Shown one piece after another: positions 1-64,000 of a stretch of 64,000 nt of DNA. Under the pieces are notes generated by a model. It was not told the DNA's origin, ran no database searches, and saw only the letters and a list, made by a program, of their open reading frames with translations. The position numbers were made by a program, and so were the translations under genes. Within the stretch, counting starts at the first letter, position 1. Each line of letters begins with the position of its first letter. Source of the stretch: Anaerophilus nitritigenes (GTDB lineage Bacteria > Bacillota > Clostridia > Peptostreptococcales > Thermotaleaceae); contig NZ_RYYS01000032.1 in NCBI RefSeq assembly GCF_004138215.1, forward strand, positions 62,001 through 126,000, in the 5' to 3' direction.

Positions 1-303
1 AATTCATTTGACTGTTCAGGATTTACATCTTATGTATATAGACAAATAGGAGTTCCAATAAATAGAGATTCAAGAAGTCAATCTATTCAAGGAACAAAGG
101 TATCAAAAGATGAGCTTAAAAAAGGAGATTTAGTATTTTTTGATACATCAGATAATGGTAGTATCAATCATGTAGGAATCTATATAGGAAATGGAAATTT
201 CATCCATTCATCATCTGGAAAAGCAGGATCTGTAACTATATCTGCTTTAAATGAAGCCTTTTATAAAAATAGATACATAACAGCTAGAAGAATTTTAGAC
301 TAA
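1..303 (+). CDS. NlpC/P60 family cell-wall hydrolase, C-terminal part (5' end outside window)
   Basis: The window opens inside an open frame of 100 codons ending at TAA 301-303. The visible part is an NlpC/P60 domain: the nucleophile Cys lies in DCSG near the left edge, and the catalytic His in NHVGIYIGNG about 50 residues later, followed by the typical FIHSS. These enzymes are papain-like endopeptidases that cut the gamma-D-Glu to diaminopimelate (or Lys) bond of peptidoglycan stem peptides outside the membrane. Signal peptide and any SH3 or LysM repeats would lie upstream. A strong terminator follows directly. The neighbour on the other strand is also a wall hydrolase. The family call is secure; the exact enzyme is not. 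Confidence 0.88.
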   Translation, partial: NSFDCSGFTSYVYRQIGVPINRDSRSQSIQGTKVSKDELKKGDLVFFDTSDNGSINHVGIYIGNGNFIHSSSGKAGSVTISALNEAFYKNRYITARRILD

Positions 304-304
304 A

Positions 305-336
305 AAAAATCCTACTTATTTAAGTAGGATTTTTTA
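305..336. terminator. Bidirectional intrinsic terminator
   Basis: An 11-bp perfect inverted repeat (arms 308-318 and 321-331) with a TT loop is flanked by an A-tract on the left and a T-tract on the right. It can end both the NlpC/P60 transcript (+) and the converging lytic transglycosylase transcript (-). Confidence 0.85.
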
Positions 337-362
337 TTAGTTTATATAAACTTCTAATTCGT

Positions 363-917
363 TTATTTGTATATATTTTTAAGACTTAAAACTTTTTTGA
401 CGTAATTTTGTGTCTCGTTAAATGGTGGGATACCATTATATTTTTCTACATTAGAAGGACCAGCATTGTATGCAGCTAAAGCAAGCGTTGTATTTCCATT
501 ATATCTATCTAAAAGATTCTTAAGATATTTAGCTCCTCCATGTATATTTTGTACAGGATCCCACGGATTAGAAACGCCAAGTCCTTTTGCAGTATCAGGC
601 ATAAGTTGCATAAGTCCTTGTGCACCTGCATGGGATTTAGCATATGGATTAAAAGATGATTCAGCATGAATAACTGCTTTGATTAAACTAGAATCTATAT
701 TATATTTTTTTGCTACTGTGTCTATAATTGTTTCGTATTTTTCGTGATCGATTTTTGAACTTTCTTTTTCTATTTCTTGATTGAATAGGATATCAAAATC
801 ATTAAAAGAATGATTCTGAGTAATATGATTACGGCTTAAAGTAACACCAGATGGCAATCGACTTTGTACCTCACTCAATTTTTGATTCCATATAGATTGT
901 ACAGAATTAATTTTCAT
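363..917 (-). CDS. Lytic transglycosylase, SLT domain, without visible signal peptide
   Basis: The 184-aa product carries a C-terminal SLT (soluble lytic transglycosylase/GEWL-like) domain from about residue 65. The catalytic Glu is in HAESSFNP, followed by [10 protein letters not shown] and ALAAYNAGP, the three diagnostic motifs. It would cleave the MurNAc-GlcNAc bond with formation of 1,6-anhydroMurNAc. I chose ATG 917 because AAGGAG lies at the right distance upstream; the longer frame to 938 has no such site. The N-terminus is polar and has no hydrophobic segment, so Sec export is not obvious. Flagellar type III export is a possible route, but that is inference. A sigma-D-like promoter lies upstream at 961-988. 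Confidence 0.88.
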
Positions 918-960
918 GATAAAGACTCCTTTTAACACGACTATGATTTCTTTATATTAT

Positions 961-988
961 ATATCGGATATTTTGTAAAATATATTTA
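961..988 (-). promoter_or_regulatory. Candidate sigma-D (sigma-28) flagellar-type promoter of the SLT gene
   Basis: Read on the - strand, CTAAA is followed by TCCGATAT, with 16 bases between TAAA and the 8-mer. The Bacillus sigma-D consensus is TAAA-N15-GCCGATAT, so the -10 matches at 7 of 8 positions and the spacer is one base long. A TATAAT overlaps just downstream (plus-strand 956-961), so a sigma-A promoter is also possible. The coding start is about 45 bases downstream. Confidence 0.5.
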
Positions 989-1111
989 GAAAAAGATGAA
1001 AAAATTATAGATTAATATAAAAAGGATAAGAATTGTTTTTATATACAAAAGGAAAATACAATAGATATGTAGAAAATAGAATGCATAAGATTGTTAAAAG
1101 GGGAGTGGGAA

Positions 1112-1960
1112 ATGAGATTAAAAAGAAATAGAATAAGAAAAGAAAGTGAAGGAAAAAAAATAGGGATTATTTTTTTGTTAGGGATATTAATTTTTTTATC
1201 TGTTGGATGTGGTTTTTTATTAACTCAACATATTATCATACCTTCTTTTTTAAATCATCAGATAGAACAAAAAAATATAGTTAAACAAGAAGAACGAAAA
1301 AAAACACAAGAAAAAAAAGAAAATGAACAATCTCGTATAGATACTAAAAACACATTAAGCTTAAATGGGTTGGATATGTTTAGTATTCAAATAGGGAGTT
1401 TTTCTACAAGTGAAAATGCACAAAATATGGTAGATAACTTATATGAAAGAAAAATACCTGCATTCATAGTGGACGAAAATGGATACAAAGTAATTACAGC
1501 AGTAATGCTAGATCGAAATAGTGCAGATGTTTTTATGAAAACGATCAAATCAGAGTATGAAGAAGCTTTTGTATTGAGTAAAAGGATACCTGATAAAATG
1601 ATTCAGTATCATAATGAAGATGAAAAATATATACATATTTTTAAAGATGAAAATAAAAAATTTATAGAAATATTAAAAACAATTGGAAAAAAAATACAAC
1701 AAGAAAAAAATCTAGGGAATATACAATCTTTTCAAGTAGATATAGATGCTTTAAATGAAATAGAAAAGAAAGTAAACCAACATCAAACTTCTCAAGATTT
1801 AAAAACTGTTCAAAATGAATGGATAAACATTTTAAAAGATTTTTCAAAAGAGTTAACAACAGCGTTGAAAAATCAAGAAAATCCATTATTTGAGATAGAA
1901 AATATTTTCATAAAGAAAGTATACCAATATTCAAAGTTTATGACGAACAATGAGCATTAA
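1112..1960 (+). CDS. SPOR-domain membrane protein
   Basis: A 282-aa protein with a short basic N-terminus, one membrane segment at roughly residues 18-45, a charged low-complexity linker, then a SPOR-type domain starting at FSIQIGSFS (about residues 90-150). The C-terminal 130 residues are Lys/Glu-rich and look helical. SPOR domains bind denuded glycan strands at septa or during sporulation, which would place it outside the membrane. ATG 1112 is preceded by AAAAGGGGAG and was preferred over the in-frame TTG at 1091. The gene stands alone between the divergent SLT gene and rnf. Its role in division or sporulation is inference. Confidence 0.72.
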   Translation: MRLKRNRIRKESEGKKIGIIFLLGILIFLSVGCGFLLTQHIIIPSFLNHQIEQKNIVKQEERKKTQEKKENEQSRIDTKNTLSLNGLDMFSIQIGSFSTSENAQNMVDNLYERKIPAFIVDENGYKVITAVMLDRNSADVFMKTIKSEYEEAFVLSKRIPDKMIQYHNEDEKYIHIFKDENKKFIEILKTIGKKIQQEKNLGNIQSFQVDIDALNEIEKKVNQHQTSQDLKTVQNEWINILKDFSKELTTALKNQENPLFEIENIFIKKVYQYSKFMTNNEH

Positions 1961-2040
1961 AATAAATTGTAAGCAAAAATATTTCAAAAGAACAATAGAA
2001 AAAGAATAAAAATATCAATAAATTTAAATCTTAATTATAT

Positions 2041-2055
2041 TTTGTAAATTACAAA
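2041..2055. promoter_or_regulatory. Perfect 7-1-7 palindrome upstream of the rnf promoter
   Basis: TTTGTAA-A-TTACAAA is a perfect inverted repeat 25 bases upstream of the rnf -35 box. Its 7-1-7 geometry resembles Fur/PerR-type boxes, but the bases do not match those consensuses. It could be an activator or repressor site; the regulator is unknown. Confidence 0.35.
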
Positions 2056-2079
2056 TAAAGACATGAATTCTAAGCTTCA

Positions 2080-2108
2080 TTGACTTTTTTAGATAGAAAA
2101 GTTAATAT
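2080..2108 (+). promoter_or_regulatory. Sigma-A promoter of the rnf operon
   Basis: TTGACT (2080-2085), a 17-base spacer, and TAATAT (2103-2108) make a near-consensus housekeeping promoter. The predicted start near 2115 falls inside the palindrome at 2113-2124 and gives an untranslated leader of about 70 bases before rnfC. Confidence 0.7.
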
Positions 2109-2112
2109 ATAA

Positions 2113-2124
2113 TTAGCATGCTAA
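2113..2124. promoter_or_regulatory. Palindrome at the predicted rnf transcription start (candidate operator)
   Basis: TTAGCATGCTAA is a perfect 12-base palindrome starting five bases after the -10 box. A dimeric protein bound there would block promoter escape, the classic place for a repressor. No family was recognised from the half-site. Confidence 0.4.
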
Positions 2125-2187
2125 ATCATTATTGCCTGTGGTTATAAATGTTTAAAATTAATTTTATAAAATAAGGGGTGAACATAA

Positions 2188-3510
2188 ATGAATCTTTTAT
2201 CCTTCAGAGGAGGGGTACATCCTCCTCACTACAAGGAAGCAACAGAAAAAATCAAGGTAGAAAAAGCAAAAGAACCAACTCGTGTAGCAATCCCGCTGCA
2301 ACAACATATAGGAGCTCCTTGTGAAGCTTTAGTAAAGGTTGGAGACAAAGTCAAAGTAGGGCAAAAAATAGGAGAAGCAAAAGCTTTTGTTTCTGCACCA
2401 ATTCACAGTAGTATATCAGGTCAAGTAAAACAAATTACAAAAATGCTTACACCCACAGGAGAAGCTCAGTGTATTGTAATTGAATCTGATGGTTTGAATG
2501 AAGTTCATGAAAGCATTATATCCAAAGGAGATATTAATACCTTATCTGGAAAAGAAATTTTAGAGATTATTAAAGAATCAGGTATTGTAGGGATGGGAGG
2601 AGCAGCTTTCCCAACTCATGTAAAATTATCTCCACCACCGGATAAAAAAATTGATACAATTATTTTAAATGGTGCAGAATGTGAACCATATTTAACAGCT
2701 GACCATAGATTGATGTTAGAAAATCCGCAAAGTATTATTTACGGCTTAAAAGCAATGATGAAAGCGACAAATGTTTCTAAAGCATATATAGGTATAGAAG
2801 ATAATAAACCTGATGCTATAGAAAGTATGAAAAATGCAGCAAAAGATGAAACATCTATTGAGGTTGTTGGTCTTAGAACAAAATATCCTCAAGGAGCTGA
2901 AAAACAATTAATTTATGCCTGTACACAAAGAGAAATTCCATCTGGAGGACTTCCAATGGATGCTGGAGTTATTGTAAATAACGTAGGAACTGCATCAGCA
3001 GTTGCTGATGCAATCCAAACTGGAATGCCTTTGATCCAAAGAATTGCAACAATTACAGGAAAAGGTATTAAAGAGCCTAAAAACTTATTAATAAAAATAG
3101 GTACACCTTTTAAAGAAATTGTTGAACAATGTGGAGGATACAATGGAACTGTAGGAAAATTAATCATGGGAGGACCTATGATGGGCCTTGCACAGCATAC
3201 AGATGAAATTCCTGCAATAAAAGGAACATCTGGTATATTAGTATTTAGTCCAGAGGAGGCAAGACTTCCTGAACCTACATCATGTATTAAATGTGGAAAG
3301 TGTGTCGATATTTGTCCAGCTTTCTTACAACCATTATATATAAGTGCTTATTCTCTAAAAGATATGCATGATACAGCTGAGAAATATAGAGCGCTTGATT
3401 GTATAGAATGTGGTTCTTGTTCATTTATTTGTCCATCAAAGAGACCGCTACTTCAATCGATTCGCGTAGCTAAACGAGAAATTGTAGCCAAAAAGAAAAA
3501 GAGTAAGTAA
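2188..3510 (+). CDS. rnfC: Rnf complex subunit RnfC
   Basis: RnfC (440 aa) is the peripheral NADH-side subunit of the ferredoxin:NAD+ oxidoreductase, which couples electron transfer from reduced ferredoxin to NAD+ with Na+ or H+ export. Visible features are an N-terminal lipoyl-like region, the glycine-rich GMGGAAFPTHVK stretch (about residues 134-145) of the nucleotide/FMN-binding fold, and two 4Fe-4S motifs, CIKCGKCVDICP (from residue 366) and CIECGSCSFICP (from residue 405). ATG 2188 follows AAGGGGTG. It is the first gene of rnfCDGEAB, the usual clostridial order. Confidence 0.97.
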   Translation: MNLLSFRGGVHPPHYKEATEKIKVEKAKEPTRVAIPLQQHIGAPCEALVKVGDKVKVGQKIGEAKAFVSAPIHSSISGQVKQITKMLTPTGEAQCIVIESDGLNEVHESIISKGDINTLSGKEILEIIKESGIVGMGGAAFPTHVKLSPPPDKKIDTIILNGAECEPYLTADHRLMLENPQSIIYGLKAMMKATNVSKAYIGIEDNKPDAIESMKNAAKDETSIEVVGLRTKYPQGAEKQLIYACTQREIPSGGLPMDAGVIVNNVGTASAVADAIQTGMPLIQRIATITGKGIKEPKNLLIKIGTPFKEIVEQCGGYNGTVGKLIMGGPMMGLAQHTDEIPAIKGTSGILVFSPEEARLPEPTSCIKCGKCVDICPAFLQPLYISAYSLKDMHDTAEKYRALDCIECGSCSFICPSKRPLLQSIRVAKREIVAKKKKSK

Positions 3511-3527
3511 TGGGAGGGAATAGGAAT

Positions 3528-4463
3528 ATGGAGAATCGACTTATTGTATCTTCATCTCCTCATATAAGATCTAATGAGACTACAAGTAAGATTATGAGAG
3601 ATGTTGTCATCGCACTATTACCTGCAACGTTAGCAGGTGTATACTTTTTTAGAATGGGAGCAGTAAAAGTGATTTTAGCAGCTGTGATTGCAGCTGTATT
3701 AACAGAAGCTTTCATACAAAAAATTTGTAATAAACCAGTTACAATAAATGATTATAGTGCTGTTGTAACTGGCTTATTATTAGCGTTTAATATTCCGGCA
3801 AGTGCGCCTTGGTGGCTTCCGGTAATAGGTTCGATATTTGCTATAGCTATTGTAAAGCAAGTATTCGGAGGATTAGGACATAATTTTATGAATCCAGCAC
3901 TAGCTGCTCGTGCTATGTTACTTGCTTCTTGGCCAGTACAAATGACAGCGTGGGTAAAGCCAGGAGCTGATGCTGTAAGTACAGCAACTCCATTAGCAAT
4001 TTTAGGAGGAGAAGCAACAGAATCATTACCATCATTAGCAGATTTAATAATTGGAAATGTTGGTGGATGTATTGGAGAAACTTCTGCTATTTTACTTATA
4101 CTTGGAGGAATTTATCTTGTATATAGAGGTGTTATTGCACCTAAAATTCCAGTTGTGTATATTGTAACAGTAGCAGTACTTACTTTTATTTTTGGAGGAT
4201 TTGATGCACAATTTATGGTTTATCAAATCTTTGCAGGAGGATTAATGTTAGGAGCAATTTATATGGCAACAGATTATGCTTCATCTCCTGTAACACCAAA
4301 AGGTCAAATGATCTTTGCATTAGGATGTGGGGTGCTAACAAGTGTTATAAGAATATATGGAGGATATCCAGAAGGTGTATCTTACTCTATTCTTTTAATG
4401 AACGTAGCTGCACCACTTATTGACAAATATACAAGCCCTAGAGTATTTGGGGAGGTGAAATAA
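3528..4463 (+). CDS. rnfD: Rnf complex subunit RnfD, flavinylated membrane protein
   Basis: RnfD (311 aa) is a polytopic membrane subunit with about eight to ten hydrophobic segments. The motif DAVSTATPLA contains the Thr that in this family receives FMN through a phosphoester bond made by ApbE; an apbE gene lies in this window at 18620. ATG 3528 was chosen because GGGAGGGAATAGGA precedes it; the in-frame ATG that overlaps the rnfC stop would add six residues and lacks a site. The rnfG start follows the stop without a gap. Confidence 0.96.
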   Translation: MENRLIVSSSPHIRSNETTSKIMRDVVIALLPATLAGVYFFRMGAVKVILAAVIAAVLTEAFIQKICNKPVTINDYSAVVTGLLLAFNIPASAPWWLPVIGSIFAIAIVKQVFGGLGHNFMNPALAARAMLLASWPVQMTAWVKPGADAVSTATPLAILGGEATESLPSLADLIIGNVGGCIGETSAILLILGGIYLVYRGVIAPKIPVVYIVTVAVLTFIFGGFDAQFMVYQIFAGGLMLGAIYMATDYASSPVTPKGQMIFALGCGVLTSVIRIYGGYPEGVSYSILLMNVAAPLIDKYTSPRVFGEVK

Positions 4464-5024
4464 ATGAAAGAAATTATGAAATTAGGAATTATTTTATTAA
4501 TCATTACTGTGGTGGCTTCTGTAGTATTAACTTATACAAATGAAATTACAAAAGAGCCTATTGCACAACAAACTTTACAAGCAAATATTTTAGCTCGTCA
4601 AACAGTTTTATCAGATGCTACTGATTTTGAGGAAGTGGATCAGAGTGAATTTGAAGGATATGAAAATATTATTGAAGTATATAAAGGAATGAAAGACGGA
4701 GAAGTAGTAGGATATACTGTAAAAACCAATCCAAAAGGATATGGTGGGGAAGTAGAAGTAATGGTAGGAATTACAGGTGATAGTGTAATTAGTGGAGTAA
4801 ATATAGGAAACCATCAAGAAACACCAGGGCTTGGAGCAAAAGCAGATGGAGAATTTAAAGATCAATATAAAGAAAAAAGTGTAGAAAACGAATTAAAAGT
4901 GATTAAAGCAGGAGCACCTAAAGATAACGAAGTGATGGCAATTTCAGGAGCTACTATTACATCAAAAGCAGTCAACACAGGTGTAAATAGTGCCATTAAA
5001 TTATTTAATGAAAAATTAAAGTAG
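4464..5024 (+). CDS. rnfG: Rnf complex subunit RnfG, flavinylated electron carrier
   Basis: RnfG (186 aa) has one N-terminal membrane anchor (about residues 6-24) and an extracytoplasmic FMN-binding domain. The ApbE flavinylation motif appears as SGATITSKAV near the C-terminus, with the modified Thr in SGAT. Upstream, NHQETPGLGAK is the other conserved part of the FMN-bind fold. It passes electrons between RnfD and the rest of the membrane complex. The start codon directly abuts the rnfD stop, and GGAGGTGAAATAA lies inside the rnfD end, so the two are probably translationally coupled. Confidence 0.96.
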   Translation: MKEIMKLGIILLIITVVASVVLTYTNEITKEPIAQQTLQANILARQTVLSDATDFEEVDQSEFEGYENIIEVYKGMKDGEVVGYTVKTNPKGYGGEVEVMVGITGDSVISGVNIGNHQETPGLGAKADGEFKDQYKEKSVENELKVIKAGAPKDNEVMAISGATITSKAVNTGVNSAIKLFNEKLK

Positions 5025-5040
5025 TTTTGGAGGTGACGAT

Positions 5041-5643
5041 ATGAATTTAGGAAAAATATTTATGGCGGGGATTTTATTTGAAAATCCAATTTTTATACAA
5101 ATGCTAGGAATGTGCCCAACACTAGCGGTTACCACTTCAGCTGAAAATGGTTTAGGAATGGGACTTGCCACAACAGCTGTATTATTAGGATCAAATACAG
5201 TAATTTCATTGCTTAAAAAGGTTATACCTAGTAAAATTCGTATACCAGCATTTGTTGTTGTTATTGCAACCTTTGTTACAGTAGTAGGTTTGATGCTAAA
5301 AGCATTTTTACCAGCATTAGATGCACAATTAGGATTATTTATTCCATTAATCGTTGTAAACTGTGTAATCTTAGGAAGAGCAGAGGCTTTTGCTTCTAAA
5401 AACTCTGTAATAGCTTCATCGATAGATGGTATTGGTATGGGACTTGGATTTACTATATCCCTTACTATTTTAGGAAGTGTAAGAGAAATATTAGGAGCAG
5501 GTGCTATATTTGGACACTCTATATTTGGAGCTTCTTATCAACCAGCTTTAATTATGATTCTTCCTCCTGGTGCATTTCTTGCTTTAGCTTTACTACTTGT
5601 TCTTTTAAGATTTATTCAATCTAAGAAAACAACTCAAAATTAA
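5041..5643 (+). CDS. rnfE: Rnf complex subunit RnfE
   Basis: RnfE (200 aa) is a small integral membrane subunit, a paralogue of RnfA, with six hydrophobic segments. The signature [16 protein letters not shown] near residue 20 carries the conserved Cys, matched by [16 protein letters not shown] around residue 105; in RnfA/RnfE (and NqrD/E) these paired cysteines hold an intramembrane iron-sulphur centre. GGAGGTGA lies upstream of ATG 5041. It sits between rnfG and rnfA, separated from each by about 15 bases. Confidence 0.95.
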
Positions 5644-5657
5644 AGGAGGAAAATAAT

Positions 5658-6239
5658 ATGTCTATACAGGGATTATTTGTTATACTCGTAAGTAGTATAC
5701 TTGTAAATAACTTTGTACTTTCAAAATTTTTAGGGATTTGCCCTTTTTTAGGAGTATCTAAACAAGTTGAAACTGCTACAGGAATGGGAATGGCGGTTAC
5801 TTTTGTTATGACGATTGCATCTATTATTACATGGATTATTCAAAAATTTATATTAGTTAATTATGGATTAGAGTTTTTACAAACAATAGCTTTTATATTA
5901 GTTATTGCAGCATTGGTTCAATTTGTAGAGATGGTTATTCAAAAGGTAAGTCCAACTCTATATCAAGCATTGGGAGTATATTTACCCCTGATTACTACAA
6001 ACTGTGCTGTACTTGGGGTTGCAATTTTAAATATTCAATCTGATTATAATTTAATAGAAACTATTGTAAATGCTGTTGGAGCTGCCATTGGATTTTCTCT
6101 TGCAATTATTTTATTTGCAGGAATCAGAGAAAAACTTGAAATTTCAGATGTGCCTGAAATATTTCAAGGATTTCCAATTGCATTAATTACTGCAAGCTTG
6201 ATGTCTATTGCCTTTTTAGGTTTCGCAGGACTTGTATAA
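5658..6239 (+). CDS. rnfA: Rnf complex subunit RnfA
   Basis: RnfA (193 aa) is the second of the paired membrane subunits. It has six predicted membrane helices, [15 protein letters not shown] near the N-terminus and [11 protein letters not shown] in the fourth segment; the two Cys match the intramembrane cluster ligands known for the family. AAAGGAGG precedes ATG 5658. Together with RnfE, RnfD and RnfG it forms the membrane core that moves Na+ or H+. The sequence alone does not tell which ion is used. Confidence 0.96.
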
Positions 6240-6252
6240 GGAGGGGTAAAAT

Positions 6253-7236
6253 ATGGATATTTCAACATTAGTAGGCCCTGTAGTCAGTTTAGGTGGAATG
6301 GGTTTATTGTTCGGAGCAGGACTTGCATATGCTTCTCAGAAGTTTGCTGTAGAAGTAGATCCAAGAATAACTGCAATTGGAGAAGTACTTCCAGGAGCAA
6401 ATTGTGGAGGATGTGGATACCCAGGATGTGGAGGACTTGCAAGTGCTATCGTTGAAGGAAAAGCACCAGTAAGTGCTTGTCCTGTGGGAGGAAGCGAATG
6501 TGCTGCTAAAATTGCAGAAATTATGGGAGTATCTGCAGGAGATAATGTAAAACAAGTTGCTAGAGTGATTTGCAATGGCACTCATGAAAATTGCAAGGAA
6601 AAATTTGACTACTCAGGAATTCAGGACTGTAAGGCAGCTGCAATGGTGAGCGGTGGAAGTAAAAGCTGTGCTTATGGATGTTTAGGACTAGGAACGTGTG
6701 TAAATGTATGTCCTTTTGATGCCATTCACATTACAAAAGATGGTGTTGCAAAGGTGGATCCAGAAAAATGTACTTCATGTGGAAAATGTATAGAAGCATG
6801 CCCTAAAAGTGTCATTGATTTAGTACCGTATGAACAAAATGTAGTTGTAGATTGCAACAACAAAGAGAGAGGTAAAACAGTAAAAGACAATTGTTCTGTA
6901 GGATGTATTGGTTGTCAGCTTTGTGTAAGATCTTGTCCATTCGAAGCGATTACATTTGAAAATAATCTTGCAAAAATTGATTATTCAAAATGTAAAAATT
7001 GTATGATTTGTGCTGAAAAATGTCCAACAGGAGCTATTTATGCAAACTTTGAACAAAGAAAAAAAGCTGAAATTATTGCTGAGAATTGTATAGGATGTAC
7101 TATTTGTGCAAAACAATGTCCAGTAGATGCGATTGAAGGAGAATTAAAGAAGGTTCATAAAGTATTAGAAGATAAATGTATTGGTTGTGGTGCCTGTGCA
7201 GCCAAGTGTCCTAAAAAAACAATTGTTATGAAATAA
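6253..7236 (+). CDS. rnfB: Rnf complex subunit RnfB, long ferredoxin-like form
   Basis: RnfB (327 aa) is the ferredoxin-accepting subunit. An N-terminal membrane anchor (about residues 5-27) is followed by the Fe-S domain NCGGCGYPGCGGL near residue 50, then a Cys-rich C-terminal half with six ferredoxin-type motifs (the last five are CTSCGKC, CIGCQLC, CKNCMIC, CIGCTIC and CIGCGAC, each followed by CP). Proteobacterial RnfB is about 190 aa with fewer clusters; this longer form is typical of Clostridia and acetogens. It is the last rnf gene, and a terminator follows within ten bases. Confidence 0.96.
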   Translation: MDISTLVGPVVSLGGMGLLFGAGLAYASQKFAVEVDPRITAIGEVLPGANCGGCGYPGCGGLASAIVEGKAPVSACPVGGSECAAKIAEIMGVSAGDNVKQVARVICNGTHENCKEKFDYSGIQDCKAAAMVSGGSKSCAYGCLGLGTCVNVCPFDAIHITKDGVAKVDPEKCTSCGKCIEACPKSVIDLVPYEQNVVVDCNNKERGKTVKDNCSVGCIGCQLCVRSCPFEAITFENNLAKIDYSKCKNCMICAEKCPTGAIYANFEQRKKAEIIAENCIGCTICAKQCPVDAIEGELKKVHKVLEDKCIGCGACAAKCPKKTIVMK

Positions 7237-7237
7237 A

Positions 7238-7266
7238 AAAGTATGCCTTTTGGCATACTTTTTTTA
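7238..7266 (+). terminator. Intrinsic terminator of the rnf operon
   Basis: AAAGTATGCC and GGCATACTTT form a 10-bp stem with a TTTT loop, followed by a T-run, directly after the rnfB stop. Confidence 0.88.
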
Positions 7267-7462
7267 TGTATATGAACAAAAAAATTATCTTTATATACAA
7301 GGAAGATTTTGTGTTTTTTCAATCTACATTTGCTACTTGTAAAGAAGATATCAAAATGTTAAACTTAAACTATATTCAATAATGGATCAATCTGTGTAAA
7401 ATCATGTAAAATTATAATATAAATATGTAAACTCTAAAATGTAGATAGCGAGAGTTGATAAA

Positions 7463-7840
7463 ATGACAAGATGGGATAGAATATTAATAATATTAGTTAT
7501 TTTTTTTGCCATCATAGGAATAATATTGGTTAAATCTATAAGTTTTAATGAAGGTCAGTTATATGTAGTCGTTGAAGTAGATGGAAAAGAATATAAAAAA
7601 ATTGCACTAGATCCTAATGGAGAAACACAAACATTTCATATCCATACACCTTATGGAAACAGCAAGGTTGAAGTAGATCAACAGGGAGCAAAATTTATAG
7701 AGTCTGATTGCAAGGATCAATTATGTATAAAAATGGGAAAAATTACAAAACCTAATCAAACAACTATTTGTTTACCCAATAGAATATCTATCAAGTTAAT
7801 ATCTAAAAAGGAACCAGAAATAGATGGAATTAGTTATTAA
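7463..7840 (+). CDS. NusG domain II-containing membrane-anchored protein
   Basis: A 125-aa protein with one N-terminal membrane helix (residues 7-26) and a small beta-rich domain of the NusG_II family (PF07009 type). It has a conserved Cys pair in SDCKDQLCIK and a third Cys in TTICLPNR. Despite the name, nothing suggests a transcription role; the domain faces outward. In many Firmicutes this gene pairs with a Gx transporter/heptaprenyl diphosphate synthase component I gene and lies near rnf or apbE, as here. The molecular function is not established. The start has only a modest GAGAG site. Confidence 0.8.
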   Translation: MTRWDRILIILVIFFAIIGIILVKSISFNEGQLYVVVEVDGKEYKKIALDPNGETQTFHIHTPYGNSKVEVDQQGAKFIESDCKDQLCIKMGKITKPNQTTICLPNRISIKLISKKEPEIDGISY

Positions 7841-7855
7841 GGAAAGGATTTTACC

Positions 7856-8386
7856 ATGAAGACAAAAAAGCTGGTATATTTGTCACTGATTACGACTATT
7901 GGAACCGCTTTAAATATTTTAGAATCTTTTATTCCACTTCCTATTTCAGGAGTTCCTGGAGCGAAACTTGGACTTGCAAATATTGTAAATCTAGTGGCTT
8001 TGGTTGTATTTGGTCTAAAGTATGGACTGATTGTAGGAATACTACGAAGTATTTTAGCGACATTAGGAACAGGTGCGGTGACAGGGCTTTTTTATAGCTT
8101 ATCAGGAGCTATTGTAAGTACAATAGTTATGTGGATTGTTTATAATTTTTTTTCTAAAAAATTTAGTTTAATTGGTGTAAGTATTTTTGGAGCATTAGCT
8201 CATAATATAGCACAACTTAGTGTAGCAAGTGTGATGATTCATAATGTACTCATATTTACATATTTACCACTTATGATGCTTATGAGTTTATTTACTGGAT
8301 ATTTTATAGGTCTTAGTTCTAACTATATTTCAAATCATTTAAAAAATATTTTGGGAAATAATAACTATGAAACAAAAGAAATGTAG
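7856..8386 (+). CDS. Gx transporter family protein (heptaprenyl diphosphate synthase component I-like)
   Basis: A 176-aa polytopic membrane protein with about five hydrophobic segments. The N-terminal stretch LESFIPLPISGVPGAKLGLAN is characteristic of the PF07456 family, which resembles small-solute S-components of ECF transporters. The older name, heptaprenyl diphosphate synthase component I, rests on weak evidence, so a transport role is the safer reading. It lies 15 bases after the NusG_II gene and is probably co-transcribed with it; AAGGAAAGGA precedes ATG 7856. The substrate is unknown. Confidence 0.78.
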   Translation: MKTKKLVYLSLITTIGTALNILESFIPLPISGVPGAKLGLANIVNLVALVVFGLKYGLIVGILRSILATLGTGAVTGLFYSLSGAIVSTIVMWIVYNFFSKKFSLIGVSIFGALAHNIAQLSVASVMIHNVLIFTYLPLMMLMSLFTGYFIGLSSNYISNHLKNILGNNNYETKEM

Positions 8387-8430
8387 GTTTTATTGCTTAT
8401 TTTTCATAGAAGAGATTGTAGGTGAAAAGA

Positions 8431-9009
8431 TTGAATAAAATTGTATTAGCTTCATCTTCTCCGAGAAGAAAAGAGATTCTTAATAGGTTTGAAATTCCTT
8501 TTGAAGTAAAAGTTGCACAAATAGAAGAAAAGATACATATAGGAGACACACCAAAACAAGTTGCTATGAGTTTAGCTTTTGAAAAAGCCATAGAAGTTTC
8601 TAAAACTTGTGAAGTGGGAGATATTGTTATTGCTGCAGATACTATAGTAGTAAAAAATCATATATTAGGCAAACCTAAAAATTATGATGAAGCTTTTCGT
8701 ATGTTAAAAAATTTACAAAATAATATACATTTTGTGATTACAGGTATTGCAGTTATACAAGCACATACTTATAATAAATTTGTAGCTTATGATCAAACAA
8801 AAGTAAAAATGAAAGAGTTGACAGATGGGATTATTAAAAGGTATATTGATACAGGAGAAGTATGGGATAAGGCAGGGGCTTATGGAATACAAGGCAAAGG
8901 CTCTGTATTGATAGAATGGATTGAAGGTGATTATTTTAATGTAGTTGGACTTCCAATAGGAAAGCTTCAAAGCATATTAAGCACATATTTTAATATAGAA
9001 CTCATATAG
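8431..9009 (+). CDS. maf: Maf family nucleoside triphosphate pyrophosphatase
   Basis: A 192-aa protein starting near LNKIVLASSSPRRKEIL, the Maf signature that binds the nucleotide. Conserved AADTIVV, the KPKNYDEAFRML region and GAYGIQGKG are all present. Maf hydrolyses non-canonical or pyrimidine NTPs to NMP and PPi, and is linked to septum formation control in Bacillus. I prefer TTG 8431 because AGGTGA lies six bases upstream; GTG at 8422 in the same frame would add three residues but overlaps that site. Next are radC and mreB, as in Bacillus (maf-radC-mreBCD). Confidence 0.92.
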   Translation: MNKIVLASSSPRRKEILNRFEIPFEVKVAQIEEKIHIGDTPKQVAMSLAFEKAIEVSKTCEVGDIVIAADTIVVKNHILGKPKNYDEAFRMLKNLQNNIHFVITGIAVIQAHTYNKFVAYDQTKVKMKELTDGIIKRYIDTGEVWDKAGAYGIQGKGSVLIEWIEGDYFNVVGLPIGKLQSILSTYFNIELI

Positions 9010-9022
9010 GATGTGACTAAGT

Positions 9023-9712
9023 ATGGAGGATCATATTTCTATTAAGCAAATGGCTGAAACAGAACGCCCTAGAGAAAAATTATTAAAATGGGGAGTAAGA
9101 TCGTTATCCAATGCAGAACTTTTAGCTATTTTGATTCGAACAGGTACAAAGGATTTATCTGCTATTGATTTAGCACAAAAGGTATTATCTATAGATCAAG
9201 AAGGTCTACGATATCTTAAAAATTGTACTATAGAAGAATTAAGTGGTATTAAAGGAATTGGAGTAGCAAAAGCATGTCAAATGATAGCTTCTATTGAAAT
9301 TGGAAAAAGAATTGCACAAATGAGTTCAAAAGAAAAATATAGTATCATATCACCAAAAGATGTTTCCAATATACTTATGGAAGAGATGAGATACTATAAA
9401 AAGGAATATTTTAAAACGATTCTTTTGAATACAAAGAATGAAATATTAAGTATAGAAAATATTTCTATAGGAAGTCTGAATAGTTCCTTAGTGCATCCAA
9501 GAGAGGTATTTGTAAATGCTATTAAAAAAAGTGTTGCATCCATTATATTAGTTCATAATCATCCTAGTGGGAATCCAAAACCTAGTAGTGAAGACATAAA
9601 GGTTACAAAAAGACTGATGGAAGCAGGAAAAATTATAGGTATTGAAATTTTAGATCATATCATAATTGGAGATGGAAAATATACCAGCTTAAAAGAAATT
9701 AATATGATATAA
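9023..9712 (+). CDS. radC: RadC family protein (JAB/MPN-type metalloprotease-like)
   Basis: A 229-aa protein with an N-terminal helix-hairpin-helix-like region (ELSGIKGIGVAKA, about residues 74-86) and a C-terminal JAMM/MPN+ domain containing HNHPSGNPKPSSED. The original recombination-repair role of RadC has been withdrawn and its biochemical function is uncertain. The neighbour order maf-radC-mreB is conserved in Firmicutes. ATG 9023 follows AGGATGTGA at eight bases. Confidence 0.93.
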   Translation: MEDHISIKQMAETERPREKLLKWGVRSLSNAELLAILIRTGTKDLSAIDLAQKVLSIDQEGLRYLKNCTIEELSGIKGIGVAKACQMIASIEIGKRIAQMSSKEKYSIISPKDVSNILMEEMRYYKKEYFKTILLNTKNEILSIENISIGSLNSSLVHPREVFVNAIKKSVASIILVHNHPSGNPKPSSEDIKVTKRLMEAGKIIGIEILDHIIIGDGKYTSLKEINMI

Positions 9713-9737
9713 AGCATGATAGGGAGGAGCAGTATGT

Positions 9738-10772
9738 ATGGCAATGTTTAAATTCTTTTCAAAGGACATGGGAATAGATCTAGGAACAGCAAATACACTT
9801 GTATATGTAAGAGGAAGAGGAATAGTAGTAAGAGAACCTTCTGTAGTTGCTATACAAGAAGATACAAAGGAAGTTTTAGCTGTAGGGCAAGAGGCAAAAC
9901 AAATGATAGGGAGAACTCCTGGAAATATTATTGCAATTAGACCTCTAAAAGATGGTGTTATTGCTGATTTTGATATTACACAAAGTATGTTAAAATATTT
10001 TATAAAAAGAGCATATCCTAACAAGTCTATTTTATTTGCACCAAGAGTAGTAGTAGGAGTTCCATCAGGAGTAACAGAAGTAGAAAGAAGATCTGTAGAA
10101 GAAGCAGCCATTCAAGCAGGAGCAAGAGAAGCTTATTTAATTGAAGAACCAATGGCTGCAGCTATTGGAGCAGGACTTCCAGTGGAGGAGCCTACAGGAA
10201 GCATGGTAGTAGACATTGGAGGAGGAACTACAGAGATTGCTATTATTTCATTAGGAGGAATTGTAACAAGTAGATCTGTAAGAATCGGTGGAGATGAGTT
10301 TGACGAATCTATTGTACAATATATCAAAAAAGAGTATAGTTTAATGATTGGAGAAAGAACAGCAGAAGAAATAAAAGTAACAGTAGGATCAGCTTTTCCG
10401 AAATTAAAAGAAGATAAAATGGCTATTAGAGGAAGGGATTTAGTTTCAGGACTCCCTAAAACACTTACTATATCTTCAACTGAAATTTTAGAAGCACTTC
10501 ATGAGCCTATTAATTCAATTATAGAAGCAATAAAATATACACTTGAAAAGACTCCACCAGAATTAGCATCAGATATTATGGAACAAGGAATTACGCTTAC
10601 TGGTGGAGGCGCTATGCTAGATGGATTTGATAAGCTTGTTCGTAAAGAAACAGGAATGCCTGTTCACATTGCAGAGGAAGCTCTAGATTGTGTGGCTTTA
10701 GGAACGGGAAAAACCATTGAAGAAATTGAAACTTTAAAAAGAGTATTAATTTCTTCTAAAAGACATAGATAA
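9738..10772 (+). CDS. mreB: Rod shape-determining actin-like protein MreB
   Basis: MreB (344 aa) is an actin homologue that polymerises on the inner membrane face and directs cell-wall elongation. The phosphate 1 loop [10 protein letters not shown] (from about residue 12), the phosphate 2 region [12 protein letters not shown] and the adenosine motif TLTGGGAML are all present. Length is as expected. GGGAGGAG precedes the start. It is the first of mreB-mreC-mreD-mrdA, with MreC following after 14 bases. Confidence 0.97.
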
Positions 10773-10786
10773 AGTGGTGAGTATTT

Positions 10787-11611
10787 ATGGGTAATTGGAT
10801 AAAAAGGGGAACTATAATGATAGTAACACTAGTTACTATCATTCTCATTATTATAATAGGCATAACACTAGGTGGAAGACAAAGAGTATCTACACCTGAG
10901 AATATGATTGGAAAAATCATTACACCTGTTCAAAAAATACTTTATAGTACTGGAAAAGTCATTGGAGATGGAGTAGGTTCTTTATTTTCTTTTAGAGAAA
11001 TTTCAAAGGAAAATAAAGTATTGAAAAAAGAAGTAGAAAAGCTAAATCAAAAGGTAATTCAACTATCCCTTACAAAAGATGAATTAGATGAACTCAAAAG
11101 TCTTCAAAAGGCTCTTAATTATGCAAAAGAAAATGAAAAGTATAATTATATATCTGCTAGTGTAACGGGAAAGGATTTGGGAAATTGGTTTAATGTTTTT
11201 ACGATTGATGTAGGATTAAATCAAGGAGTTGCAAAAGATAGTACAGTGATGAATGGAGAAGGATTAATAGGAAGAGTATTTGAGGTAGGAGATAATTGGT
11301 CAAAGGTGGTTACGATTGTTGATAATAAAAGTTCTGTAAGTTTTCAGGTTCTTAGGAATAGTCAATATATTGGAGTTGTAAGAGGTAGTGTACATGGAGA
11401 ACTTACAGGGTATTTAATTGACCCTCAGGCAGAAGTATTAGTAGGAGATAAGTTGATTACTTCAGGACTTAGCATGTATGAAAAAGGAATTCCTATTGGA
11501 CAAATTAAGAAGGTAGTAAAGAAGGAAAATGAGCTTTTAAAAACTATTTTAGTAGAACCAGAAGTAAATCTTAGAAAGATTGACAAAGTGTTTATTATTA
11601 TGCCACAATAA
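10787..11611 (+). CDS. mreC: Rod shape-determining protein MreC
   Basis: MreC (274 aa) has an N-terminal membrane helix (about residues 11-27), a coiled-coil stretch (about 65-115, rich in Glu/Lys/Leu) and a C-terminal double beta-barrel domain. It links MreB inside to PBP2 outside in the elongasome; both partners are encoded next to it. GTGGTGAG lies before ATG 10787. No unusual feature seen. Confidence 0.95.
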   Translation: MGNWIKRGTIMIVTLVTIILIIIIGITLGGRQRVSTPENMIGKIITPVQKILYSTGKVIGDGVGSLFSFREISKENKVLKKEVEKLNQKVIQLSLTKDELDELKSLQKALNYAKENEKYNYISASVTGKDLGNWFNVFTIDVGLNQGVAKDSTVMNGEGLIGRVFEVGDNWSKVVTIVDNKSSVSFQVLRNSQYIGVVRGSVHGELTGYLIDPQAEVLVGDKLITSGLSMYEKGIPIGQIKKVVKKENELLKTILVEPEVNLRKIDKVFIIMPQ

Positions 11612-11631
11612 GATTAAAGGGGTTATCAAAA

Positions 11632-12132
11632 ATGAAACTGTTTACAGTTTTTATGATTATGATTGTTAATTTTTTTATACAATCTACTTGGTTACAACAT
11701 TTTAGGCTTTTAGACATTATGCCTAATACTACCTTGATTATTGTAGTGATATTCTCTATTTTATGGGGAAAGAAAAAAGGGGCTACTATTGGATTTATTT
11801 CAGGAATTCTTCAAGATATCTTATTAGGAACCATGATCGGTGCAAATGCTTTAGCTTATATGTTGGTTGGATATAATATTGGCATTTTTGAAAAAAATAT
11901 CTATAAAGATAATCATATTACACCTGTTTTATTTACGATTGTAGGGACCATTTCTTATCATTTGTTGTATTATGTTATTATGTATCTTACAAGACATACC
12001 TTTGATTTTATTTTTATTTTTAGAAAAGTTGTATTGATAGAAATAATTTATAATAGTATCTTATCTATTTTTATTTATAGATGGATCTATAAAATTACTA
12101 AATATCCTTATATGAAGGCGAAAATAAGGTGA
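11632..12132 (+). CDS. mreD: Rod shape-determining membrane protein MreD
   Basis: MreD (166 aa) is almost wholly hydrophobic, with five or six predicted membrane helices and the family-typical GFISGILQDILLG near residue 57. It works with MreC, PBP2 and RodA in lateral wall synthesis. AAAGGGG lies upstream of ATG 11632. The stop is four bases before the mrdA start, so the two are likely coupled. Confidence 0.93.
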   Translation: MKLFTVFMIMIVNFFIQSTWLQHFRLLDIMPNTTLIIVVIFSILWGKKKGATIGFISGILQDILLGTMIGANALAYMLVGYNIGIFEKNIYKDNHITPVLFTIVGTISYHLLYYVIMYLTRHTFDFIFIFRKVVLIEIIYNSILSIFIYRWIYKITKYPYMKAKIR

Positions 12133-12136
12133 TAAA

Positions 12137-14881
12137 ATGATAGAAAAATTAAAAGATAGGCATAACCAAGTGATTTTATTTTTTACAATATTCATATTGA
12201 TTCTTCTAATTAGACTTTTTACTCTTACGATTGTACAAGGAGAAAAGTATAAAAAAATGGCAGAAGATATTCGAATTAAAAAAATCCCTATTTCTGCTCC
12301 TAGAGGAGAAATAAGAGATCGATATGGAAGATTGTTAGCTACCAGTGAGCCGAGCTTTACAGTTCAAATTATGAAAAACGAATTAATAGATGAAAAAATT
12401 AATGAGGTAGCAATAAAATTATTAAATATTTTTATTGTAAATGGAGAAAAATATCAAGACAATTTTCCTATTATCTTAGAAAATGATTATTTTTATTATA
12501 CTTTTGACAAAGAGATAGACGAATGGCTTGCTTCTCAAGGACTTACAAATGTAAGAGATGCAAAGGATGCTTTTAAGTTGTTAAGACAACAATTAGGTAT
12601 TGATCCAAAGTTAAATGATTATGAAGCCCAAAGTGAAATCCAGACATCTCATGGTATATATCCTCCAATTTCTGTTAAAACCATGAAATTTATACCCGAA
12701 ATGAAAAAAGAAAACTTTTTACAAAAATATCATTTGAAAGAAAATATGAAAGCAAAAGATGCTTTTATTGCTTTAAGAGAAAAGTTTAAAATAGAAGATC
12801 AATATTCAGATGAAGATGTAAGAAAGATATTAGTCATTAGACATGAATTAAGAGAACAAGGATATAGACAATATCAGCCAGTAAAAATTGCATTAAATGT
12901 TTCTGCACAAACTGTATCTATTATAGAAGAAGCAAGTATGGATCTTCCAGGAGTAAATATAGAAGTAGACCCTATCAGATACTATCCTAATGGTAAATTA
13001 GCATCTCATATTATAGGATATTTAGGAAGGATTTCAGATCAAGAACAAACAACATTTACCTCAGCGAAAGGATATACTCCAAATTCTCTTATTGGAAAAG
13101 ATGGATTAGAAAGAGTATATGAAGAAAAACTAAAAGGAAAAGATGGAGCCAAATATGTAGAAGTAGATGTAATAGGAAGACTTGTCAATGTATTAAGAGA
13201 AGAACAGCCTCAAAAGGGAGAAACACTATATTTATCTATAGATTCAAATCTTCAAAAGATAGCAGAAGAGGCTTTAGAACAAGCTTTAAAACAAATTCAA
13301 GTAGGGGGAACTTTTAAAAGTAAATGGGGAGATTATAAGTATGGGGTATATCCTAATGCTACTTCTGGTGCAGTAGTAGCATTAGATGTAAATACAGGGG
13401 AAGTATTGGCACTTGCTAATTATCCATCTTTTGATCCAAATCTTTTTGCAACAGGTATATCTTCAGAAGCTTGGAAATTAGTACAAGATCAAAATCCAAG
13501 AGATCCACTATCTCCTCTTCCTCTTTATAATATTGCTACTAAAACAGCAGTACAGCCTGGATCAATTTTTAAGATGATTACAGGGCTTGCTGCTATAGAA
13601 CAAGGACTAGATCCAAAATTACAGCTATATGATGATGGTTATATAAAATTAGGAGGAAGAAGTTTTGGATGCTGGTTATGGAATGGTTATCATAGAAAAC
13701 ACGGGTATGTAGATCTTTATAAAGCTTTAGAGGTTTCTTGTAATTATTACTTTTACAATGTATCTACTGGATGGGATCATTATAAAAATAAGTCTTTAGG
13801 AATTGATATGGGACCAGAAAAGGTTTTAGAATATTCTAAAATGTTTGGTCTGGGACAATCTACAGGCATTGAAATCAATGAAAGTGCTTATGGTCTTCCA
13901 AATCCTAAACAGAAATTAACCAATACTAAAATTCTTTTAAAGAGAGATGTTACATCTAATGCTAAAAAATATTTTGAAGAAACAGTAATAAAAGATGAAA
14001 AAAAATTAGAGAAACAAATTCAACAAATTGTAGATTGGACGGATGAAAATCCATCTAGAGGAGAGCTTATAAATAGAATAGGCAAGTTAGATGTAAAAAA
14101 AGATCAAGTAGAACCTTTAGCAGACTTAGCAAAATTTAATTATTATATTCAAGCAACCTGGACAAAGGGGGATACTTTTAATCTATCTATTGGACAAGGA
14201 CAGCATGCTTATACTCCTTTACAGATTGCTAATTATATTGCGACACTCTCTAATGGGGGATATAAAAATGAGGTTCATCTTGTAAATAAAATAGGTAATA
14301 GTGAAACATCTAAAGAAATAAATCATAATAAAGAAAAAATACCTCTTAAAAATAATGATAATTTACGTCATGTAAAAGTAGGAATGGATCGAGTAACACA
14401 ACAAGATCAAGGTACAAGTAGTAGGACCTTTCAAAGATTTCCTATTAAAGTATCTGCAAAAACAGGAACGGCTCAGAAATCAGGAAAGATTCAACCAAAA
14501 GATGAAGTGGCATATTTAGAAAAATATATAGGACGTATTGCTCCAGGGATTCCTATGAGTTCTATTAAAGAAAAAACAAAAGAATATATGAAAAAATATA
14601 AAAATGAGGGAATGGCTATGAGAAAAGCCATTAAAGATTTAAGTAATGGGAGGATTACAGATGCTACACTTGATCAATACAAGCCAGATTATGACAATTT
14701 TGCATGGTTTGTTTCTTATGCACCTAGTGATCATCCTCAGATTGCAGTAGTATCTCTTCTTTTTCAGGGAGGACATGGAGGATATGCTTCTCCTATAGCA
14801 AGAGAGATTATTGCAGAATACTTTGGACTTAATTCAGATGAATATGATAAAATTCAGTTAGGAAATACACTTACTAATTAG
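12137..14881 (+). CDS. mrdA: Penicillin-binding protein 2, elongasome transpeptidase
   Basis: A long class B PBP (914 aa). One N-terminal membrane helix (residues 13-34) is followed by the PBP dimerisation domain, starting at ISAPRGEIRDRYGR, and a transpeptidase domain with the three active-site motifs: S476-I-F-K in PGSIFKM, SCN from S534, and K775-TGT. It cross-links peptidoglycan outside the membrane, with RodA as glycosyltransferase partner. It is some 280 residues longer than E. coli PBP2; the extra length is in an insert before the dimerisation lobe (about 115-245) and between SCN and KTGT. Such size is usual for clostridial PBP2. A terminator overlaps the last codons. Confidence 0.95.
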   Translation: MIEKLKDRHNQVILFFTIFILILLIRLFTLTIVQGEKYKKMAEDIRIKKIPISAPRGEIRDRYGRLLATSEPSFTVQIMKNELIDEKINEVAIKLLNIFIVNGEKYQDNFPIILENDYFYYTFDKEIDEWLASQGLTNVRDAKDAFKLLRQQLGIDPKLNDYEAQSEIQTSHGIYPPISVKTMKFIPEMKKENFLQKYHLKENMKAKDAFIALREKFKIEDQYSDEDVRKILVIRHELREQGYRQYQPVKIALNVSAQTVSIIEEASMDLPGVNIEVDPIRYYPNGKLASHIIGYLGRISDQEQTTFTSAKGYTPNSLIGKDGLERVYEEKLKGKDGAKYVEVDVIGRLVNVLREEQPQKGETLYLSIDSNLQKIAEEALEQALKQIQVGGTFKSKWGDYKYGVYPNATSGAVVALDVNTGEVLALANYPSFDPNLFATGISSEAWKLVQDQNPRDPLSPLPLYNIATKTAVQPGSIFKMITGLAAIEQGLDPKLQLYDDGYIKLGGRSFGCWLWNGYHRKHGYVDLYKALEVSCNYYFYNVSTGWDHYKNKSLGIDMGPEKVLEYSKMFGLGQSTGIEINESAYGLPNPKQKLTNTKILLKRDVTSNAKKYFEETVIKDEKKLEKQIQQIVDWTDENPSRGELINRIGKLDVKKDQVEPLADLAKFNYYIQATWTKGDTFNLSIGQGQHAYTPLQIANYIATLSNGGYKNEVHLVNKIGNSETSKEINHNKEKIPLKNNDNLRHVKVGMDRVTQQDQGTSSRTFQRFPIKVSAKTGTAQKSGKIQPKDEVAYLEKYIGRIAPGIPMSSIKEKTKEYMKKYKNEGMAMRKAIKDLSNGRITDATLDQYKPDYDNFAWFVSYAPSDHPQIAVVSLLFQGGHGGYASPIAREIIAEYFGLNSDEYDKIQLGNTLTN

Positions 14882-14896
14882 TAAGTGTATTTTTAT
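14864..14896 (+). terminator. Intrinsic terminator overlapping the mrdA stop
   Basis: A 12-bp stem (arms 14864-14875 and 14880-14891) with an AATT loop, followed by T-rich sequence. The left arm is made by the last four codons of mrdA. It separates the mre-mrdA unit from minCDE. Confidence 0.82.
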
Positions 14897-14948
14897 GAGT
14901 TGTATTTTTATGAGTTATAAGCAATTTTCATAAGAATATACGAATTTT

Positions 14949-14977
14949 TTTACAAAAAAAGAGGATTTGAATATATT
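14949..14977 (+). promoter_or_regulatory. Sigma-A promoter of minCDE
   Basis: TTTACA (14949-14954), a 17-base spacer and TATATT (14972-14977) sit between the mrdA terminator and minC, with about 55 bases to the minC start. Confidence 0.55.
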
Positions 14978-15037
14978 TTGAAGAATTACTTATTCATGTT
15001 GTAGATTTACTTGCACGAATTTGGAGGTAGTCACTGG

Positions 15038-15673
15038 ATGTACGAAGGAAATTATGTTGCATTCAAAGGAAGTAAAGAAGGTATTATTATTTATTTTAAA
15101 AAGGATGCAGATTATACCAAAGTAAAAGATCAATTAATTAAAAAGCTTGAATCTGCCAAAAAATTTTTTAAGGGTGCTAAAGTTATTAGTATTCAAGGAA
15201 AAGTTTTGACAGAAGATGAAAAAAAAGAAATAAAAGAAATCATTCATTCAAGATATGGAATGATTGTAGTTGAAAAAGAACAAACAAATATTAAAAATAT
15301 AAAGACATCAAAGAAAGTCTTTGAAGGAATAGAAGAAGGAAATACAAAATTTATTCGTGCGACCATCCGTTCAGGACAAAGAATTAGATTTTCAGGAAAT
15401 CTAGTAATTATTGGAGATGTCAATCCAGGGGCAGAAATTATAGCAGAAGGAAATATTATGGTTATGGGATCTTTAAGAGGAGTAGCCCATGCAGGCATTA
15501 GCGGAAATGAGAGAGCTTTTGTTGCAGCATATAGTTTACAACCAACACAATTAAGAATTTCTAAAAAAATCGCAAGATCACCAGATCATGAAAAAGTAAA
15601 GCCTATGGGTCCTGAACTTGCAATGATTAAAAATGGTGGTGTTGTTATTGAACCTTATTTACCAAACAAGTAA
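15038..15673 (+). CDS. minC: Septum site-determining protein MinC
   Basis: MinC (211 aa) inhibits FtsZ assembly away from midcell. The N-terminal domain (residues 1-100) is less conserved; the C-terminal beta-helix domain shows TIRSGQRIRFSGNLVIIGDV, GNIMVMGSLRGVAHAG and GNERAFVAAYSLQPTQLRI, which dimerises and binds MinD. ATG 15038 has GGAGGT nine bases upstream; the longer frame from TTG 15011 includes that site and is not the start. minD follows closely. Confidence 0.94.
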   Translation: MYEGNYVAFKGSKEGIIIYFKKDADYTKVKDQLIKKLESAKKFFKGAKVISIQGKVLTEDEKKEIKEIIHSRYGMIVVEKEQTNIKNIKTSKKVFEGIEEGNTKFIRATIRSGQRIRFSGNLVIIGDVNPGAEIIAEGNIMVMGSLRGVAHAGISGNERAFVAAYSLQPTQLRISKKIARSPDHEKVKPMGPELAMIKNGGVVIEPYLPNK

Positions 15674-15694
15674 GAAGTTATGGAGGGAATGAAA

Positions 15695-16489
15695 ATGGGT
15701 GAAGTAATTGTTATAACATCAGGAAAAGGTGGAGTTGGAAAAACAACTACTACTGCTAATATTGGAACAGGACTAGCTTTGGAAGGCAAAAAAGTGGTAG
15801 TAGTAGATGCAGATATTGGGCTTAGAAATTTAGATGTAGTAATGGGACTTGAAAATAGAATTGTATATGATATTGTAGATGTAGTAGAGGGTGTATGTAG
15901 GTTAAGACAAGCATTGATTAAAGATAAAAGATACGATGGATTATTTTTGCTTCCTGCAGCTCAAACAAAAGATAAAAATGCTCTTAAACCTGAACAAATG
16001 CAAAATCTTTGTAATGAATTAAAAGAAATTTTTGATTTTGTTTTAGTAGATTGTCCTGCAGGGATTGAACAAGGATTTAAAAATGCTATTGCAGGAGCCA
16101 ATAAAGCTTTGGTAATTACTACTCCTGAAATATCAGCTGTAAGAGATGCAGATCGAATTATAGGATTGTTAGAAGCAGCTGAATTAAGAAATCCTCAATT
16201 GGTTATTAATCGACTAAGAATTGATATGGTAAAAAAGGGAGATATGATGAATATTGAGGATATGATTGATATATTGGCCATTGATCTATTAGGAGTTGTT
16301 CCTGATGATGAATACATTGTAATATCTACAAATAAAGGCGAACCTGCTGTAACGGATTCTAATAATATGGCAGGACAAGCTTATAGAAATATTACACAAC
16401 GTATTTTAGGGGAAGATATACCATTTCTTGAACTGGAAGGACAAGAAACTTTCTTGTCAAAAATAAGAAAGTTATTTGGAATGAAATAA
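15695..16489 (+). CDS. minD: Septum site-determining ATPase MinD
   Basis: MinD (264 aa) is a deviant Walker A ATPase that binds the membrane and recruits MinC. GKGGVGKTTTT lies at residues 10-20, DADIGLRNLD follows near 40, and VDCPAG near 118. The C-terminus ends in a short amphipathic membrane-targeting helix, FLSKIRKLFG. ATG 15695 lies seven bases after GGAGGG; the in-frame ATG at 15680 sits upstream of this site. Confidence 0.97.
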   Translation: MGEVIVITSGKGGVGKTTTTANIGTGLALEGKKVVVVDADIGLRNLDVVMGLENRIVYDIVDVVEGVCRLRQALIKDKRYDGLFLLPAAQTKDKNALKPEQMQNLCNELKEIFDFVLVDCPAGIEQGFKNAIAGANKALVITTPEISAVRDADRIIGLLEAAELRNPQLVINRLRIDMVKKGDMMNIEDMIDILAIDLLGVVPDDEYIVISTNKGEPAVTDSNNMAGQAYRNITQRILGEDIPFLELEGQETFLSKIRKLFGMK

Positions 16490-16507
16490 GAAAGGGGAGA
16501 GAAAAGA

Positions 16508-16783
16508 ATGGACGTTTTTAAACTTTTTAGTAGAGATAGCTCTTCCAGCAAAAATGTTGCAAAAGAAAGACTAAAATTAGTACTAGTACATGACCGAACA
16601 CATTGTTCTCCTCATTTTTTAGAAATGATTAAAGGAGATATATTAAATGTAATTTCTGATTATATAGAAATTGATGAAGTGGGGCTGGATATAAAGATTA
16701 CAAAGACAAAGAGAAGTATAGACAATGCAATGATTCCTGCACTCATTGCAAATATTCCTATCAAAAAAATGAAGACAAAATAA
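16508..16783 (+). CDS. minE: Cell division topological specificity factor MinE
   Basis: MinE (91 aa) stimulates the MinD ATPase and makes MinCD oscillate or stay off the midcell. The N-terminal part contains AKERLKLVLVHDR, the MinD-contact helix motif, and the C-terminal part the dimerisation fold. AAAGGGGAG precedes ATG 16508. Bacilli usually lack MinE and use DivIVA, while many Clostridia carry it, in line with the rest of the window. A terminator follows. Confidence 0.95.
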   Translation: MDVFKLFSRDSSSSKNVAKERLKLVLVHDRTHCSPHFLEMIKGDILNVISDYIEIDEVGLDIKITKTKRSIDNAMIPALIANIPIKKMKTK

Positions 16784-16790
16784 ATACTTT

Positions 16791-16834
16791 AAAAAGTCTA
16801 CATTGAAAAAATTTCAATGAAAGACTTTTTTATT
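16791..16834 (+). terminator. Intrinsic terminator of minCDE
   Basis: AAAAAGTCT-A-CATTGAAA and TTTCAATG-A-AAGACTTTTTT form a long stem with a matched internal A/A, ending in a T-run, just after minE. Confidence 0.85.
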
Positions 16835-16952
16835 TTGTAATAAAGTATAGAAATATAAAAGGATAGATAGTTTCAGAAGCTTTAAATCAGTATAGTAAAT
16901 ATTCATATGTGAAAAATTTTATTACGATATTTGTCATAAAATGAGATTTATG

Positions 16953-16982
16953 TTGAGTAAAAAAAGACGAATGTGATATAAT
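16953..16982 (+). promoter_or_regulatory. Extended -10 sigma-A promoter of rodA
   Basis: TTGAGT (16953-16958), an 18-base spacer and TATAAT (16977-16982) preceded by TG one base away (extended -10). The rodA start is 31 bases downstream. Confidence 0.65.
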
Positions 16983-17012
16983 CATAATGAAGTATGTTAA
17001 AAGAGGTGTACA

Positions 17013-18119
17013 ATGATAGATAAAAAATTAATCAAGCATATTGATGTAGGAGTTATTATTCTTGTTGTATTGTTATTTTGTATTAGTTTAATGATGATTA
17101 GTAGTGCAACACATGTTATACAAAATGGAATTACAAGACAAATGAGAGTACAATCTATTTCCTTTTGTTTAGGTATTATTGTGGTATTGCTTATTTTGTT
17201 TGTGGATTATAATACTTTTTCAAATTTTCAAAAGCATATTTATATTGCTTGTATACTATTACTGTTATTAGTATATGTACCTGGAATTGGAAAAGAACAG
17301 TTTGGAGCAAGAAGCTGGATTAATTTAGGACCTATAGATTTTCAACCTTCTGAAGTGGTAAAAATAGGATTTATTCTTTCTTTTGCAAAATTTTTAGAGG
17401 ATAAACAAAATAGACTAGATACCATAAAAGATTTACTTCCAGTAGGTGCATATGCAGCTATACCCTTGCTGTTAATTTTAAAAGAACCAGATTTAGGAAA
17501 TGCTTTAGTAATTATGATTATTATATTTGGAATGACATTTATTTCAGGCTTAGATTATAAACTAATTGGGAAAGGAATATTAGCAGGTACTATTTCACTA
17601 CCACTAGTTTATAAATTAATGAAACCTCATCAAAGGGTTAGAATTGATGCTTTTTTAAATCCTACTGATCTAAGTCTTCCAGGGAATTATCATGTTATAC
17701 AATCTAAAATAGCTATTGGATCAGGACAAATGATAGGGAAAGGATTGTATCAGGGAACTCAAAATAATTATAATTTTTTACCTGTACAAGAATCTGATTT
17801 TATTTTTGCAGTTTTAGGAGAAGAATTTGGATTCATAGGAGGATTTATTATTCTTATTATTTATTTTTTATTTTTATATAAAATGATTAAGATTGCAAAA
17901 AATGCAAAAGATTTATATGGGTGTTTAATTGTTGTAGGAATCACATCTATGTTTGCTTTTCAAATTTTTGAAAATATAGGAATGACTATGGGAGTCATGC
18001 CTGTTACAGGAGTAACTCTTCCTTTTTTAAGCTATGGAGGAAGTTCCTTGATGACAAATATGATTGCAATTGGAATTGTCTTAAATATAGGCATGAGAAG
18101 GCAAAAAATAAATTTTTAA
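17013..18119 (+). CDS. rodA: Rod shape-determining protein RodA, SEDS peptidoglycan glycosyltransferase
   Basis: RodA (368 aa) is a ten-helix SEDS membrane protein that polymerises glycan strands from lipid II, paired with PBP2. [20 protein letters not shown] near residue 100, [13 protein letters not shown] near 152, and the C-terminal [13 protein letters not shown] signature are all present. AAAGAGGTG precedes ATG 17013. Its cognate PBP2 gene is 2 kb upstream. mgsA starts 22 bases after the stop, with its ribosome site in between, so both share a transcript. Confidence 0.95.
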
Positions 18120-18141
18120 AATGGGTGAGGAGAAGATAAAC

Positions 18142-18546
18142 ATGAAAATTGCATTAGTTGCACATGACAAGAAAAAAGAAAGTATGGTCAATTTTACTAT
18201 AGCCTATCAAGATACTTTTAAAAAGTATGATTTAGTATCTACAGGTACTACAGGGAAAAAAATCCAAGAGGCTACAGGATTAAAACTCACAAGATTTAAT
18301 TCAGGACCTTTAGGAGGAGACCAACAAGTAGGAGCAGAAATTGCTCAAAATAAAGTAGATTTGGTAATTTTCTTAAGAGATCCTCTTACTGCTCAACCTC
18401 ATGAGCCAGATATATTAGCTTTACTAAGATTATGCGATGTTTATAAAATTCCAGTAGCAACCAATATTGCAACAGCAGAAATACTCCTTCGAGCTATGGA
18501 AAGAGGAGAATTCCATTGGAGAGAAATTATTCCAAAATATGAGTAA
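18142..18546 (+). CDS. mgsA: Methylglyoxal synthase
   Basis: MgsA (134 aa) converts dihydroxyacetone phosphate to methylglyoxal and phosphate, a bypass that relieves sugar-phosphate stress. Motifs [37 protein letters not shown] (with the catalytic Asp) and FLRDPL are intact. ATG 18142 has TGAGGAGAAG upstream; the frame from 18121 starts before that site. The position just after rodA is seen in other Clostridia. A hairpin without a T-run lies between it and apbE. Confidence 0.95.
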
Positions 18547-18555
18547 TAACCTTGT

Positions 18556-18583
18556 AACTCCCAATACTATTGTATTAGGAGTT
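18556..18583 (+). other. Intercistronic hairpin between mgsA and apbE
   Basis: AACTCC-C-AATAC and GTATT-A-GGAGTT pair around a four-base loop with one C/A mismatch. It is followed by CAAAAAATTTTTG rather than a T-run, so it may slow or partly end transcription, or protect the mgsA message end, instead of terminating fully. Confidence 0.45.
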
Positions 18584-18619
18584 CAAAAAATTTTTGAAAT
18601 AAAATATGGAGTGAAGAAG

Positions 18620-19654
18620 ATGAATAAAAAAATTGTTATAGGGATTTTATATATTCTTACTACTTTAATTTTTTTATCTGGATGTAGTAAAGAATTAAAA
18701 CCTGTTGAAGAATCTAGTTATATGCTAGGAACTTATTTGACGATTAAACTTTGGACAGATCATGAAGAAGAAGGCAAGGAGATCATAAAAAAATCTTTTG
18801 ATAGAATCCAAGAAATAGAAAAAAAAATGAGTGTAAATCTAGAAGATAGTGAAATTAATAAAATCAATCATGCATCAGGAGAAGATTTTATAAAGGTAAG
18901 TAAAGATACAAGTGAAGTTTTAAAAAAGTCACTAAGTTATGCAAAAATATCAAGGGGAGCATTTGATCCAACCATTGGTAAATTAGTACAATTATGGGGA
19001 ATTGGAACCGACAGTGAAAGAGTTCCTTCTCGGGAAGAAATAGAAAATGCATTAAAATATGTGAATTTTCATAGGATTAAGGAAAAGAATGATGATAGTT
19101 TTCAATTGCAAAACAAAGGAATGCGTCTTGATCTAGGAGGGATTGCAAAAGGATATGCCGCGGATGAAGTATATAAAATATTAAAAGAAAAAAAAATAGA
19201 ACATGCAATGATTAATTTAGGTGGAAATATATATGCAGTAGGGAATAAACTAGACGGATCTTCTTGGAAGATTGGAATACAAGATCCACTACAAAAAACA
19301 GGTACACATATGGGATATTTAGAAGTATCTAATCAATCTGTTGTAACGTCAGGAAATTATGAAAGATTTTTTGTTCAAAATAATGAAAGATATCATCATA
19401 TCATAGATCCACATAAAGGATATCCAGCAAAAAATGGAGTCATTAGCGCTACTATTGTTACAGACAAATCTATGGATGCAGATGCATTATCTACAGCCAC
19501 TTATATATTAGGGGTAGATGAAGGAATGAAGCTTATAGAAAGCCTAGAGAATGTAGAATGTATACTCGTTACGCAAAGTCAAGAGGTATATGTATCATCT
19601 GGATTGAAAAAAAAATTCAATATTATCAATGAAAAATTTCACTTAAAGGACTAA
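18620..19654 (+). CDS. apbE: FAD:protein FMN transferase (ApbE), lipoprotein
   Basis: ApbE (344 aa) transfers FMN from FAD to a Thr of target proteins such as RnfG and RnfD. A lipoprotein signal peptide ends in LSGC (Cys about residue 21), so it acts outside the membrane. Motifs LGTYLTIKLW, AFDPTIGKLVQLWGIG, LDLGGIAKGYAADE, INLGGNIYAVG, HHIIDPHKGYPA and DALSTATYILG are all intact. ATG 18620 follows TGGAGTGAAG; an overlapping longer frame running back into mgsA is not the start. Its obvious substrates are encoded at 3.5-5.0 kb. A terminator follows. Confidence 0.95.
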   Translation: MNKKIVIGILYILTTLIFLSGCSKELKPVEESSYMLGTYLTIKLWTDHEEEGKEIIKKSFDRIQEIEKKMSVNLEDSEINKINHASGEDFIKVSKDTSEVLKKSLSYAKISRGAFDPTIGKLVQLWGIGTDSERVPSREEIENALKYVNFHRIKEKNDDSFQLQNKGMRLDLGGIAKGYAADEVYKILKEKKIEHAMINLGGNIYAVGNKLDGSSWKIGIQDPLQKTGTHMGYLEVSNQSVVTSGNYERFFVQNNERYHHIIDPHKGYPAKNGVISATIVTDKSMDADALSTATYILGVDEGMKLIESLENVECILVTQSQEVYVSSGLKKKFNIINEKFHLKD

Positions 19655-19680
19655 ACCAAAAGTTTTAGTCTTTTTATTTT
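19649..19680 (+). terminator. Intrinsic terminator of apbE
   Basis: GACTAAA and TTTAGTC pair around an eight-base loop and run into TTTTTATTTTT, overlapping the apbE stop codon. Confidence 0.75.
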
Positions 19681-19684
19681 TGTA

Positions 19685-19711
19685 ATATTTCCTCTCCTTT
19701 TAAAATACAAT
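19685..19711 (+). promoter_or_regulatory. Candidate sigma-E (mother-cell) promoter of spoIVFA-spoIVFB
   Basis: ATATT (19685-19689), 14 bases, then AATACAAT (19704-19711). The Bacillus sigma-E consensus is ATATT-N14/15-CATACAMT, so the -10 differs at one base only and the spacing is ideal. In Bacillus spoIVF is transcribed by sigma-E. No good sigma-A promoter overlaps it. Confidence 0.62.
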
Positions 19712-19741
19712 GATAGTATCATCAACATAAGGAGGGAAATT

Positions 19742-20470
19742 ATGAATCCATTATATGAGCCTAGGAATTTCAATAGGCAAAAGAATATGCCTTATATGAA
19801 AAAAAAAGATCAACCAAAAAATTTTTATAGTAGAATTTTAAAAAAAATAATATTATCTATTATTATTGTGTTACTTATTATATGTATTAAGAATATGAAT
19901 ACACCTCTTACAAACAAGGTAACAGATATAATTAAAACTTCTCTTAATCATGAAATAAATATAAAAAATGCGGCAAAAAAAGTAGTAATTTATACAAAAA
20001 AAATACCTAAAGTACCAGATAAAGTAGTAAGTGTTTTTGATAATTTGTCCAAAAGTGAAAATTCAAAATATAATTTTGTAGTTCCTGTAAAGGGCAATAT
20101 TATTTCTAATTATGGAGAAAATATAGAACCTGTTTTGAATACGAAAACATTTCAAAGAGGAGTGGATGTAGCGGTTAAAGAGAAAGAGGATATTGTATGT
20201 ATAGGAGATGGAGAGGTTGTAGAAGTTAAAGAAGGAGAGAGTTTGGGTAAATATATAAAAATAAAACATAATACGAATATATTTTCTTTATATGGAAATT
20301 GTTCAGAGGTTTATGCAAAAAAAGGTGAAAAAATACAAAAGGGACAGATCATTGGAATCATTCATAAACCAAAAGAAGTAGAGAATACTTATTTGCATTT
20401 TGAACTTTGGGTGGATGGAAAAGTAGTAGATCCAACTACGTATATCCCGTTTGACAAAAAGATGCTCTAA
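19742..20470 (+). CDS. spoIVFA: SpoIVFA-like membrane protein with degenerate M23/LytM domain
   Basis: A 242-aa protein with a basic N-terminus, one membrane helix (about residues 36-56) and a C-terminal M23 (LytM) domain from about residue 112. In active M23 peptidases zinc is held by HxxxD and HxH; here the first motif reads QRGVD (His to Gln) and the second YLH (first His to Tyr), so catalysis is unlikely. That fits SpoIVFA, which holds and inhibits the SpoIVFB protease, encoded 15 bases downstream. In Bacillus minD is followed by spoIVFA-spoIVFB, a similar order. SpoIIQ-type is an alternative, but the partner gene favours SpoIVFA. Confidence 0.8.
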   Translation: MNPLYEPRNFNRQKNMPYMKKKDQPKNFYSRILKKIILSIIIVLLIICIKNMNTPLTNKVTDIIKTSLNHEINIKNAAKKVVIYTKKIPKVPDKVVSVFDNLSKSENSKYNFVVPVKGNIISNYGENIEPVLNTKTFQRGVDVAVKEKEDIVCIGDGEVVEVKEGESLGKYIKIKHNTNIFSLYGNCSEVYAKKGEKIQKGQIIGIIHKPKEVENTYLHFELWVDGKVVDPTTYIPFDKKML

Positions 20471-20485
20471 TAAGGTGGTATATGA

Positions 20486-21364
20486 ATGAGGATTATAAGA
20501 ATATTCGGAGTAGATATTAAGATCAATCCTTTATTATCTATTGTTTTTTTTGTATTTTTTTTATTGGGATACATTGAAAACTTAATTATATCTTTATTTA
20601 TTGTTTTATTGCATGAAAGTGCCCATATGATGGTTGCAAAAAAATTTGGATATGAATTAAGTAGCATTGAACTTTTTCCTTTTGGAGGAGTGGCAAAAGT
20701 AGAAGGAGAGGTGGCTATACACCCAGCCCATGAAATATTTATTGCATCAGCAGGCCCTTTTTTAAATTTATTAATGGCTTTACTAGGGTATGAATTGTAT
20801 GATATAGGAAAGTATACTCATGAATTATTTGTTTTTTTTATTTTATCGAACTTTATAATTGGTACATTTAATTTGATTCCTATATTACCATTAGATGGAG
20901 GACGCATCGTAAGAGCTTATTGTGCTTATTTTATAGGAATTAAAAAAGCTACTAAATTAGTAGCACTTTTATCTAAGAGTATAAGTGTTATATTTTTTAT
21001 TATAGGGATTTTATTATATAGATATAATCCATTTAATATTTATATATCTTGTTTGGCTGTCTTTTTATATATTGCTGCATGTAAAGAATATAAGATGGCA
21101 GCTTTTATTTTTATGAAAGAAATTAGTTTGAAAAAACAACACCTTCTCCAAAGAGGTATAGTACATACAAAACATTTGACGGCTTTAAAAAATACTCCTA
21201 TTCAAGAAGTAATGAATGAGTTTATTCCAAGAAAGTATTATATGGTTATTGTTATGGATGAAAAATGCAATATGATAGGGATGCTAACAGAGAATGATTT
21301 ATTTGAAGGTATGATAAAATATGGTGTAAATACCCCACTAGAAAAGTTGTTAATACATAAGTAA
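20486..21364 (+). CDS. spoIVFB: SpoIVFB-like site-2 (M50) intramembrane protease
   Basis: A 292-aa polytopic membrane protein. The zinc motif HESAH begins at residue 43 and the third ligand lies in PLDGGR (Asp 137), as in family M50 S2P proteases. The C-terminal 85 residues resemble a single CBS repeat (PIQEVMNEFIP to LTENDLFEGM), as in SpoIVFB, where it senses ATP. In Bacillus this enzyme cleaves pro-sigma-K in the outer forespore membrane. AAGGTGG precedes ATG 20486. It forms a pair with the SpoIVFA-like gene. Confidence 0.9.
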   Translation: MRIIRIFGVDIKINPLLSIVFFVFFLLGYIENLIISLFIVLLHESAHMMVAKKFGYELSSIELFPFGGVAKVEGEVAIHPAHEIFIASAGPFLNLLMALLGYELYDIGKYTHELFVFFILSNFIIGTFNLIPILPLDGGRIVRAYCAYFIGIKKATKLVALLSKSISVIFFIIGILLYRYNPFNIYISCLAVFLYIAACKEYKMAAFIFMKEISLKKQHLLQRGIVHTKHLTALKNTPIQEVMNEFIPRKYYMVIVMDEKCNMIGMLTENDLFEGMIKYGVNTPLEKLLIHK

Positions 21365-21455
21365 AATGATAAAATAGTAATACAAAAACATTGAGTATCA
21401 AAGAATACAAAAGTAGAGATAATACAAAAGAGAAGATATTTTTAGGAGGAAAAAG

Positions 21456-23300
21456 ATGAATAGACCCAAATTAGAAGAATTACTGTTACAAGTAGAAAAG
21501 CCAGCAAGATATATAGGGCAAGAAATAAATTCAGCTAATAAATCCTTAGAGGATGTTTCTATAAGATTTGGATTTTCTTTTCCGGATGTTTATGAGGTAG
21601 GTATGTCTCATTTAGGAATGCATATTTTATACAATTTAAAAAACAAACAAAAAGATATTTTTTGTGAAAGAATATTTGCACCATGGATGGATTTAGAAAA
21701 TCTTTTAAGGAAAGAAAATATTCCTCTATTTACATTAGAAAGTCACAGCCCTATTAAAGATTTAGATATGATCGCTTTTACACTTCAATATGAATTAAGC
21801 TATAGTAATATATTAAATATATTGGATTTAGGACAGATTCCTATTAAAAGTGAAGATAGACAAAAAGATTATCCTTTTATTATGGCAGGAGGACCTTGTG
21901 CCTATAATCCAGAACCTTTAGCAGAGATTATAGATTTTTTTGTATTAGGAGAAGGAGAAGAAGTGAATCTTGAGATACTAGAAAAATATAAAGAGTGGAA
22001 AAAAAGAAACACTTCTAAAGAAGAATTTTTAGAACAGATCTCACAAATCAAAGGTGTATATGTTCCAAAGTTTTATGATGTAAATTATCATGAAGATGGT
22101 ACCATTGAAAAGTTTATACCCAAAGACGAAAGATATCCTAAAAAAATAACAAAAAGGATTATAAAAAATTTAGACGATGTTTATTACCCAGAAGAGGTAA
22201 TTGTTCCCTTTACAGATATTGTGCATAATAGAGCTATGGTAGAGATTTTTAGAGGATGTACAAGAGGATGTAGATTTTGTCAAGCAGGAATGATTTATAG
22301 ACCTGTAAGAGAAAGAAGCTTAGATAAAGTAAAGACTTTAGCAACAAATCTTTTAGACAATACAGGATATGAAGAATTATCTTTATCATCTTTAAGTACA
22401 AGTGACTATTCTCAAATAGAACCACTTATTGAGCATCTTATGAATGAAAATGAAAAAGACAAAGTAGGATTATCTTTACCATCTTTAAGACTAGATAAAT
22501 TTCCGTTAGAAGTTATTGAGCAAATACAAAAGGTTAGAAAAACAGGACTTACATTTGCACCAGAGGCAGGAACCCAAAGACTAAGAGATGTTATTAATAA
22601 AGGGATTACAGAAAAAGATTTAATAGATGCTATGAAGGATGCTTTTTCTCTTGGTTGGAATAGTATTAAGCTTTATTTTATGATTGGCCTTCCTACAGAA
22701 ACTTATGAAGATTTAGATGGAATTGTGGATTTAGCTTATAAAGTAATAAATCTTTATTATGATACTCCAAAAGAAAAAAGAGGAAAGGGACTGAAAGTAA
22801 CGATTAGTACATCTTCTTTTGTTCCAAAGGCATGTACTCCTTTTCAATGGCATGGCCAAGACTCTATTGAAACTCTAAAAGAAAAACAATACTATTTAAA
22901 AGAAAAATTAAGACATAAAAACATAAAATATAATTACCATGAAACGAAAACTAGCTTTTTAGAAGGAGTATTTGCAAGAGGAGATAGAAAAGTTGGAAAG
23001 GTTTTAATGAAAGCTTGGGAATCTGGATGTAAATTTGATGGTTGGGGAGATTATTTTGATTATGAGAAATGGATGCAAGCTTTTGAAGATTGTAATATAG
23101 ACCCTCATTTTTATGCAAATAGACAAAGAAATTATGAGGAAGTTTTTCCATGGGATTTTATTGATATTGGTGTGAGTAAAGAGTACTTAAAAAAGGAAAA
23201 TGAAAAATCGAAAAAGGGAATCTTAACCCCTGATTGTAGAAAAGGATGTAGTGCCTGTGGTATTAATGAAGGAAGTCTAGGGGGTGTATGTAATGTATAA
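21456..23300 (+). CDS. TIGR03960-type B12-binding/radical SAM protein
   Basis: A 614-aa protein with a B12-binding-like N-terminal half and a radical SAM core. The cluster motif is C268-TRG-C272-RF-C275, and FRGCTRGCRFCQAG is typical of the family. The C-terminal tail has three further cysteines in CRKGCSACGIN. It is almost always followed by a DUF2344 gene, as here, and often sits beside ribonuclease G or L21 genes. A tRNA or ribosome modification role is suspected from that context but not proven. AGGAGGAAAAAG precedes the start. Confidence 0.85.
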   Translation: MNRPKLEELLLQVEKPARYIGQEINSANKSLEDVSIRFGFSFPDVYEVGMSHLGMHILYNLKNKQKDIFCERIFAPWMDLENLLRKENIPLFTLESHSPIKDLDMIAFTLQYELSYSNILNILDLGQIPIKSEDRQKDYPFIMAGGPCAYNPEPLAEIIDFFVLGEGEEVNLEILEKYKEWKKRNTSKEEFLEQISQIKGVYVPKFYDVNYHEDGTIEKFIPKDERYPKKITKRIIKNLDDVYYPEEVIVPFTDIVHNRAMVEIFRGCTRGCRFCQAGMIYRPVRERSLDKVKTLATNLLDNTGYEELSLSSLSTSDYSQIEPLIEHLMNENEKDKVGLSLPSLRLDKFPLEVIEQIQKVRKTGLTFAPEAGTQRLRDVINKGITEKDLIDAMKDAFSLGWNSIKLYFMIGLPTETYEDLDGIVDLAYKVINLYYDTPKEKRGKGLKVTISTSSFVPKACTPFQWHGQDSIETLKEKQYYLKEKLRHKNIKYNYHETKTSFLEGVFARGDRKVGKVLMKAWESGCKFDGWGDYFDYEKWMQAFEDCNIDPHFYANRQRNYEEVFPWDFIDIGVSKEYLKKENEKSKKGILTPDCRKGCSACGINEGSLGGVCNV

Positions 23301-24000
23301 AATTAGAATTCGGTTTACAAAAAAAGAATGGATGATTTTTATTTCTCATTTGGATCTTTTAAGACTTATAGAAAGAGCTTTAAGAAGAGCTAAAGTTTCT
23401 TTATCTTTTTCCCAAGGATTTAATCCTCATCCAAAGATTTCTTTTGCTACAGCCTTAGCTTTAGGAGTATCTAGTGATGGAGAATATATGGATATAGAAG
23501 TAGAAGAAGAAATAGATTTACAATGGTTAAAAAAAACAATGAATGAAGAATTACCAGAAGGTATTGAAGTATTAGGATGCAAATATATACCTATCAAAAG
23601 CAAAGCTTTAATGGCTTTTGTAGAGTACTCTACGTATAGGGTAAGATGTCCTCTTATACAAAAAATAGAAGAGGATGACATAAAGAAGAGAATTGAAAAC
23701 TTTATGAATGAAGAAGAAATATGGATAGAAAAGATAATTAATAAAAAAGGAAGAAAACAAAACAAATCTGTAAATATAAGACCTCTCATAGAAAAAATAG
23801 AACTAGCAAACTATGAAGAAGATAATTGTGTTTTAAAGATGATGCTAAAGACAGGAAGTCAAGGGAATATAAAACCAGATATAGTCATTGAAAAATTAGG
23901 AGATATATCTATAGATCTAACAAAGATACGCATTCATAGATTAGAATTATACGGTTTAGAGGATGAAAGAGTAGTTACACCCTTAGATGTAACTGTATGA
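23293..24000 (+). CDS. TIGR03936/DUF2344 family radical SAM-associated protein
   Basis: A 235-aa soluble protein. FISHLDLLRLIERALRRA and SFSQGFNPHPKISFA near the N-terminus are the family hallmarks. No Fe-S motif is present; it is thought to be a partner of the upstream TIGR03960 protein. The genes overlap by eight bases. ATG 23293 was chosen since GGGGGTG lies just upstream, inside the preceding gene; GTG 23284 would add three residues. Function unknown. Confidence 0.85.
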   Translation: MYKIRIRFTKKEWMIFISHLDLLRLIERALRRAKVSLSFSQGFNPHPKISFATALALGVSSDGEYMDIEVEEEIDLQWLKKTMNEELPEGIEVLGCKYIPIKSKALMAFVEYSTYRVRCPLIQKIEEDDIKKRIENFMNEEEIWIEKIINKKGRKQNKSVNIRPLIEKIELANYEEDNCVLKMMLKTGSQGNIKPDIVIEKLGDISIDLTKIRIHRLELYGLEDERVVTPLDVTV

Positions 24001-24022
24001 GTACTGTAGGGGGTTTAGTAAA

Positions 24023-25501
24023 ATGAAGGAAATTATTGTAGATGTTAGTTTAAAGCAGATAAGAGTTGCTCTTTTAGAAAATCAGCAGTTAGCGGAAATA
24101 TATATTGAAATGGATCATTATAAAAGAGTAGTAGGAAATATTTATAAAGGAAGAGTGACCAATGTACTTCCAGGGATGCAGGCAGCATTTGTAGATATGG
24201 GACTTGAAAAAAATGGATTTTTATATGTGAAAGATGCAGTTCCTTATTCACAAGGAAAGAAAGGTGTACCTATTAAAGATGTTGTCAAAAACGGAGAAGA
24301 GATTGTTGTTCAAGTAACCAAAGAACCTATGGGAACAAAAGGAGCGCGAGTTACGACTCACTTGACTCTTCCAGGAAGATATTTGGTTTTAATGCCAGGA
24401 ACTAATTATGTTGGAATTTCTAGAAGAATAGAAAAAGAAGATGAAAGAGAAAGACTTAGAAAAATAATAGAACAAATTAGACCACAAAATGTAGGCATTA
24501 TAATAAGGACTGCTGGAGAAGGAAAAGAAGAAAAAGAAATAAAAGATGATTTAAAATTTTTATTAAAATTATGGCAAAAAATTGATAAAGAAAAAAAACT
24601 AGGGTTTGCTCCAAGAGTTATTTATAAAGATATGGATCTATTACATAGAACTGTAAGGGATTTATTTACTCAAGATATAGACCGATTTGTAATTAATGAT
24701 AAAGAAAAGTATAAAAGTATTTTAGAGTTAGTAGAGTTAATTGATCCTAATTTAAAAGATAGAGTAAAATATTTGAATATAGATATGAATATTTTTGATC
24801 ATTATAAAATTGAGTCCATGATTTCTGATGCCATTGCTAGAAAGGTATGGCTAAAAAGTGGAGGATATTTAGTGATAGATCAAACAGAGGCTTTAACAGT
24901 AATAGATGTAAATACAGGAAAATATGTAGGAAGTCTAGATTTAGAAGATACCATTACAAAGACGAATAAAGAAGCTGCACAAGAGATTGCAAAACAATTA
25001 AAACTTAGAGATATTGGTGGAATTATTATTGTGGACTTTATTGATATGAATCATGAAGATACGCAAAAAGAAGTTTTAGAAATTTTGCAAAAGGCTCTTT
25101 TAAAAGATCGAACAAAAACAAACGTATTAGGAATTACACAGCTTGGTCTTGTAGAAATGACTAGAAAGAAAATAAGAGGAAGAATTAGCTCTATCATGCA
25201 AAAACAATGTCCTTATTGTGAAGGAACTGGAAGAATTTTATCTGAATATATAGTAATGCAAAAGATAGAAAAAGAAGTAAAAAGAATTGCTATACATACA
25301 AATTCAGAAGGAGTTCTTGTTGAGGTATCACCTACTTTAGAAAAAATTCTTTCTACAGATGCAAAGGGATTTATTATTGAACTAGAGGATTTAACAAATA
25401 TAAAAATATTTATTCAAAAAAATATACAAGTTCATGATGATGAATATGTAGTAAAAACCATGGGCAAAATAGAAAAAATACAAAATATGCTAAAAGAATA
25501 G
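24023..25501 (+). CDS. rng: Ribonuclease G
   Basis: A 492-aa RNase E/G family endoribonuclease. The S1 domain (about residues 37-125) includes GNIYKGRVTNVLPGMQAAFV; the DNase I-like catalytic region has DVNTGKYVG and VDFIDM with the Mg-binding Asp residues; the zinc-link motif CPYCEGTG starts at C396. Rng matures rRNA and trims mRNA. The N-terminal size matches RNase G rather than RNase E, whose long C-terminal scaffold is missing. In many Clostridia rplU-rpmA-obg follow; here rplS does. Confidence 0.94.
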   Translation: MKEIIVDVSLKQIRVALLENQQLAEIYIEMDHYKRVVGNIYKGRVTNVLPGMQAAFVDMGLEKNGFLYVKDAVPYSQGKKGVPIKDVVKNGEEIVVQVTKEPMGTKGARVTTHLTLPGRYLVLMPGTNYVGISRRIEKEDERERLRKIIEQIRPQNVGIIIRTAGEGKEEKEIKDDLKFLLKLWQKIDKEKKLGFAPRVIYKDMDLLHRTVRDLFTQDIDRFVINDKEKYKSILELVELIDPNLKDRVKYLNIDMNIFDHYKIESMISDAIARKVWLKSGGYLVIDQTEALTVIDVNTGKYVGSLDLEDTITKTNKEAAQEIAKQLKLRDIGGIIIVDFIDMNHEDTQKEVLEILQKALLKDRTKTNVLGITQLGLVEMTRKKIRGRISSIMQKQCPYCEGTGRILSEYIVMQKIEKEVKRIAIHTNSEGVLVEVSPTLEKILSTDAKGFIIELEDLTNIKIFIQKNIQVHDDEYVVKTMGKIEKIQNMLKE

Positions 25502-25519
25502 AGTTATAATATATTTTTG

Positions 25520-25548
25520 TTGTATTGTTTCTTATAGTATGTTATAAT
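25520..25548 (+). promoter_or_regulatory. Extended -10 sigma-A promoter of rplS
   Basis: TTGTAT (25520-25525), a 17-base spacer, and TATAAT (25543-25548) with TG one base upstream. The predicted start near 25555 leaves a leader of about 68 bases. Confidence 0.72.
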
Positions 25549-25561
25549 CATTTTGGCAATA

Positions 25562-25604
25562 CGGACGTTCCTCTGTTGTAACAAAAGATAATATGAACGT
25601 CTAG
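25562..25604 (+). ncRNA. Probable L19 ribosomal-protein leader (autoregulatory mRNA structure)
   Basis: The rplS leader has outer arms GGACGTTC (25563-25570) and GAACGTCT (25595-25602), enclosing a small TGTT-GT-AACA hairpin (25574-25583). A leader of this position and size, called L19_leader, is known in low-GC Gram-positives and is thought to bind free L19 to shut off its own translation. The ribosome site lies just after the outer stem. The identification rests on position and stem arms only. Confidence 0.55.
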
Positions 25605-25623
25605 GAAGGAAGGAGGGACAACC

Positions 25624-25968
25624 ATGGATATCATTAAAGCATTAGAGCAAGAACAAATCAAATCAGACATTCCTCAATTTAATGTAGGTGATACAGTAAA
25701 AGTACACTTGAAAATTAAAGAAGGAACTAGAGAAAGAATCCAGGTTTTTGAAGGTTTTGTTTTAAAAAGACAAAATGGTGGATTAAGAGAAACATTTACA
25801 GTAAGAAGAATTTCTTACGGAGTTGGAGTAGAAAGAACTTTACCATTACATTCTCCTAAAATCGAAAAAATCGAAGTAGTGAGAAGAGGTAAAGTAAGAA
25901 GAGCAAAACTTAACTATATCCGTGAGTTAAGAGGAAAAGCTGCGAAAATTAAAGAAAAAAGATTTTAG
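25624..25968 (+). CDS. rplS: 50S ribosomal protein L19
   Basis: L19 (114 aa) sits at the interface of the 30S and 50S subunits. [34 protein letters not shown] and [14 protein letters not shown] are family-typical. AAGGAGGGAC precedes ATG 25624. It begins a block (rplS-rbgA-rnhB-ylqG-ylqH) that is colinear with Bacillus, except that rpsP-rimM-trmD is missing in front and rng stands there instead. It has its own promoter, leader and terminator. Confidence 0.98.
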
Positions 25969-25970
25969 TA

Positions 25971-25997
25971 AAGGGGACTGTATACAGTCCCTTTATT
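25971..25997 (+). terminator. Intrinsic terminator of rplS
   Basis: GGGACTGTA and TACAGTCCC form a perfect 9-bp stem extended by A/T pairs, with a tail of TTTATTA. It lies right after the rplS stop. Confidence 0.75.
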
Positions 25998-26111
25998 ACT
26001 ATTTAAAAATAAAAAGGTATTTTTTAAATTTATATGATCAATAAATAAAAAATAATATATAAATTTGTAGAAATTGAAATAAAAAATAAAGTGTAGAAGA
26101 AGGGGTTATAA

Positions 26112-26981
26112 ATGGAACAAATTAATTGGTACCCAGGGCATATGAAAAAAACAAAAGAATTAATTCAACAAAATCTAAAGCTTGTAGATGTAGTGGTAGA
26201 GCTTTTGGATGCAAGAATTCCTTTAAGTAGTAGAAACCCTCAGATTGATGATATTGTCTCTACAAAACCTAGAGTAATCATATTAAATAAAAGCGACTTG
26301 GCAAATCCAAATCAAACACGTAAATGGATGGAATATTTTAAAAGCAAAGGACTTTGTGCTATTGCTGTAAATACTATGAATGGATCAGGATTTAATGAAT
26401 TGACACAATCGATTCATGATGCTTTTAAAGAAAAAACAGATAAAATGATAGAAAAAGGCATGAGAATCAGGCCAGTAAGAGTTATGATTGTTGGAGTACC
26501 TAATGTAGGAAAATCTTCTTTGATCAATAGATTAACAGGTAAAAAAAGTGCCAAGACTGGAAATAAGCCAGGAGTCACAAGAGGAAAGCAGTGGGTAAGA
26601 TTAAAGGGAAATATTGAACTTTTAGATACACCAGGAATATTATGGCCAAAGTTTGAAGATCAAAATGTAGGTTTGAAGTTAGCATTTACAGGTGCAATCA
26701 AAGACGATATATTAGACATAGAAACTATTGCGTTAAGACTCATTGAATTTTTATCTGAAAACTATACTGATGATTTAAAGGAAAGATATAAATTAGAGAA
26801 ATTAGATGAGCAAGGAATCGATAATATGGATAAAATAGCTAAAAAAAGAGGATGTATTATTTCAGGTGGAAGAATTGACTATACGAGAGTTGCCAATATT
26901 GTTATAGATGAATTTAGAGAAGGAAAAATTGGAAGAATTACTTTAGAAACTCCTAATGATTTTATAGAAACTATTGAATAA
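26112..26981 (+). CDS. rbgA: Ribosome biogenesis GTPase RbgA (YlqF)
   Basis: A 289-aa circularly permuted GTPase: G4 (LNKSDLA, about residue 57) comes before G1 (GVPNVGKSS, about 127) and G3 (DTPG, about 175). The start INWYPGHMKKT is the RbgA hallmark. It acts in a late step of 50S assembly. AGAAGGGGTT precedes ATG 26112. Gene order rplS-rbgA-rnhB agrees. Confidence 0.96.
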   Translation: MEQINWYPGHMKKTKELIQQNLKLVDVVVELLDARIPLSSRNPQIDDIVSTKPRVIILNKSDLANPNQTRKWMEYFKSKGLCAIAVNTMNGSGFNELTQSIHDAFKEKTDKMIEKGMRIRPVRVMIVGVPNVGKSSLINRLTGKKSAKTGNKPGVTRGKQWVRLKGNIELLDTPGILWPKFEDQNVGLKLAFTGAIKDDILDIETIALRLIEFLSENYTDDLKERYKLEKLDEQGIDNMDKIAKKRGCIISGGRIDYTRVANIVIDEFREGKIGRITLETPNDFIETIE

Positions 26982-26990
26982 GTTTGTAAA

Positions 26991-27020
26991 AAAGGTACTA
27001 TTAAATAAGTACCTTTCTTT
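26991..27020 (+). terminator. Intrinsic terminator of rbgA
   Basis: AAAGGTACT and AGTACCTTT pair perfectly (9 bp) around an eight-base loop, followed by a short T-rich tail (CTTT). Confidence 0.68.
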
Positions 27021-27130
27021 AAATTATAGACAAAATCATAAAATTCTTCACTAAATTTTCAATAAATGTTCATCATTTTATGATTTTGCTAAAATATAAT
27101 CTGTCAATAGAATGAAAGAGGGGTATAAAT

Positions 27131-27901
27131 ATGGAATTTAGTAATATGAGTGTAAAAGAAATTAATGACTTTATAAATAGTTTACCTATTGAAGAGGCTA
27201 TAAAAGAAATGAATCAATTAAAAGAAGATAAAAGATCATCTGTTCAAAAAATTGCACAAAAGATAAATAAGCAATATAAAAACTATTTAGATGAAAAAGA
27301 AAGAGTAAAAAAACTTTGGAATTATGAAAAAAAAATAGGTTGTCATTTAATAGCAGGTATTGACGAAGCAGGAAGGGGCCCATTAGCAGGACCCGTTGTA
27401 GCGGCAGCAGTAATTCTGCCACATGATTTATTTATAGAAGGAATCAATGATTCTAAAAAAATATCAGCAAAAAAAAGAGAGCAGATCTTTGATGTAATTA
27501 CAAAAGAAGCAATAAGCATAGGGGTAGGGATTGTAGATGAAAAGATGATTGATAAAATAAATATATTTGAAGCTACTAAATTAGCTATGAAAATTGCTGT
27601 TGAAAAACTTAATCCTTCTCCAGAATATTTATTAATTGATGCAGTAAAATTAACCGATATACATATAAATCAAATGAGTATAGAAAAAGGAGATGCAAAA
27701 AGTATCTCTATTGCAGCAGCCTCTATTATTGCAAAAGTTACAAGGGATAGAATCATGGATGATTTTCATAAGCAGTATCCACAATATGGATTTATTCATC
27801 ATAAAGGATATGGAACGAAAGAGCATTATGAAAATATTCAAAAATATGGAATTCTATCTATTCATAGAAAAAGCTTTTTAAAAAATATAATGGGTGATTA
27901 G
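27131..27901 (+). CDS. rnhB: Ribonuclease HII
   Basis: RNase HII (256 aa) removes RNA from RNA-DNA hybrids and single ribonucleotides in DNA. The catalytic DEAGRGPLAGP motif begins near residue 77, with later acidic residues in LIDAVKL and KVTRDRIM. The N-terminal 70 residues form the helical extension typical of Firmicute RNase HII. AAAGAGGGG lies upstream of ATG 27131. The next gene starts four bases after the stop. Confidence 0.96.
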   Translation: MEFSNMSVKEINDFINSLPIEEAIKEMNQLKEDKRSSVQKIAQKINKQYKNYLDEKERVKKLWNYEKKIGCHLIAGIDEAGRGPLAGPVVAAAVILPHDLFIEGINDSKKISAKKREQIFDVITKEAISIGVGIVDEKMIDKINIFEATKLAMKIAVEKLNPSPEYLLIDAVKLTDIHINQMSIEKGDAKSISIAAASIIAKVTRDRIMDDFHKQYPQYGFIHHKGYGTKEHYENIQKYGILSIHRKSFLKNIMGD

Positions 27902-27904
27902 ATT

Positions 27905-29395
27905 ATGAAAATTAATGGAATGACTCCTAATTCTTCTAATGTAGGAGAAATATCTAAGGAAGTACAATTAAAAGTAGGACAAATCATTCAAGGAAAAATA
28001 TGTGAAATCCTTGAAGATATGATTATGCTTAAAATGAGTAATGGTAAAATGTTATCAGCAAAGCTAGAGGTGGGACTTAGTGTAGAAGTAGAAGAATTAT
28101 TAAAATTTCAAGTAAAAGAAGCAAATGAAAATCAAATACTATTAAAGCCTATTGTAGAAGGACAAAATAATATAGAGAATGAAACAGAAAATAAAATAAT
28201 GGATGTATTAAAAAGTTTTGGAATGAAAGCTACAAAAGAAGAAATATCACTTATTCAAACTCTTATAAAAAATGAAATTCCTGTAACAAAGGAAAATGTA
28301 ACAAGTTTTATGCAGATGAAAGGTGCTTTTCAAAAAATGGAGCAGATGCCTATTGATCTGTTTAGTAAAGATTTAAATATAGAGGAACCTATTTTAGAAG
28401 TATTTAAAAATATCATAAAATCACAAAATGATTCTTTAGAACAAAGTAATACTAAAAATTTGATAGAAAATAAAGAGATACTAGAGAATAATAGTTTCAT
28501 AGAAAATAAAGATTCCATAGGAAATAAAAATTTTATGGAAAATAAAGAAAATACAGATCATAAAGCATCTCTACAAAAGCAAGACACTCCGAAAAATTTA
28601 TTACAGAATGAAGAAAGTATAAAGTATAAAGATATAGGGATTAAGAATATGAATGATGAAAAAATTGTTTTTATATCTAAAAATAATTTAGATATAAATT
28701 TGGGAAATGCTATTCAATTAAATCGTATTCTTTATAAAGATAATCCTATGGGAAAACAAATAAATGATTTAATAAAGAATCTTTATGAAAATGAGAAAAC
28801 AACTCCTTTGGCTAAGGAGATAGAAAATATATTAGGAAAAATAAAAAATATGGTTGAAACAAAGGACTTTAAACCTCAAGAAATATTAAAAGAATTGTAC
28901 GTAAAATTAGAATCTATAAAAAGTACAGTAGAGGGTTTTGATAAGAAGGAAGGGATTTTAAATCAAATAGATCAAATTAAAGATGGATTAGATTTTATGA
29001 ATAAACTCAATCAATCTCAAACTTATATGCAAATTCCTATTCCTATAGATAAAGAATATCAAAATATAGACTTACTAATTGTAAAAGATAATAAAAGCAA
29101 AAAAAAGATTGATCCCAATCATGTAAAATTATTAATCTCTTTAGATACAAAAAATATGGGACAAGTTCGTACACTTATTGATATTAAAGAAAAAAATATT
29201 ACATGTAATTTTAAATTAATAGAAGAGAAAATGAAAGAAATATTTTTTAAAAATGAAGATCAACTAAAAGAATCTTTAAAAACATTAGGGTATCATAGTA
29301 TTTATGTACAATACGGAATTTTAAATGAAGAAAGTATTGTAGGAGATTCAACTCCATCAAAGAAATTTACAAACTTTATTGATATGAAGGTGTAA
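27905..29395 (+). CDS. FliK-like hook-length control paralogue (YlqG-type)
   Basis: A 496-aa protein whose C-terminal 110 residues follow the FliK C-terminal pattern: KLLISLDTKNMGQVRTLIDI and then LKESLKTLGYHSIYVQYGI line up with [12 protein letters not shown] and [18 protein letters not shown] of the true FliK at 50352. The middle (about residues 170-240) is Asn/Lys/Glu-rich with imperfect ENK repeats. By position it equals Bacillus ylqG (rnhB-ylqG-ylqH). The downstream partner resembles the FlhB tail, the usual FliK partner. It may tune type III export, but this is inference. The start has only weak Shine-Dalgarno sequence (coupling to rnhB likely). Confidence 0.68.
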   Translation: MKINGMTPNSSNVGEISKEVQLKVGQIIQGKICEILEDMIMLKMSNGKMLSAKLEVGLSVEVEELLKFQVKEANENQILLKPIVEGQNNIENETENKIMDVLKSFGMKATKEEISLIQTLIKNEIPVTKENVTSFMQMKGAFQKMEQMPIDLFSKDLNIEEPILEVFKNIIKSQNDSLEQSNTKNLIENKEILENNSFIENKDSIGNKNFMENKENTDHKASLQKQDTPKNLLQNEESIKYKDIGIKNMNDEKIVFISKNNLDINLGNAIQLNRILYKDNPMGKQINDLIKNLYENEKTTPLAKEIENILGKIKNMVETKDFKPQEILKELYVKLESIKSTVEGFDKKEGILNQIDQIKDGLDFMNKLNQSQTYMQIPIPIDKEYQNIDLLIVKDNKSKKKIDPNHVKLLISLDTKNMGQVRTLIDIKEKNITCNFKLIEEKMKEIFFKNEDQLKESLKTLGYHSIYVQYGILNEESIVGDSTPSKKFTNFIDMKV

Positions 29396-29397
29396 AT

Positions 29398-29667
29398 ATG
29401 GATAAAAAAAAAGAAATTGCAGTAGCTTTAAAATATGAACAAGATAAAAATGTAGCTCCCTTGGTTCTTGCAAAGGGAGAAGGATATGTTGCACAAAAAA
29501 TCAAAGAAAGAGCACAAGATGAGAATATTCCTACTTATGAGGATGAAAAATTAGCACGTCAGTTGAATCATTTATCTATTGGAGAAGAAATTCCTCCAGA
29601 GCTTTATCAAGTAGTAGCAGAAATTTTAGCTTTTATTATTGATTTGGATAAAAAAAATGAAAAGTAA
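29398..29667 (+). CDS. FlhB C-terminal-domain-like protein (YlqH-type)
   Basis: An 89-aa protein matching only the cytoplasmic C-terminal part of FlhB after its self-cleavage site: IAVALKYEQDKNVAPLVLAKG aligns with IAIRYDSTLEEAPVVLAKG of FlhB at 61222, and both share AQKIK and PELYQVVAE. The NPTH cleavage motif itself is absent, so it is made as a free fragment. Genes of this type (Bacillus ylqH, elsewhere called fhlB-like) may stand in for the cleaved FlhB tail. It lies three bases after the FliK-like gene, an export-switch pair in miniature. Confidence 0.85.
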   Translation: MDKKKEIAVALKYEQDKNVAPLVLAKGEGYVAQKIKERAQDENIPTYEDEKLARQLNHLSIGEEIPPELYQVVAEILAFIIDLDKKNEK

Positions 29668-29710
29668 GATGTATTTCATTTCCCTGGGAATATTTTTAAA
29701 TAGATAGGAG

Positions 29711-29754
29711 GGCTTCTACTGAGATATTAAAGTTTCATAGAGAGGCCTTTTTTA
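29711..29754 (+). terminator. Intrinsic terminator after the ylqG/ylqH pair
   Basis: GGCTTCT pairs with AGAGGCC (one G-U pair) across a long loop, and TTTTTT follows. It closes the core block before the accessory island. Confidence 0.6.
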
Positions 29755-29865
29755 TCTGGATAAATAGAATGATAAAAATTATAGTTTTGATCAAAGTATG
29801 AATTTCTCTACAAGATAGACAAATAATAATAGGTATATAAAGATATATTGACAAGGAGAAAACAG

Positions 29866-30255
29866 ATGAAAAAAGTAATAGCAGCTCTTTTGGTAAAAAA
29901 TGATAGAGTACTCATCGCAAAGAGAAATAAAAATGATAAGTTAGCAAATAAATGGGAATTTCCAGGAGGAAAAATAGAAAAAGGAGAAACTCCAGAGGAG
30001 TGTTTAAAAAGAGAAATATTAGAAGAACTTCAAATTCATATTTCTGTAGGAAAGTTTTTTGGAGAAAGTATATATGATTATGAGCATGGATCGATTCAAT
30101 TATTAGCATACTGGGCGAGATGGGATTGTGGAGAATTAAAAACTACTGTTCATGAAGAAATTAAATGGGTAAAAGTAGATGAATTAGATGAATATGATTT
30201 TGCACCAGCGGATATACCAGTTGTATGTAGATTAAAGGAGATGGATAAATGTTGA
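29866..30255 (+). CDS. Nudix hydrolase, MutT/8-oxo-dGTP diphosphatase type
   Basis: A 129-aa MutT-like protein. The Nudix box starts at GGKIEKGETPEE and continues through KREILEEL, with all catalytic Glu residues kept; KWEFPGGK just before it is typical of (deoxy)nucleoside triphosphate pyrophosphohydrolases. It likely clears oxidised dGTP, though Nudix substrates cannot be read from sequence with certainty. ATG 29866 follows AAGGAG; the frame from 29848 has no site. First gene of the accessory island; no clear promoter seen. Confidence 0.88.
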   Translation: MKKVIAALLVKNDRVLIAKRNKNDKLANKWEFPGGKIEKGETPEECLKREILEELQIHISVGKFFGESIYDYEHGSIQLLAYWARWDCGELKTTVHEEIKWVKVDELDEYDFAPADIPVVCRLKEMDKC

Positions 30256-30315
30256 TAGTTTACTACAAAGGAAAAATGTATTTCTGCTTCAGAAAGATTT
30301 CTAAGTCTAAATAAA

Positions 30316-30358
30316 AACACACTTCCATATTTTTAAAATGAGGAAGTGTATCTTATTT
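30316..30358. terminator. Bidirectional intrinsic terminator
   Basis: ACACTTCC and GGAAGTGT form an 8-bp stem around an AT-rich loop. On the - strand it is followed by GTTTTTATTT, on the + strand by a weaker ATCTTATTT. It serves the Nudix gene and the converging ribB/small-ORF side. Confidence 0.72.
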
Positions 30359-30482
30359 AACATACTTGTAAATGAGTTTTTTCAAAATTATTTGTTTTTG
30401 TAGTTGATATTTTATTCATAGAATGAATCTTTTCAATATTATTAGTGATAGTACTATGATGAGCAATAGAATTTAATTTCAT
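30357..30482 (-). CDS. Small ORF, 41 aa, unknown
   Basis: An open frame of 41 codons with GGGGG eight bases before its ATG, between the ribB stop and the terminator at 30316-30358. The product is polar, rich in Asn, Thr, Ser, His and Lys, with no membrane segment and one Cys next to the stop. On the same strand ACCGATAA (plus 30502-30509) lies about 20 bases before the start and resembles a sigma-D -10 (GCCGATAT, 6 of 8), but the -35 TAAA is poor. I do not recognise it; it could also be chance. Confidence 0.4.
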   Translation of the reverse strand: MKLNSIAHHSTITNNIEKIHSMNKISTTKTNNFEKTHLQVC

Positions 30483-30531
30483 ATTTTCATCCCCCATAGT
30501 ATTATCGGTATATATTTTCTATTTTGATTTC

Positions 30532-31170
30532 TTACATATTCTGTATATATTCTACAATATCTTCAATAGAAACAACGGTCATATTATGTTTTTTAGAAAA
30601 GTTAACGATCTGTGGTAGGCGAGCCATAGTTCCATCAGGATTTGTAAGTTCACATAAAACTCCTGTTGGTTTATATCCTGCTAAATGCATAAGATCAACC
30701 GTACCTTCTGTATGACCACGTCTAGCTAAAACGCCACCCCTACGGGCACAGAGAGGAAAAACGTGACCAGGATGAGACAAATCTCCAGGTTTGCAGTTAT
30801 CTTTTACAGCAGTAAGAATGGTAGTAACTCGATCAGAAGCGGAAACTCCAGTAGTAACCCCTTCCTTAGCTTCGATTGAGATCGTGAATGCAGTTTCATA
30901 TTTACATGTGTTATTAGGCACCATTTGAGGCAAATCTAATTTGTTAACTTTTTCTTCTGTGAGACAAAGACAAACAATACCACTACATTCCCTAATTAGC
31001 ATAGCCATCTGAGGTATTGTAATAGTTTCAGCAGGAAAAATAAGGTCTCCTTCATTTTCACGATTTTCATCATCTACAAGAAGGATTCCCTTGCCTTGTT
31101 TAAGATTGTCCAATGCTTTTTCTACACGTGTTCTAGAATTTCCAAATTGAGCTAATAATGGTTTATTCAT
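30532..31170 (-). CDS. ribB: 3,4-dihydroxy-2-butanone-4-phosphate synthase
   Basis: A 212-aa single-domain RibB, which turns ribulose 5-phosphate into the four-carbon unit of riboflavin. [16 protein letters not shown] (about residues 32-47), TGVSASDR and HPGHVFPL with the catalytic His are intact. There is no GTP cyclohydrolase II domain, unlike the fused RibBA of many Firmicutes. ATG 31170 follows TTGGAGG; the longer frame to 31185 overlaps this site. It is controlled by the FMN riboswitch just upstream. Confidence 0.96.
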
Positions 31171-31231
31171 TAAAATTTCCTCCAAATTATAATAAATTTT
31201 ATATAAAGCACCTCTATTTTTCTAAACTATA

Positions 31232-31268
31232 CATAAAAAATCCCCTTAAGTAACCTTAAGGGGATTTG
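31232..31268 (-). terminator. Terminator of the FMN riboswitch (expression platform)
   Basis: On the - strand AAATCCCCTTAAG and CTTAAGGGGATTT pair perfectly around a GTTA loop and run into TTTTTT. It lies between the aptamer and ribB, so FMN binding would favour this hairpin and stop transcription. Confidence 0.88.
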
Positions 31269-31311
31269 AAAACACAATAATTATACATAATAAAAATATG
31301 TATGATTGTAT

Positions 31312-31425
31312 TCACCTTCTTTCATCCAGACTATACTGTCGGCTTCGGAATTTAACCGAATCTGCCTTACGGCTCGCGGGCTATACCGCCGATAGGGAAT
31401 TTCACCCAACCCTGAAGGATACTTT
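31312..31425 (-). promoter_or_regulatory. FMN riboswitch (RFN element)
   Basis: Read on the - strand, the leader holds the conserved RFN blocks in order: GGGTGAAATTCCC, CGGCGGTATAGCCCGCGAG, GATTCGGTTAAATTCCGAAG, CCGACAGTATAGTCTGGATG and AGAAGG closing the outer helix with CCTTC. These are the six-stem FMN aptamer signatures. A terminator and ribB follow, so FMN represses ribB by transcription termination. Confidence 0.95.
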
Positions 31426-31441
31426 ATATAATTGTATTATT

Positions 31442-31471
31442 AATATAACATTTTTTAGATTCCTTTGTCAA
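31442..31471 (-). promoter_or_regulatory. Sigma-A promoter of the riboswitch-ribB transcript
   Basis: On the - strand TTGACA (plus 31466-31471), an 18-base spacer and TATATT (plus 31442-31447) stand just upstream of the aptamer. Confidence 0.7.
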
Positions 31472-31542
31472 ACAAAAAATAAATTTATATCCAAATAAGG
31501 TATATATATCCTGTAGAATTGTATCAATCATAGCATATACTG

Positions 31543-32349
31543 TTACCAAACTATTTCTAAGCCTACTCCCACTTCTTTTACAGGCAAAATTTTATGTATT
31601 TCTGATTTAACAGCAAATGAAGTACAATGGCAAGGATATAAATCTCTTACATTATTTTGTTTTAGATAATTGATAGTTTCTTTAACCTGGCTGTTTACTT
31701 CAAATAAATGAAACCCTCCTATAATTCCCAATATTCTATGATCTTTACATACTTCTTTTGCATATTCTATTATATTGCATATTCCGCTATGGGAACATCC
31801 TGTAATAATATAAATACCATTTTCACTTTTGTATACAAGGGCTGTATCATCTAGCACATAATCATCAATTGAAGTTTCACCAATAACTTGTTTACCAATA
31901 GGCTTTCTATTTTCGAAGTCGTTTATTTGAGGTATTTCACCTAAAAAAGTTATATGTTTACTAACTTGAATAGGTTCTTTTGAAAGAATTAAATTACATT
32001 TTTCTTGTAGTTCTTCTTGTAAAATAGGAGAACAAATTTTTAAATTGTCTATGACTTTTTCTTTAAATGCATCTGGATGAGAGATAATAGAGATATTAGT
32101 TTTATAATTTTGTTCAAAATAGTATTGTAACCCTCGTGTGTGGTCATCATGACCGTGGGAAATAACAATAGAGTTTATATTTTTTAAATCTACACCTAAT
32201 ATAGTTGAGTTTTTTATAAATAAATCAGAATATCCTACATCTAATAATAAGCTAATATCTTCATCTTCAATATAATACGAAACAGCAGGTTCTCCACAAT
32301 AATATTGATCAATATATGTATTGTTATCTACTAAAACTTTTAGTTTCAC
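31543..32349 (-). CDS. MBL-fold metallo-hydrolase
   Basis: A 268-aa metallo-beta-lactamase-fold protein. SHGHDDHTRG carries the HxHxDH metal motif, GCSHSGICNI holds the next His, and GFHLF and CHCTS near the C-terminus complete the set. This arrangement fits the subfamily annotated as 7,8-dihydropterin-6-yl-methyl-4-(beta-D-ribofuranosyl)aminobenzene 5'-phosphate synthase-like, whose substrate in bacteria is not settled. GAGGAGG precedes ATG 32349, and a promoter (TTGTAA, 18 bases, TACAAT) lies upstream. Confidence 0.85.
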   Translation of the reverse strand: MKLKVLVDNNTYIDQYYCGEPAVSYYIEDEDISLLLDVGYSDLFIKNSTILGVDLKNINSIVISHGHDDHTRGLQYYFEQNYKTNISIISHPDAFKEKVIDNLKICSPILQEELQEKCNLILSKEPIQVSKHITFLGEIPQINDFENRKPIGKQVIGETSIDDYVLDDTALVYKSENGIYIITGCSHSGICNIIEYAKEVCKDHRILGIIGGFHLFEVNSQVKETINYLKQNNVRDLYPCHCTSFAVKSEIHKILPVKEVGVGLEIVW

Positions 32350-32388
32350 ATCTTTGCCTCCTCTTATTGATAGAATAAGCTTTACAAT

Positions 32389-32418
32389 ATTGTACTATAT
32401 ATATATATGAAATTACAA
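32389..32418 (-). promoter_or_regulatory. Promoter of the MBL-fold gene
   Basis: On the - strand TTGTAA (plus 32413-32418), 18 bases, TACAAT (plus 32389-32394). It is back to back with the + strand promoter at 32425. Confidence 0.5.
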
Positions 32419-32424
32419 ATTATT

Positions 32425-32453
32425 TGTACATTAATTAAAGAAGGTATTATAAT
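32425..32453 (+). promoter_or_regulatory. Divergent promoter facing a 33-aa ORF
   Basis: TGTACA (32425-32430), 17 bases, TATAAT (32448-32453). The reading frame at 32494 follows about 40 bases downstream. Confidence 0.5.
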
Positions 32454-32493
32454 ATAAATGGAGTATATGAGTATGCTTTTAGGGGGGAATTTT

Positions 32494-32595
32494 ATGGATC
32501 TAAAAAATATCAATCAATATATTAGAAGTATAGAATTACAACGAGACAAGATAGATGGCTACTATAAAATAGTATACAATTCAAATATTTTATAA
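32494..32595 (+). CDS. Small ORF, 33 aa, possibly the 5' remnant of a larger gene
   Basis: A 33-codon frame with AGGGGGG seven bases before its ATG and a decent promoter upstream. The product is hydrophilic (MDLKNINQYIRSIELQRD at its start), helical in look, and ends shortly before the converging GNAT gene. Good expression signals on so short a frame suggest either a real small protein or a gene truncated when the neighbouring GNAT gene arrived. No family recognised. Confidence 0.4.
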   Translation: MDLKNINQYIRSIELQRDKIDGYYKIVYNSNIL

Positions 32596-32621
32596 GTGAT
32601 AGTCTATTTCACCAAAAAAAT

Positions 32622-33476
32622 TTATAATCTTGAAATCATTTCATATTGGCCAATTGTATATTCAAATCCTAACTTAAGTAAAAATTCTTTTGTCGATTTA
32701 GACTCGTCGTCTACATTAAGAACACCAACTCTACAAGATTTTGTATTTTTTAGTAAATCCGTAACGATACTTCTTGCAATTCCTTTACGTCTATAATTCT
32801 TATTTACTGCTATTTGAGGAATATCTCCTGTTTTCTTATTAATAATGCCATAGCCTACAATGGTATCGTCAAAATGTATAATAGAATGTATAAACGTATC
32901 TGATACAGTGTTGATTGAGTCAATAGAATTTTGCCAAGATGGCGTGAAATCCCAAAATTCCGTTAACTGTTTCCAATTAGTTGAATTAATTTTATCCATA
33001 TGTTCAACTTTATAGGTTGTTATTGGTTTATATTTATTCTTATCTAACTGAAAACATCCGAAATTTCTTGTAATCTCAAATCCTTGTTTTTTGTAAAGTT
33101 GAATTGCAGATGAATTGGATTGAATTACTTCAAGTAAATATTGCTCCACTTTTTTTTCTTTAATCAACTCTCTAACACTTAAAAGCATAGTACTTGTTAT
33201 CCCTTGTTTTCTATATTCACCTATAACACCTGTTCCAATGTCATACACAGTTGGATTCCCATTCCAGTTTCGAAATCCATTCAGAACAAATCCCACTAAC
33301 TCATTATTTTTAAATGCACCTATTGAAAGGCATGAAACATAACCTCTTCTTTGAAGCATTTGTTGAAACTTCCAAAGGGACAAATCGGTTTTAACTTGAT
33401 AATCAGAAAATGCACTTAAGAATGTTTGATGTAGTATTTCAATATTTGTATGTTTAAGCGTTTTATAAATAAACAT
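32622..33476 (-). CDS. Tandem GNAT-family N-acetyltransferase
   Basis: A 284-aa protein with two GNAT-like halves. In the first, GTGVIGEYRKQGITSTML is motif A, the acetyl-CoA pyrophosphate loop, followed by NSSAIQLYKKQGF. In the second, IAVNKNYRRKGIARSIVTDL is a second, more canonical motif A (RRKGIA), followed by STKEFLLKLGF. It would acetylate a small molecule or protein; the substrate is unknown. GGGGGAG precedes ATG 33476. It is converging with the small ORF at 32494 and flanked by decayed DNA, typical of an accessory gene. Confidence 0.85.
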   Translation of the reverse strand: MFIYKTLKHTNIEILHQTFLSAFSDYQVKTDLSLWKFQQMLQRRGYVSCLSIGAFKNNELVGFVLNGFRNWNGNPTVYDIGTGVIGEYRKQGITSTMLLSVRELIKEKKVEQYLLEVIQSNSSAIQLYKKQGFEITRNFGCFQLDKNKYKPITTYKVEHMDKINSTNWKQLTEFWDFTPSWQNSIDSINTVSDTFIHSIIHFDDTIVGYGIINKKTGDIPQIAVNKNYRRKGIARSIVTDLLKNTKSCRVGVLNVDDESKSTKEFLLKLGFEYTIGQYEMISRL

Positions 33477-33577
33477 ATTTATCTCCCCCTACCTTTAGTT
33501 TTTTGTGACGTATTTTTTACTATTGTGTACTATAAGAAGATTAAGCAATAAATGCTATATAAGAGTAATTAATTATT

Positions 33578-33701
33578 TCATAGTAATTTTTCATATAGTA
33601 TAAACCAAGTTAATCCATAGTTTCCAAGTCCTAAGTCAATGATATCAATATATTTAAAACCACATTTCATTTGATTTTCCTAAATCAAAGATGAGATCCA
33701 T
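33578..33701 (-). pseudogene. Frameshifted gene fragment of unknown family
   Basis: On the - strand an ATG (33701) with GGAGGGG seven bases upstream opens MDLIFDLGKSNE, then meets a stop. Shifting by one base continues as KCGFKYIDIIDLGLGNYGLT and on to FILYEKLL before TGA. The intact ribosome site and the coherent second frame point to a recently broken short gene or gene end. The family is not recognised. Confidence 0.42.
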
Positions 33702-33833
33702 ATGTATACCCCTCCAATCAATGAAAAATATAAATAACCTTCTTTGTTATTATACAATATTTTCCATGTGATAATCAAAAGATTTTAAAAAATAATTGGA
33801 GTACTATTTTAAATTAAATATTTTATATTTTAA

Positions 33834-33861
33834 AAAGTGACTCTTTTATGAGCCACTTAAA
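33834..33861. terminator. Possible bidirectional terminator
   Basis: AAGTG-A-CTC and GAG-C-CACTT pair with one A/C mismatch around TTTTAT; TTTTT follows on the - strand. It would close the 48-aa gene or the remnant read leftward. Confidence 0.5.
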
Positions 33862-33960
33862 ATTAAATATTGATATTGTTGAAATTCAACAGATTCTCCA
33901 GCTTCTTTTATTGATTGTACAATCTAGTTTAAATTAAAACTTCTACTCAAAATTGATGGT

Positions 33961-34107
33961 CTAATTAATTAAACAAATACCACTTGGAGAAGTGATTTCT
34001 ATAAGATTGATAAGATTAACAACAGTATCAGTAGGAATATTGTTGATACGAAGGACAGTTCCAGGTAAGTTAGGATATTCATTTATTTGATTTGTATTTA
34101 TAGTCAT
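33961..34107 (-). CDS. Small protein, 48 aa, unknown, with near-ideal ribosome site
   Basis: A 48-codon frame preceded by AGGAGGTGA, an almost perfect complement to the 16S rRNA tail, six to eight bases from its ATG. The product begins MTINTNQINEYPNLPGTV and ends in GICLIN; it is uncharged in the middle with alternating Ile/Val/Asn/Thr, lacks a signal peptide or membrane helix and looks beta-strand rich. Such a site on a short frame argues for real translation. Neighbours are decayed mobile DNA and tag. No family recognised; a phage or spore small protein are guesses only. Confidence 0.6.
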   Translation of the reverse strand: MTINTNQINEYPNLPGTVLRINNIPTDTVVNLINLIEITSPSGICLIN

Positions 34108-34459
34108 TTAAGTCACCTCCTGTCTTTTAGATCGATATAATGTATGTTCATATGGGGACAAGGGTGACGATTTAGTTACAAAATTTTTGGTGGTACAATT
34201 AGAAAATAAAAGTATTTTAAATCAGATGTAAAAAGTACTGTTAAGGATCAATGTAGGTGTGAAATAGGTACGGAAAATGGAGAATTCAATGACTTGTATA
34301 GCTATGATAGGAATGGATATGGCATTTAAAGAACAAGAATTATTAGATAAATTTTTAAAAAGTGCTTAAATTCCAATGAATATTGGATAAAGGATTTTTT
34401 GCCCACTTCATAAATCTTATATAGTTTTTGTTCATCTGTATTCATCAAATATATTTCTC
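34108..34459. other. Gene-poor stretch with tiny open frames
   Basis: No secure gene. On the - strand a 39-codon frame (34326-34445) starts 15 bases after the tag stop with AGGAG about 11 bases upstream, beginning MNTDEQKLYKIYEVGKKSF, then turns hydrophobic. On the + strand a 26-codon frame (34289-34369) overlaps it, beginning MTCIAMIGMDMAFKEQE. An open stretch without start (34152-34229, +) reads SYGDKGDDLVTKFLVVQLEN. All look like remains of lost genes. Confidence 0.4.
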
Positions 34460-35035
34460 CTATTTAAAATCTAAATTTTTAATTTGTTTATGTCTAAAAC
34501 AAGCTACTATATGATCGTTAACTAACCCCATAGCTTGTAAATAAGAATATATTATAACTGGTCCAATAAATTTGAAACCTCTCTTTTTTAAATCTTTACT
34601 GATTACTTCAGATAGCTTGGTTTTTGAAGGAATTTCTGATTCATTATTCCATAAATTATTAATAGGTTGGTAATTAACAAACTTCCATATATAATGATTA
34701 AAACTGCCAAATTCCGTCTGAATTTCGATAAATTTTTGAGCATTATTTATGGATGCTTTGATTTTTTTTTTGTTTTTAATGATTCCTTCGTATTGAATTA
34801 GTTCTTCAAATTTTTTATTATTAAAATTAGCTACTGTAACAGGATTAAAATTTTCATATGCTTTCTTATAATTTTCTCTTTTCTTTAAAATCGTTAACCA
34901 GTTTAAACCTGCCTGTGCAGATTCCAGTATCAGAAACTCAAAATGTTTATTATCATCAAATACTGGTACACCCCATTCTTCGTCATGGTATTTAATATAT
35001 ATTTTATCATTTTTACACCAAGAACACCTTTTCAT
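34460..35035 (-). CDS. tag: DNA-3-methyladenine glycosylase I
   Basis: Tag (191 aa) removes 3-methyladenine from DNA as the first step of base excision repair. The zinc ligands are recognisable: Cys in RCSWC at the N-terminus, His in YHDEEWG, and His/Cys in NDHIVACFRH near the C-terminus. ESAQAGLNWLTIL with the catalytic Glu is intact. ATAAGGGAGAG precedes ATG 35035. It is a lone repair gene within the accessory island; such genes move often between Firmicutes. No promoter called. Confidence 0.95.
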   Translation of the reverse strand: MKRCSWCKNDKIYIKYHDEEWGVPVFDDNKHFEFLILESAQAGLNWLTILKKRENYKKAYENFNPVTVANFNNKKFEELIQYEGIIKNKKKIKASINNAQKFIEIQTEFGSFNHYIWKFVNYQPINNLWNNESEIPSKTKLSEVISKDLKKRGFKFIGPVIIYSYLQAMGLVNDHIVACFRHKQIKNLDFK

Positions 35036-35124
35036 TATTCAATCTCTCCCTTATCATCAACAATTTCTTTTTAGGTTTTTCAAGTTTTTTTGACCTATGA
35101 AAGTTATTATAGATAGTCTACTTT

Positions 35125-35234
35125 TATTCTTGAAACGGATATAATTTTGTAGCACCAAGTATTTGAGTCTATAAATATTGACCTTTTTCAGTTACTTGTG
35201 ATTTTCTTGCATAAATGTAGCTATAGGAATAAGT
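35125..35234 (-). pseudogene. Decayed fragment of a large serine recombinase
   Basis: On the - strand one frame reads YIYARKSQVTEKGQYL, a stop, then TQILGATKLYPFQE and another stop. The first part matches the N-terminal catalytic motif of large serine recombinases of Firmicutes (YxRxS, here YARKS, followed by a KGESIENQI-type stretch; here KGQYL-stop-TQI). The catalytic Ser is in RKS. Only about 35 codons remain and no start codon is in place. Call made from memory of the motif, not from alignment. Confidence 0.42.
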
Positions 35235-35277
35235 TTCTTTTCTAAAGAACACGTGTTTGAGTATATTGTAGCATAGT

Positions 35278-35715
35278 AGGAGGAGAAATATAAGAAAAAA
35301 TAATATGTTGTAGATTCTTTATTATATGGTTTTGTTAAATATACCTGTTGATAATTTACAACCTAAATATGATCCAAGGGCTTTTCCTGTGACTTCTAGC
35401 TATGATATATCCTATCCCCAATATACCTACATATTTGATCAATGATGATATTAACTTTGATAAAATTTAATATTTATGTTGTAAGAGATCAGATAATACA
35501 TATGATTTAAATTATTATAGAGAAAAAGCTCTAAAACTTTTGAAAAATCGATGGATATATTAAAATTATATAATAAAATATCATCTAATTTAAAAGGAGT
35601 AAAAACAACTGATAGGAAAAGATAGAAGAAAATCATTTATTGTAGATATGAATGGAATTCCTATAGATTAAAAGAAACGTAAGAGTGGCTAAAGGGTTTT
35701 AAGCATTAATTTTTT
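35278..35715 (+). pseudogene. Decayed gene of unknown family
   Basis: A full AGGAGGAG site at 35279-35286 precedes an expected start position that reads ATA AGA, not ATG. The same frame then has a stop, re-opens at ATG 35326 and reads IPVDNLQPKYDPRAFPVTSS on to a stop at 35445. Later, in other frames, come RSDNTYDLNYYREKALKLL and LIGKDRRKSFIVDMNGIPID. Together these look like one gene of about 130 codons broken by point mutations and frameshifts. The family is not recognised. Confidence 0.42.
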
Positions 35716-36063
35716 TGAAGTTAGGTGAACTACTTTTTAAATTAATTTTGGTATTTTAAAAATATATAAAATAAAAAGCATGGTAGTTACAATAACTATT
35801 TATTAAATTTGATGTAGTGTTTTTCTTTTTTTACTAAGAAGATGGTCTAAAATATAGTAGAGAAAATACTGGAGAATCAATGAAGAGGGCATGAGCTATC
35901 TTTTTACATATAAAAAATAATTAAATATTCAGAAAAATAGTGAATATATAAAAGACATTTTACAAAAAATGTATGTGAATAAATGTTTTTAAAAATGAAT
36001 AACATAAATTTTAACAGTGTTTACATCAAAGGGGAGAATATATATAAAAGGAAGTAATTTTTC

Positions 36064-36417
36064 ATGAATCCAAAAGAGTTGGGTAGATTAGGAGAGGAAA
36101 TTGCAGTAAAGCATTTAAAAAAATCAAAATATAAGGTTATCACTATAAATTATAGATGTTATTTTGGAGAGATAGATATTATTGCTTATAAAAACAATAC
36201 ATATGTATTTGTAGAAGTAAAAACAAGGAAAGATTTATCCTATGGAAGACCTATAGAAGCTATCAATCAAAAAAAGAAAATGCATTTATTACATACAGGA
36301 GAGTATTATTTACAGACAAAGAATATCAAAGACTGCGATTTTCGTTTTGATGGAATAGAAATTATTATGAACAATTCTAAAAATCCTTTGATTCATCATA
36401 TTGTGAATATAATTTGA
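36064..36417 (+). CDS. yraN: YraN family (UPF0102) endonuclease-fold protein
   Basis: A 117-aa protein with an endonuclease-like fold. MNPKELGRLGEEIAVKHLKK, CYFGEIDIIA and VFVEVKTRK carry the PD-(D/E)xK-type acidic residues of the family. The function is undefined; it often neighbours rnhB, comM/yifB and dprA, as here, hinting at DNA processing. AAAGGAAG lies ten bases before ATG 36064. Its presence marks the return from accessory to core DNA. Confidence 0.92.
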   Translation: MNPKELGRLGEEIAVKHLKKSKYKVITINYRCYFGEIDIIAYKNNTYVFVEVKTRKDLSYGRPIEAINQKKKMHLLHTGEYYLQTKNIKDCDFRFDGIEIIMNNSKNPLIHHIVNII

Positions 36418-36468
36418 TGAATATGTAATAATTAAAAGTATATTTATTGAATCAAGGAGGCTTTTAAA

Positions 36469-37998
36469 TTGTTATCAAGAGCTTATAGTTGTGTTTTAAA
36501 TGGTTTAGATGGAGATATCACAGAGGTAGAAGTAGATATTTCTAATGGTCTTCCTGCTTTGAATATTGTAGGACTTCCGGATGTGGCTGTAAAAGAATCA
36601 AAAGAGAGAATTAGAGCTGCTATTAAAAATTCAGGATTTGATTTTCCGCTAAAGAGGATTACAATAAATTTGGCTCCAGCCAATACAAAAAAAGAAGGAA
36701 CTCATTTTGATTTATCTATGGCTTTAGGAATTTTACAAGCATCTGAACAATTAGAAAATGCAGACATAGAAAAATTTGCTTTTATTGGAGAGTTATCTTT
36801 AAATGGAAAACTAAATAAAATAACAGGGGCTCTTCCCCTTGTGATTGGACTTAGAAATCAAGGAATTAAAAAAATTATATTACCTATAGAAAATGCTGAT
36901 GAAGGAGCTATGATTGAAGATGTAGAGATCTATCCTTGTGATCATTTATCAAATGTGATTGAATATCTAAAGGGAGAAGTAGGTATTGACCCTTATAAAG
37001 CCAATATACATATAACAAAAGAATATGATCCAAAAGAAGATTTCTCAAATGTACGTGGTCAGGAATTGATTAAAAGAGCATTTGAAATTGCAGCAGCAGG
37101 AGGACACAACATCCTGATGATAGGGCCTCCTGGATCTGGAAAAACTATGTTAGCAAGATGTTTTCCAAGTATTCTTCCTGAAATGACTTATGAAGAGTGT
37201 TTAGAAGTTACTAAAATTTATAGTGTGGCAGGAGAGCTTTCGAATCATTTATCTTTAATTCAAAAAAGACCTTTTAGAGCACCACATCACACAATTTCTA
37301 GTACAGCACTAGTAGGAGGAGGAAGAAAACCAAAACCTGGAGAAGTTTCCCTATCTCATTATGGTGTTTTATTTTTAGATGAACTTCCTGAATTTGAGAG
37401 AAGAGTTTTAGAAATGTTACGTCAACCCATTGAAGATGAAGAGGTTACCGTTGCAAGATTATATGGAAATTTTACATATCCTTCTAAATTTATTTTGTTA
37501 GCAAGTATGAATCCATGCCCTTGTGGTTATTATGGAGATTCATCTCATGAATGTACTTGTACACCAACACAAATTAAAAAATATTTATCAAAAATTTCGG
37601 GACCATTACTAGATCGTATAGATATGCATATAGAGGTTTCTCCTATTTCTTACGAAGAATTATCAAAAGAAAGAGAAGGCAAAAGTTCTACTCAAATGAG
37701 GCAAAGTGTAGAAAAAGCAAGAAAAAGTCAATTAACAAGATACAAAAGTGATCGTATATTGTTTAATTCTCAATTAAATGGGAATCAAATGAAAAAGTAC
37801 TGCAAACTAGAAGAGCAAGAGAAAAAATTAATGGAAAATGCATTTGACAAACTAGGACTTAGTGCTAGAGCTTATACTCGAATTATTAAATTAAGTCGTA
37901 CTATAGCGGATTTAGATGGAAGTCAAGAAATTAAAACAAATCATATTGCAGAGGCAATTCAATATAGAAGTTTAGATCGGAAGTTTTGGGGAGCATAA
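36469..37998 (+). CDS. comM: YifB/ComM family Mg chelatase-like AAA+ ATPase
   Basis: A 509-aa protein with an N-terminal ChlI-like domain (about residues 15-135), an AAA+ core with Walker A GPPGSGKTM near residue 219 and LDELPEF as Walker B, and a C-terminal lid domain. A zinc-like CPCGYYG motif follows Walker B. In Gram-negatives ComM is a branch-migration helicase in natural transformation. TTG 36469 was chosen because AGGAGG lies eight bases upstream and the product starts with the usual LSRAYSCVLNGL. dprA comes next. Confidence 0.93.
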   Translation: MLSRAYSCVLNGLDGDITEVEVDISNGLPALNIVGLPDVAVKESKERIRAAIKNSGFDFPLKRITINLAPANTKKEGTHFDLSMALGILQASEQLENADIEKFAFIGELSLNGKLNKITGALPLVIGLRNQGIKKIILPIENADEGAMIEDVEIYPCDHLSNVIEYLKGEVGIDPYKANIHITKEYDPKEDFSNVRGQELIKRAFEIAAAGGHNILMIGPPGSGKTMLARCFPSILPEMTYEECLEVTKIYSVAGELSNHLSLIQKRPFRAPHHTISSTALVGGGRKPKPGEVSLSHYGVLFLDELPEFERRVLEMLRQPIEDEEVTVARLYGNFTYPSKFILLASMNPCPCGYYGDSSHECTCTPTQIKKYLSKISGPLLDRIDMHIEVSPISYEELSKEREGKSSTQMRQSVEKARKSQLTRYKSDRILFNSQLNGNQMKKYCKLEEQEKKLMENAFDKLGLSARAYTRIIKLSRTIADLDGSQEIKTNHIAEAIQYRSLDRKFWGA

Positions 37999-38013
37999 CA
38001 AAGGATGGGTAGA

Positions 38014-39093
38014 ATGAATGAAAAAGATTATTTATTATGGTTACATAGTATCCATGGGGTAGGAAACCAAACTATAGAGTACTTAATTAAAAAATTTGGA
38101 AATGCAAAAAATATTTACAATGCTTCTATAGAGGATATAAAAAAGCTAAGTGGAATAAATAAAAGTGTTATTCATAACATAATAGAAAATAAAGATTTAT
38201 CTATGATTTCTCAGTGGAGAGAAAAAATGGAACAATATAAAATAGATGTTATAATTAAAAATGATAAGGAATATCCAAAAGATCTAAAATATATTTACAA
38301 TGCTCCATACTTACTATTTAAAAGAGGAAATATTTTAGATGAAGATACAAATGCAGTAGCCATAGTAGGAGCTAGAAAAGCTTCAGCTTATGGAAAATAT
38401 GTAGCTTATCATCTTGCAAAAGAGCTTGCTAAAAGGAAAATTACTGTAGTAAGTGGTATGGCTTATGGAGTGGATACAATGGCTCATAAAGGAGCCTTAG
38501 AGCATGGAGGCAGAACAATCGCTGTATTAGGATGTGGGTTGAATATATGTTATCCTAAGACAAATCAAAAATTAATGCTAGAAATTGAGAAAAATGGAGC
38601 AGTCTTATCTGAATATGTAGTAGATACAGAGCCACTTTCGCAACATTTTCCTGCTAGAAATAGAATTATTAGTGGTATTTCTAAGGGACTCATTGTAGTA
38701 GAAGCAGGAATAAAAAGTGGTTCCTTAATTAGTGCCGAGCTTGCATTAGAACAAGGAAAAGAGGTGTTTGCAGTACCTGGAAATATCAATAATCCTTTAA
38801 GTGAAGGAACAAATAAATTGATTCAACAAGGTGCAAAATTAGTAATCAATATAGAAGATGTATTAGAAGAATTAAATATTGGAAAAAATCCAGATCAAAT
38901 GAAAAACTTAATGTACCTGAGTGAAGTTGAGAAAGAAATTTATTATATCATTATGAAAAGTCAACCTATTCATTTGGAATTAATTTGTCGACAATTAAAA
39001 TTAAGAATAGATCAAATCAATGGGATTCTTACAATTTTGGAATTAAAAGATATAATTCAACAGTTGCCAGGAAATTTATTTATGGTAAAATGA
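38014..39093 (+). CDS. dprA: DNA processing protein DprA (Smf)
   Basis: DprA (359 aa) loads RecA on incoming single-stranded DNA during transformation. An N-terminal HhH-like region (KLSGINKSV) is followed by a Rossmann fold with AIVGARKASAYGKYVA, VSGMAYGVDTMAHKGAL, GCGLNICYPKTN and PARNRIISGIS, all typical, and a short C-terminal winged-helix-like part. ATG 38014 has AAAGGATG at the right distance; the in-frame ATG 38005 touches that site. Length is normal. Confidence 0.95.
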   Translation: MNEKDYLLWLHSIHGVGNQTIEYLIKKFGNAKNIYNASIEDIKKLSGINKSVIHNIIENKDLSMISQWREKMEQYKIDVIIKNDKEYPKDLKYIYNAPYLLFKRGNILDEDTNAVAIVGARKASAYGKYVAYHLAKELAKRKITVVSGMAYGVDTMAHKGALEHGGRTIAVLGCGLNICYPKTNQKLMLEIEKNGAVLSEYVVDTEPLSQHFPARNRIISGISKGLIVVEAGIKSGSLISAELALEQGKEVFAVPGNINNPLSEGTNKLIQQGAKLVINIEDVLEELNIGKNPDQMKNLMYLSEVEKEIYYIIMKSQPIHLELICRQLKLRIDQINGILTILELKDIIQQLPGNLFMVK

Positions 39094-39109
39094 CTATTCA
39101 GATAATGTT

Positions 39110-39138
39110 TTGAAATTTGGAAAGGTTTTTGATATAAT
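39110..39138 (+). promoter_or_regulatory. Extended -10 sigma-A promoter of topA
   Basis: TTGAAA (39110-39115), a 17-base spacer and TATAAT (39133-39138) with TG one base upstream. It lies after the dprA stop and 32 bases before the topA start, giving topA its own strong promoter. Confidence 0.72.
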
Positions 39139-39169
39139 TACTATTGCTTTAACAAGTGGGGGTGAAGTT

Positions 39170-41245
39170 GTGGCAAAATCTTTAGTGATTGTAGAATCTC
39201 CAGCAAAAGCTAAAACGATTGGAAAGTTTTTGGGGAAAAACTATAAAGTGGCTGCTTCCGTTGGTCATGTGAGAGATCTACCTAAAAGTAAAATGGGTAT
39301 AGATATTGAAAATAGTTATGAACCTCACTATATAACCATCAGAGGAAAAGGTCCTGTGATTAAGGAATTAAAAAAAGAGGTTAAAAAAGCCAAAAAAGTT
39401 TTACTGGCAACTGACCCAGATAGAGAGGGAGAAGCTATTTCATGGCATTTAGCTCATATACTAGATATTGATGAAAATGAAAAATGTAGGATTGAATTTA
39501 ATGAAATCACAAAAAATGCTATTAAAAATGCAGTGAAAAATCCTAGAAAAATTAACAAAACTTTAGTAGATGCACAACAAGCAAGACGTATTTTAGATCG
39601 ATTGGTAGGATATAGCATTAGTCCACTTTTATGGAGAAAAATTAGAAAAGGTTTGAGTGCAGGAAGAGTACAATCTGTTGCGACAAAGATTATATGTGAT
39701 AGAGAAAAAGCAATTGAAGGTTTTGTACCTAAGGAATATTGGAGTATTGTAGGTAGTTTTATAAATGATAGTACTCATGAAAGCTTTGATGCAAAGTTTT
39801 ATGGAACTATTAAAGAAAAAATGGAACTAGGAAATAAAGATGAAGTAGAAAAAGTGATCAAAGATCTTGAAAAAGGAAAATTTTGTGTAAATGAAGTAAA
39901 AAGAAAAGAAAAAAAGAGAAATCCATATCCTCCTTTTACCACTAGTAGTTTGCAACAAGAAGCTGCAAATAGATTAGGATATACTACTAAAAAAACCATG
40001 ATTGTAGCACAGCAGTTGTATGAAGGAGTAGATGTAGAGGGAGAAGGTAGTGTAGGTTTAATTACTTATATTAGAACGGATTCTACACGAGTTTCTAATG
40101 AAGCACAGGAAGGATCTAAAAAATATATTATAGAAAATTATGGAATGGAATATATACCAGAAGAAGAAAAAAAATATAAAACAAAAAAAGATGCACAAGA
40201 TGCTCATGAAGCGATAAGACCTACTGATGTAGAAAGATCACCTGAAAAAATTAAATCTTCCCTTAGTAAAGAACAATATCAACTATATAAACTCATTTGG
40301 GAAAGATTTGTAGCAAGTCAAATGAAATATGCTCTTTATCAAACTTATGCAGTGGATATTGTAAATCAGGAATATTTACTAAAAGCAAATGGATCAAAAT
40401 TAGTATTTGATGGATTTTTGAAGGTATATACTTATGGTGCTATTTCAGATAATGAAATTCCAGAAGTTCTAAAAGATCAAGAGATGATATTAAAAAAGTT
40501 AGATCCTAAACAACATTTTACTCAACCACCAGCAAGATTTACAGAGGCTTCCTTGGTAAAAGAATTAGAAGAAAAAAATATAGGAAGACCTAGTACATAT
40601 GCTCCGATTATATCTACTATATTGAGTCGAGGGTATGTAGAAAGAGAAAGTAAAGCATTGAAACCTACAGAATTGGGAATTGTTGTTACCGATTTATTGA
40701 GATCATATTTTCCAGATATTTTAGATGAATATTTTACTGCAGAGTTAGAAGAACAATTAGATAAAATTGAAGAAGATCAAGTAGAGTGGATGAAGGTAAT
40801 TGACGAATTTTATAAGCCTTTTGAAAAAACTCTAAAATATGCAGAAGAAGAAATAAAAAAAATAGAATTGATTGAAGAAGAGACTGATGAAATTTGTGAA
40901 GTTTGTGGTAAAAATATGGTGATTAAATATGGAAAGTATGGAAAGTTTTTAGCATGTTCTTCATATCCGGAATGTGAACATACAAGGCCTTTTTTAAAAA
41001 AAATAGGAGTAGAGTGTCCTAAATGTGAGGGAGAACTAGTAGAAAGAAGATCGAAAAAGGGAAGGCTATTTTATGGATGTGGAAGTTTTCCAAATTGTAA
41101 TTTTATGACATGGGGTAGACCTATTAATGAAAAATGTCCAGAGTGTGAAGCTATTTTGATCAAAAAAATCAGAAAAAAAGATATTTTAATTCAATGTTCT
41201 AATAAAGAATGCAAATATAAAAGAGTTGAAGAACCTAATGAATAA
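39170..41245 (+). CDS. topA: DNA topoisomerase I
   Basis: TopA (691 aa) relaxes negative supercoils by a 5'-phosphotyrosine cut. The TOPRIM domain starts with SLVIVESPAKAKTIGK, DPDREGE is the metal motif, and the catalytic Tyr is Y300 in TYIRTDS. Three C-terminal Cys4 zinc ribbons are visible (CEVCGK, CPKCEG, CPECEA and their partners). I chose GTG 39170, preceded by GGGGGTGA; the longer frame upstream crosses the promoter. Confidence 0.96.
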   Translation: MAKSLVIVESPAKAKTIGKFLGKNYKVAASVGHVRDLPKSKMGIDIENSYEPHYITIRGKGPVIKELKKEVKKAKKVLLATDPDREGEAISWHLAHILDIDENEKCRIEFNEITKNAIKNAVKNPRKINKTLVDAQQARRILDRLVGYSISPLLWRKIRKGLSAGRVQSVATKIICDREKAIEGFVPKEYWSIVGSFINDSTHESFDAKFYGTIKEKMELGNKDEVEKVIKDLEKGKFCVNEVKRKEKKRNPYPPFTTSSLQQEAANRLGYTTKKTMIVAQQLYEGVDVEGEGSVGLITYIRTDSTRVSNEAQEGSKKYIIENYGMEYIPEEEKKYKTKKDAQDAHEAIRPTDVERSPEKIKSSLSKEQYQLYKLIWERFVASQMKYALYQTYAVDIVNQEYLLKANGSKLVFDGFLKVYTYGAISDNEIPEVLKDQEMILKKLDPKQHFTQPPARFTEASLVKELEEKNIGRPSTYAPIISTILSRGYVERESKALKPTELGIVVTDLLRSYFPDILDEYFTAELEEQLDKIEEDQVEWMKVIDEFYKPFEKTLKYAEEEIKKIELIEEETDEICEVCGKNMVIKYGKYGKFLACSSYPECEHTRPFLKKIGVECPKCEGELVERRSKKGRLFYGCGSFPNCNFMTWGRPINEKCPECEAILIKKIRKKDILIQCSNKECKYKRVEEPNE

Positions 41246-41596
41246 ATCGAAAAAATTGAATAATTTTAAAATTATATGTTGAATAAATTACAAAAATGTG
41301 ATACCATTGCTTGTGGTTTGTTCAGAGAATACTTAACATGAAAAATAATGATTGTGATGGCAACCAATCTCAAAAGAATCCATGCTAAATGGAATAGGGA
41401 TTGGCAAGGCTTGAATTTTAAGAAGATTTTAAAAACAGAAATGATTAAAAGTATTTTGAATAATAATCTTATTCAATACATAATTTTCTATGTATTATAA
41501 AAAATTATTTTTGTATAAAAGAGCAAACTAAAAATAAGAGTTTGATGAATAACTCATACACGATACTATAAGAAAAATATTACAAGGAGGATTCAA
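41246..41596 (+). other. Long leader/intergenic region between topA and codY
   Basis: No gene found. A nested inverted repeat sits at 41364-41404: CCAATC...GATTGG outside, CCAT...ATGG inside. It has no T-run, so it is not a plain terminator. Before codY, TTGATG and TATAAG lie 19 bases apart, a weak promoter candidate. No convincing CodY box was seen. Bacillus carries trmFO, codV, clpQ and clpY here; none is present. Confidence 0.45.
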
Positions 41597-42376
41597 ATGA
41601 GTAAGACATTATTAGAAAAAACAAGAAAACTCAACAAAATACTTCAACAATCAGGAAATATACCTGTTTCATTTTCGGAATTATGTAAAACTTTAAGTCA
41701 AGTACTAGATGCTAATGTGTATGTAAGTAGCAAGAAAGGGAAAGTATTAGGAGTAAATTTAATAGATGATTCAGAAAATCCTATTATTACAGATTCTGAT
41801 ACAGGAAGACAAAAATTCCCAGATGAATACAATGAACAATTTATGAAAATAACAGAAACTAGATACAATGTAACTGGAGATGAACTATTAGAAATCTTCA
41901 AGTATGATGTAGAAAGCACTGATAAGCTTGTAACAGTTGTTCCTATTAATGGAAGTGGACAAAGATTAGGTACATTAATTTTATCAAGACATGATAAGAT
42001 GTTTATAGATGAAGATTTGATCTTAGCAGAATATAGTGCTACAGTGGTAGGTATGGAAATTTTAAGAGCAAAAAGTGAAGAAATTGAAGAAGAGGCAAGA
42101 AAAAAAGCTGTTGTACAAATGGCAATTGGTACTCTTTCTTATTCAGAACTTGAAGCTGTTGAGCATATCTTTGACGAATTAGAAGGTAGCGAAGGACTTT
42201 TAGTAGCTAGTAAAATTGCAGATAGAGTAGGAATTACAAGATCTGTTATTGTGAATGCACTGAGAAAATTTGAAAGTGCAGGAGTGATTGAATCTAGATC
42301 ATTAGGTATGAAAGGGACACATATTAAAATTTTAAATGATAAACTAACAGAAGAATTAGAAAAGTTAAAGAGATAA
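41597..42376 (+). CDS. codY: GTP-sensing transcriptional repressor CodY
   Basis: CodY (259 aa) represses amino-acid uptake, biosynthesis and many stationary-phase genes when GTP and branched-chain amino acids are abundant. An N-terminal GAF domain (about residues 1-155) binds Ile/Leu/Val; the C-terminal winged helix shows [19 protein letters not shown] and [28 protein letters not shown] precedes ATG 41597. It sits before the fla operon as in Bacillus, and has its own terminator. Confidence 0.97.
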
Positions 42377-42407
42377 AAAAACAACCTAAAGGTTGTTTTT
42401 TTATTTT
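42375..42407 (+). terminator. Intrinsic terminator of codY
   Basis: AAAAAACAACC and GGTTGTTTTTT pair around a TAAA loop, then T-rich sequence, overlapping the stop codon. Confidence 0.88.
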
Positions 42408-42773
42408 GAAAAAAATACTTTTGATAAAATTGAGAAAATATCCATTTTTTCTATTCGGATATTTTAAAAAATCTATTGATAAATTTTCCCAAAAATTTTT
42501 TTTTTATTATATAATAAATGCTGTATTTGATAAATATAGATTTTAAATATTGGAAATTCCACACATATAGTTCCTATTTCCTATTTTAGGCAGATTCATA
42601 ACAAATTATGTATAAATGTAGTATAATGAGATGAGAAAAGAAGAACTTTGTAATAAAATGGCATGGGAAAAATGAAGGGAAAATGCAATTTATGTCGAAA
42701 TATAATAATTGCATAAAACAAAAATAAGATAGGATAATTATAGAATATGTAATAGAATAGTAGGGGGAAAAAA
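42408..42773 (+). promoter_or_regulatory. Upstream control region of the flagellar operon
   Basis: No gene seen. A small hairpin AATATCC...GGATATT lies at the left. Two TATAAT boxes (42622-42627 and 42701-42706) have no good -35. The second sits inside an inverted repeat, ATGCAATT (42683-42690) and AATTGCAT (42707-42714), which may be an operator or a leader hairpin. I saw no sigma-D (CCGATAT) motif, so the operon is probably read by sigma-A. Confidence 0.5.
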
Positions 42774-43187
42774 ATGGATATTTTTAACAAATCTTTTGGA
42801 AATATAAATGTTTTGAAAAAATCATTAGATGCTTCTTGGATGAGAGATGAAGCCATATCCAATAATATTGCAAATGCAAATACACCTAAATATAAAAGAA
42901 ATATGGTTCAATTTGAATCTATTTTAAAAGAAAATTTGGCTACTTCGTCTATACAAGGAGCACGAACCCATGAGAAACACTTATTTATAGGAAAGCAAAA
43001 TATAGAGGATATCAAACCTATGAAGACAAAAGATTTAAACAGCAAATACAGAAAAGATGGAAACAATGTAGATGTAGATGTAGAAATGGCAGAATTGGCC
43101 AAAAATACAATTCGATTCAATATGGTTTCACAGAGAATAAATTCTAATTTTAAAAAATTAAAAATGATAATAAAAGATGGGAGGTAA
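42774..43187 (+). CDS. flgB: Flagellar basal-body rod protein FlgB
   Basis: FlgB (137 aa) is the most cell-proximal rod subunit. WMRDEAISNNIANANTPKYK is the rod/hook family N-terminal motif, and the C-terminal heptad-like helix (EMAELAKNTIRFNMVSQRI) pairs with it in the assembled axial structure. It is secreted by the type III apparatus without a cleaved signal. AGGGGGAAAAAA precedes ATG 42774. First gene of a 26-gene flagellar run. Confidence 0.95.
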   Translation: MDIFNKSFGNINVLKKSLDASWMRDEAISNNIANANTPKYKRNMVQFESILKENLATSSIQGARTHEKHLFIGKQNIEDIKPMKTKDLNSKYRKDGNNVDVDVEMAELAKNTIRFNMVSQRINSNFKKLKMIIKDGR

Positions 43188-43193
43188 CTTTTT

Positions 43194-43631
43194 ATGGGAA
43201 TGTTTCATTCTATTAATATAAATGCATCAGGATTGACAGCAGAAAGATTAAGGATGGATATCATTTCAAAAAATATAGCAAATGCAAATACCACAAGGAC
43301 TAGCAGTGGAACTCCGTATCGAAGGCAAGTCCCAGTATTTAAGCAAGTAGATGCATCTTTTTCACAAGTGTTAAGCCAAGTAAAAAATGGAGAACCTGTG
43401 GGTAATGGAGTGGAAGTTATTGGTATTAAAGAAGATAAAAGTCCATTTAAAAAAGTTTATAATCCAGGACATCCTGATGCAGACAAGGAAGGATATGTAC
43501 AAATGCCTAATGTGGATATTGTTACTGAAATGGTGAACATGATTTCTGCTACGAGATCTTATGAGGCAAATGTAACAGCTATGAATTCTACAAAAAGTAT
43601 GGCAATGAAGGCATTAGAAATTGGTAGATAG
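43194..43631 (+). CDS. flgC: Flagellar basal-body rod protein FlgC
   Basis: FlgC (145 aa) is the second rod protein. The N-terminal ASGLTAERLRMDIISKNIANANT and the C-terminal PNVDIVTEMVNMISATRSYEANV are the matched axial-family helices. GGGAGGTAAC lies six bases after the flgB stop and before ATG 43194. FlgC joins FlgB to FlgF/FlgG in the rod; flgG-type genes other than flgE are not in this window. Confidence 0.95.
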   Translation: MGMFHSININASGLTAERLRMDIISKNIANANTTRTSSGTPYRRQVPVFKQVDASFSQVLSQVKNGEPVGNGVEVIGIKEDKSPFKKVYNPGHPDADKEGYVQMPNVDIVTEMVNMISATRSYEANVTAMNSTKSMAMKALEIGR

Positions 43632-43651
43632 TGAAAATGGAGGATTTTAAA

Positions 43652-43942
43652 ATGAATATAAATAGTATTATGAATATAGCTACAAAAGATACTTCTTATA
43701 ATTCAAGGAAAATAGATCAATCAGAAAACTTTTCGAGTTTTTTAAAGGATGCACTAGACAAAGTCAATGATTATCAAGTAGAATCAGAAAAAATGGATAC
43801 CCTAGCAGCCTTAGGAGAAATTGATAATATTCATGAAGTTATGATAGCCGCTGAAAAATCTGAAATTGCTTTACAATTCACTGTAGAAGTCAAAAATAAA
43901 GTTCTAGATGCCTATAAAGAAATTATGAGATTACAAGTTTAA
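43652..43942 (+). CDS. fliE: Flagellar hook-basal body protein FliE
   Basis: FliE (96 aa) is the adaptor between the MS ring (FliF) and the rod. FSSFLKDALDKVNDYQVESEK and the C-terminal TVEVKNKVLDAYKEIMRLQV helix are typical. ATG 43652 lies nine bases after GGAGG; the frame from GTG 43631 overlaps the flgC stop but has no site. fliF follows. Confidence 0.94.
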   Translation: MNINSIMNIATKDTSYNSRKIDQSENFSSFLKDALDKVNDYQVESEKMDTLAALGEIDNIHEVMIAAEKSEIALQFTVEVKNKVLDAYKEIMRLQV

Positions 43943-43976
43943 AAATGATTTTATCCATAAGAAATGAGGTGGATTG

Positions 43977-45518
43977 ATGGGCAGTGGGCTAGAACAAATA
44001 AAAGAACAGTTAAATGATTTTTATAAACAGTTGAGTAAAGCACAAAAAATTAAAATTGGCATTAGCGGATTATTAGTAATTGTGAGTATGGCATTATTAT
44101 TTCATCTTACTTTAAAACCTGAATATGAAACTTTATTTAATGATATTACACCAAAAGATCGAGGAGAAATAACCCAAAAGCTTGACGAAATGTCTATACC
44201 TTGGAAAACGAATGATACAGGAAGTAGTATTTTAGTAAAAAAAGAAGATAAAAACAAAGCACAAGCAAATTTAGCAGTAGAAGGTCTTCCAAAAGAAGAT
44301 TTTTCATATGAACAAATGCTAGACAATAGTAGTTTAACCATGACAAATGAAGAGAGAGGCAAAAGATTTTTAATTGCCCAAAAAAATGAATTATCTAATG
44401 TTATTAGAGAAATTCAAGGAGTGAAAAATGCAAAAGTTAATTTAACTGTAGCAGAAGATACAAATTTTTTAATGCAAGATAAAAAATCAAAAGCATCTGT
44501 ATTTGTAGAACTAGAGCCTAAAGTTCAGTTATCTAAAGATCAAGTCAATGGAATTATAATGATTGTTTCTAATGCAGTAAAAGATTTAGACTCAGAAAAT
44601 GTAACTGTGGTAGATAATCGTGGACAGGTTTTAAATAAAGATACTGAAGATGAAGCTTTTGAGGCATCTACCCAATTAAACCTTCAACATCAAGTACAAA
44701 ATAAAATGCAAAATAGCTTAACAGAATTTTTAGCTACTATATATGGTCCTGAAAACGTGGCGGTTATGGTCAATGTAAAACTTGATTTTGATAGTGAAGT
44801 AACAGATGTAAAAGAGTTCGCACCACCAATTAAAGATGAAACAACAGGACTTGTTAGAAGTATGAATGATCTAAAAGAAGAAGTAGTCAATGGTATGGAA
44901 GGTGGAGTTCCAGGAACAGATACAAACTCAGAAGATATTGTACAATATGAAGAAACTGAAAATAATCATTCGAAATATAAAAAATCTAATGAGATTATTA
45001 ATTATGAATTAAATGAGATGAATAAAAAGCTTGTAAAAGCTAAAGGGCAAGTGAAAGATATTACAGTTGCGGTAGTTTTAAATAAGCAAACACTTCCTAA
45101 CCAGGAACTTACAGATGAAGAACGCAAAAAAGTAATGAATATTGTATCTGCATCTACAGGAATAGACACCAAAGTTGTAGAAGTAATGGCAAAAGATTTC
45201 GATAATACCTTAGCAGATGAACTTGCAAATATGCAAAAAGAACCTAAAGGGTTAGAAGCAATTCCATTATGGGCTATGGCTATATTAGGTGCATTGTTAA
45301 TAGGAGCCTTAGGATATACCGTATATAGAGTAAGAAAAAGAAAAGAGGAAATGGAGGAGATACTAGAGACTCCTATTCCAACATTAGAAGAAGAGGCAAG
45401 TGAAATCGAAATAGAAGTAAGCGAAAAATCAGAGTATAAAAAACAGATTGACAAATTTATTGATAAAAATCCAGAAGCTACAGCACAACTGCTTAAAAAT
45501 TGGATTAACGAAGATTAG
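43977..45518 (+). CDS. fliF: Flagellar MS-ring protein FliF
   Basis: FliF (513 aa) forms the membrane-embedded MS ring on which the motor is built. Two membrane helices are seen (about residues 25-45 and 430-450), with ring-building motif domains between them (PEYETLFNDI, QANLAVEGLPKEDFSYE, ARVNLTVAED-like KAKVNLTVAED). The cytoplasmic tail (about 490-513, QLLKNWINED) is the FliG-binding helix. ATG 43977 follows GAGGTGG; a TTG one codon earlier is unlikely. Confidence 0.95.
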   Translation: MGSGLEQIKEQLNDFYKQLSKAQKIKIGISGLLVIVSMALLFHLTLKPEYETLFNDITPKDRGEITQKLDEMSIPWKTNDTGSSILVKKEDKNKAQANLAVEGLPKEDFSYEQMLDNSSLTMTNEERGKRFLIAQKNELSNVIREIQGVKNAKVNLTVAEDTNFLMQDKKSKASVFVELEPKVQLSKDQVNGIIMIVSNAVKDLDSENVTVVDNRGQVLNKDTEDEAFEASTQLNLQHQVQNKMQNSLTEFLATIYGPENVAVMVNVKLDFDSEVTDVKEFAPPIKDETTGLVRSMNDLKEEVVNGMEGGVPGTDTNSEDIVQYEETENNHSKYKKSNEIINYELNEMNKKLVKAKGQVKDITVAVVLNKQTLPNQELTDEERKKVMNIVSASTGIDTKVVEVMAKDFDNTLADELANMQKEPKGLEAIPLWAMAILGALLIGALGYTVYRVRKRKEEMEEILETPIPTLEEEASEIEIEVSEKSEYKKQIDKFIDKNPEATAQLLKNWINED

Positions 45519-45529
45519 AGGTGTAGGGG

Positions 45530-46540
45530 ATGGCTAAAAAAACAGGATTGACAGGGAAAGAAAAAGCAGCTGTACTATTAATCTCTTTAGGACCTGATAA
45601 GTCAGCAAAGATTTTTAAACATCTTCAAGAAGAGGAAATAGAAGAATTAACTTTAGAAATTGCAAACATGAGAAGAATTTCTCCTGAAGAAAAAGAGAAG
45701 GTGTTGGAAGAATTTTATCAAATTTGTTTGGCACAAGAATATATTTCTGAGGGTGGAATCAATTATGCAAAAGAGATCTTAGAAAAAGCACTAGGTTCAG
45801 AAAAAGCATTTGATATTGTAAATAAGCTTACGGCTTCTTTACAAGTAAGACCTTTTGACTTTGTAAGAAAAGCAGATGCTAGTCAATTGTTAAACTTTAT
45901 TCAAAACGAGCATCCGCAAACAATTGCATTGATTTTATCTTACTTAGGACCACAACAGGCAGGACAAATTGTTTCAGCTCTTCCTCAAAATAAACAAGCA
46001 GAAGTTGCAAAACGTATTGCAACTATGGATAGAACTACACCTGAAATTATTAAAGAAGTGGAAGCTGTATTAGAAAGCAAATTATCTTCTATGGTTACAC
46101 AAGACTACACATCTGCTGGAGGAATACAAGCAATTGTGGATTTATTAAATGCTGTAGATCGAGGAACAGAGAAGTTTATTATGGAATCACTTGAAATTGA
46201 AGATGTTGAATTGGCAGAAGAAATTAAAAAGAGAATGTTTGTATTTGAAGATATTATTACATTAGATAGTACATCTATTCAAAGATTTATACGTGATGTA
46301 GACAATAATGAACTTGCAGTTGCATTAAAAGGTTCTACGGAGGAAGTACAAGAAGTTATCTTTAACAACATGTCTAAACGTATGGCAGAAATGATCAAAG
46401 AAGATATGGAATTTATGGGACCAGTTCGATTAAAAGATGTAGAGGAAGCACAACAAAAAATCGTAAATGCTATTAGAAAACTTGAAGAAGCTGGAGAAAT
46501 TATAATATCTCGTGGAGGAGGAGATGAAATCATTGTCTAA
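45530..46540 (+). CDS. fliG: Flagellar motor switch protein FliG
   Basis: FliG (336 aa) transmits torque between stators and rotor. Three ARM-like domains are present; the middle one has the EHPQTIALILSYL motif and the C-terminal one the charged torque helix (FVFEDIITLDSTSIQRFIRD). GAGGTGTAGGGG precedes ATG 45530. Its end overlaps the fliH start by 17 bases. Confidence 0.97.
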   Translation: MAKKTGLTGKEKAAVLLISLGPDKSAKIFKHLQEEEIEELTLEIANMRRISPEEKEKVLEEFYQICLAQEYISEGGINYAKEILEKALGSEKAFDIVNKLTASLQVRPFDFVRKADASQLLNFIQNEHPQTIALILSYLGPQQAGQIVSALPQNKQAEVAKRIATMDRTTPEIIKEVEAVLESKLSSMVTQDYTSAGGIQAIVDLLNAVDRGTEKFIMESLEIEDVELAEEIKKRMFVFEDIITLDSTSIQRFIRDVDNNELAVALKGSTEEVQEVIFNNMSKRMAEMIKEDMEFMGPVRLKDVEEAQQKIVNAIRKLEEAGEIIISRGGGDEIIV

Positions 46541-47294
46541 AATTTTTAAGTCCTCTTATGTGATTCTAGGCGAGAAAAAACAAATTGTGCCAGAAAATAT
46601 TTCAAAAGATGAAGATCAAGAAGAAAGTCCTGTTAAAAATCCTTATGAAGATATTGATTATGAAAAAATACACAAACAAAAAATGGAAGAAATTGAACTG
46701 CTTATACAAGAAAAAATAAATGAGTCTAAAAATTATGCAGAGCAAATTATAAAGGATGCTCAAGAGGATGCAAAAAAAATACATGAACAAGCACAAGAAG
46801 ATGGGTATAAAAATGGGTGTGAAAAAGGACATGTTGAGGGGTATATAAAAGGCAAAGAGGAAGCACAAAATCTTATTGAAGAAGCTCTACAGATTAAAAA
46901 AGAAATATTGAAGACAAAAGAAAATTTAGTAAAAAACTTAGAGAAAGAAATGATTGATTTAGTCATTCAAACTGTAGAGAAAATACTTAATGACAAAGTA
47001 GAAAATTCTCATGAAGTTATTATAGGACTTATTCAATCAGGACTCAATAAATGTGCTTATACAGAAACTATAACTTTAAGAGTAAGTCCAAAAGATTATG
47101 AATATGTAAATGGTGCAAAAGATAAAATACTATGTTTAGCAGAAAATATTGATGATATCATGATCAAACAAGATGCTACTTTGACAAAAGGAAGCTGCAT
47201 GATTGATACTATTTCTGGAAGTGTAGATGCAAGTATACAAACACAGTTTGAACAAGTAAAATCATTATTTTATGAATTATTAGAGAGCGAGTGA
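46524..47294 (+). CDS. fliH: Flagellar assembly protein FliH
   Basis: FliH (256 aa) regulates the FliI ATPase and tethers it to the switch. The central part (about residues 60-130) is a Glu/Lys-rich coiled coil with GxxxG-like spacing ([20 protein letters not shown]), typical of FliH; the C-terminal domain resembles the V-ATPase E subunit. ATG 46524 follows GGAGGAG inside the fliG end; the frame from GTG 46512 includes that site. Sequence conservation in this family is low, so order and motif carry the call. Confidence 0.92.
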
Positions 47295-48610
47295 AAAGAT
47301 CTATGATAAGCCTAAATAAGTACAAATATGCTGTGGAAACTGGCAACTTTATCAAATATAGTGGAAAGGTTTCACGTGTTGTAGGACTTACTATAGAATC
47401 TTTAGGACCTGCAGTAAAACTAGGGGAATTGTGTCTTATTTATCCATTAAAACAAGACACACCTATTCAAGCAGAGGTAGTAGGCTTTAAAGATGAAAAA
47501 GTTCTCTTAATGCCATTAGGTGAAATGGATGGAATAGGACCTGGAAGTAAAGTACTAGCAACAGGAGATACTTTAACAGTCAATGTAGGAGAGGATCTTT
47601 TAGGACGTGTTTTAGATGGCTTAGGAAATCCGATAGACGATCAAGGAAGAATCAATAGTACAAAGAAATATCCAGTTAACAATCAACCCCCAAACCCATT
47701 GCAAAGAAAAAAAATCGAAAAAGTTTTGTCATTAGGGGTTAGAGTCATAGATGGATTATTAACTTGTGGAGAAGGACAAAGGATAGGAATCTTTGCAGGT
47801 AGTGGAGTAGGAAAAAGTACTTTAATGGGAATGATTGCAAGAAATACACAAGCCGATGTAAATGTGATTGCTCTTATTGGAGAAAGAGGGAGAGAAGTAA
47901 GAGAATTTATTGAAAATGATCTACAAGAGGAAGGATTAAAAAGATCTGTATTGGTGATTGCAACATCAGATCAGCCAGCCTTAGTAAGATTAAAAGGGGC
48001 TTTACTTGCTACTTCTATTGCTGAGTATTTTAGAGATACAGGTAAAAATGTAATGCTTTTAATGGACTCATTAACTCGTTTTTCAATGGCACAACGAGAG
48101 GTAGGATTAGCTGTAGGAGAGCCTCCTGTAACAAAAGGATATACCCCTTCGGTATTTGCAGCTCTACCTAAACTCTTGGAAAGATCAGGAAATTCTGACA
48201 AAGGATCTATTACAGCTTTATATACGGTTTTAGTAGATGGAGATGACTTAACAGAACCAATTACAGATACAGCCAGAGGAATATTAGATGGACATATTGT
48301 TTTGTCCAGGAAATTAGCCAATAAAAATCATTATCCAGCCATAGATCTTTTAGCAAGTGTAAGTCGGGTAATGCCTAATATTGTAGATGAGGATCATCAA
48401 AAGCTTTCTGATGAATTTAAAAATATATTAGCTGTCTATAAAGAAGCGGAAGACTTAATTAATATAGGTGCATATGTAAAAGGGACCAATCCTAAAATTG
48501 ATCATGCTATAGAAATGATTGATCCACTCAATGATTATTTAAAGCAAGGAATTCATGAAAAAATAGATTATCAAGAATCTCTTTTACAAATGAAAAACCT
48601 TCTAAAGTAG
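47291..48610 (+). CDS. fliI: Flagellum-specific ATPase FliI
   Basis: FliI (439 aa) is the export ATPase, related to F1-beta. Walker A GSGVGKST is at residues 170-177, [12 protein letters not shown] and the Walker B region [19 protein letters not shown] follow, as does the flagellar/T3SS signature [15 protein letters not shown]. The start GTG overlaps the fliH stop as GTGA, a sign of coupling; ATG 47303 is a less likely alternative without a site. Confidence 0.96.
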
Positions 48611-48622
48611 GGAGTGATTTGG

Positions 48623-49066
48623 TTGCACGGTTTTAAATTTAGGTATGAAAATTTATTAGAAGTAAAACAAAAATATGAAGATGTAAAAAAGGGAAAACTC
48701 AATCAAGCGCAATCTAAGCTTGAAAGTGAAAAAATATATTTAACAAATTTAGAAATGGATCAAACAAATTGTCATCTTCATGTTGCTTCCAAAATGGAGA
48801 TGGGTGTAAATGTGGGACATTTAAAAAGTTATCATACGTATTTAGCTGGTTTAAAAAAAACAATAGACAATCAAATGGTGAAAATTGAAAAATGCAATAA
48901 TGAAATTATAACATGTAGAAATGAATTGATCCAAGCTTCCAAAGAAAAAAAGACATTTGAAAAACTAAAAGAAAAAGCAAAAGAAACTTTTTATGAAGAA
49001 CAAAAAAAAGAAGAAGCAAATTTTATTGATCAATTAGTTACTTTTAAAAATTTTAGTAGTAATTAG
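48623..49066 (+). CDS. fliJ: Flagellar export chaperone FliJ
   Basis: FliJ (147 aa) is a small coiled-coil protein that sits in the FliI ring and links it to FlhA. HGFKFRYENLLEVKQKYED at the start matches the family's FKFRxxxLLxxK opening, and the whole chain is helical with Lys/Glu/Gln heptads. TTG 48623 has AGGGAG eight bases upstream; GTG 48614 would overlap that site. Confidence 0.88.
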   Translation: MHGFKFRYENLLEVKQKYEDVKKGKLNQAQSKLESEKIYLTNLEMDQTNCHLHVASKMEMGVNVGHLKSYHTYLAGLKKTIDNQMVKIEKCNNEIITCRNELIQASKEKKTFEKLKEKAKETFYEEQKKEEANFIDQLVTFKNFSSN

Positions 49067-49075
49067 GGGGAGAAA

Positions 49076-50326
49076 ATGGCAAAGGACAAAGAAATGGAAC
49101 AAGAAGAATCAAAAGAAATGGGAATAGGAAAATTGATTATAAAGATTATTCTCGCATTTATTATGGTTCCTATTGTCATTAGCATAGTCGTCTATTTTAC
49201 AAATGATAATTTTCAATATACTGCAAATAAATATTTGACAAAGGCACCTTTTATAGGCTCGTATTTTGAAAGCTTTCCAACGAAAGAGGAAAGAGAAGAA
49301 CAAAAAAGAGACGTTGCGAGATATTTTGTAAATCTAGATGAAGAAAGTGCTTCTGATAAATTACTGATTATACAAAAAGATGATGAAAAATTATATACAG
49401 AGCTTGTAAAAATGATGACTCAAATGGACAATAGAAAAACAGAAGTTATTTTAGAAAGAATTAGACAAAATTCTATGAAAAAAGATATATTAACAGCTAC
49501 TTTAGATCAAATTGAAAAGGATAGAAAAGAACAAATCAAGGAAAAGGCAAAATATTACGAAGGATTATCTATACTTAATATTGTACAAGAAATACAAGAC
49601 AATTTGATGAATGAATGGATTTCTTATAAAGAACTAGGTTTGATTTTAGAACAAATTAATGAAAAAAAAGCTGCAACTACACTTAATTTTTTAGATGAAG
49701 AAATGTCATATAGACTCATTTCTAATTATAGTTCTAATAAGAAACAAAAACAAGCAAAAGAACTTTTAAATCAAATCAAAGATAAAGAAAAGGAACTAAT
49801 CAATACAGCAAGCATCTATAATGAAGAACAACCAGAAAAACTAGTGGAAAATATCGGAAATAGCCAAAAATACACTATAGAAGATTTATCTACTATCTAT
49901 AGAAATATGAATATGACTCAAGTAGCCAAAGTATTATCTCAAGTAGAAGATAAAGAGTTTATGTATGAGTTATTTGAGCAAATAAAGGTAGATGAAATTT
50001 TAGAAAAAGGAACAGATACACTAACAAAAGACATTATAAATGCTATTCAAATTTATACAGAATTTGATAAAAAAATTGATAATTTAGTAAAGATCTATAA
50101 CAAAATGGAGCCTCAAGAAATAGGGATAATGATTGAGAAATTATTTAAAAGTAAAAACACTACTCAAAGATATACTTTTGAGAACAAAGAAGATATTGTA
50201 ATCACAGATCAACAAATTGCTATAGAGATATTAAAAAGACTTAAAGATAAAACTGTAGCTCAAATGCTTATGACAATAGATCAAAAATTAGCATCTGAAA
50301 TATCTAAAAAATTAACATTACCATAG
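49076..50326 (+). CDS. MotE/YlxF-like MgtE_N-domain flagellar protein, long form
   Basis: A 416-aa protein with an acidic start, one membrane helix (about residues 16-42) and a long helical extracytoplasmic part. Two or three segments with ALE/LLxxMD-type helical repeats resemble the MgtE intracellular N domain, for example TLNFLDEEMSYRLI, QVAKVLSQVED and AQMLMTIDQKLASEISKKL at the end. In Bacillus the gene between fliJ and fliK is ylxF, a MotE-like protein; those are about half this size. It may be a chaperone for the stator or rod, as proposed for MotE. Confidence 0.68.
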   Translation: MAKDKEMEQEESKEMGIGKLIIKIILAFIMVPIVISIVVYFTNDNFQYTANKYLTKAPFIGSYFESFPTKEEREEQKRDVARYFVNLDEESASDKLLIIQKDDEKLYTELVKMMTQMDNRKTEVILERIRQNSMKKDILTATLDQIEKDRKEQIKEKAKYYEGLSILNIVQEIQDNLMNEWISYKELGLILEQINEKKAATTLNFLDEEMSYRLISNYSSNKKQKQAKELLNQIKDKEKELINTASIYNEEQPEKLVENIGNSQKYTIEDLSTIYRNMNMTQVAKVLSQVEDKEFMYELFEQIKVDEILEKGTDTLTKDIINAIQIYTEFDKKIDNLVKIYNKMEPQEIGIMIEKLFKSKNTTQRYTFENKEDIVITDQQIAIEILKRLKDKTVAQMLMTIDQKLASEISKKLTLP

Positions 50327-50351
50327 AGAAATAAGAAAGGGGGTGAAAACA

Positions 50352-51737
50352 ATGGATAAAGGAATGATAAATTTAAATGTAAATAAAGCTGCATCAACAG
50401 ATTATAAATCAGTTAAAAAAGAGAAAAACACAAATTGCGAAAAATTTGATACTATATTTACTCAAAAGGTAGACAAACATAACTCTCAAATGAAAGATAA
50501 AAGCACTAAAAAAATACAACAACAAGACACAGCAAAAAATAAGAAAGATGATACTCTACCTACTACATCTATACAAGATAATGATAAAACAGTATGTACA
50601 ACAGATAAAGTAGATCAAGCAGACAAAACTGATAAAAAAGATAAAGTAGTTGATACAGACAAAATAATAGATAACAAATCAAAAGAATCTACAAAAAAAG
50701 ATATGATGGAGCTACTAGATGTACTAGCTGAAATGGCAGCTTTTATTGCATCCAAAGAAATCAAAGAAGAAAATAGTTCTGATTTATTAGGAAACATAAA
50801 AGAAATACAATTAGATACAGCACAAATAATTAGCAATATAGATGATGAAGCTACTAATATGATGGATAAAATAGAAATAAACAATCAAGTGAATAAGTTG
50901 ATAAGTCAAATTCAAACTATGCTAAAAGAATATGAAGAAGAAATAGATCCTAAATATGCGGAAAAATTATTCCAATTAAAAGAAGTTGTAGTTGCAGACG
51001 TAAGAGCAATGAAAAATACTTATGTATCTGAAAAAATAAAACAAGAGTATGAAGTTTTAGAGGAAGAACATCTAAATGTAAATGACTTTGAAAACTTAGA
51101 ATCTAAAATCAATAAAAAAGAGAGCAAAGATTCATCAAAAGAGTTGGTATCACTTGATCCTAAAAAACAAGAAAATAATATGGTTTTTTTTGCTCATAAA
51201 GCACAAAAAATTGAAATTAATGATCAAATGATACAAAACATTTCAAATCCAGTTATGATAGATCAAGAAACTATACACACAAATTCTAATGCAATAGAAA
51301 ACACTATACAAAGAACAAATTTTCAAAATATATTAGAACAAATTGTAGACAAAGGAGAGGTTATTTTAAAAGAAAATGCTTCAGAAATGACACTCCAACT
51401 AAAACCAGATCATTTAGGGAAATTATCTATGAAGATAGAAGTTGAAAGAGGTATTGTGGTAGCTAATATTGTAGCTGAAAATCAAGCCGTAAAAGAAGTG
51501 TTAGAATCTAATTTTAATGCGTTAAGAGATTCATTAAATGCCAAAGGATTTGGAATTGAACAGCTTAATGTAAGCATCGGAGAAAATTCGAGTTTTGAGC
51601 AACAACAAAATTTTATGAATTCAAAGAAAAAAAATAATAAAAGAGGCAATGAAAGATCTTCGTATGAACCAGCAATAGAGGAAGTGCAAAATATAATTCG
51701 ATCAGAGAATACCATGCAAATAGATGGTTTAGCTTAG
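50352..51737 (+). CDS. fliK: Flagellar hook-length control protein FliK
   Basis: FliK (461 aa) measures hook length and flips the FlhB export switch. The first 110 residues are Lys/Asp/Thr-rich, of low complexity, with DK repeats. The conserved C-terminal Flg_hook domain (about residues 340-430) has [20 protein letters not shown] and [33 protein letters not shown] precedes ATG 50352. A shorter FliK-like paralogue is at 27905. Confidence 0.9.
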
Positions 51738-51748
51738 GAGGTGAGAAT

Positions 51749-52195
51749 ATGGAGAAAATTTCTGCAAAAGTAGATAGTGTGATGAATAATAATACGCAAC
51801 CTACAAAGGATCAAAAGAAAAAAAATATTGTAGAAAAAGATGATTTCTTACATTTGTTAGTTACTCAACTTAAATATCAAGATCCATTAAATCCTGTAGA
51901 GGATAAGGAAATGCTTGCACAAATGGCACAATTTAGTAGTTTAGAGCAAATGCAAAATCTAAATACAAGTATGAATGAATTAAAAGAAGAAATGAAATAT
52001 GGAAATGATTTGAATTTAGAGGTGAATAAGCTAAATTATAATCTTAGTAAAGAAATGCTACAAGAGATGATCAAATTAAACAAAGCATTAGAACAATATG
52101 GAATTAAGCCTCCTACTACAGATCCAGTTCCTCCTAAAGAAGAGGTTCCAAAAGAAGATCAACCAAGCAAAGAAACTGATAATGGAGGGAAATAA
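51749..52195 (+). CDS. flgD: Flagellar hook assembly scaffold FlgD
   Basis: FlgD (148 aa) caps the growing hook. [23 protein letters not shown] and [17 protein letters not shown] are the conserved N-terminal region; the C-terminal Ig-like domains of longer FlgD are missing and replaced by a Pro/Lys/Glu-rich tail. This short form is common in Firmicutes. AGGAGGTGAGAAT precedes ATG 51749. Confidence 0.94.
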
Positions 52196-52197
52196 AG

Positions 52198-52560
52198 ATG
52201 AATAAAATCATGATTCATCATATAAAACCTCAGGGACAAATTTTATCGCCTAAAAGACAGACACAGCCTATAGGATTTGAACAGGTTTTTCAACAAACTA
52301 TAGACAAAGAAGTAAAATTTTCAAAACATGCAACAGAAAGATTAGAAGCTAGAAATATTCATATTAATTCAAAGGAAATGACAAAAATTAATGAAGCTGT
52401 TTCAAAAGCAGATCAAAAAGGAATTAAAGAAGCCTTGATTCTTATGGACAATAAAGCATTTGTTGCCAGTGTAAAAAATAAAACAATTATTACAGTAGCA
52501 ACAAATGAACAACTAAAAGAAAATGTATTTACAAATATAGATGGTGCTGTAATTATATAG
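52198..52560 (+). CDS. TIGR02530 family flagellar operon protein
   Basis: A 120-aa protein found between flgD and flgE in Firmicute flagellar operons. FSKHATERLEARNIHIN near residue 42 and ALILMDNKAFVASVKNKTIIT are the family core, and it ends at FTNIDGAVII as expected. The function is unknown; an export or hook-assembly chaperone role is guessed from context. GGAGGGAAATAAAG precedes ATG 52198. A coherent open stretch continues right behind the stop in another frame (see findings). Confidence 0.88.
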   Translation: MNKIMIHHIKPQGQILSPKRQTQPIGFEQVFQQTIDKEVKFSKHATERLEARNIHINSKEMTKINEAVSKADQKGIKEALILMDNKAFVASVKNKTIITVATNEQLKENVFTNIDGAVII

Positions 52561-52636
52561 CTGGACCTGAACAAGGAGGCTATGTACCTTTAAATGATAG
52601 AGAAGGTATAATACAGCAAAAGGAGGTTATGTCAAA

Positions 52637-54112
52637 ATGATGCGTTCTATGTATTCAGCAGTATCAGGTCTTGGTGTACATCAATCAAAGATGGACGTGA
52701 TTGGTAACAATATTGCAAATGTTAATACAGTAGGGTTTAAAAAAGGAACAATGACATTTAAAGAAGCTTTTAATCAAACTCTTCGAGGAGGATCTGCTCC
52801 ACAAGAAGGAAGAGGAGGTACAAATCCTCAGCAAATAGGTCTAGGAGTTAGTATAGGAGCTATGAATACTATACATACTACAGGAACTCCAGAAACAACT
52901 GGTAGTGCTACAGATTTGATGATTAGTGGAGATGGATTTTTCATGGTATCTGATGATGTAAACTTTTTAAATAAAAGCTATACAAGAGCAGGTAATTTTG
53001 GATTAGACAGAGATGGAAATTTAGTTACATCAGAAGGTCTTAAAGTTTTAGGTTATAGAGCAGAAAGTATAGGAGAAAAGTCTGAATTAAAATCTACTTT
53101 AGAGGGATTGGTGATTTCTAAAGCCATGACTTTTCCAGCTAAAGTAACAGGAGCTACATCAGCAGATGGAAATGAACTGTCTAAAACAAAAGATGTATTA
53201 CTAGAAGGAAATATAAATGCTGATACAGGACTTAAAGCAGAAGTAGTTAAAAAGGATAATGCAGGAGCTACAGAATATTTTATTTCTAAAGAACAATTAA
53301 TTGGAAAATCCACTACTACAGTTGTATATGATCAACTAGGAGGAGCTCATGAAGTAAAAATTGAATTTAGAAGAAAAATGGAAGATAATAATTATTGGAA
53401 TGATCCAGATGGAAAAGTGGCATGGACAGGCACAGAAGATCCTAAAATAGAAGATCTTATCAAACCGAATGAGTGGGAAGTTGTCATAACTCCAGTAGGT
53501 AGTGAAACCATAGAAATTAATAGTGCGGCAAATGCACCGATAGATTGTACTTTTGCAGATGGAAACATTGTTTTACCTCAAGTAAACATAGGAGTATATC
53601 CACCAGCAGGTAAAGATCCAAATAATAAATTTATAACAGGTGCAGAAGGATTTAATTTCAATTTATCTTTTCAAGATGAAAATGGAAAAGCAGCAGTGAC
53701 TCAATTTTCCAATGAATCTACTCTAACTGCTACAAGAAAGACTGGATACAAACAAGGAAGCTTAGATGAATTTAGTATAGGATCTGATGGAAGTATTGAA
53801 GGGTCATTTACAAATGGTCAAAGAAGCGTAATAGGAAGAGTAGCGATTGCTAAATTTAAAAATCCCTCTGGACTCTTAAAAACTTCTGATAATTTGTTTA
53901 AAGACACAGAAAACTCTGGAACTGCTATTGTAGGAAAACCAGGAGAAAGTGGTTTTGCAGCTATAGCCCCAGGACGTTTAGAAATGTCTAATGTAGATTT
54001 AGGAAAAGAATTTACAGACATGATTACGACTCAAAGAGGTTTTCAAGCAAACTCTAGAGTAATCACTACAACAGATGAAATGTTACAAGAATTAGTAAAT
54101 ATTAAAAGATAA
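52637..54112 (+). CDS. flgE: Flagellar hook protein FlgE
   Basis: FlgE (491 aa) builds the hook. MRSMYSAVSGLGVHQSKMDV then NNIANVNTVGFK form the N-terminal axial helix; GFFMVSDD and the domain between form the outer lobes; LGKEFTDMITTQRGFQANSR is the C-terminal partner helix. AAAGGAGGT precedes two adjacent ATG codons; the first, 52637, is given. A GC-rich hairpin follows. It is the only long hook-rod protein in this window. Confidence 0.95.
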   Translation: MMRSMYSAVSGLGVHQSKMDVIGNNIANVNTVGFKKGTMTFKEAFNQTLRGGSAPQEGRGGTNPQQIGLGVSIGAMNTIHTTGTPETTGSATDLMISGDGFFMVSDDVNFLNKSYTRAGNFGLDRDGNLVTSEGLKVLGYRAESIGEKSELKSTLEGLVISKAMTFPAKVTGATSADGNELSKTKDVLLEGNINADTGLKAEVVKKDNAGATEYFISKEQLIGKSTTTVVYDQLGGAHEVKIEFRRKMEDNNYWNDPDGKVAWTGTEDPKIEDLIKPNEWEVVITPVGSETIEINSAANAPIDCTFADGNIVLPQVNIGVYPPAGKDPNNKFITGAEGFNFNLSFQDENGKAAVTQFSNESTLTATRKTGYKQGSLDEFSIGSDGSIEGSFTNGQRSVIGRVAIAKFKNPSGLLKTSDNLFKDTENSGTAIVGKPGESGFAAIAPGRLEMSNVDLGKEFTDMITTQRGFQANSRVITTTDEMLQELVNIKR

Positions 54113-54114
54113 TC

Positions 54115-54139
54115 TTTCCGGGCTTTTATAGCCCGGAAA
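54115..54139 (+). other. GC-rich intercistronic hairpin between flgE and flbD
   Basis: TTTCCGGGCT and AGCCCGGAAA pair perfectly (10 bp) around TTTAT, three bases after the flgE stop. No T-run follows, and the flbD ribosome site comes right after, so it is unlikely to be a full terminator. Possible roles are 3' protection of the flgE message or partial attenuation. Confidence 0.6.
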
Positions 54140-54156
54140 CTTAAAGGAAGATGCGT

Positions 54157-54378
54157 ATGATTAAAGTAACTAGATTAAGCGGAAAAAAATATATGATCAA
54201 TTGTGATTTAATAGAATCTATTGAGTCTACACCAGATACGGTGATTACTCTTACAACAGGAAAAAAAATTGTAGTATTAGAAGATGTTGATCAAATGATT
54301 GATAAAATTATAAAGTATAAACAAAAGATTTTTTCACAAATAGACATAAAGTTTAATTCCTTAAGAAACGAGGTGTAG
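54157..54378 (+). CDS. flbD: FlbD family flagellar protein (SwrD-like)
   Basis: A 73-aa protein of the FlbD family (Bacillus SwrD/YlzI). IKVTRLSGKKYMINCDLIESIE and TPDTVITLTTGKKIVVLE are the family core. In Bacillus SwrD raises stator power and swarming. ATG 54157 lies about seven bases after AAAGGAAG; the ATG at 54151 touches that site. motA starts four bases after its stop. Confidence 0.92.
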   Translation: MIKVTRLSGKKYMINCDLIESIESTPDTVITLTTGKKIVVLEDVDQMIDKIIKYKQKIFSQIDIKFNSLRNEV

Positions 54379-54381
54379 GCT

Positions 54382-55164
54382 TTGGATTTAGCTACGATAT
54401 TAGGGATTGTTGCAGGATTAGGATTAGTAGTGTGGGGAATTTTATTAAGTGGAGAGCTCTCATCCTTTGTTGATATTACATCTATTGTAATTGTTTTAGG
54501 AGGAACTATTGCAGGTTGCTTGGTAGCCTATCCTCTTAACAAAGTTAAAGATGCTGTAGTAGTAGCCAAAAAAGCTTTTGCTACTAAAAACATGAATGCT
54601 TCAGACGTTATTGGAAAAATCATTGATATTGCCAATATTGCAAGAAGAGAAGGACTACTAGCACTAGAGGAAGCATCAGATAAAATAGATGATGATTTCT
54701 TAAAAAAAGGAGTTATGCTCATCGTAGATGGAACAGATCCTGAATTGGTAAGAAATATATTAGAGACAGAACTAGCTTTTTTAGAAGAAAGACATGGTGA
54801 TGGAAGGAGTATTTTTGATACATTAGGAAGTCTAGCACCAGCTTTTGGGATGATAGGAACACTTATTGGACTTATTAATATGTTAAAGACACTAGAAGAC
54901 CCTTCATCAGTAGGACCAAGTATGGCGGTTGCACTCATCACTACTTTTTATGGAGCTTTATTTGCAAATTTAATTTTTATACCTATGGCAGCAAAGTTAA
55001 AACTTAGAAGTAGAGAAGAAATCATGATTAAAGAAGTAATGGTAGAAGGACTTTTATCTATTCAAGCTGGAGAAAATCCTAGAATTATAGAAATAAAGTT
55101 AAAATCATTTTTACCACCAAAAGAAAGAAAAGAGTCTGTTCAAAAAGAGGGAGTGGAGGGATAG
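54382..55164 (+). CDS. motA: Flagellar stator protein MotA
   Basis: MotA (260 aa) forms the ion channel with MotB. Four membrane helices are seen (about 1-22, 30-50, 150-172, 182-203) with the large cytoplasmic loop between two and three that contacts FliG. GSLAPAFGMIGTLIGLINML and MAVALITTFYGALFANLIF are the channel helices. The TTG start follows GAGGTG. The Asp pattern does not decide between H+ and Na+. Confidence 0.95.
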   Translation: MDLATILGIVAGLGLVVWGILLSGELSSFVDITSIVIVLGGTIAGCLVAYPLNKVKDAVVVAKKAFATKNMNASDVIGKIIDIANIARREGLLALEEASDKIDDDFLKKGVMLIVDGTDPELVRNILETELAFLEERHGDGRSIFDTLGSLAPAFGMIGTLIGLINMLKTLEDPSSVGPSMAVALITTFYGALFANLIFIPMAAKLKLRSREEIMIKEVMVEGLLSIQAGENPRIIEIKLKSFLPPKERKESVQKEGVEG

Positions 55165-55908
55165 ATGGCTAAAAAGAAACAGCAAGAGGTTAAAATGGGT
55201 GCTCCTGAATGGATGACAACCTTTAGCGACATGATGACCTTACTCCTTTGCTTTTTCGTTCTTCTATTTGCTTTCTCAAGTATTGATGTTCAAAAATTTG
55301 AAGCAGTAATGCAATCTGTTCAAGGGTCTTTGGGAGTGCTAAAAGGTGGAAAAACTATTGAGACTTCACCTTATGTTAATGATGCTTTAGATGATGATAA
55401 AACTACAAAACAATTAGAAGAATTAGAGGATTTTAAAAAATTAAAAGAAGAGTTAGATGCTTATTTGGAAAGAGAAGGAATGAAGGATCAAATTCTTGTA
55501 GATTTGAATGCTAAAGGATTACTTCTTAGATTTAAGGATAATGTATTATTTGATTCAGGGCGTGCAGAATTAAAACCTATTGCTATACAAACTTTGTCTT
55601 TTTTATCTGATTTATTAAAAAAAGAAGAATTTGTTGAGAAGTATATAAGGGTAGAAGGACATACAGATTCTGATCCAATTCTTTATTCAAAAAAGTTCCC
55701 TACTAATTGGGAATTATCAGTAACTAGATCTTCTAATGTAGTAAGATATTTTATTGAAGGAGCAGAATTAGATCCAGGTAGGCTCTCAGCATCAGGATAC
55801 AGTGAGTATCATCCTGTTGCACCGAATGACACACTAGAAAACAAAGGAAAAAATAGAAGAGTAGATATTGTAATACTTCGTTCTGATTTTTCAAAATCAT
55901 ATTACTAA
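55165..55908 (+). CDS. motB: Flagellar stator protein MotB
   Basis: MotB (247 aa) has one membrane helix with the ion-carrying Asp (D22, in FSDMMTLLLCFFVLLFAF), a plug and a C-terminal OmpA-like peptidoglycan-binding domain (about residues 118-240, with RVEGHTDSDPI, NWELSVTRSSNVVRYFIE and NRRVDIVI). It starts directly at the motA end, with GGAGTGGAGGG before ATG 55165. Confidence 0.95.
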   Translation: MAKKKQQEVKMGAPEWMTTFSDMMTLLLCFFVLLFAFSSIDVQKFEAVMQSVQGSLGVLKGGKTIETSPYVNDALDDDKTTKQLEELEDFKKLKEELDAYLEREGMKDQILVDLNAKGLLLRFKDNVLFDSGRAELKPIAIQTLSFLSDLLKKEEFVEKYIRVEGHTDSDPILYSKKFPTNWELSVTRSSNVVRYFIEGAELDPGRLSASGYSEYHPVAPNDTLENKGKNRRVDIVILRSDFSKSYY

Positions 55909-55932
55909 AATGCTCAGAAGGGGCGTAGGAAA

Positions 55933-56355
55933 ATGACAACAAAAAAAATTATGTTATTTAGTATAGTAGGCTTTCTTTTAATGGCTATGGTAATGGGTGC
56001 TACATTTTACTTTGCTACACAGCAAAGAGGAGAACAACAAACAGCAGTAAAACCTATGAAAACTTACACATATTCTATAGGAGAGATGTATGCGAATGTA
56101 AAAGATAGTAGAAAGATACTAAAAGTAAATATAGAAGTGGAAACGATTAATGAAAAGTTAAAAGAAACTTTTGATGAGAAGCGTCCTAAAATGACGAATT
56201 CTATATTAGAATTATTAAGAAATAAGACAGAAGAAGAATTATCTGGGGAAAAAGGACAAAAAGCTCTAAGACAACAAGTTTTAAAGTCCATAAAACAAGT
56301 TATACCCTCTGATGAAATCATGGATGTTTTCTTTGTAGAATTTATTGTCCAATAA
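55933..56355 (+). CDS. fliL: Flagellar basal body-associated protein FliL
   Basis: FliL (140 aa) is a single-pass membrane protein (helix about residues 5-28) with a periplasm-side domain that surrounds the stator. YSIGEMYANVKDSRKILKVNIEVE and the ending VFFVEFIVQ are family-typical. AAGGGGCGTAGG lies before ATG 55933. It stabilises or rings the stator units encoded just upstream. Confidence 0.92.
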   Translation: MTTKKIMLFSIVGFLLMAMVMGATFYFATQQRGEQQTAVKPMKTYTYSIGEMYANVKDSRKILKVNIEVETINEKLKETFDEKRPKMTNSILELLRNKTEEELSGEKGQKALRQQVLKSIKQVIPSDEIMDVFFVEFIVQ

Positions 56356-56373
56356 AAAAAGGGGGGATAGTAA

Positions 56374-57360
56374 TTGTCAGATGTATTGTCACAAAGTGAA
56401 ATCGATGCCCTAATACAAGCTTTAAGTAGTGGGGAAGTAGATGCCCAAGAAATTACAGCAGAAACACAAGAAGCAAAAGTGAAAAAATATGATTTTAGAA
56501 GACCTGATAAATTTGCAAAAGACCAATTGCGTACACTACAAATTATTCATGAAAATTTTGCAAGATTATTAAATACTTTTTTGTCTGGATACTTAAGAAG
56601 TTTAGCACAAGTTGAGGTATTAAGTGTAGAACAATTATCTAGTCATGAATTTATTAACTCAGTGTCTAATCCAGCTGTTTTATCAATTATTGAGTTTGCA
56701 CCCTTAGAAGGACAAATCATTTTAGATATTACAGCAGAGGTTGCCTTTGTGATTATTGATAGAATATTAGGAGGCAATGGAAAACCTATAGAAGAAACAA
56801 GGAGTTTTACAGAAATAGAAATTTCTTTATTGAAAAAATTGGTAAAACAAATTTTAAAACTTTTCCAAGAACCTTGGGAGAATGTAATAGAGTTAAAACC
56901 TAAACTTGAAAAAATTGAAACAAATTCTCAATTTGCACAAATTGTATCACCTAGTGAAACAATTGCTTTGGTTACTTTAAGTATTAAAATTGGAGAAGTA
57001 GAAGGAATGGTCAATTTATGTATTCCTCATTTGGTGATTGAACCCATATTACCAAAGTTAAATACAAGACTTTGGTTTACAAATACAAATAAAGAAAGAA
57101 CCATAGAAGATGAAGAAATATTGGTTCATAGAATAGAAAAAACTCAAACATCAATTAGAGCTGTTCTAGGCAGCACCCATATCACTGTAAGTGAATTTTT
57201 AGATCTTCAAATAGGAGATGTTATTGAATTAGACACACTGATTCAAGAACCTGTAAAAATTTTGGTAGGAAATAAACTAAAATATTATGGAAAACCAGGT
57301 AGTAAAAAGAAAAAAATGGCTATACAAATAGAAGATGTTATAGAGAAGGGAGATGACTAG
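56374..57360 (+). CDS. fliM: Flagellar motor switch protein FliM
   Basis: FliM (328 aa) is the C-ring middle protein. It begins SDVLSQSEIDALIQALSSG, whose EIDALI is the CheY-P binding motif, followed by the CheC-like domain (FRRPDKFAKDQLRTLQIIHENFAR) and a SpoA/FliN-like C-terminus (GDVIELDT). TTG 56374 follows GGGGGGATAG. Its end overlaps the next gene's leader; FliY starts two bases after the stop. Confidence 0.95.
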   Translation: MSDVLSQSEIDALIQALSSGEVDAQEITAETQEAKVKKYDFRRPDKFAKDQLRTLQIIHENFARLLNTFLSGYLRSLAQVEVLSVEQLSSHEFINSVSNPAVLSIIEFAPLEGQIILDITAEVAFVIIDRILGGNGKPIEETRSFTEIEISLLKKLVKQILKLFQEPWENVIELKPKLEKIETNSQFAQIVSPSETIALVTLSIKIGEVEGMVNLCIPHLVIEPILPKLNTRLWFTNTNKERTIEDEEILVHRIEKTQTSIRAVLGSTHITVSEFLDLQIGDVIELDTLIQEPVKILVGNKLKYYGKPGSKKKKMAIQIEDVIEKGDD

Positions 57361-57361
57361 A

Positions 57362-58519
57362 ATGGGAGATATGCTTTCACAAGAGGAAATAGATGCGTTG
57401 CTAAAGGGAACGTCTTCAGAGTCCGAATCAGAAGAATCTTCACAAGAAGATTTATCAGAGGATGAAAAAGATGCATTAGGTGAAATTGGAAATATTAGCA
57501 TGGGGACTTCAGCAACTACTTTGTTTACTTTATTAGGACAGAAAGTTACCATTACAACACCAAAGGTTTCAGTACTCACAATGGATGAATTAGCACAGCA
57601 GTATCCTCTTCCATTTGTTGTTGTAGAGGTTAAATATAAAGAAGGAATAGAGGGAACAAATCTTTTAGTACTACAAGAAGATGATGTAAAAGTTATTACA
57701 GATTTAATGATGGGTGGGAATGGAACAAATATTTCAGGAGATTTAACAGAACTTCATTTAAGTGCTATAGGGGAAGCTATGAATCAAATGGTAGGTTCAG
57801 CATCTACTTCTTTATCGGAAATGTTTGGTAGTAAGATAGACATTCATCCTCCTAAGGCAATGTCTGTAAACTTTTCATCAGGAGCAGGACATTTTGAATC
57901 TATTAGTCATATTGACAGAATCGTAAAAGTAGCATTTAGAATGGTAGTAGGAGATTTGATTGATAGTGAAATCATGCAGATTATCCCTATTGATTTTGCA
58001 AAGGATTTGGTGCATAATTTATTAAGTGGGACTTCTACAAATATTGAAACAAATGAGCAAAATAATACAAATTCTTCTTATGAGAAAAATGTATCTTCTT
58101 CATCCGTACCATCACAATATAATATGCCTACTCAAGAATCAGATGTAGGATATCATTACAATCAAGCACCTCAGCAAACAAATATGAATAGAAGGGAATC
58201 AGTTAATGTTCAACCTGCACAGTTTCCATCTTTTGATGAAGGATTTAGTAGTGCAGAAAAAGAAAATATTAGTTTGATTAGAGATGTACCTTTAGAAATT
58301 ACTGTAGAATTAGGAAGAACTTCTAGAAAAATTAGTGAAATTTTATCTTTTGCACAAGGAACTGTGATAGAATTAGACAAGTTAGTAGGAGAACCTTTAG
58401 ATATATTGGTAAATGGTCAATTTATGGCTAAAGGAGAAGTAGTAGTTATAGATGAAAACTATGGAGTTAGAATTACAGATATGGTACATCCTACAAAGAG
58501 AATAAGTAAGATTAAATAA
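57362..58519 (+). CDS. fliY: Flagellar motor switch phosphatase FliY
   Basis: FliY (385 aa) joins three parts: an N-terminal EIDALLKG CheY-P binding peptide (MLSQEEIDALL), a CheC/CheX-type phosphatase domain (LGEIGNISMGTSATTL, SAIGEAMNQMVGSAST with Glu/Asn catalytic pairs), and a C-terminal FliN/SpoA domain (GRTSRKISEILSFAQGTVIELDKLVGEPLD). A Ser/Asn/Gln-rich linker (about 235-285) separates the last two. It replaces FliN in Firmicutes. ATG 57362 chosen for spacing to AAGGGAG; ATG 57353 and 57371 are alternatives. Confidence 0.94.
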   Translation: MGDMLSQEEIDALLKGTSSESESEESSQEDLSEDEKDALGEIGNISMGTSATTLFTLLGQKVTITTPKVSVLTMDELAQQYPLPFVVVEVKYKEGIEGTNLLVLQEDDVKVITDLMMGGNGTNISGDLTELHLSAIGEAMNQMVGSASTSLSEMFGSKIDIHPPKAMSVNFSSGAGHFESISHIDRIVKVAFRMVVGDLIDSEIMQIIPIDFAKDLVHNLLSGTSTNIETNEQNNTNSSYEKNVSSSSVPSQYNMPTQESDVGYHYNQAPQQTNMNRRESVNVQPAQFPSFDEGFSSAEKENISLIRDVPLEITVELGRTSRKISEILSFAQGTVIELDKLVGEPLDILVNGQFMAKGEVVVIDENYGVRITDMVHPTKRISKIK

Positions 58520-58534
58520 AAAGGAGGAATAAAG

Positions 58535-58897
58535 ATGTCAAAGGGAATTTTAGTAGTGGATGATGCTGCATTTATGAGAATGATGGTTAAAGATGTATTA
58601 ATAAAGTATGGATTTGATGTAGTAGGAGAAGCTGAAAATGGTGCAAAAGCCATTGAAAAATATAAAGAATTAGATCCAGAGTTGGTGATTATGGATATTA
58701 CTATGCCAGAAGTAGATGGTATACAAGCAGTAAAAGAAATCAAAAAAATCAATCCAGGATCAAAGATTATTATGTGTTCTGCTATGGGACAACAAGCTAT
58801 GGTAATAGAAGCAATACAAGCAGGTGCTGCAGATTTTATTGTAAAGCCTTTCCAAGCAGATAGAGTTGTAGAAGCTGTAAAAAAAGTGCTAGGCTAA
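58535..58897 (+). CDS. cheY: Chemotaxis response regulator CheY
   Basis: CheY (120 aa) is a stand-alone receiver domain. The acidic pocket is DDAAF, the phosphorylation site D54 in IMDITMP, the Thr/Ser switch in MCSAMGQ, and the Lys in FIVKPFQ. CheA-phosphorylated CheY binds FliM and is dephosphorylated by FliY, both encoded just upstream. AAAAGGAGGAA precedes the start. The rest of the che genes lie outside the window. Confidence 0.96.
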   Translation: MSKGILVVDDAAFMRMMVKDVLIKYGFDVVGEAENGAKAIEKYKELDPELVIMDITMPEVDGIQAVKEIKKINPGSKIIMCSAMGQQAMVIEAIQAGAADFIVKPFQADRVVEAVKKVLG

Positions 58898-58915
58898 AGA
58901 CAAGAAGGAAGAAAG

Positions 58916-59365
58916 ATGACTTTCGGAGATGTCAAGTACTTGCTAAGTGTATTAATAATTTTTTGTTTCATTATTGCTGGAGCATATTATGTAACGAGAT
59001 TAATTGCTAAAAATGGGAATACATTTTTGAAGAGTAGAAATATAAAAATTATTGAAAAAATTTCTTTAGGAATAGATAAATCTATTTATATGATTCATGT
59101 AGGGAATGTTTATTATTTAATTGCTACTACAAAGCAAAATATCCATGTATTAGATAAGATCAATGAGGATGAAATTAATATTATTTCAGATACACAAAAG
59201 AGTAATTCGTTTGATTCTTTTTTGGATATATATGAAAAAAACCATTCCCTTTATGAAGAAGATCCTAATAAGGATGTAAAAAGTTTTATAGTAGAAAAAT
59301 TAAAAGATATAAAAAATAGAACTCAACATTCTAAAGATTATATAGATAAGGACGAAAAAGAATGA
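58916..59365 (+). CDS. fliO: Flagellar biosynthetic protein FliO (FliZ-like)
   Basis: FliO (149 aa) is a single-pass membrane protein (helix about residues 8-28) with a short SpoA-like cytoplasmic part (KIIEKISLGIDKSIYMIHVGNVYYLIATT), which helps assemble the FliP ring. The C-terminal tail is charged. Position before fliP confirms the weakly conserved family. Its stop overlaps the fliP start as ATGA. Confidence 0.88.
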   Translation: MTFGDVKYLLSVLIIFCFIIAGAYYVTRLIAKNGNTFLKSRNIKIIEKISLGIDKSIYMIHVGNVYYLIATTKQNIHVLDKINEDEINIISDTQKSNSFDSFLDIYEKNHSLYEEDPNKDVKSFIVEKLKDIKNRTQHSKDYIDKDEKE

Positions 59366-60135
59366 AGAGAAAACACACAAAAAAAACATGGATTATTATT
59401 TTTGTCATCATAATTTTTATAATTTCTTCATTTCATATATCTTTTGCAGAGCCTCAGATTCCTATTCCTAAAATGGGATTTACTGTAGATGAAGCAAAGA
59501 ATCCTCAAGAAGTAGCAAATAGTATACAAATTTTATTTATATTGACTATTTTGGCTTTAGCACCATCTATTTTGATGATGATGACTTGTTTTACAAGAAT
59601 TATTATTGTATTGTCATTTATCAGAAAAGCTATTGCCACTCAAACTACACCACCAAATCAGGTATTGATTGGACTCGCATTATTTCTTACTTTTTTTATT
59701 ATGGCACCTATAGGTTCTGAGATTAATGAAAAAGCTATACAGCCATATTTAAATCAAGAAATTTCAGAAGAAGTTGCACTAGATAATGCATTAAAGCCAG
59801 TAAGAGGTTTTATGTTTAAGCAAACACGAGAAAAAGATTTATCTCTTTTTATTGACATTTCAGGAAGTGAAAAACCTAAAAAGCTTGAAGATATTCCTAC
59901 GAAAGCACTAATTCCAGCATTTATTATTAGTGAATTAAAAACTGGTTTTCAAATAGGATATGTATTATTTATTCCTTTTATAGTAATAGATATGGTCGTA
60001 TCAAGTACACTTATGTCTATGGGGATGATGATGCTTCCTCCTGTCATGATTTCTATGCCGTTTAAGATTTTATTATTTATATTGGTAGATGGGTGGAATC
60101 TTATTATTAAGTCTTTAATTATGGGATTTAAGTAG
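59362..60135 (+). CDS. fliP: Flagellar export gate protein FliP
   Basis: FliP (257 aa) forms the export gate with FliQ and FliR. It has a cleavable signal peptide (SFHISFAEP), then APSILMMMTCFTRIIIVLSF and QTTPPNQVLIGLALFLTFF, and a C-terminal hydrophobic region with GMMMLPPVMISMPFKILLF. These are the two diagnostic family signatures. Translationally coupled to fliO by an ATGA overlap. Confidence 0.96.
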   Translation: MKRKHTKKTWIIIFVIIIFIISSFHISFAEPQIPIPKMGFTVDEAKNPQEVANSIQILFILTILALAPSILMMMTCFTRIIIVLSFIRKAIATQTTPPNQVLIGLALFLTFFIMAPIGSEINEKAIQPYLNQEISEEVALDNALKPVRGFMFKQTREKDLSLFIDISGSEKPKKLEDIPTKALIPAFIISELKTGFQIGYVLFIPFIVIDMVVSSTLMSMGMMMLPPVMISMPFKILLFILVDGWNLIIKSLIMGFK

Positions 60136-60146
60136 AGGTGAATAGA

Positions 60147-60416
60147 ATGAATGAAGGTCAAATTATTGATTTAATGCAAGAAGCTATGCTAAATGTTATA
60201 TTGCTATCAGCTCCTATGCTTTTATTGGGGCTGATTGTTGGCTTAGCAGTCAGTGTGTTTCAAGCAACTACCCAGATACAAGAACAAACATTAGCATTTG
60301 TACCTAAAATATTATCTGTATTAGTTGCTATTATAGTTTTTGGACCTTGGATTTTAAATCGAATTGTAGATTATACAGAGAGTTTATTTATAAATCTTAA
60401 TCATTTTATAAAATAG
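60147..60416 (+). CDS. fliQ: Flagellar export gate protein FliQ
   Basis: FliQ (89 aa) has two membrane helices; VSVFQATTQIQEQTLAFVPK in the loop is the hallmark. It packs against FliP/FliR in the export gate. ATG 60147 follows AGAGGTG; GTG 60138 in the same frame overlaps that site. Confidence 0.95.
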   Translation: MNEGQIIDLMQEAMLNVILLSAPMLLLGLIVGLAVSVFQATTQIQEQTLAFVPKILSVLVAIIVFGPWILNRIVDYTESLFINLNHFIK

Positions 60417-60431
60417 ATTGGATGAAGCATA

Positions 60432-61217
60432 GTGGAAATCATACAAAGTATTCTAGATCAAATAGATATAGTTTTGTTGGTATTTGCAAGAGTAATAGGA
60501 ATTTTTGTAGCAGCACCTGTATTTAGTCATAATAATATACCTCCTCATATTAAAATAGGATTTTCGTTTATTGTATCGTTGGTTATTTTTCCATTTGTAC
60601 AAGTTCCACAAAACTTTATAATAGGAAGCTTTTATAGCTTGCTTTTTATAAGCTTTAAGGAAATAGTAACTGGGCTTATGATTGGATTTGTTTGCTATTT
60701 GTTTTTTAGTTGTATCTATTTAGTAGGAAGTATTATTGATATGCAGATAGGTTTTTCAATGGCAGAAGTAATGAATCCCCAAGATGATACTCAAATACCG
60801 TTGATGGGAAATTTATTCTATATTATGGCAATACTGATCTTTCTTTCTATGAACGGACATCATACACTCATTTATGCTTTAAAATACAGTTTTACGAGTG
60901 TTCCGTTAAATAGTTTAGTGATTCATGAGAGTATGATTGAAAAAATAATAGAAATCATGAGAAGTACATTTATTATAGCTTTTAAAATGAGTGCACCTAT
61001 TTTAGTTACAGTTTTTATTTGTAATGTAGTATTAGGAGTACTAGCTCGTACTATGCCTCAAATGAATGTTTTTATAGTAGGAATGCCTATGAAAATATTT
61101 GTGGGACTTTTGATGATTTTGCTCATGATGCCTTTATATGTAGGTTTCTTTGAGAATATTTTCACACATATGTTTGAAAATCTTTATAGTTTTTTAAATT
61201 TGGTAATAAGAGGATGA
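60432..61217 (+). CDS. fliR: Flagellar export gate protein FliR
   Basis: FliR (261 aa) is a polytopic membrane protein with six hydrophobic segments; FARVIGIFVAAPVFSHNNIP at the start and the motif QIGFSMAEVMNPQ are diagnostic. It is the single subunit that completes the FliP5-FliQ4-FliR1 gate. GTG 60432 follows GGATGAAG. flhB starts five bases after its stop. Confidence 0.95.
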   Translation: MEIIQSILDQIDIVLLVFARVIGIFVAAPVFSHNNIPPHIKIGFSFIVSLVIFPFVQVPQNFIIGSFYSLLFISFKEIVTGLMIGFVCYLFFSCIYLVGSIIDMQIGFSMAEVMNPQDDTQIPLMGNLFYIMAILIFLSMNGHHTLIYALKYSFTSVPLNSLVIHESMIEKIIEIMRSTFIIAFKMSAPILVTVFICNVVLGVLARTMPQMNVFIVGMPMKIFVGLLMILLMMPLYVGFFENIFTHMFENLYSFLNLVIRG

Positions 61218-61221
61218 ATCC

Positions 61222-62307
61222 ATGTATTTGTTTCCGATAGATTTACAGCTTTTCACTGGAGAAAAAACAGAAAAAGCTACACCCAAAAAAAGAAAAGAAG
61301 CAAGAGAAGAAGGACAAATTTTACAGAGCAAAGAGATTAACTCAGCACTTATTTTATTATGCACATTCTTTGTTTTAAGTTTAATGGGAAATTTTATTTA
61401 CAACAACTTTATGATCTTTACAAAGAATCTTTTTGTAGATATGAAAGATGTGGAAGGTTTATTTAATACAAATGGAATCCATAAACTTTTTTTAAATAGT
61501 GCTTTATTAACAATCAAAATTGTAGTACCTGTTGTGGGAACAGCGTTGGTAATAGGAGTTATTTGTAGTTATATGCAAGTAGGCTTTTTATTTACTACAA
61601 AACCACTGACACCTAAATTGAGTAGAATAAATCCAATTAATGGAATGAAAAAGTTTTTTTCTCCTAAACCTATAGTGGAGTTTTTTAAATCTATAATTAA
61701 GTTATTTGCAGTAGGATATATTACTTTTAGTTATGTATTGAAACAATCTAACAATATGGTTGATTTGATAGATATGGAAATAATCCAGATTATAGGATAT
61801 TTAGGAAAAGTTACTGTAGGAATAGGATTTCGAGCTGCTATTGTTTTAATGATTTTAGCTGTACTTGATTATTATTATCAAAAGTTTGAATATGAAAAAG
61901 AATTAAAAATGTCAAAGCAAGAAATAAAAGAAGAATACAAACAAATAGAAGGAGATCCTCAGATAAAAGGAAAAATTAAAGAAAGACAAAGACAAATGGC
62001 GATGAATAGAATGATGCAAGACGTTCCAAAAGCGGATGTAATTATTACGAATCCAACCCATTATGCAATTGCTATAAGATACGATAGTACTCTTGAGGAA
62101 GCACCTGTTGTACTTGCAAAAGGGAAAGATTTAATAGCACAAAAAATTAAACAAATTGCTTCTGAAAATGATATTATTATGGTTGAAAATAGAATATTAG
62201 CTCGTACTCTTTATTCTACTGTGGAGATAGGAGATTTTATTCCTCCAGATCTTTATCAAGCAGTTGCAGAGGTTCTAGCTTATGTATATAAAGTGAAAAA
62301 TATGTAA
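61222..62307 (+). CDS. flhB: Flagellar export switch protein FlhB
   Basis: FlhB (361 aa) has an N-terminal EKTEKATPKKRKEAREEGQI motif, four membrane helices and a cytoplasmic tail. The tail self-cleaves between N277 and P278 in NPTHYAIAIRYD, which switches export from hook to filament proteins on contact with FliK. The part after the cut matches the free-standing protein at 29398. AGAGGATG precedes ATG 61222. Confidence 0.96.
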   Translation: MYLFPIDLQLFTGEKTEKATPKKRKEAREEGQILQSKEINSALILLCTFFVLSLMGNFIYNNFMIFTKNLFVDMKDVEGLFNTNGIHKLFLNSALLTIKIVVPVVGTALVIGVICSYMQVGFLFTTKPLTPKLSRINPINGMKKFFSPKPIVEFFKSIIKLFAVGYITFSYVLKQSNNMVDLIDMEIIQIIGYLGKVTVGIGFRAAIVLMILAVLDYYYQKFEYEKELKMSKQEIKEEYKQIEGDPQIKGKIKERQRQMAMNRMMQDVPKADVIITNPTHYAIAIRYDSTLEEAPVVLAKGKDLIAQKIKQIASENDIIMVENRILARTLYSTVEIGDFIPPDLYQAVAEVLAYVYKVKNM

Positions 62308-62323
62308 TTAGGAGGAATAAAAA

Positions 62324-64000
62324 ATGAAATTTGGTGATATTGTTGTATCACTGGCTATTATAGCTGTTGTTTTACTGATTATTATACCTGTCCCTCTTCC
62401 GTTTTTAGATGTATTATTGAGTTTGAATATATCATTATCTTTACTGATCCTTTTGATTTCTGTGTATAATAAAGAACCTTTACAATTTGCTATTTTTCCA
62501 TCAATGCTTTTACTTACTACTTTATTTCGATTGTCTTTAAATATTTCTACAACGAGATATATTCTTTCAAAAGGAAATGCAGGTAGTGTTATTGAAGCTT
62601 TTGGAGAATTTGTAATTGGTGGAGATGCGATTGTAGGGTTTATTATTTTCTTAATTATTATTATTATTCAGTTCATGGTTATTACAAAAGGTGCAGAAAG
62701 GGTATCAGAAGTGGCTGCAAGATTTACATTAGATGCAATGCCAGGAAAGCAAATGGCTATTGATGCAGATCTAAACTCTGGTTTGATTGATGAAATGCAG
62801 GCACGTGAAAGAAGAATCAGAATACAAAAGGAAGCAGATTTTTATGGAGCTATGGATGGAGCTAGTAAATTTGTAAAGGGAGATGCAATTGCCGGAATCA
62901 TTATTACCATTATCAACATTACAGCAGGGTTTGTTTTAGGGATGATGGGAAAAGGATTAGGCTTTAGTGAAGCTTTACAAAAATATACACTGCTTACAGT
63001 TGGAGACGGATTGGTAAGCCAAATACCAGCACTGTTAATTTCAACAGCTACTGGTATTGTAGTAACAAGAGCTGCATCTGATTCAGACTTAGGAAATGAT
63101 GTATTAAGGCAATTATTTAGAGAGCCTAAAATTATGTTTATTATATCCGGGGTATTATTCTTTTTAGGATTAACACCATTACCTACAATTCCGTATTTTC
63201 TTTTAAGTGGAGTATTTTTATATTTAGGATTTATTCTTAGAAAATCTATCAAAGAAAATATAACAGAAGAAGAAACTGATGTAGCAGATGATCAAGTAGA
63301 AGAAATCAAAAAACCTGAAAATGTATTACCACTTCTTCAAGTAGATCCAATTGAACTTGAGTTTGGATATGGAATTATTCCTCTAGCAGATCCTCATCAA
63401 GGGGGAGATTTATTTGATAGACTTGTAATGATCAGAAGGCAATGTGCATTAGAACTAGGAATTGTTGTACCTATGATTCGTTTAAGAGACAATATTCAAT
63501 TAGAATCTAATCAATATGTAATTAAAATAAAAGGTGTAGAAGTAGCAAATGGAGATATTGTATTTGATCATTATTTAGCTATGAATCCAGGGGGAGCTCA
63601 AGGGGATATTCAAGGGATTGATACAGTAGAACCAGCTTTTGGACTACCAGCCAAATGGATAGGAGAAGAAGAAAGAGAAAAAGCAGAAATATTTGGATAT
63701 ACTGTAGTAGATCCTTCTTCGGTCGTGTCAACTCATTTGACTGAAATTGTAAAAAGATATTCTCATGAACTATTAGGAAGACAAGAAGTAAAAGCTTTAT
63801 TAGATAACTTAAAAGAGCATCATGGGGCATTGGTAGAAGAATTAGTTCCTAAGATTTTATCTATTGGAGAAGTACAAAAAGTATTATCTAATCTATTAAA
63901 AGAAGGTATTTCTATTCGAGATATGGTAAGTATATTAGAAACTTTAGCAGATTATGGAGCTATGACAAGAGATACAGATATGCTTACAGAATATGTAAGA
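62324..64000 (+). CDS. flhA: Flagellar export protein FlhA (3' end outside window)
   Basis: 559 codons are open to the window edge with no stop, so the gene is cut off by the window (FlhA is usually near 690 aa). ATG 62324 follows AGGAGGAATA. The first 300 residues hold eight hydrophobic segments and the FHIPEP signature (RLSLNISTTRYILSKGNAG, GAERVSEVAARFTLDAMPGKQMAIDADLN). The cytoplasmic domain follows. FlhA is the export gate's energy-coupling core and chaperone dock. Confidence 0.96.
   Translation, partial: MKFGDIVVSLAIIAVVLLIIIPVPLPFLDVLLSLNISLSLLILLISVYNKEPLQFAIFPSMLLLTTLFRLSLNISTTRYILSKGNAGSVIEAFGEFVIGGDAIVGFIIFLIIIIIQFMVITKGAERVSEVAARFTLDAMPGKQMAIDADLNSGLIDEMQARERRIRIQKEADFYGAMDGASKFVKGDAIAGIIITIINITAGFVLGMMGKGLGFSEALQKYTLLTVGDGLVSQIPALLISTATGIVVTRAASDSDLGNDVLRQLFREPKIMFIISGVLFFLGLTPLPTIPYFLLSGVFLYLGFILRKSIKENITEEETDVADDQVEEIKKPENVLPLLQVDPIELEFGYGIIPLADPHQGGDLFDRLVMIRRQCALELGIVVPMIRLRDNIQLESNQYVIKIKGVEVANGDIVFDHYLAMNPGGAQGDIQGIDTVEPAFGLPAKWIGEEEREKAEIFGYTVVDPSSVVSTHLTEIVKRYSHELLGRQEVKALLDNLKEHHGALVEELVPKILSIGEVQKVLSNLLKEGISIRDMVSILETLADYGAMTRDTDMLTEYVR

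Follow-up and report, generated by a model that had tools for sequence, protein, structure and literature searches.

A predicted sigma-E promoter before the spoIVFA-spoIVFB pair of Anaerophilus nitritigenes and its conservation in related genomes

Introduction

The spoIVFA-spoIVFB pair of A. nitritigenes lies among vegetative genes, which raises the question whether it has a sporulation promoter of its own and which sigma factor would read it. The window, i.e. the whole stretch of 64,000 nucleotides analysed here, corresponds to C40:62001-126000 of the source genome (G000; 3.06 Mb in 112 contigs) and has a GC content of 29.8%. The gene order is minD, minE, rodA, mgsA, an apbE-type gene, a gene for an M23-domain protein, an M50-protease gene, TIGR03960, TIGR03936 and RNase E/G, and the vegetative cluster and the spoIVF pair run in the same direction. 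The site described below is very probably a sigma-E promoter, from which spoIVFA-spoIVFB would be transcribed in the mother cell prior to the completion of engulfment. This reading is based on the sequence, its conservation, the equal architecture at four other sigma-E genes and the presence of the partner genes.

The gene pair and the promoter site

The second gene of the pair (20486..21364, forward strand) encodes a site-2 protease of the M50 family of 292 amino acids (Pfam PF02163, 70.8 bits) with a putative C-terminal CBS-like domain, which by homology is SpoIVFB. Its best relative of solved structure is PDB 8vjl_A, 'Stage IV sporulation protein FB', aligned over residues 10-290 (E 5e-21), the archaeal protease 3b4r being nearly as near (E 5.5e-21). 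Residues H43, E44 and H47 of the HExxH motif and PLDGG at 135-139 are invariant in an alignment of eight sequences. The CBS match reaches 18.2 bits against a cut-off of 24, and the 8vjl SpoIVFB chain aligns through the CBS part.

The first gene (19742..20470, forward strand) encodes a protein of 242 amino acids composed of an N-terminal hydrophobic, presumed membrane segment, judged from the letters alone, and an M23 domain (Pfam PF01551, 77.7 bits). The usual zinc ligands of this domain are replaced: at the positions of HxxxD and HxH, which we take to be the M23 zinc-ligand motifs, the alignment reads RGVDV and YLH. Among the curated NCBIfam models none named SpoIVFA matched the protein, the matches being to other M23 models and all under cut-off, and a search of the genome contigs with the SpoIVFA protein gave 15 M23 loci, all distant, with no near relative among them. 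Since the curated SpoIVFA model gave no confirmation, the name is derived from position and anatomy; the hydrophobic segment, the apparently dead M23 domain and the location just upstream of spoIVFB are as expected for SpoIVFA. The identity given to the pair in the initial annotation, spoIVFA-spoIVFB, was upheld.

The promoter site, on the forward strand, is composed of the -35 element GTAATATT (19682..19689), a 14-base spacer (19690-19703) and the -10 element AATACAAT (19704-19711), which with the extension GATA spans 19704..19715. All coordinates were re-read from the window sequence; the initial annotation had given the site as ATATT-N14-AATACAAT, ATATT being bases 19685-19689, and its letters and positions proved correct. 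A -35 element containing ATA and a -10 element near CATACANT, about 14 bases apart, are the marks of a sigma-E promoter, and both are present in GTAATATT-N14-AATACAAT; from CATACANT, which we take to be the sigma-E -10 consensus, the window -10 differs by one base. From the usual distance to the -10 element, the transcription start is predicted at 19718..19719. A ribosome-binding site, AAGGAGGG, follows at 19729..19736, and the start codon of the M23 ORF is at 19742, so that the promoter motif ends 30 bases 5' of it.

According to the excerpt available of PMC3789822, sigma-E and sigma-K promoters of C. difficile share the -10 element and differ in the -35 element, which has ATA in the first and AC in the second. 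The -10 element of the window site taken by itself likewise fits both factors, and would suit a promoter of sigma-K or one read by sigma-E and sigma-K together. The -35 element conserved before spoIVF is GTAATA, however, which has the ATA of sigma-E and not the AC of sigma-K. In B. subtilis, moreover, SpoIVFB is required ahead of sigma-K activity. Either form of sigma-K promoter is very unlikely at this place, and a promoter of sigma-E is the preferred reading.

Conservation of the motif

A search of 59 genomes gave SpoIVFB matches at E <= 0.001 in 27 of them, and 24 of these matches were strong (L021-L044). Upstream counts were made on 22 of the strong loci, two (L038 and L044) having no called SpoIVFA ORF, and downstream counts on 23, L044 having no usable ORF; three weak matches (L045-L047) were left out. 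The pattern GTAATANN-N13-15-MATA, in which GTAATANN is the form kept of the -35 element, is present upstream in 20 of the 22 orthologous loci and in 38 of 4400 shuffled regions (0.9%), counts to be read with the limit that the pattern was picked after viewing the spoIVF regions and that the relatives, sharing descent, are not independent. It is found in 14 of 15 loci in the family of A. nitritigenes and in six of seven in the wider order, and in a control stretch 3' of spoIVFB in one of 23 loci. Most relatives have AATATATTATA or a near variant as -10 element, at equal spacing. As to the two remaining loci, G013 carries the variant GGAATAAA and in the upstream region of G039 the motif was not found. 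This conservation across orthologous loci is the decisive evidence for the promoter.

The distance between promoter and ORF start is 57-62 bases in 16 of the 20 loci, 65 in G049, 75 in G009 and about 150 in G008 and G056. In the last two (L028 and L037, respectively) the promoter is shifted upstream by about 90 bases relative to its usual position, which looks like an insertion of DNA between it and the gene.

For comparison, the regions upstream of spoIVA, spoIIID, spoIIIAA and spoIID, which count as sigma-E targets on the basis of other species, were looked at, with 15 genomes of the family searched per gene and sites chosen by eye and with a regular expression. An 8-base -35 element, N14 and a MATA -10 element, all in the same register, occur upstream of 15 of 15 usable genes for spoIVA, 15 of 15 for spoIIID, 13 of 14 for spoIIIAA and 11 of 14 for spoIID, the pattern searches giving no site in one spoIIIAA region and three spoIID regions of 14 each. 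The check proposed with the initial annotation, a scan for the motif at spoIVA and spoIIID of this same genome, was positive for both genes, with GTAATAAT-N14-CATATATA at spoIVA and GTTCTATC-N14-CATATTAT at spoIIID; spoIIIAA and spoIID of A. nitritigenes also have sites in the same register. At spoIID of G010 and G003 the site reads GTCATATT-N14-CATACAAT.

The -35 elements vary with the gene. At spoIVA they start with GTCATA in seven of 15 genomes and with GGCATA, GGAATA or GTAATA in the rest, one of them a base out of register; at spoIIIAA the start is ATCATA in nine of 13, at spoIIID GTTCTA in 15 of 15, and at spoIID GTTCTA in five and GTCATA in three of 11. The uniformity at spoIVA and spoIIID is partly by construction, because the sites were located by the strings CATATATATATA and GTTCTA..CATA; that such a string lies close upstream in every genome is not. 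The -10 elements start with CATA at spoIVA, spoIIID and spoIID and with AATA at spoIIIAA (13 of 13) and spoIVF, where the first base is A in all 20 matching promoters. The one-base mismatch in the -10 element that the initial annotation had pointed out, an A for a C, is present; it is not a defect, since an A conserved at spoIVF and common to spoIIIAA is one of the normal -10 forms of the family. The sigma-E type and the spacing claimed for the site are upheld, as far as conservation and equal geometry at other sigma-E genes can indicate, and the promoters of spoIVF, spoIVA, spoIIID, spoIIIAA and spoIID together provide a usable sigma-E consensus for the family.

Two further observations were made. 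A site GTAATAAT-N14-CATATATAATA (L178, C34:87169-87196 of A. nitritigenes) lies 43 bases 5' of an ORF of 154 amino acids, possibly a further sigma-E gene. In G006 spoIVA appears as two overlapping matches with internal stop codons (L077 and L078, C1:1291918-1293394), which points to a disrupted gene or to a sequencing error.

Occurrences of the bare pattern say little in an AT-rich genome of about 30% GC and are weak evidence. ATATT-N13-15-MATACAAT has 20 matches in the 3.06 Mb genome versus four for the reversed control, 14 of the 20 lying inside ORFs of at least 60 amino acids, and the wider pattern GTMATAWT-N14-MATAYW has eight versus five for its control, two of the eight being spoIVA and the window site and four lying in ORFs. 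A weight matrix was built from 54 sites of spoIVA, spoIIID, spoIIIAA and spoIID and from none of spoIVF. It omits spoIID of G009, G013 and G015 (three of 14; no site by the search pattern) and spoIIIAA of G002 (one of 14; missed by the search window, a similar site being visible there), and includes spoIVA of G013 despite a -35 element one base out of register. Scored with this matrix, the site is 5th among the 127,920 placements that the window offers, and of the best 60 it alone lies outside ORFs with an ORF of at least 100 amino acids starting no more than 150 bases downstream. A three-gene matrix built before it, whose columns differed slightly, had ranked the site 17th of 127,916, the change to 5th coming from the addition of spoIID and the dropping of one column, so the choice of matrix matters. 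With the three-gene matrix, simulated sequence contains about 11 equally good sites per 128 kb, and the held-out-gene scores of the A. nitritigenes sites were low, at 4.33 for spoIVA, 4.70 for spoIIIAA and -4.56 for spoIIID; its score alone is non-significant in many single relatives, where up to 57 of 100 shuffles were as good.

The site might on these grounds be an AT-rich sequence resembling the consensus by chance, most genome matches of the bare pattern lying in ORFs and the wider pattern being barely above its control. Against this stand the 20 of 22 orthologous loci, set beside the 0.9% of shuffles, and the rank in the four-gene matrix. Given the conservation of the spoIVF promoter, a chance match is so improbable that we give it hardly any weight.

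Limits of the transcription unit

According to the initial annotation the promoter follows a terminator, and the pair would be a separate, sporulation-timed unit. Folding places a terminator-like hairpin 3' of the apbE-type gene (AAAGGACTAAA/TTTAGTCTTTT, 19645..19674, forward strand), with an 11-bp stem, an 8-base loop and a T-rich stretch behind. Its energy is -9 kcal/mol (z -1.52), moderately better than shuffled sequences, 16 of 200 of which fold as well. Thus a hairpin with T-rich tail does precede the promoter, but its fold score is moderate and it is not among the terminators listed by a scan of the window. When the 60 bases up to and including the -35 box were folded for all 22 loci, -12 kcal/mol or lower was reached in eight (G001, G006, G007, G011, G013, G015, G034 and G039), and the stretch folded weakly or not at all in the other 14, A. 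nitritigenes included (-9.4), two of the stretches having merely 15-16 bases. Because of these 14 loci the terminator is not universal at this exact place.

At the far end of the pair a sigma-70 scan matched a sigma-A-type promoter, TTGTTA-N17-TAAAAT, whose -10 element is preceded by TG (21347..21375, forward strand) and which covers the last codons and the stop codon of spoIVFB. It is present in all 15 family genomes with spoIVFB, in none of eight genomes outside the family and in four of 2300 shuffles, and vegetative transcription into the TIGR03960 (radical-SAM) gene probably starts anew from it. The terminator scan lists none 3' of spoIVFB, and a sigma-E transcript may therefore continue into the vegetative genes that follow. 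The separateness of the unit is supported by a hairpin before the pair and a conserved sigma-A-type promoter at its end, and is limited by possible read-through past spoIVFB.

The same data bear on whether the pair is transcribed chiefly from upstream vegetative promoters by read-through of the hairpin, with the motif being incidental. Such transcription would agree with the common direction of the vegetative cluster and the pair, with the moderate fold score and with the 14 of 22 loci where a hairpin is weak or not seen in the stretch examined. The motif nevertheless stays put when its upstream neighbour is a different gene (before it in G006 the sequence ends like a methylglyoxal synthase gene), and a separate sigma-A-type promoter is conserved 3' of the pair. 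A simple sigma-70 scan also has no match over the motif, as had been claimed in the initial annotation. Read-through as the main source of the transcript is accordingly a most improbable reading, and transcription from the predicted sigma-E promoter the favoured one.

The sigma-K pathway and interrupted sigK genes

A. nitritigenes encodes sigma-E (TIGR02835, 398 bits against a cut-off of 348.6), SpoIIID, SpoIVB and BofA. Its sigma-K has a pro-sequence of 20 residues, MWTTMATLSLILAKPIFTFV, before SYVSSN, a boundary placed by analogy with B. subtilis, and matches 8vjl_B, the sigma-K chain in the SpoIVFB structure (E 6.2e-39), aligned from residue 7 on. The pro-sigma-K pathway set of sigma-K pro-sequence, SpoIVB and BofA is thus complete. 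SpoIIID-like sites upstream of spoIVF show no excess, being present in one of 22 regions and in 227 of 2200 shuffles, which may reflect a real difference or a poor consensus.

In the family of A. nitritigenes skin-like elements split sigK, mainly at two sites. Site A lies behind AARCIEN (codon ~114) and is used in G000, G001, G007, G008, G011 and G014, and site B, after DKEGNE (codon ~144), in G003 and G006. Both sites are occupied in G013 (L157) and G015 (L158) and probably in G010 (L159 and L160), where a contig break falls between the first two pieces. A doubly split sigK consists of three pieces, the middle one of about 30 codons, and in G013 and G015 each site is followed by its own large serine recombinase, the two being unrelated. 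In G005 sigK is intact. In G002, whose genome is 68% complete, and G012 it was not found over weaker sigma matches.

The sigK gene of G009 (L198, C24:10100-17620) is open to codon 215, where a stop codon follows, with a ParA-like ORF behind. A weak match of 30 codons to the sigK 3' end (codons 212-241, E 0.002) is located at C32:46387-46470 of the same genome, on a contig that also holds spoIIIAA. From these sequences sigK of G009 is probably split at a third site, near the 3' end. In G011 the 3' part of sigK is present once more (L162, C1:5762000-5763000), as a copy covering codons 141-242 that lies about 22 kb from the split gene.

The skin-like element of A. nitritigenes (L155, C51:85900-93000) is about 5 kb long, with two related genes for large serine recombinases in tandem; in G001 (L156) the tandem recombinases are 44% identical to each other. 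A comparison of 14 recombinases, whose filter missed the second recombinase of A. nitritigenes, gave identities of 33-77% in the site A group, 48-72% in the site B group and 20-25% between groups. Resolvase and Recombinase domains are present in the five sigK-element recombinases tested.

Discussion

The mechanism proposed here is carried over from B. subtilis, and the anatomy of the locus, its conservation and the partner genes are what was established for this family. Sigma-E RNA polymerase would make spoIVFA-spoIVFB in the mother cell before engulfment completes, from a promoter lying behind the hairpin of the vegetative apbE-type gene, and the sigma-A-type promoter at the end of spoIVFB would restart the vegetative cluster. 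The SpoIVFA-like pseudo-peptidase and SpoIVFB would reach the outer forespore membrane, where SpoIVFB would be held and kept off by the SpoIVFA-like protein and BofA until the signal of the forespore protease SpoIVB. That signal would free SpoIVFB, whose intramembrane cleavage would remove the pro-sequence of pro-sigma-K. Use by sigma-E, timing and start site are likewise predictions.

Sigma-K may in these genomes stand behind stacked gates, namely the sigma-E-timed protease pair, cleavage of the pro-sequence and one or two independent skin-like excisions (two in G013, G015 and probably G010), a view towards which we lean only slightly. If true, sigK would in some species be rebuilt during sporulation by two separate excisions about 30 codons apart, of elements with their own unrelated recombinases. 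According to excerpts of PMC5025042 and PMC6957869, the skin elements of B. subtilis and C. difficile occupy different positions in sigK, and an excerpt of PMC5553647 describes a sigK prophage in C. tetani. In our literature search no report was found of one gene with two skin elements to excise, which is not proof of absence.

Sigma-E control of spoIVF is already known in B. subtilis, where the excerpt of PMC517825 gives spoIVFA and spoIVFB as sigma-E-controlled and SpoIIID-repressed; the present family is a further instance, in clostridia-like genomes, and largely an ordinary one. The spoIVF locus of A. nitritigenes shares with the B. subtilis operon the order of the two genes, a sigma-E-type promoter, SpoIVFB, pro-sigma-K, BofA, SpoIVB and SpoIIID. 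It differs in the -10 element, which starts with A in all 20 matching loci, in the -35 element GTAATA, in the flanking apbE-type and radical-SAM genes, and in the lack of an excess of SpoIIID-like sites, as against the SpoIIID repression of the B. subtilis pair in that excerpt. Within the family itself the closest likeness is to the promoters of spoIIIAA, spoIVA, spoIIID and spoIID, which have the same layout and register as that of spoIVF.

With C. difficile this family has in common a sigma-E regulon with -35 boxes of the ATA type and a sigK split by a skin element. The two differ in that A. nitritigenes has SpoIVFA, SpoIVFB, BofA and a sigma-K pro-sequence, whereas C. difficile, in the excerpt of PMC3789822, has none of the four. 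A sigma-K protease gate of the B. subtilis type, together with its predicted sigma-E promoter, appears to have been kept in a clostridial family whose sigK is usually also split by skin-like elements, and since both occur together this family is a good place to ask how the gates divide the work.
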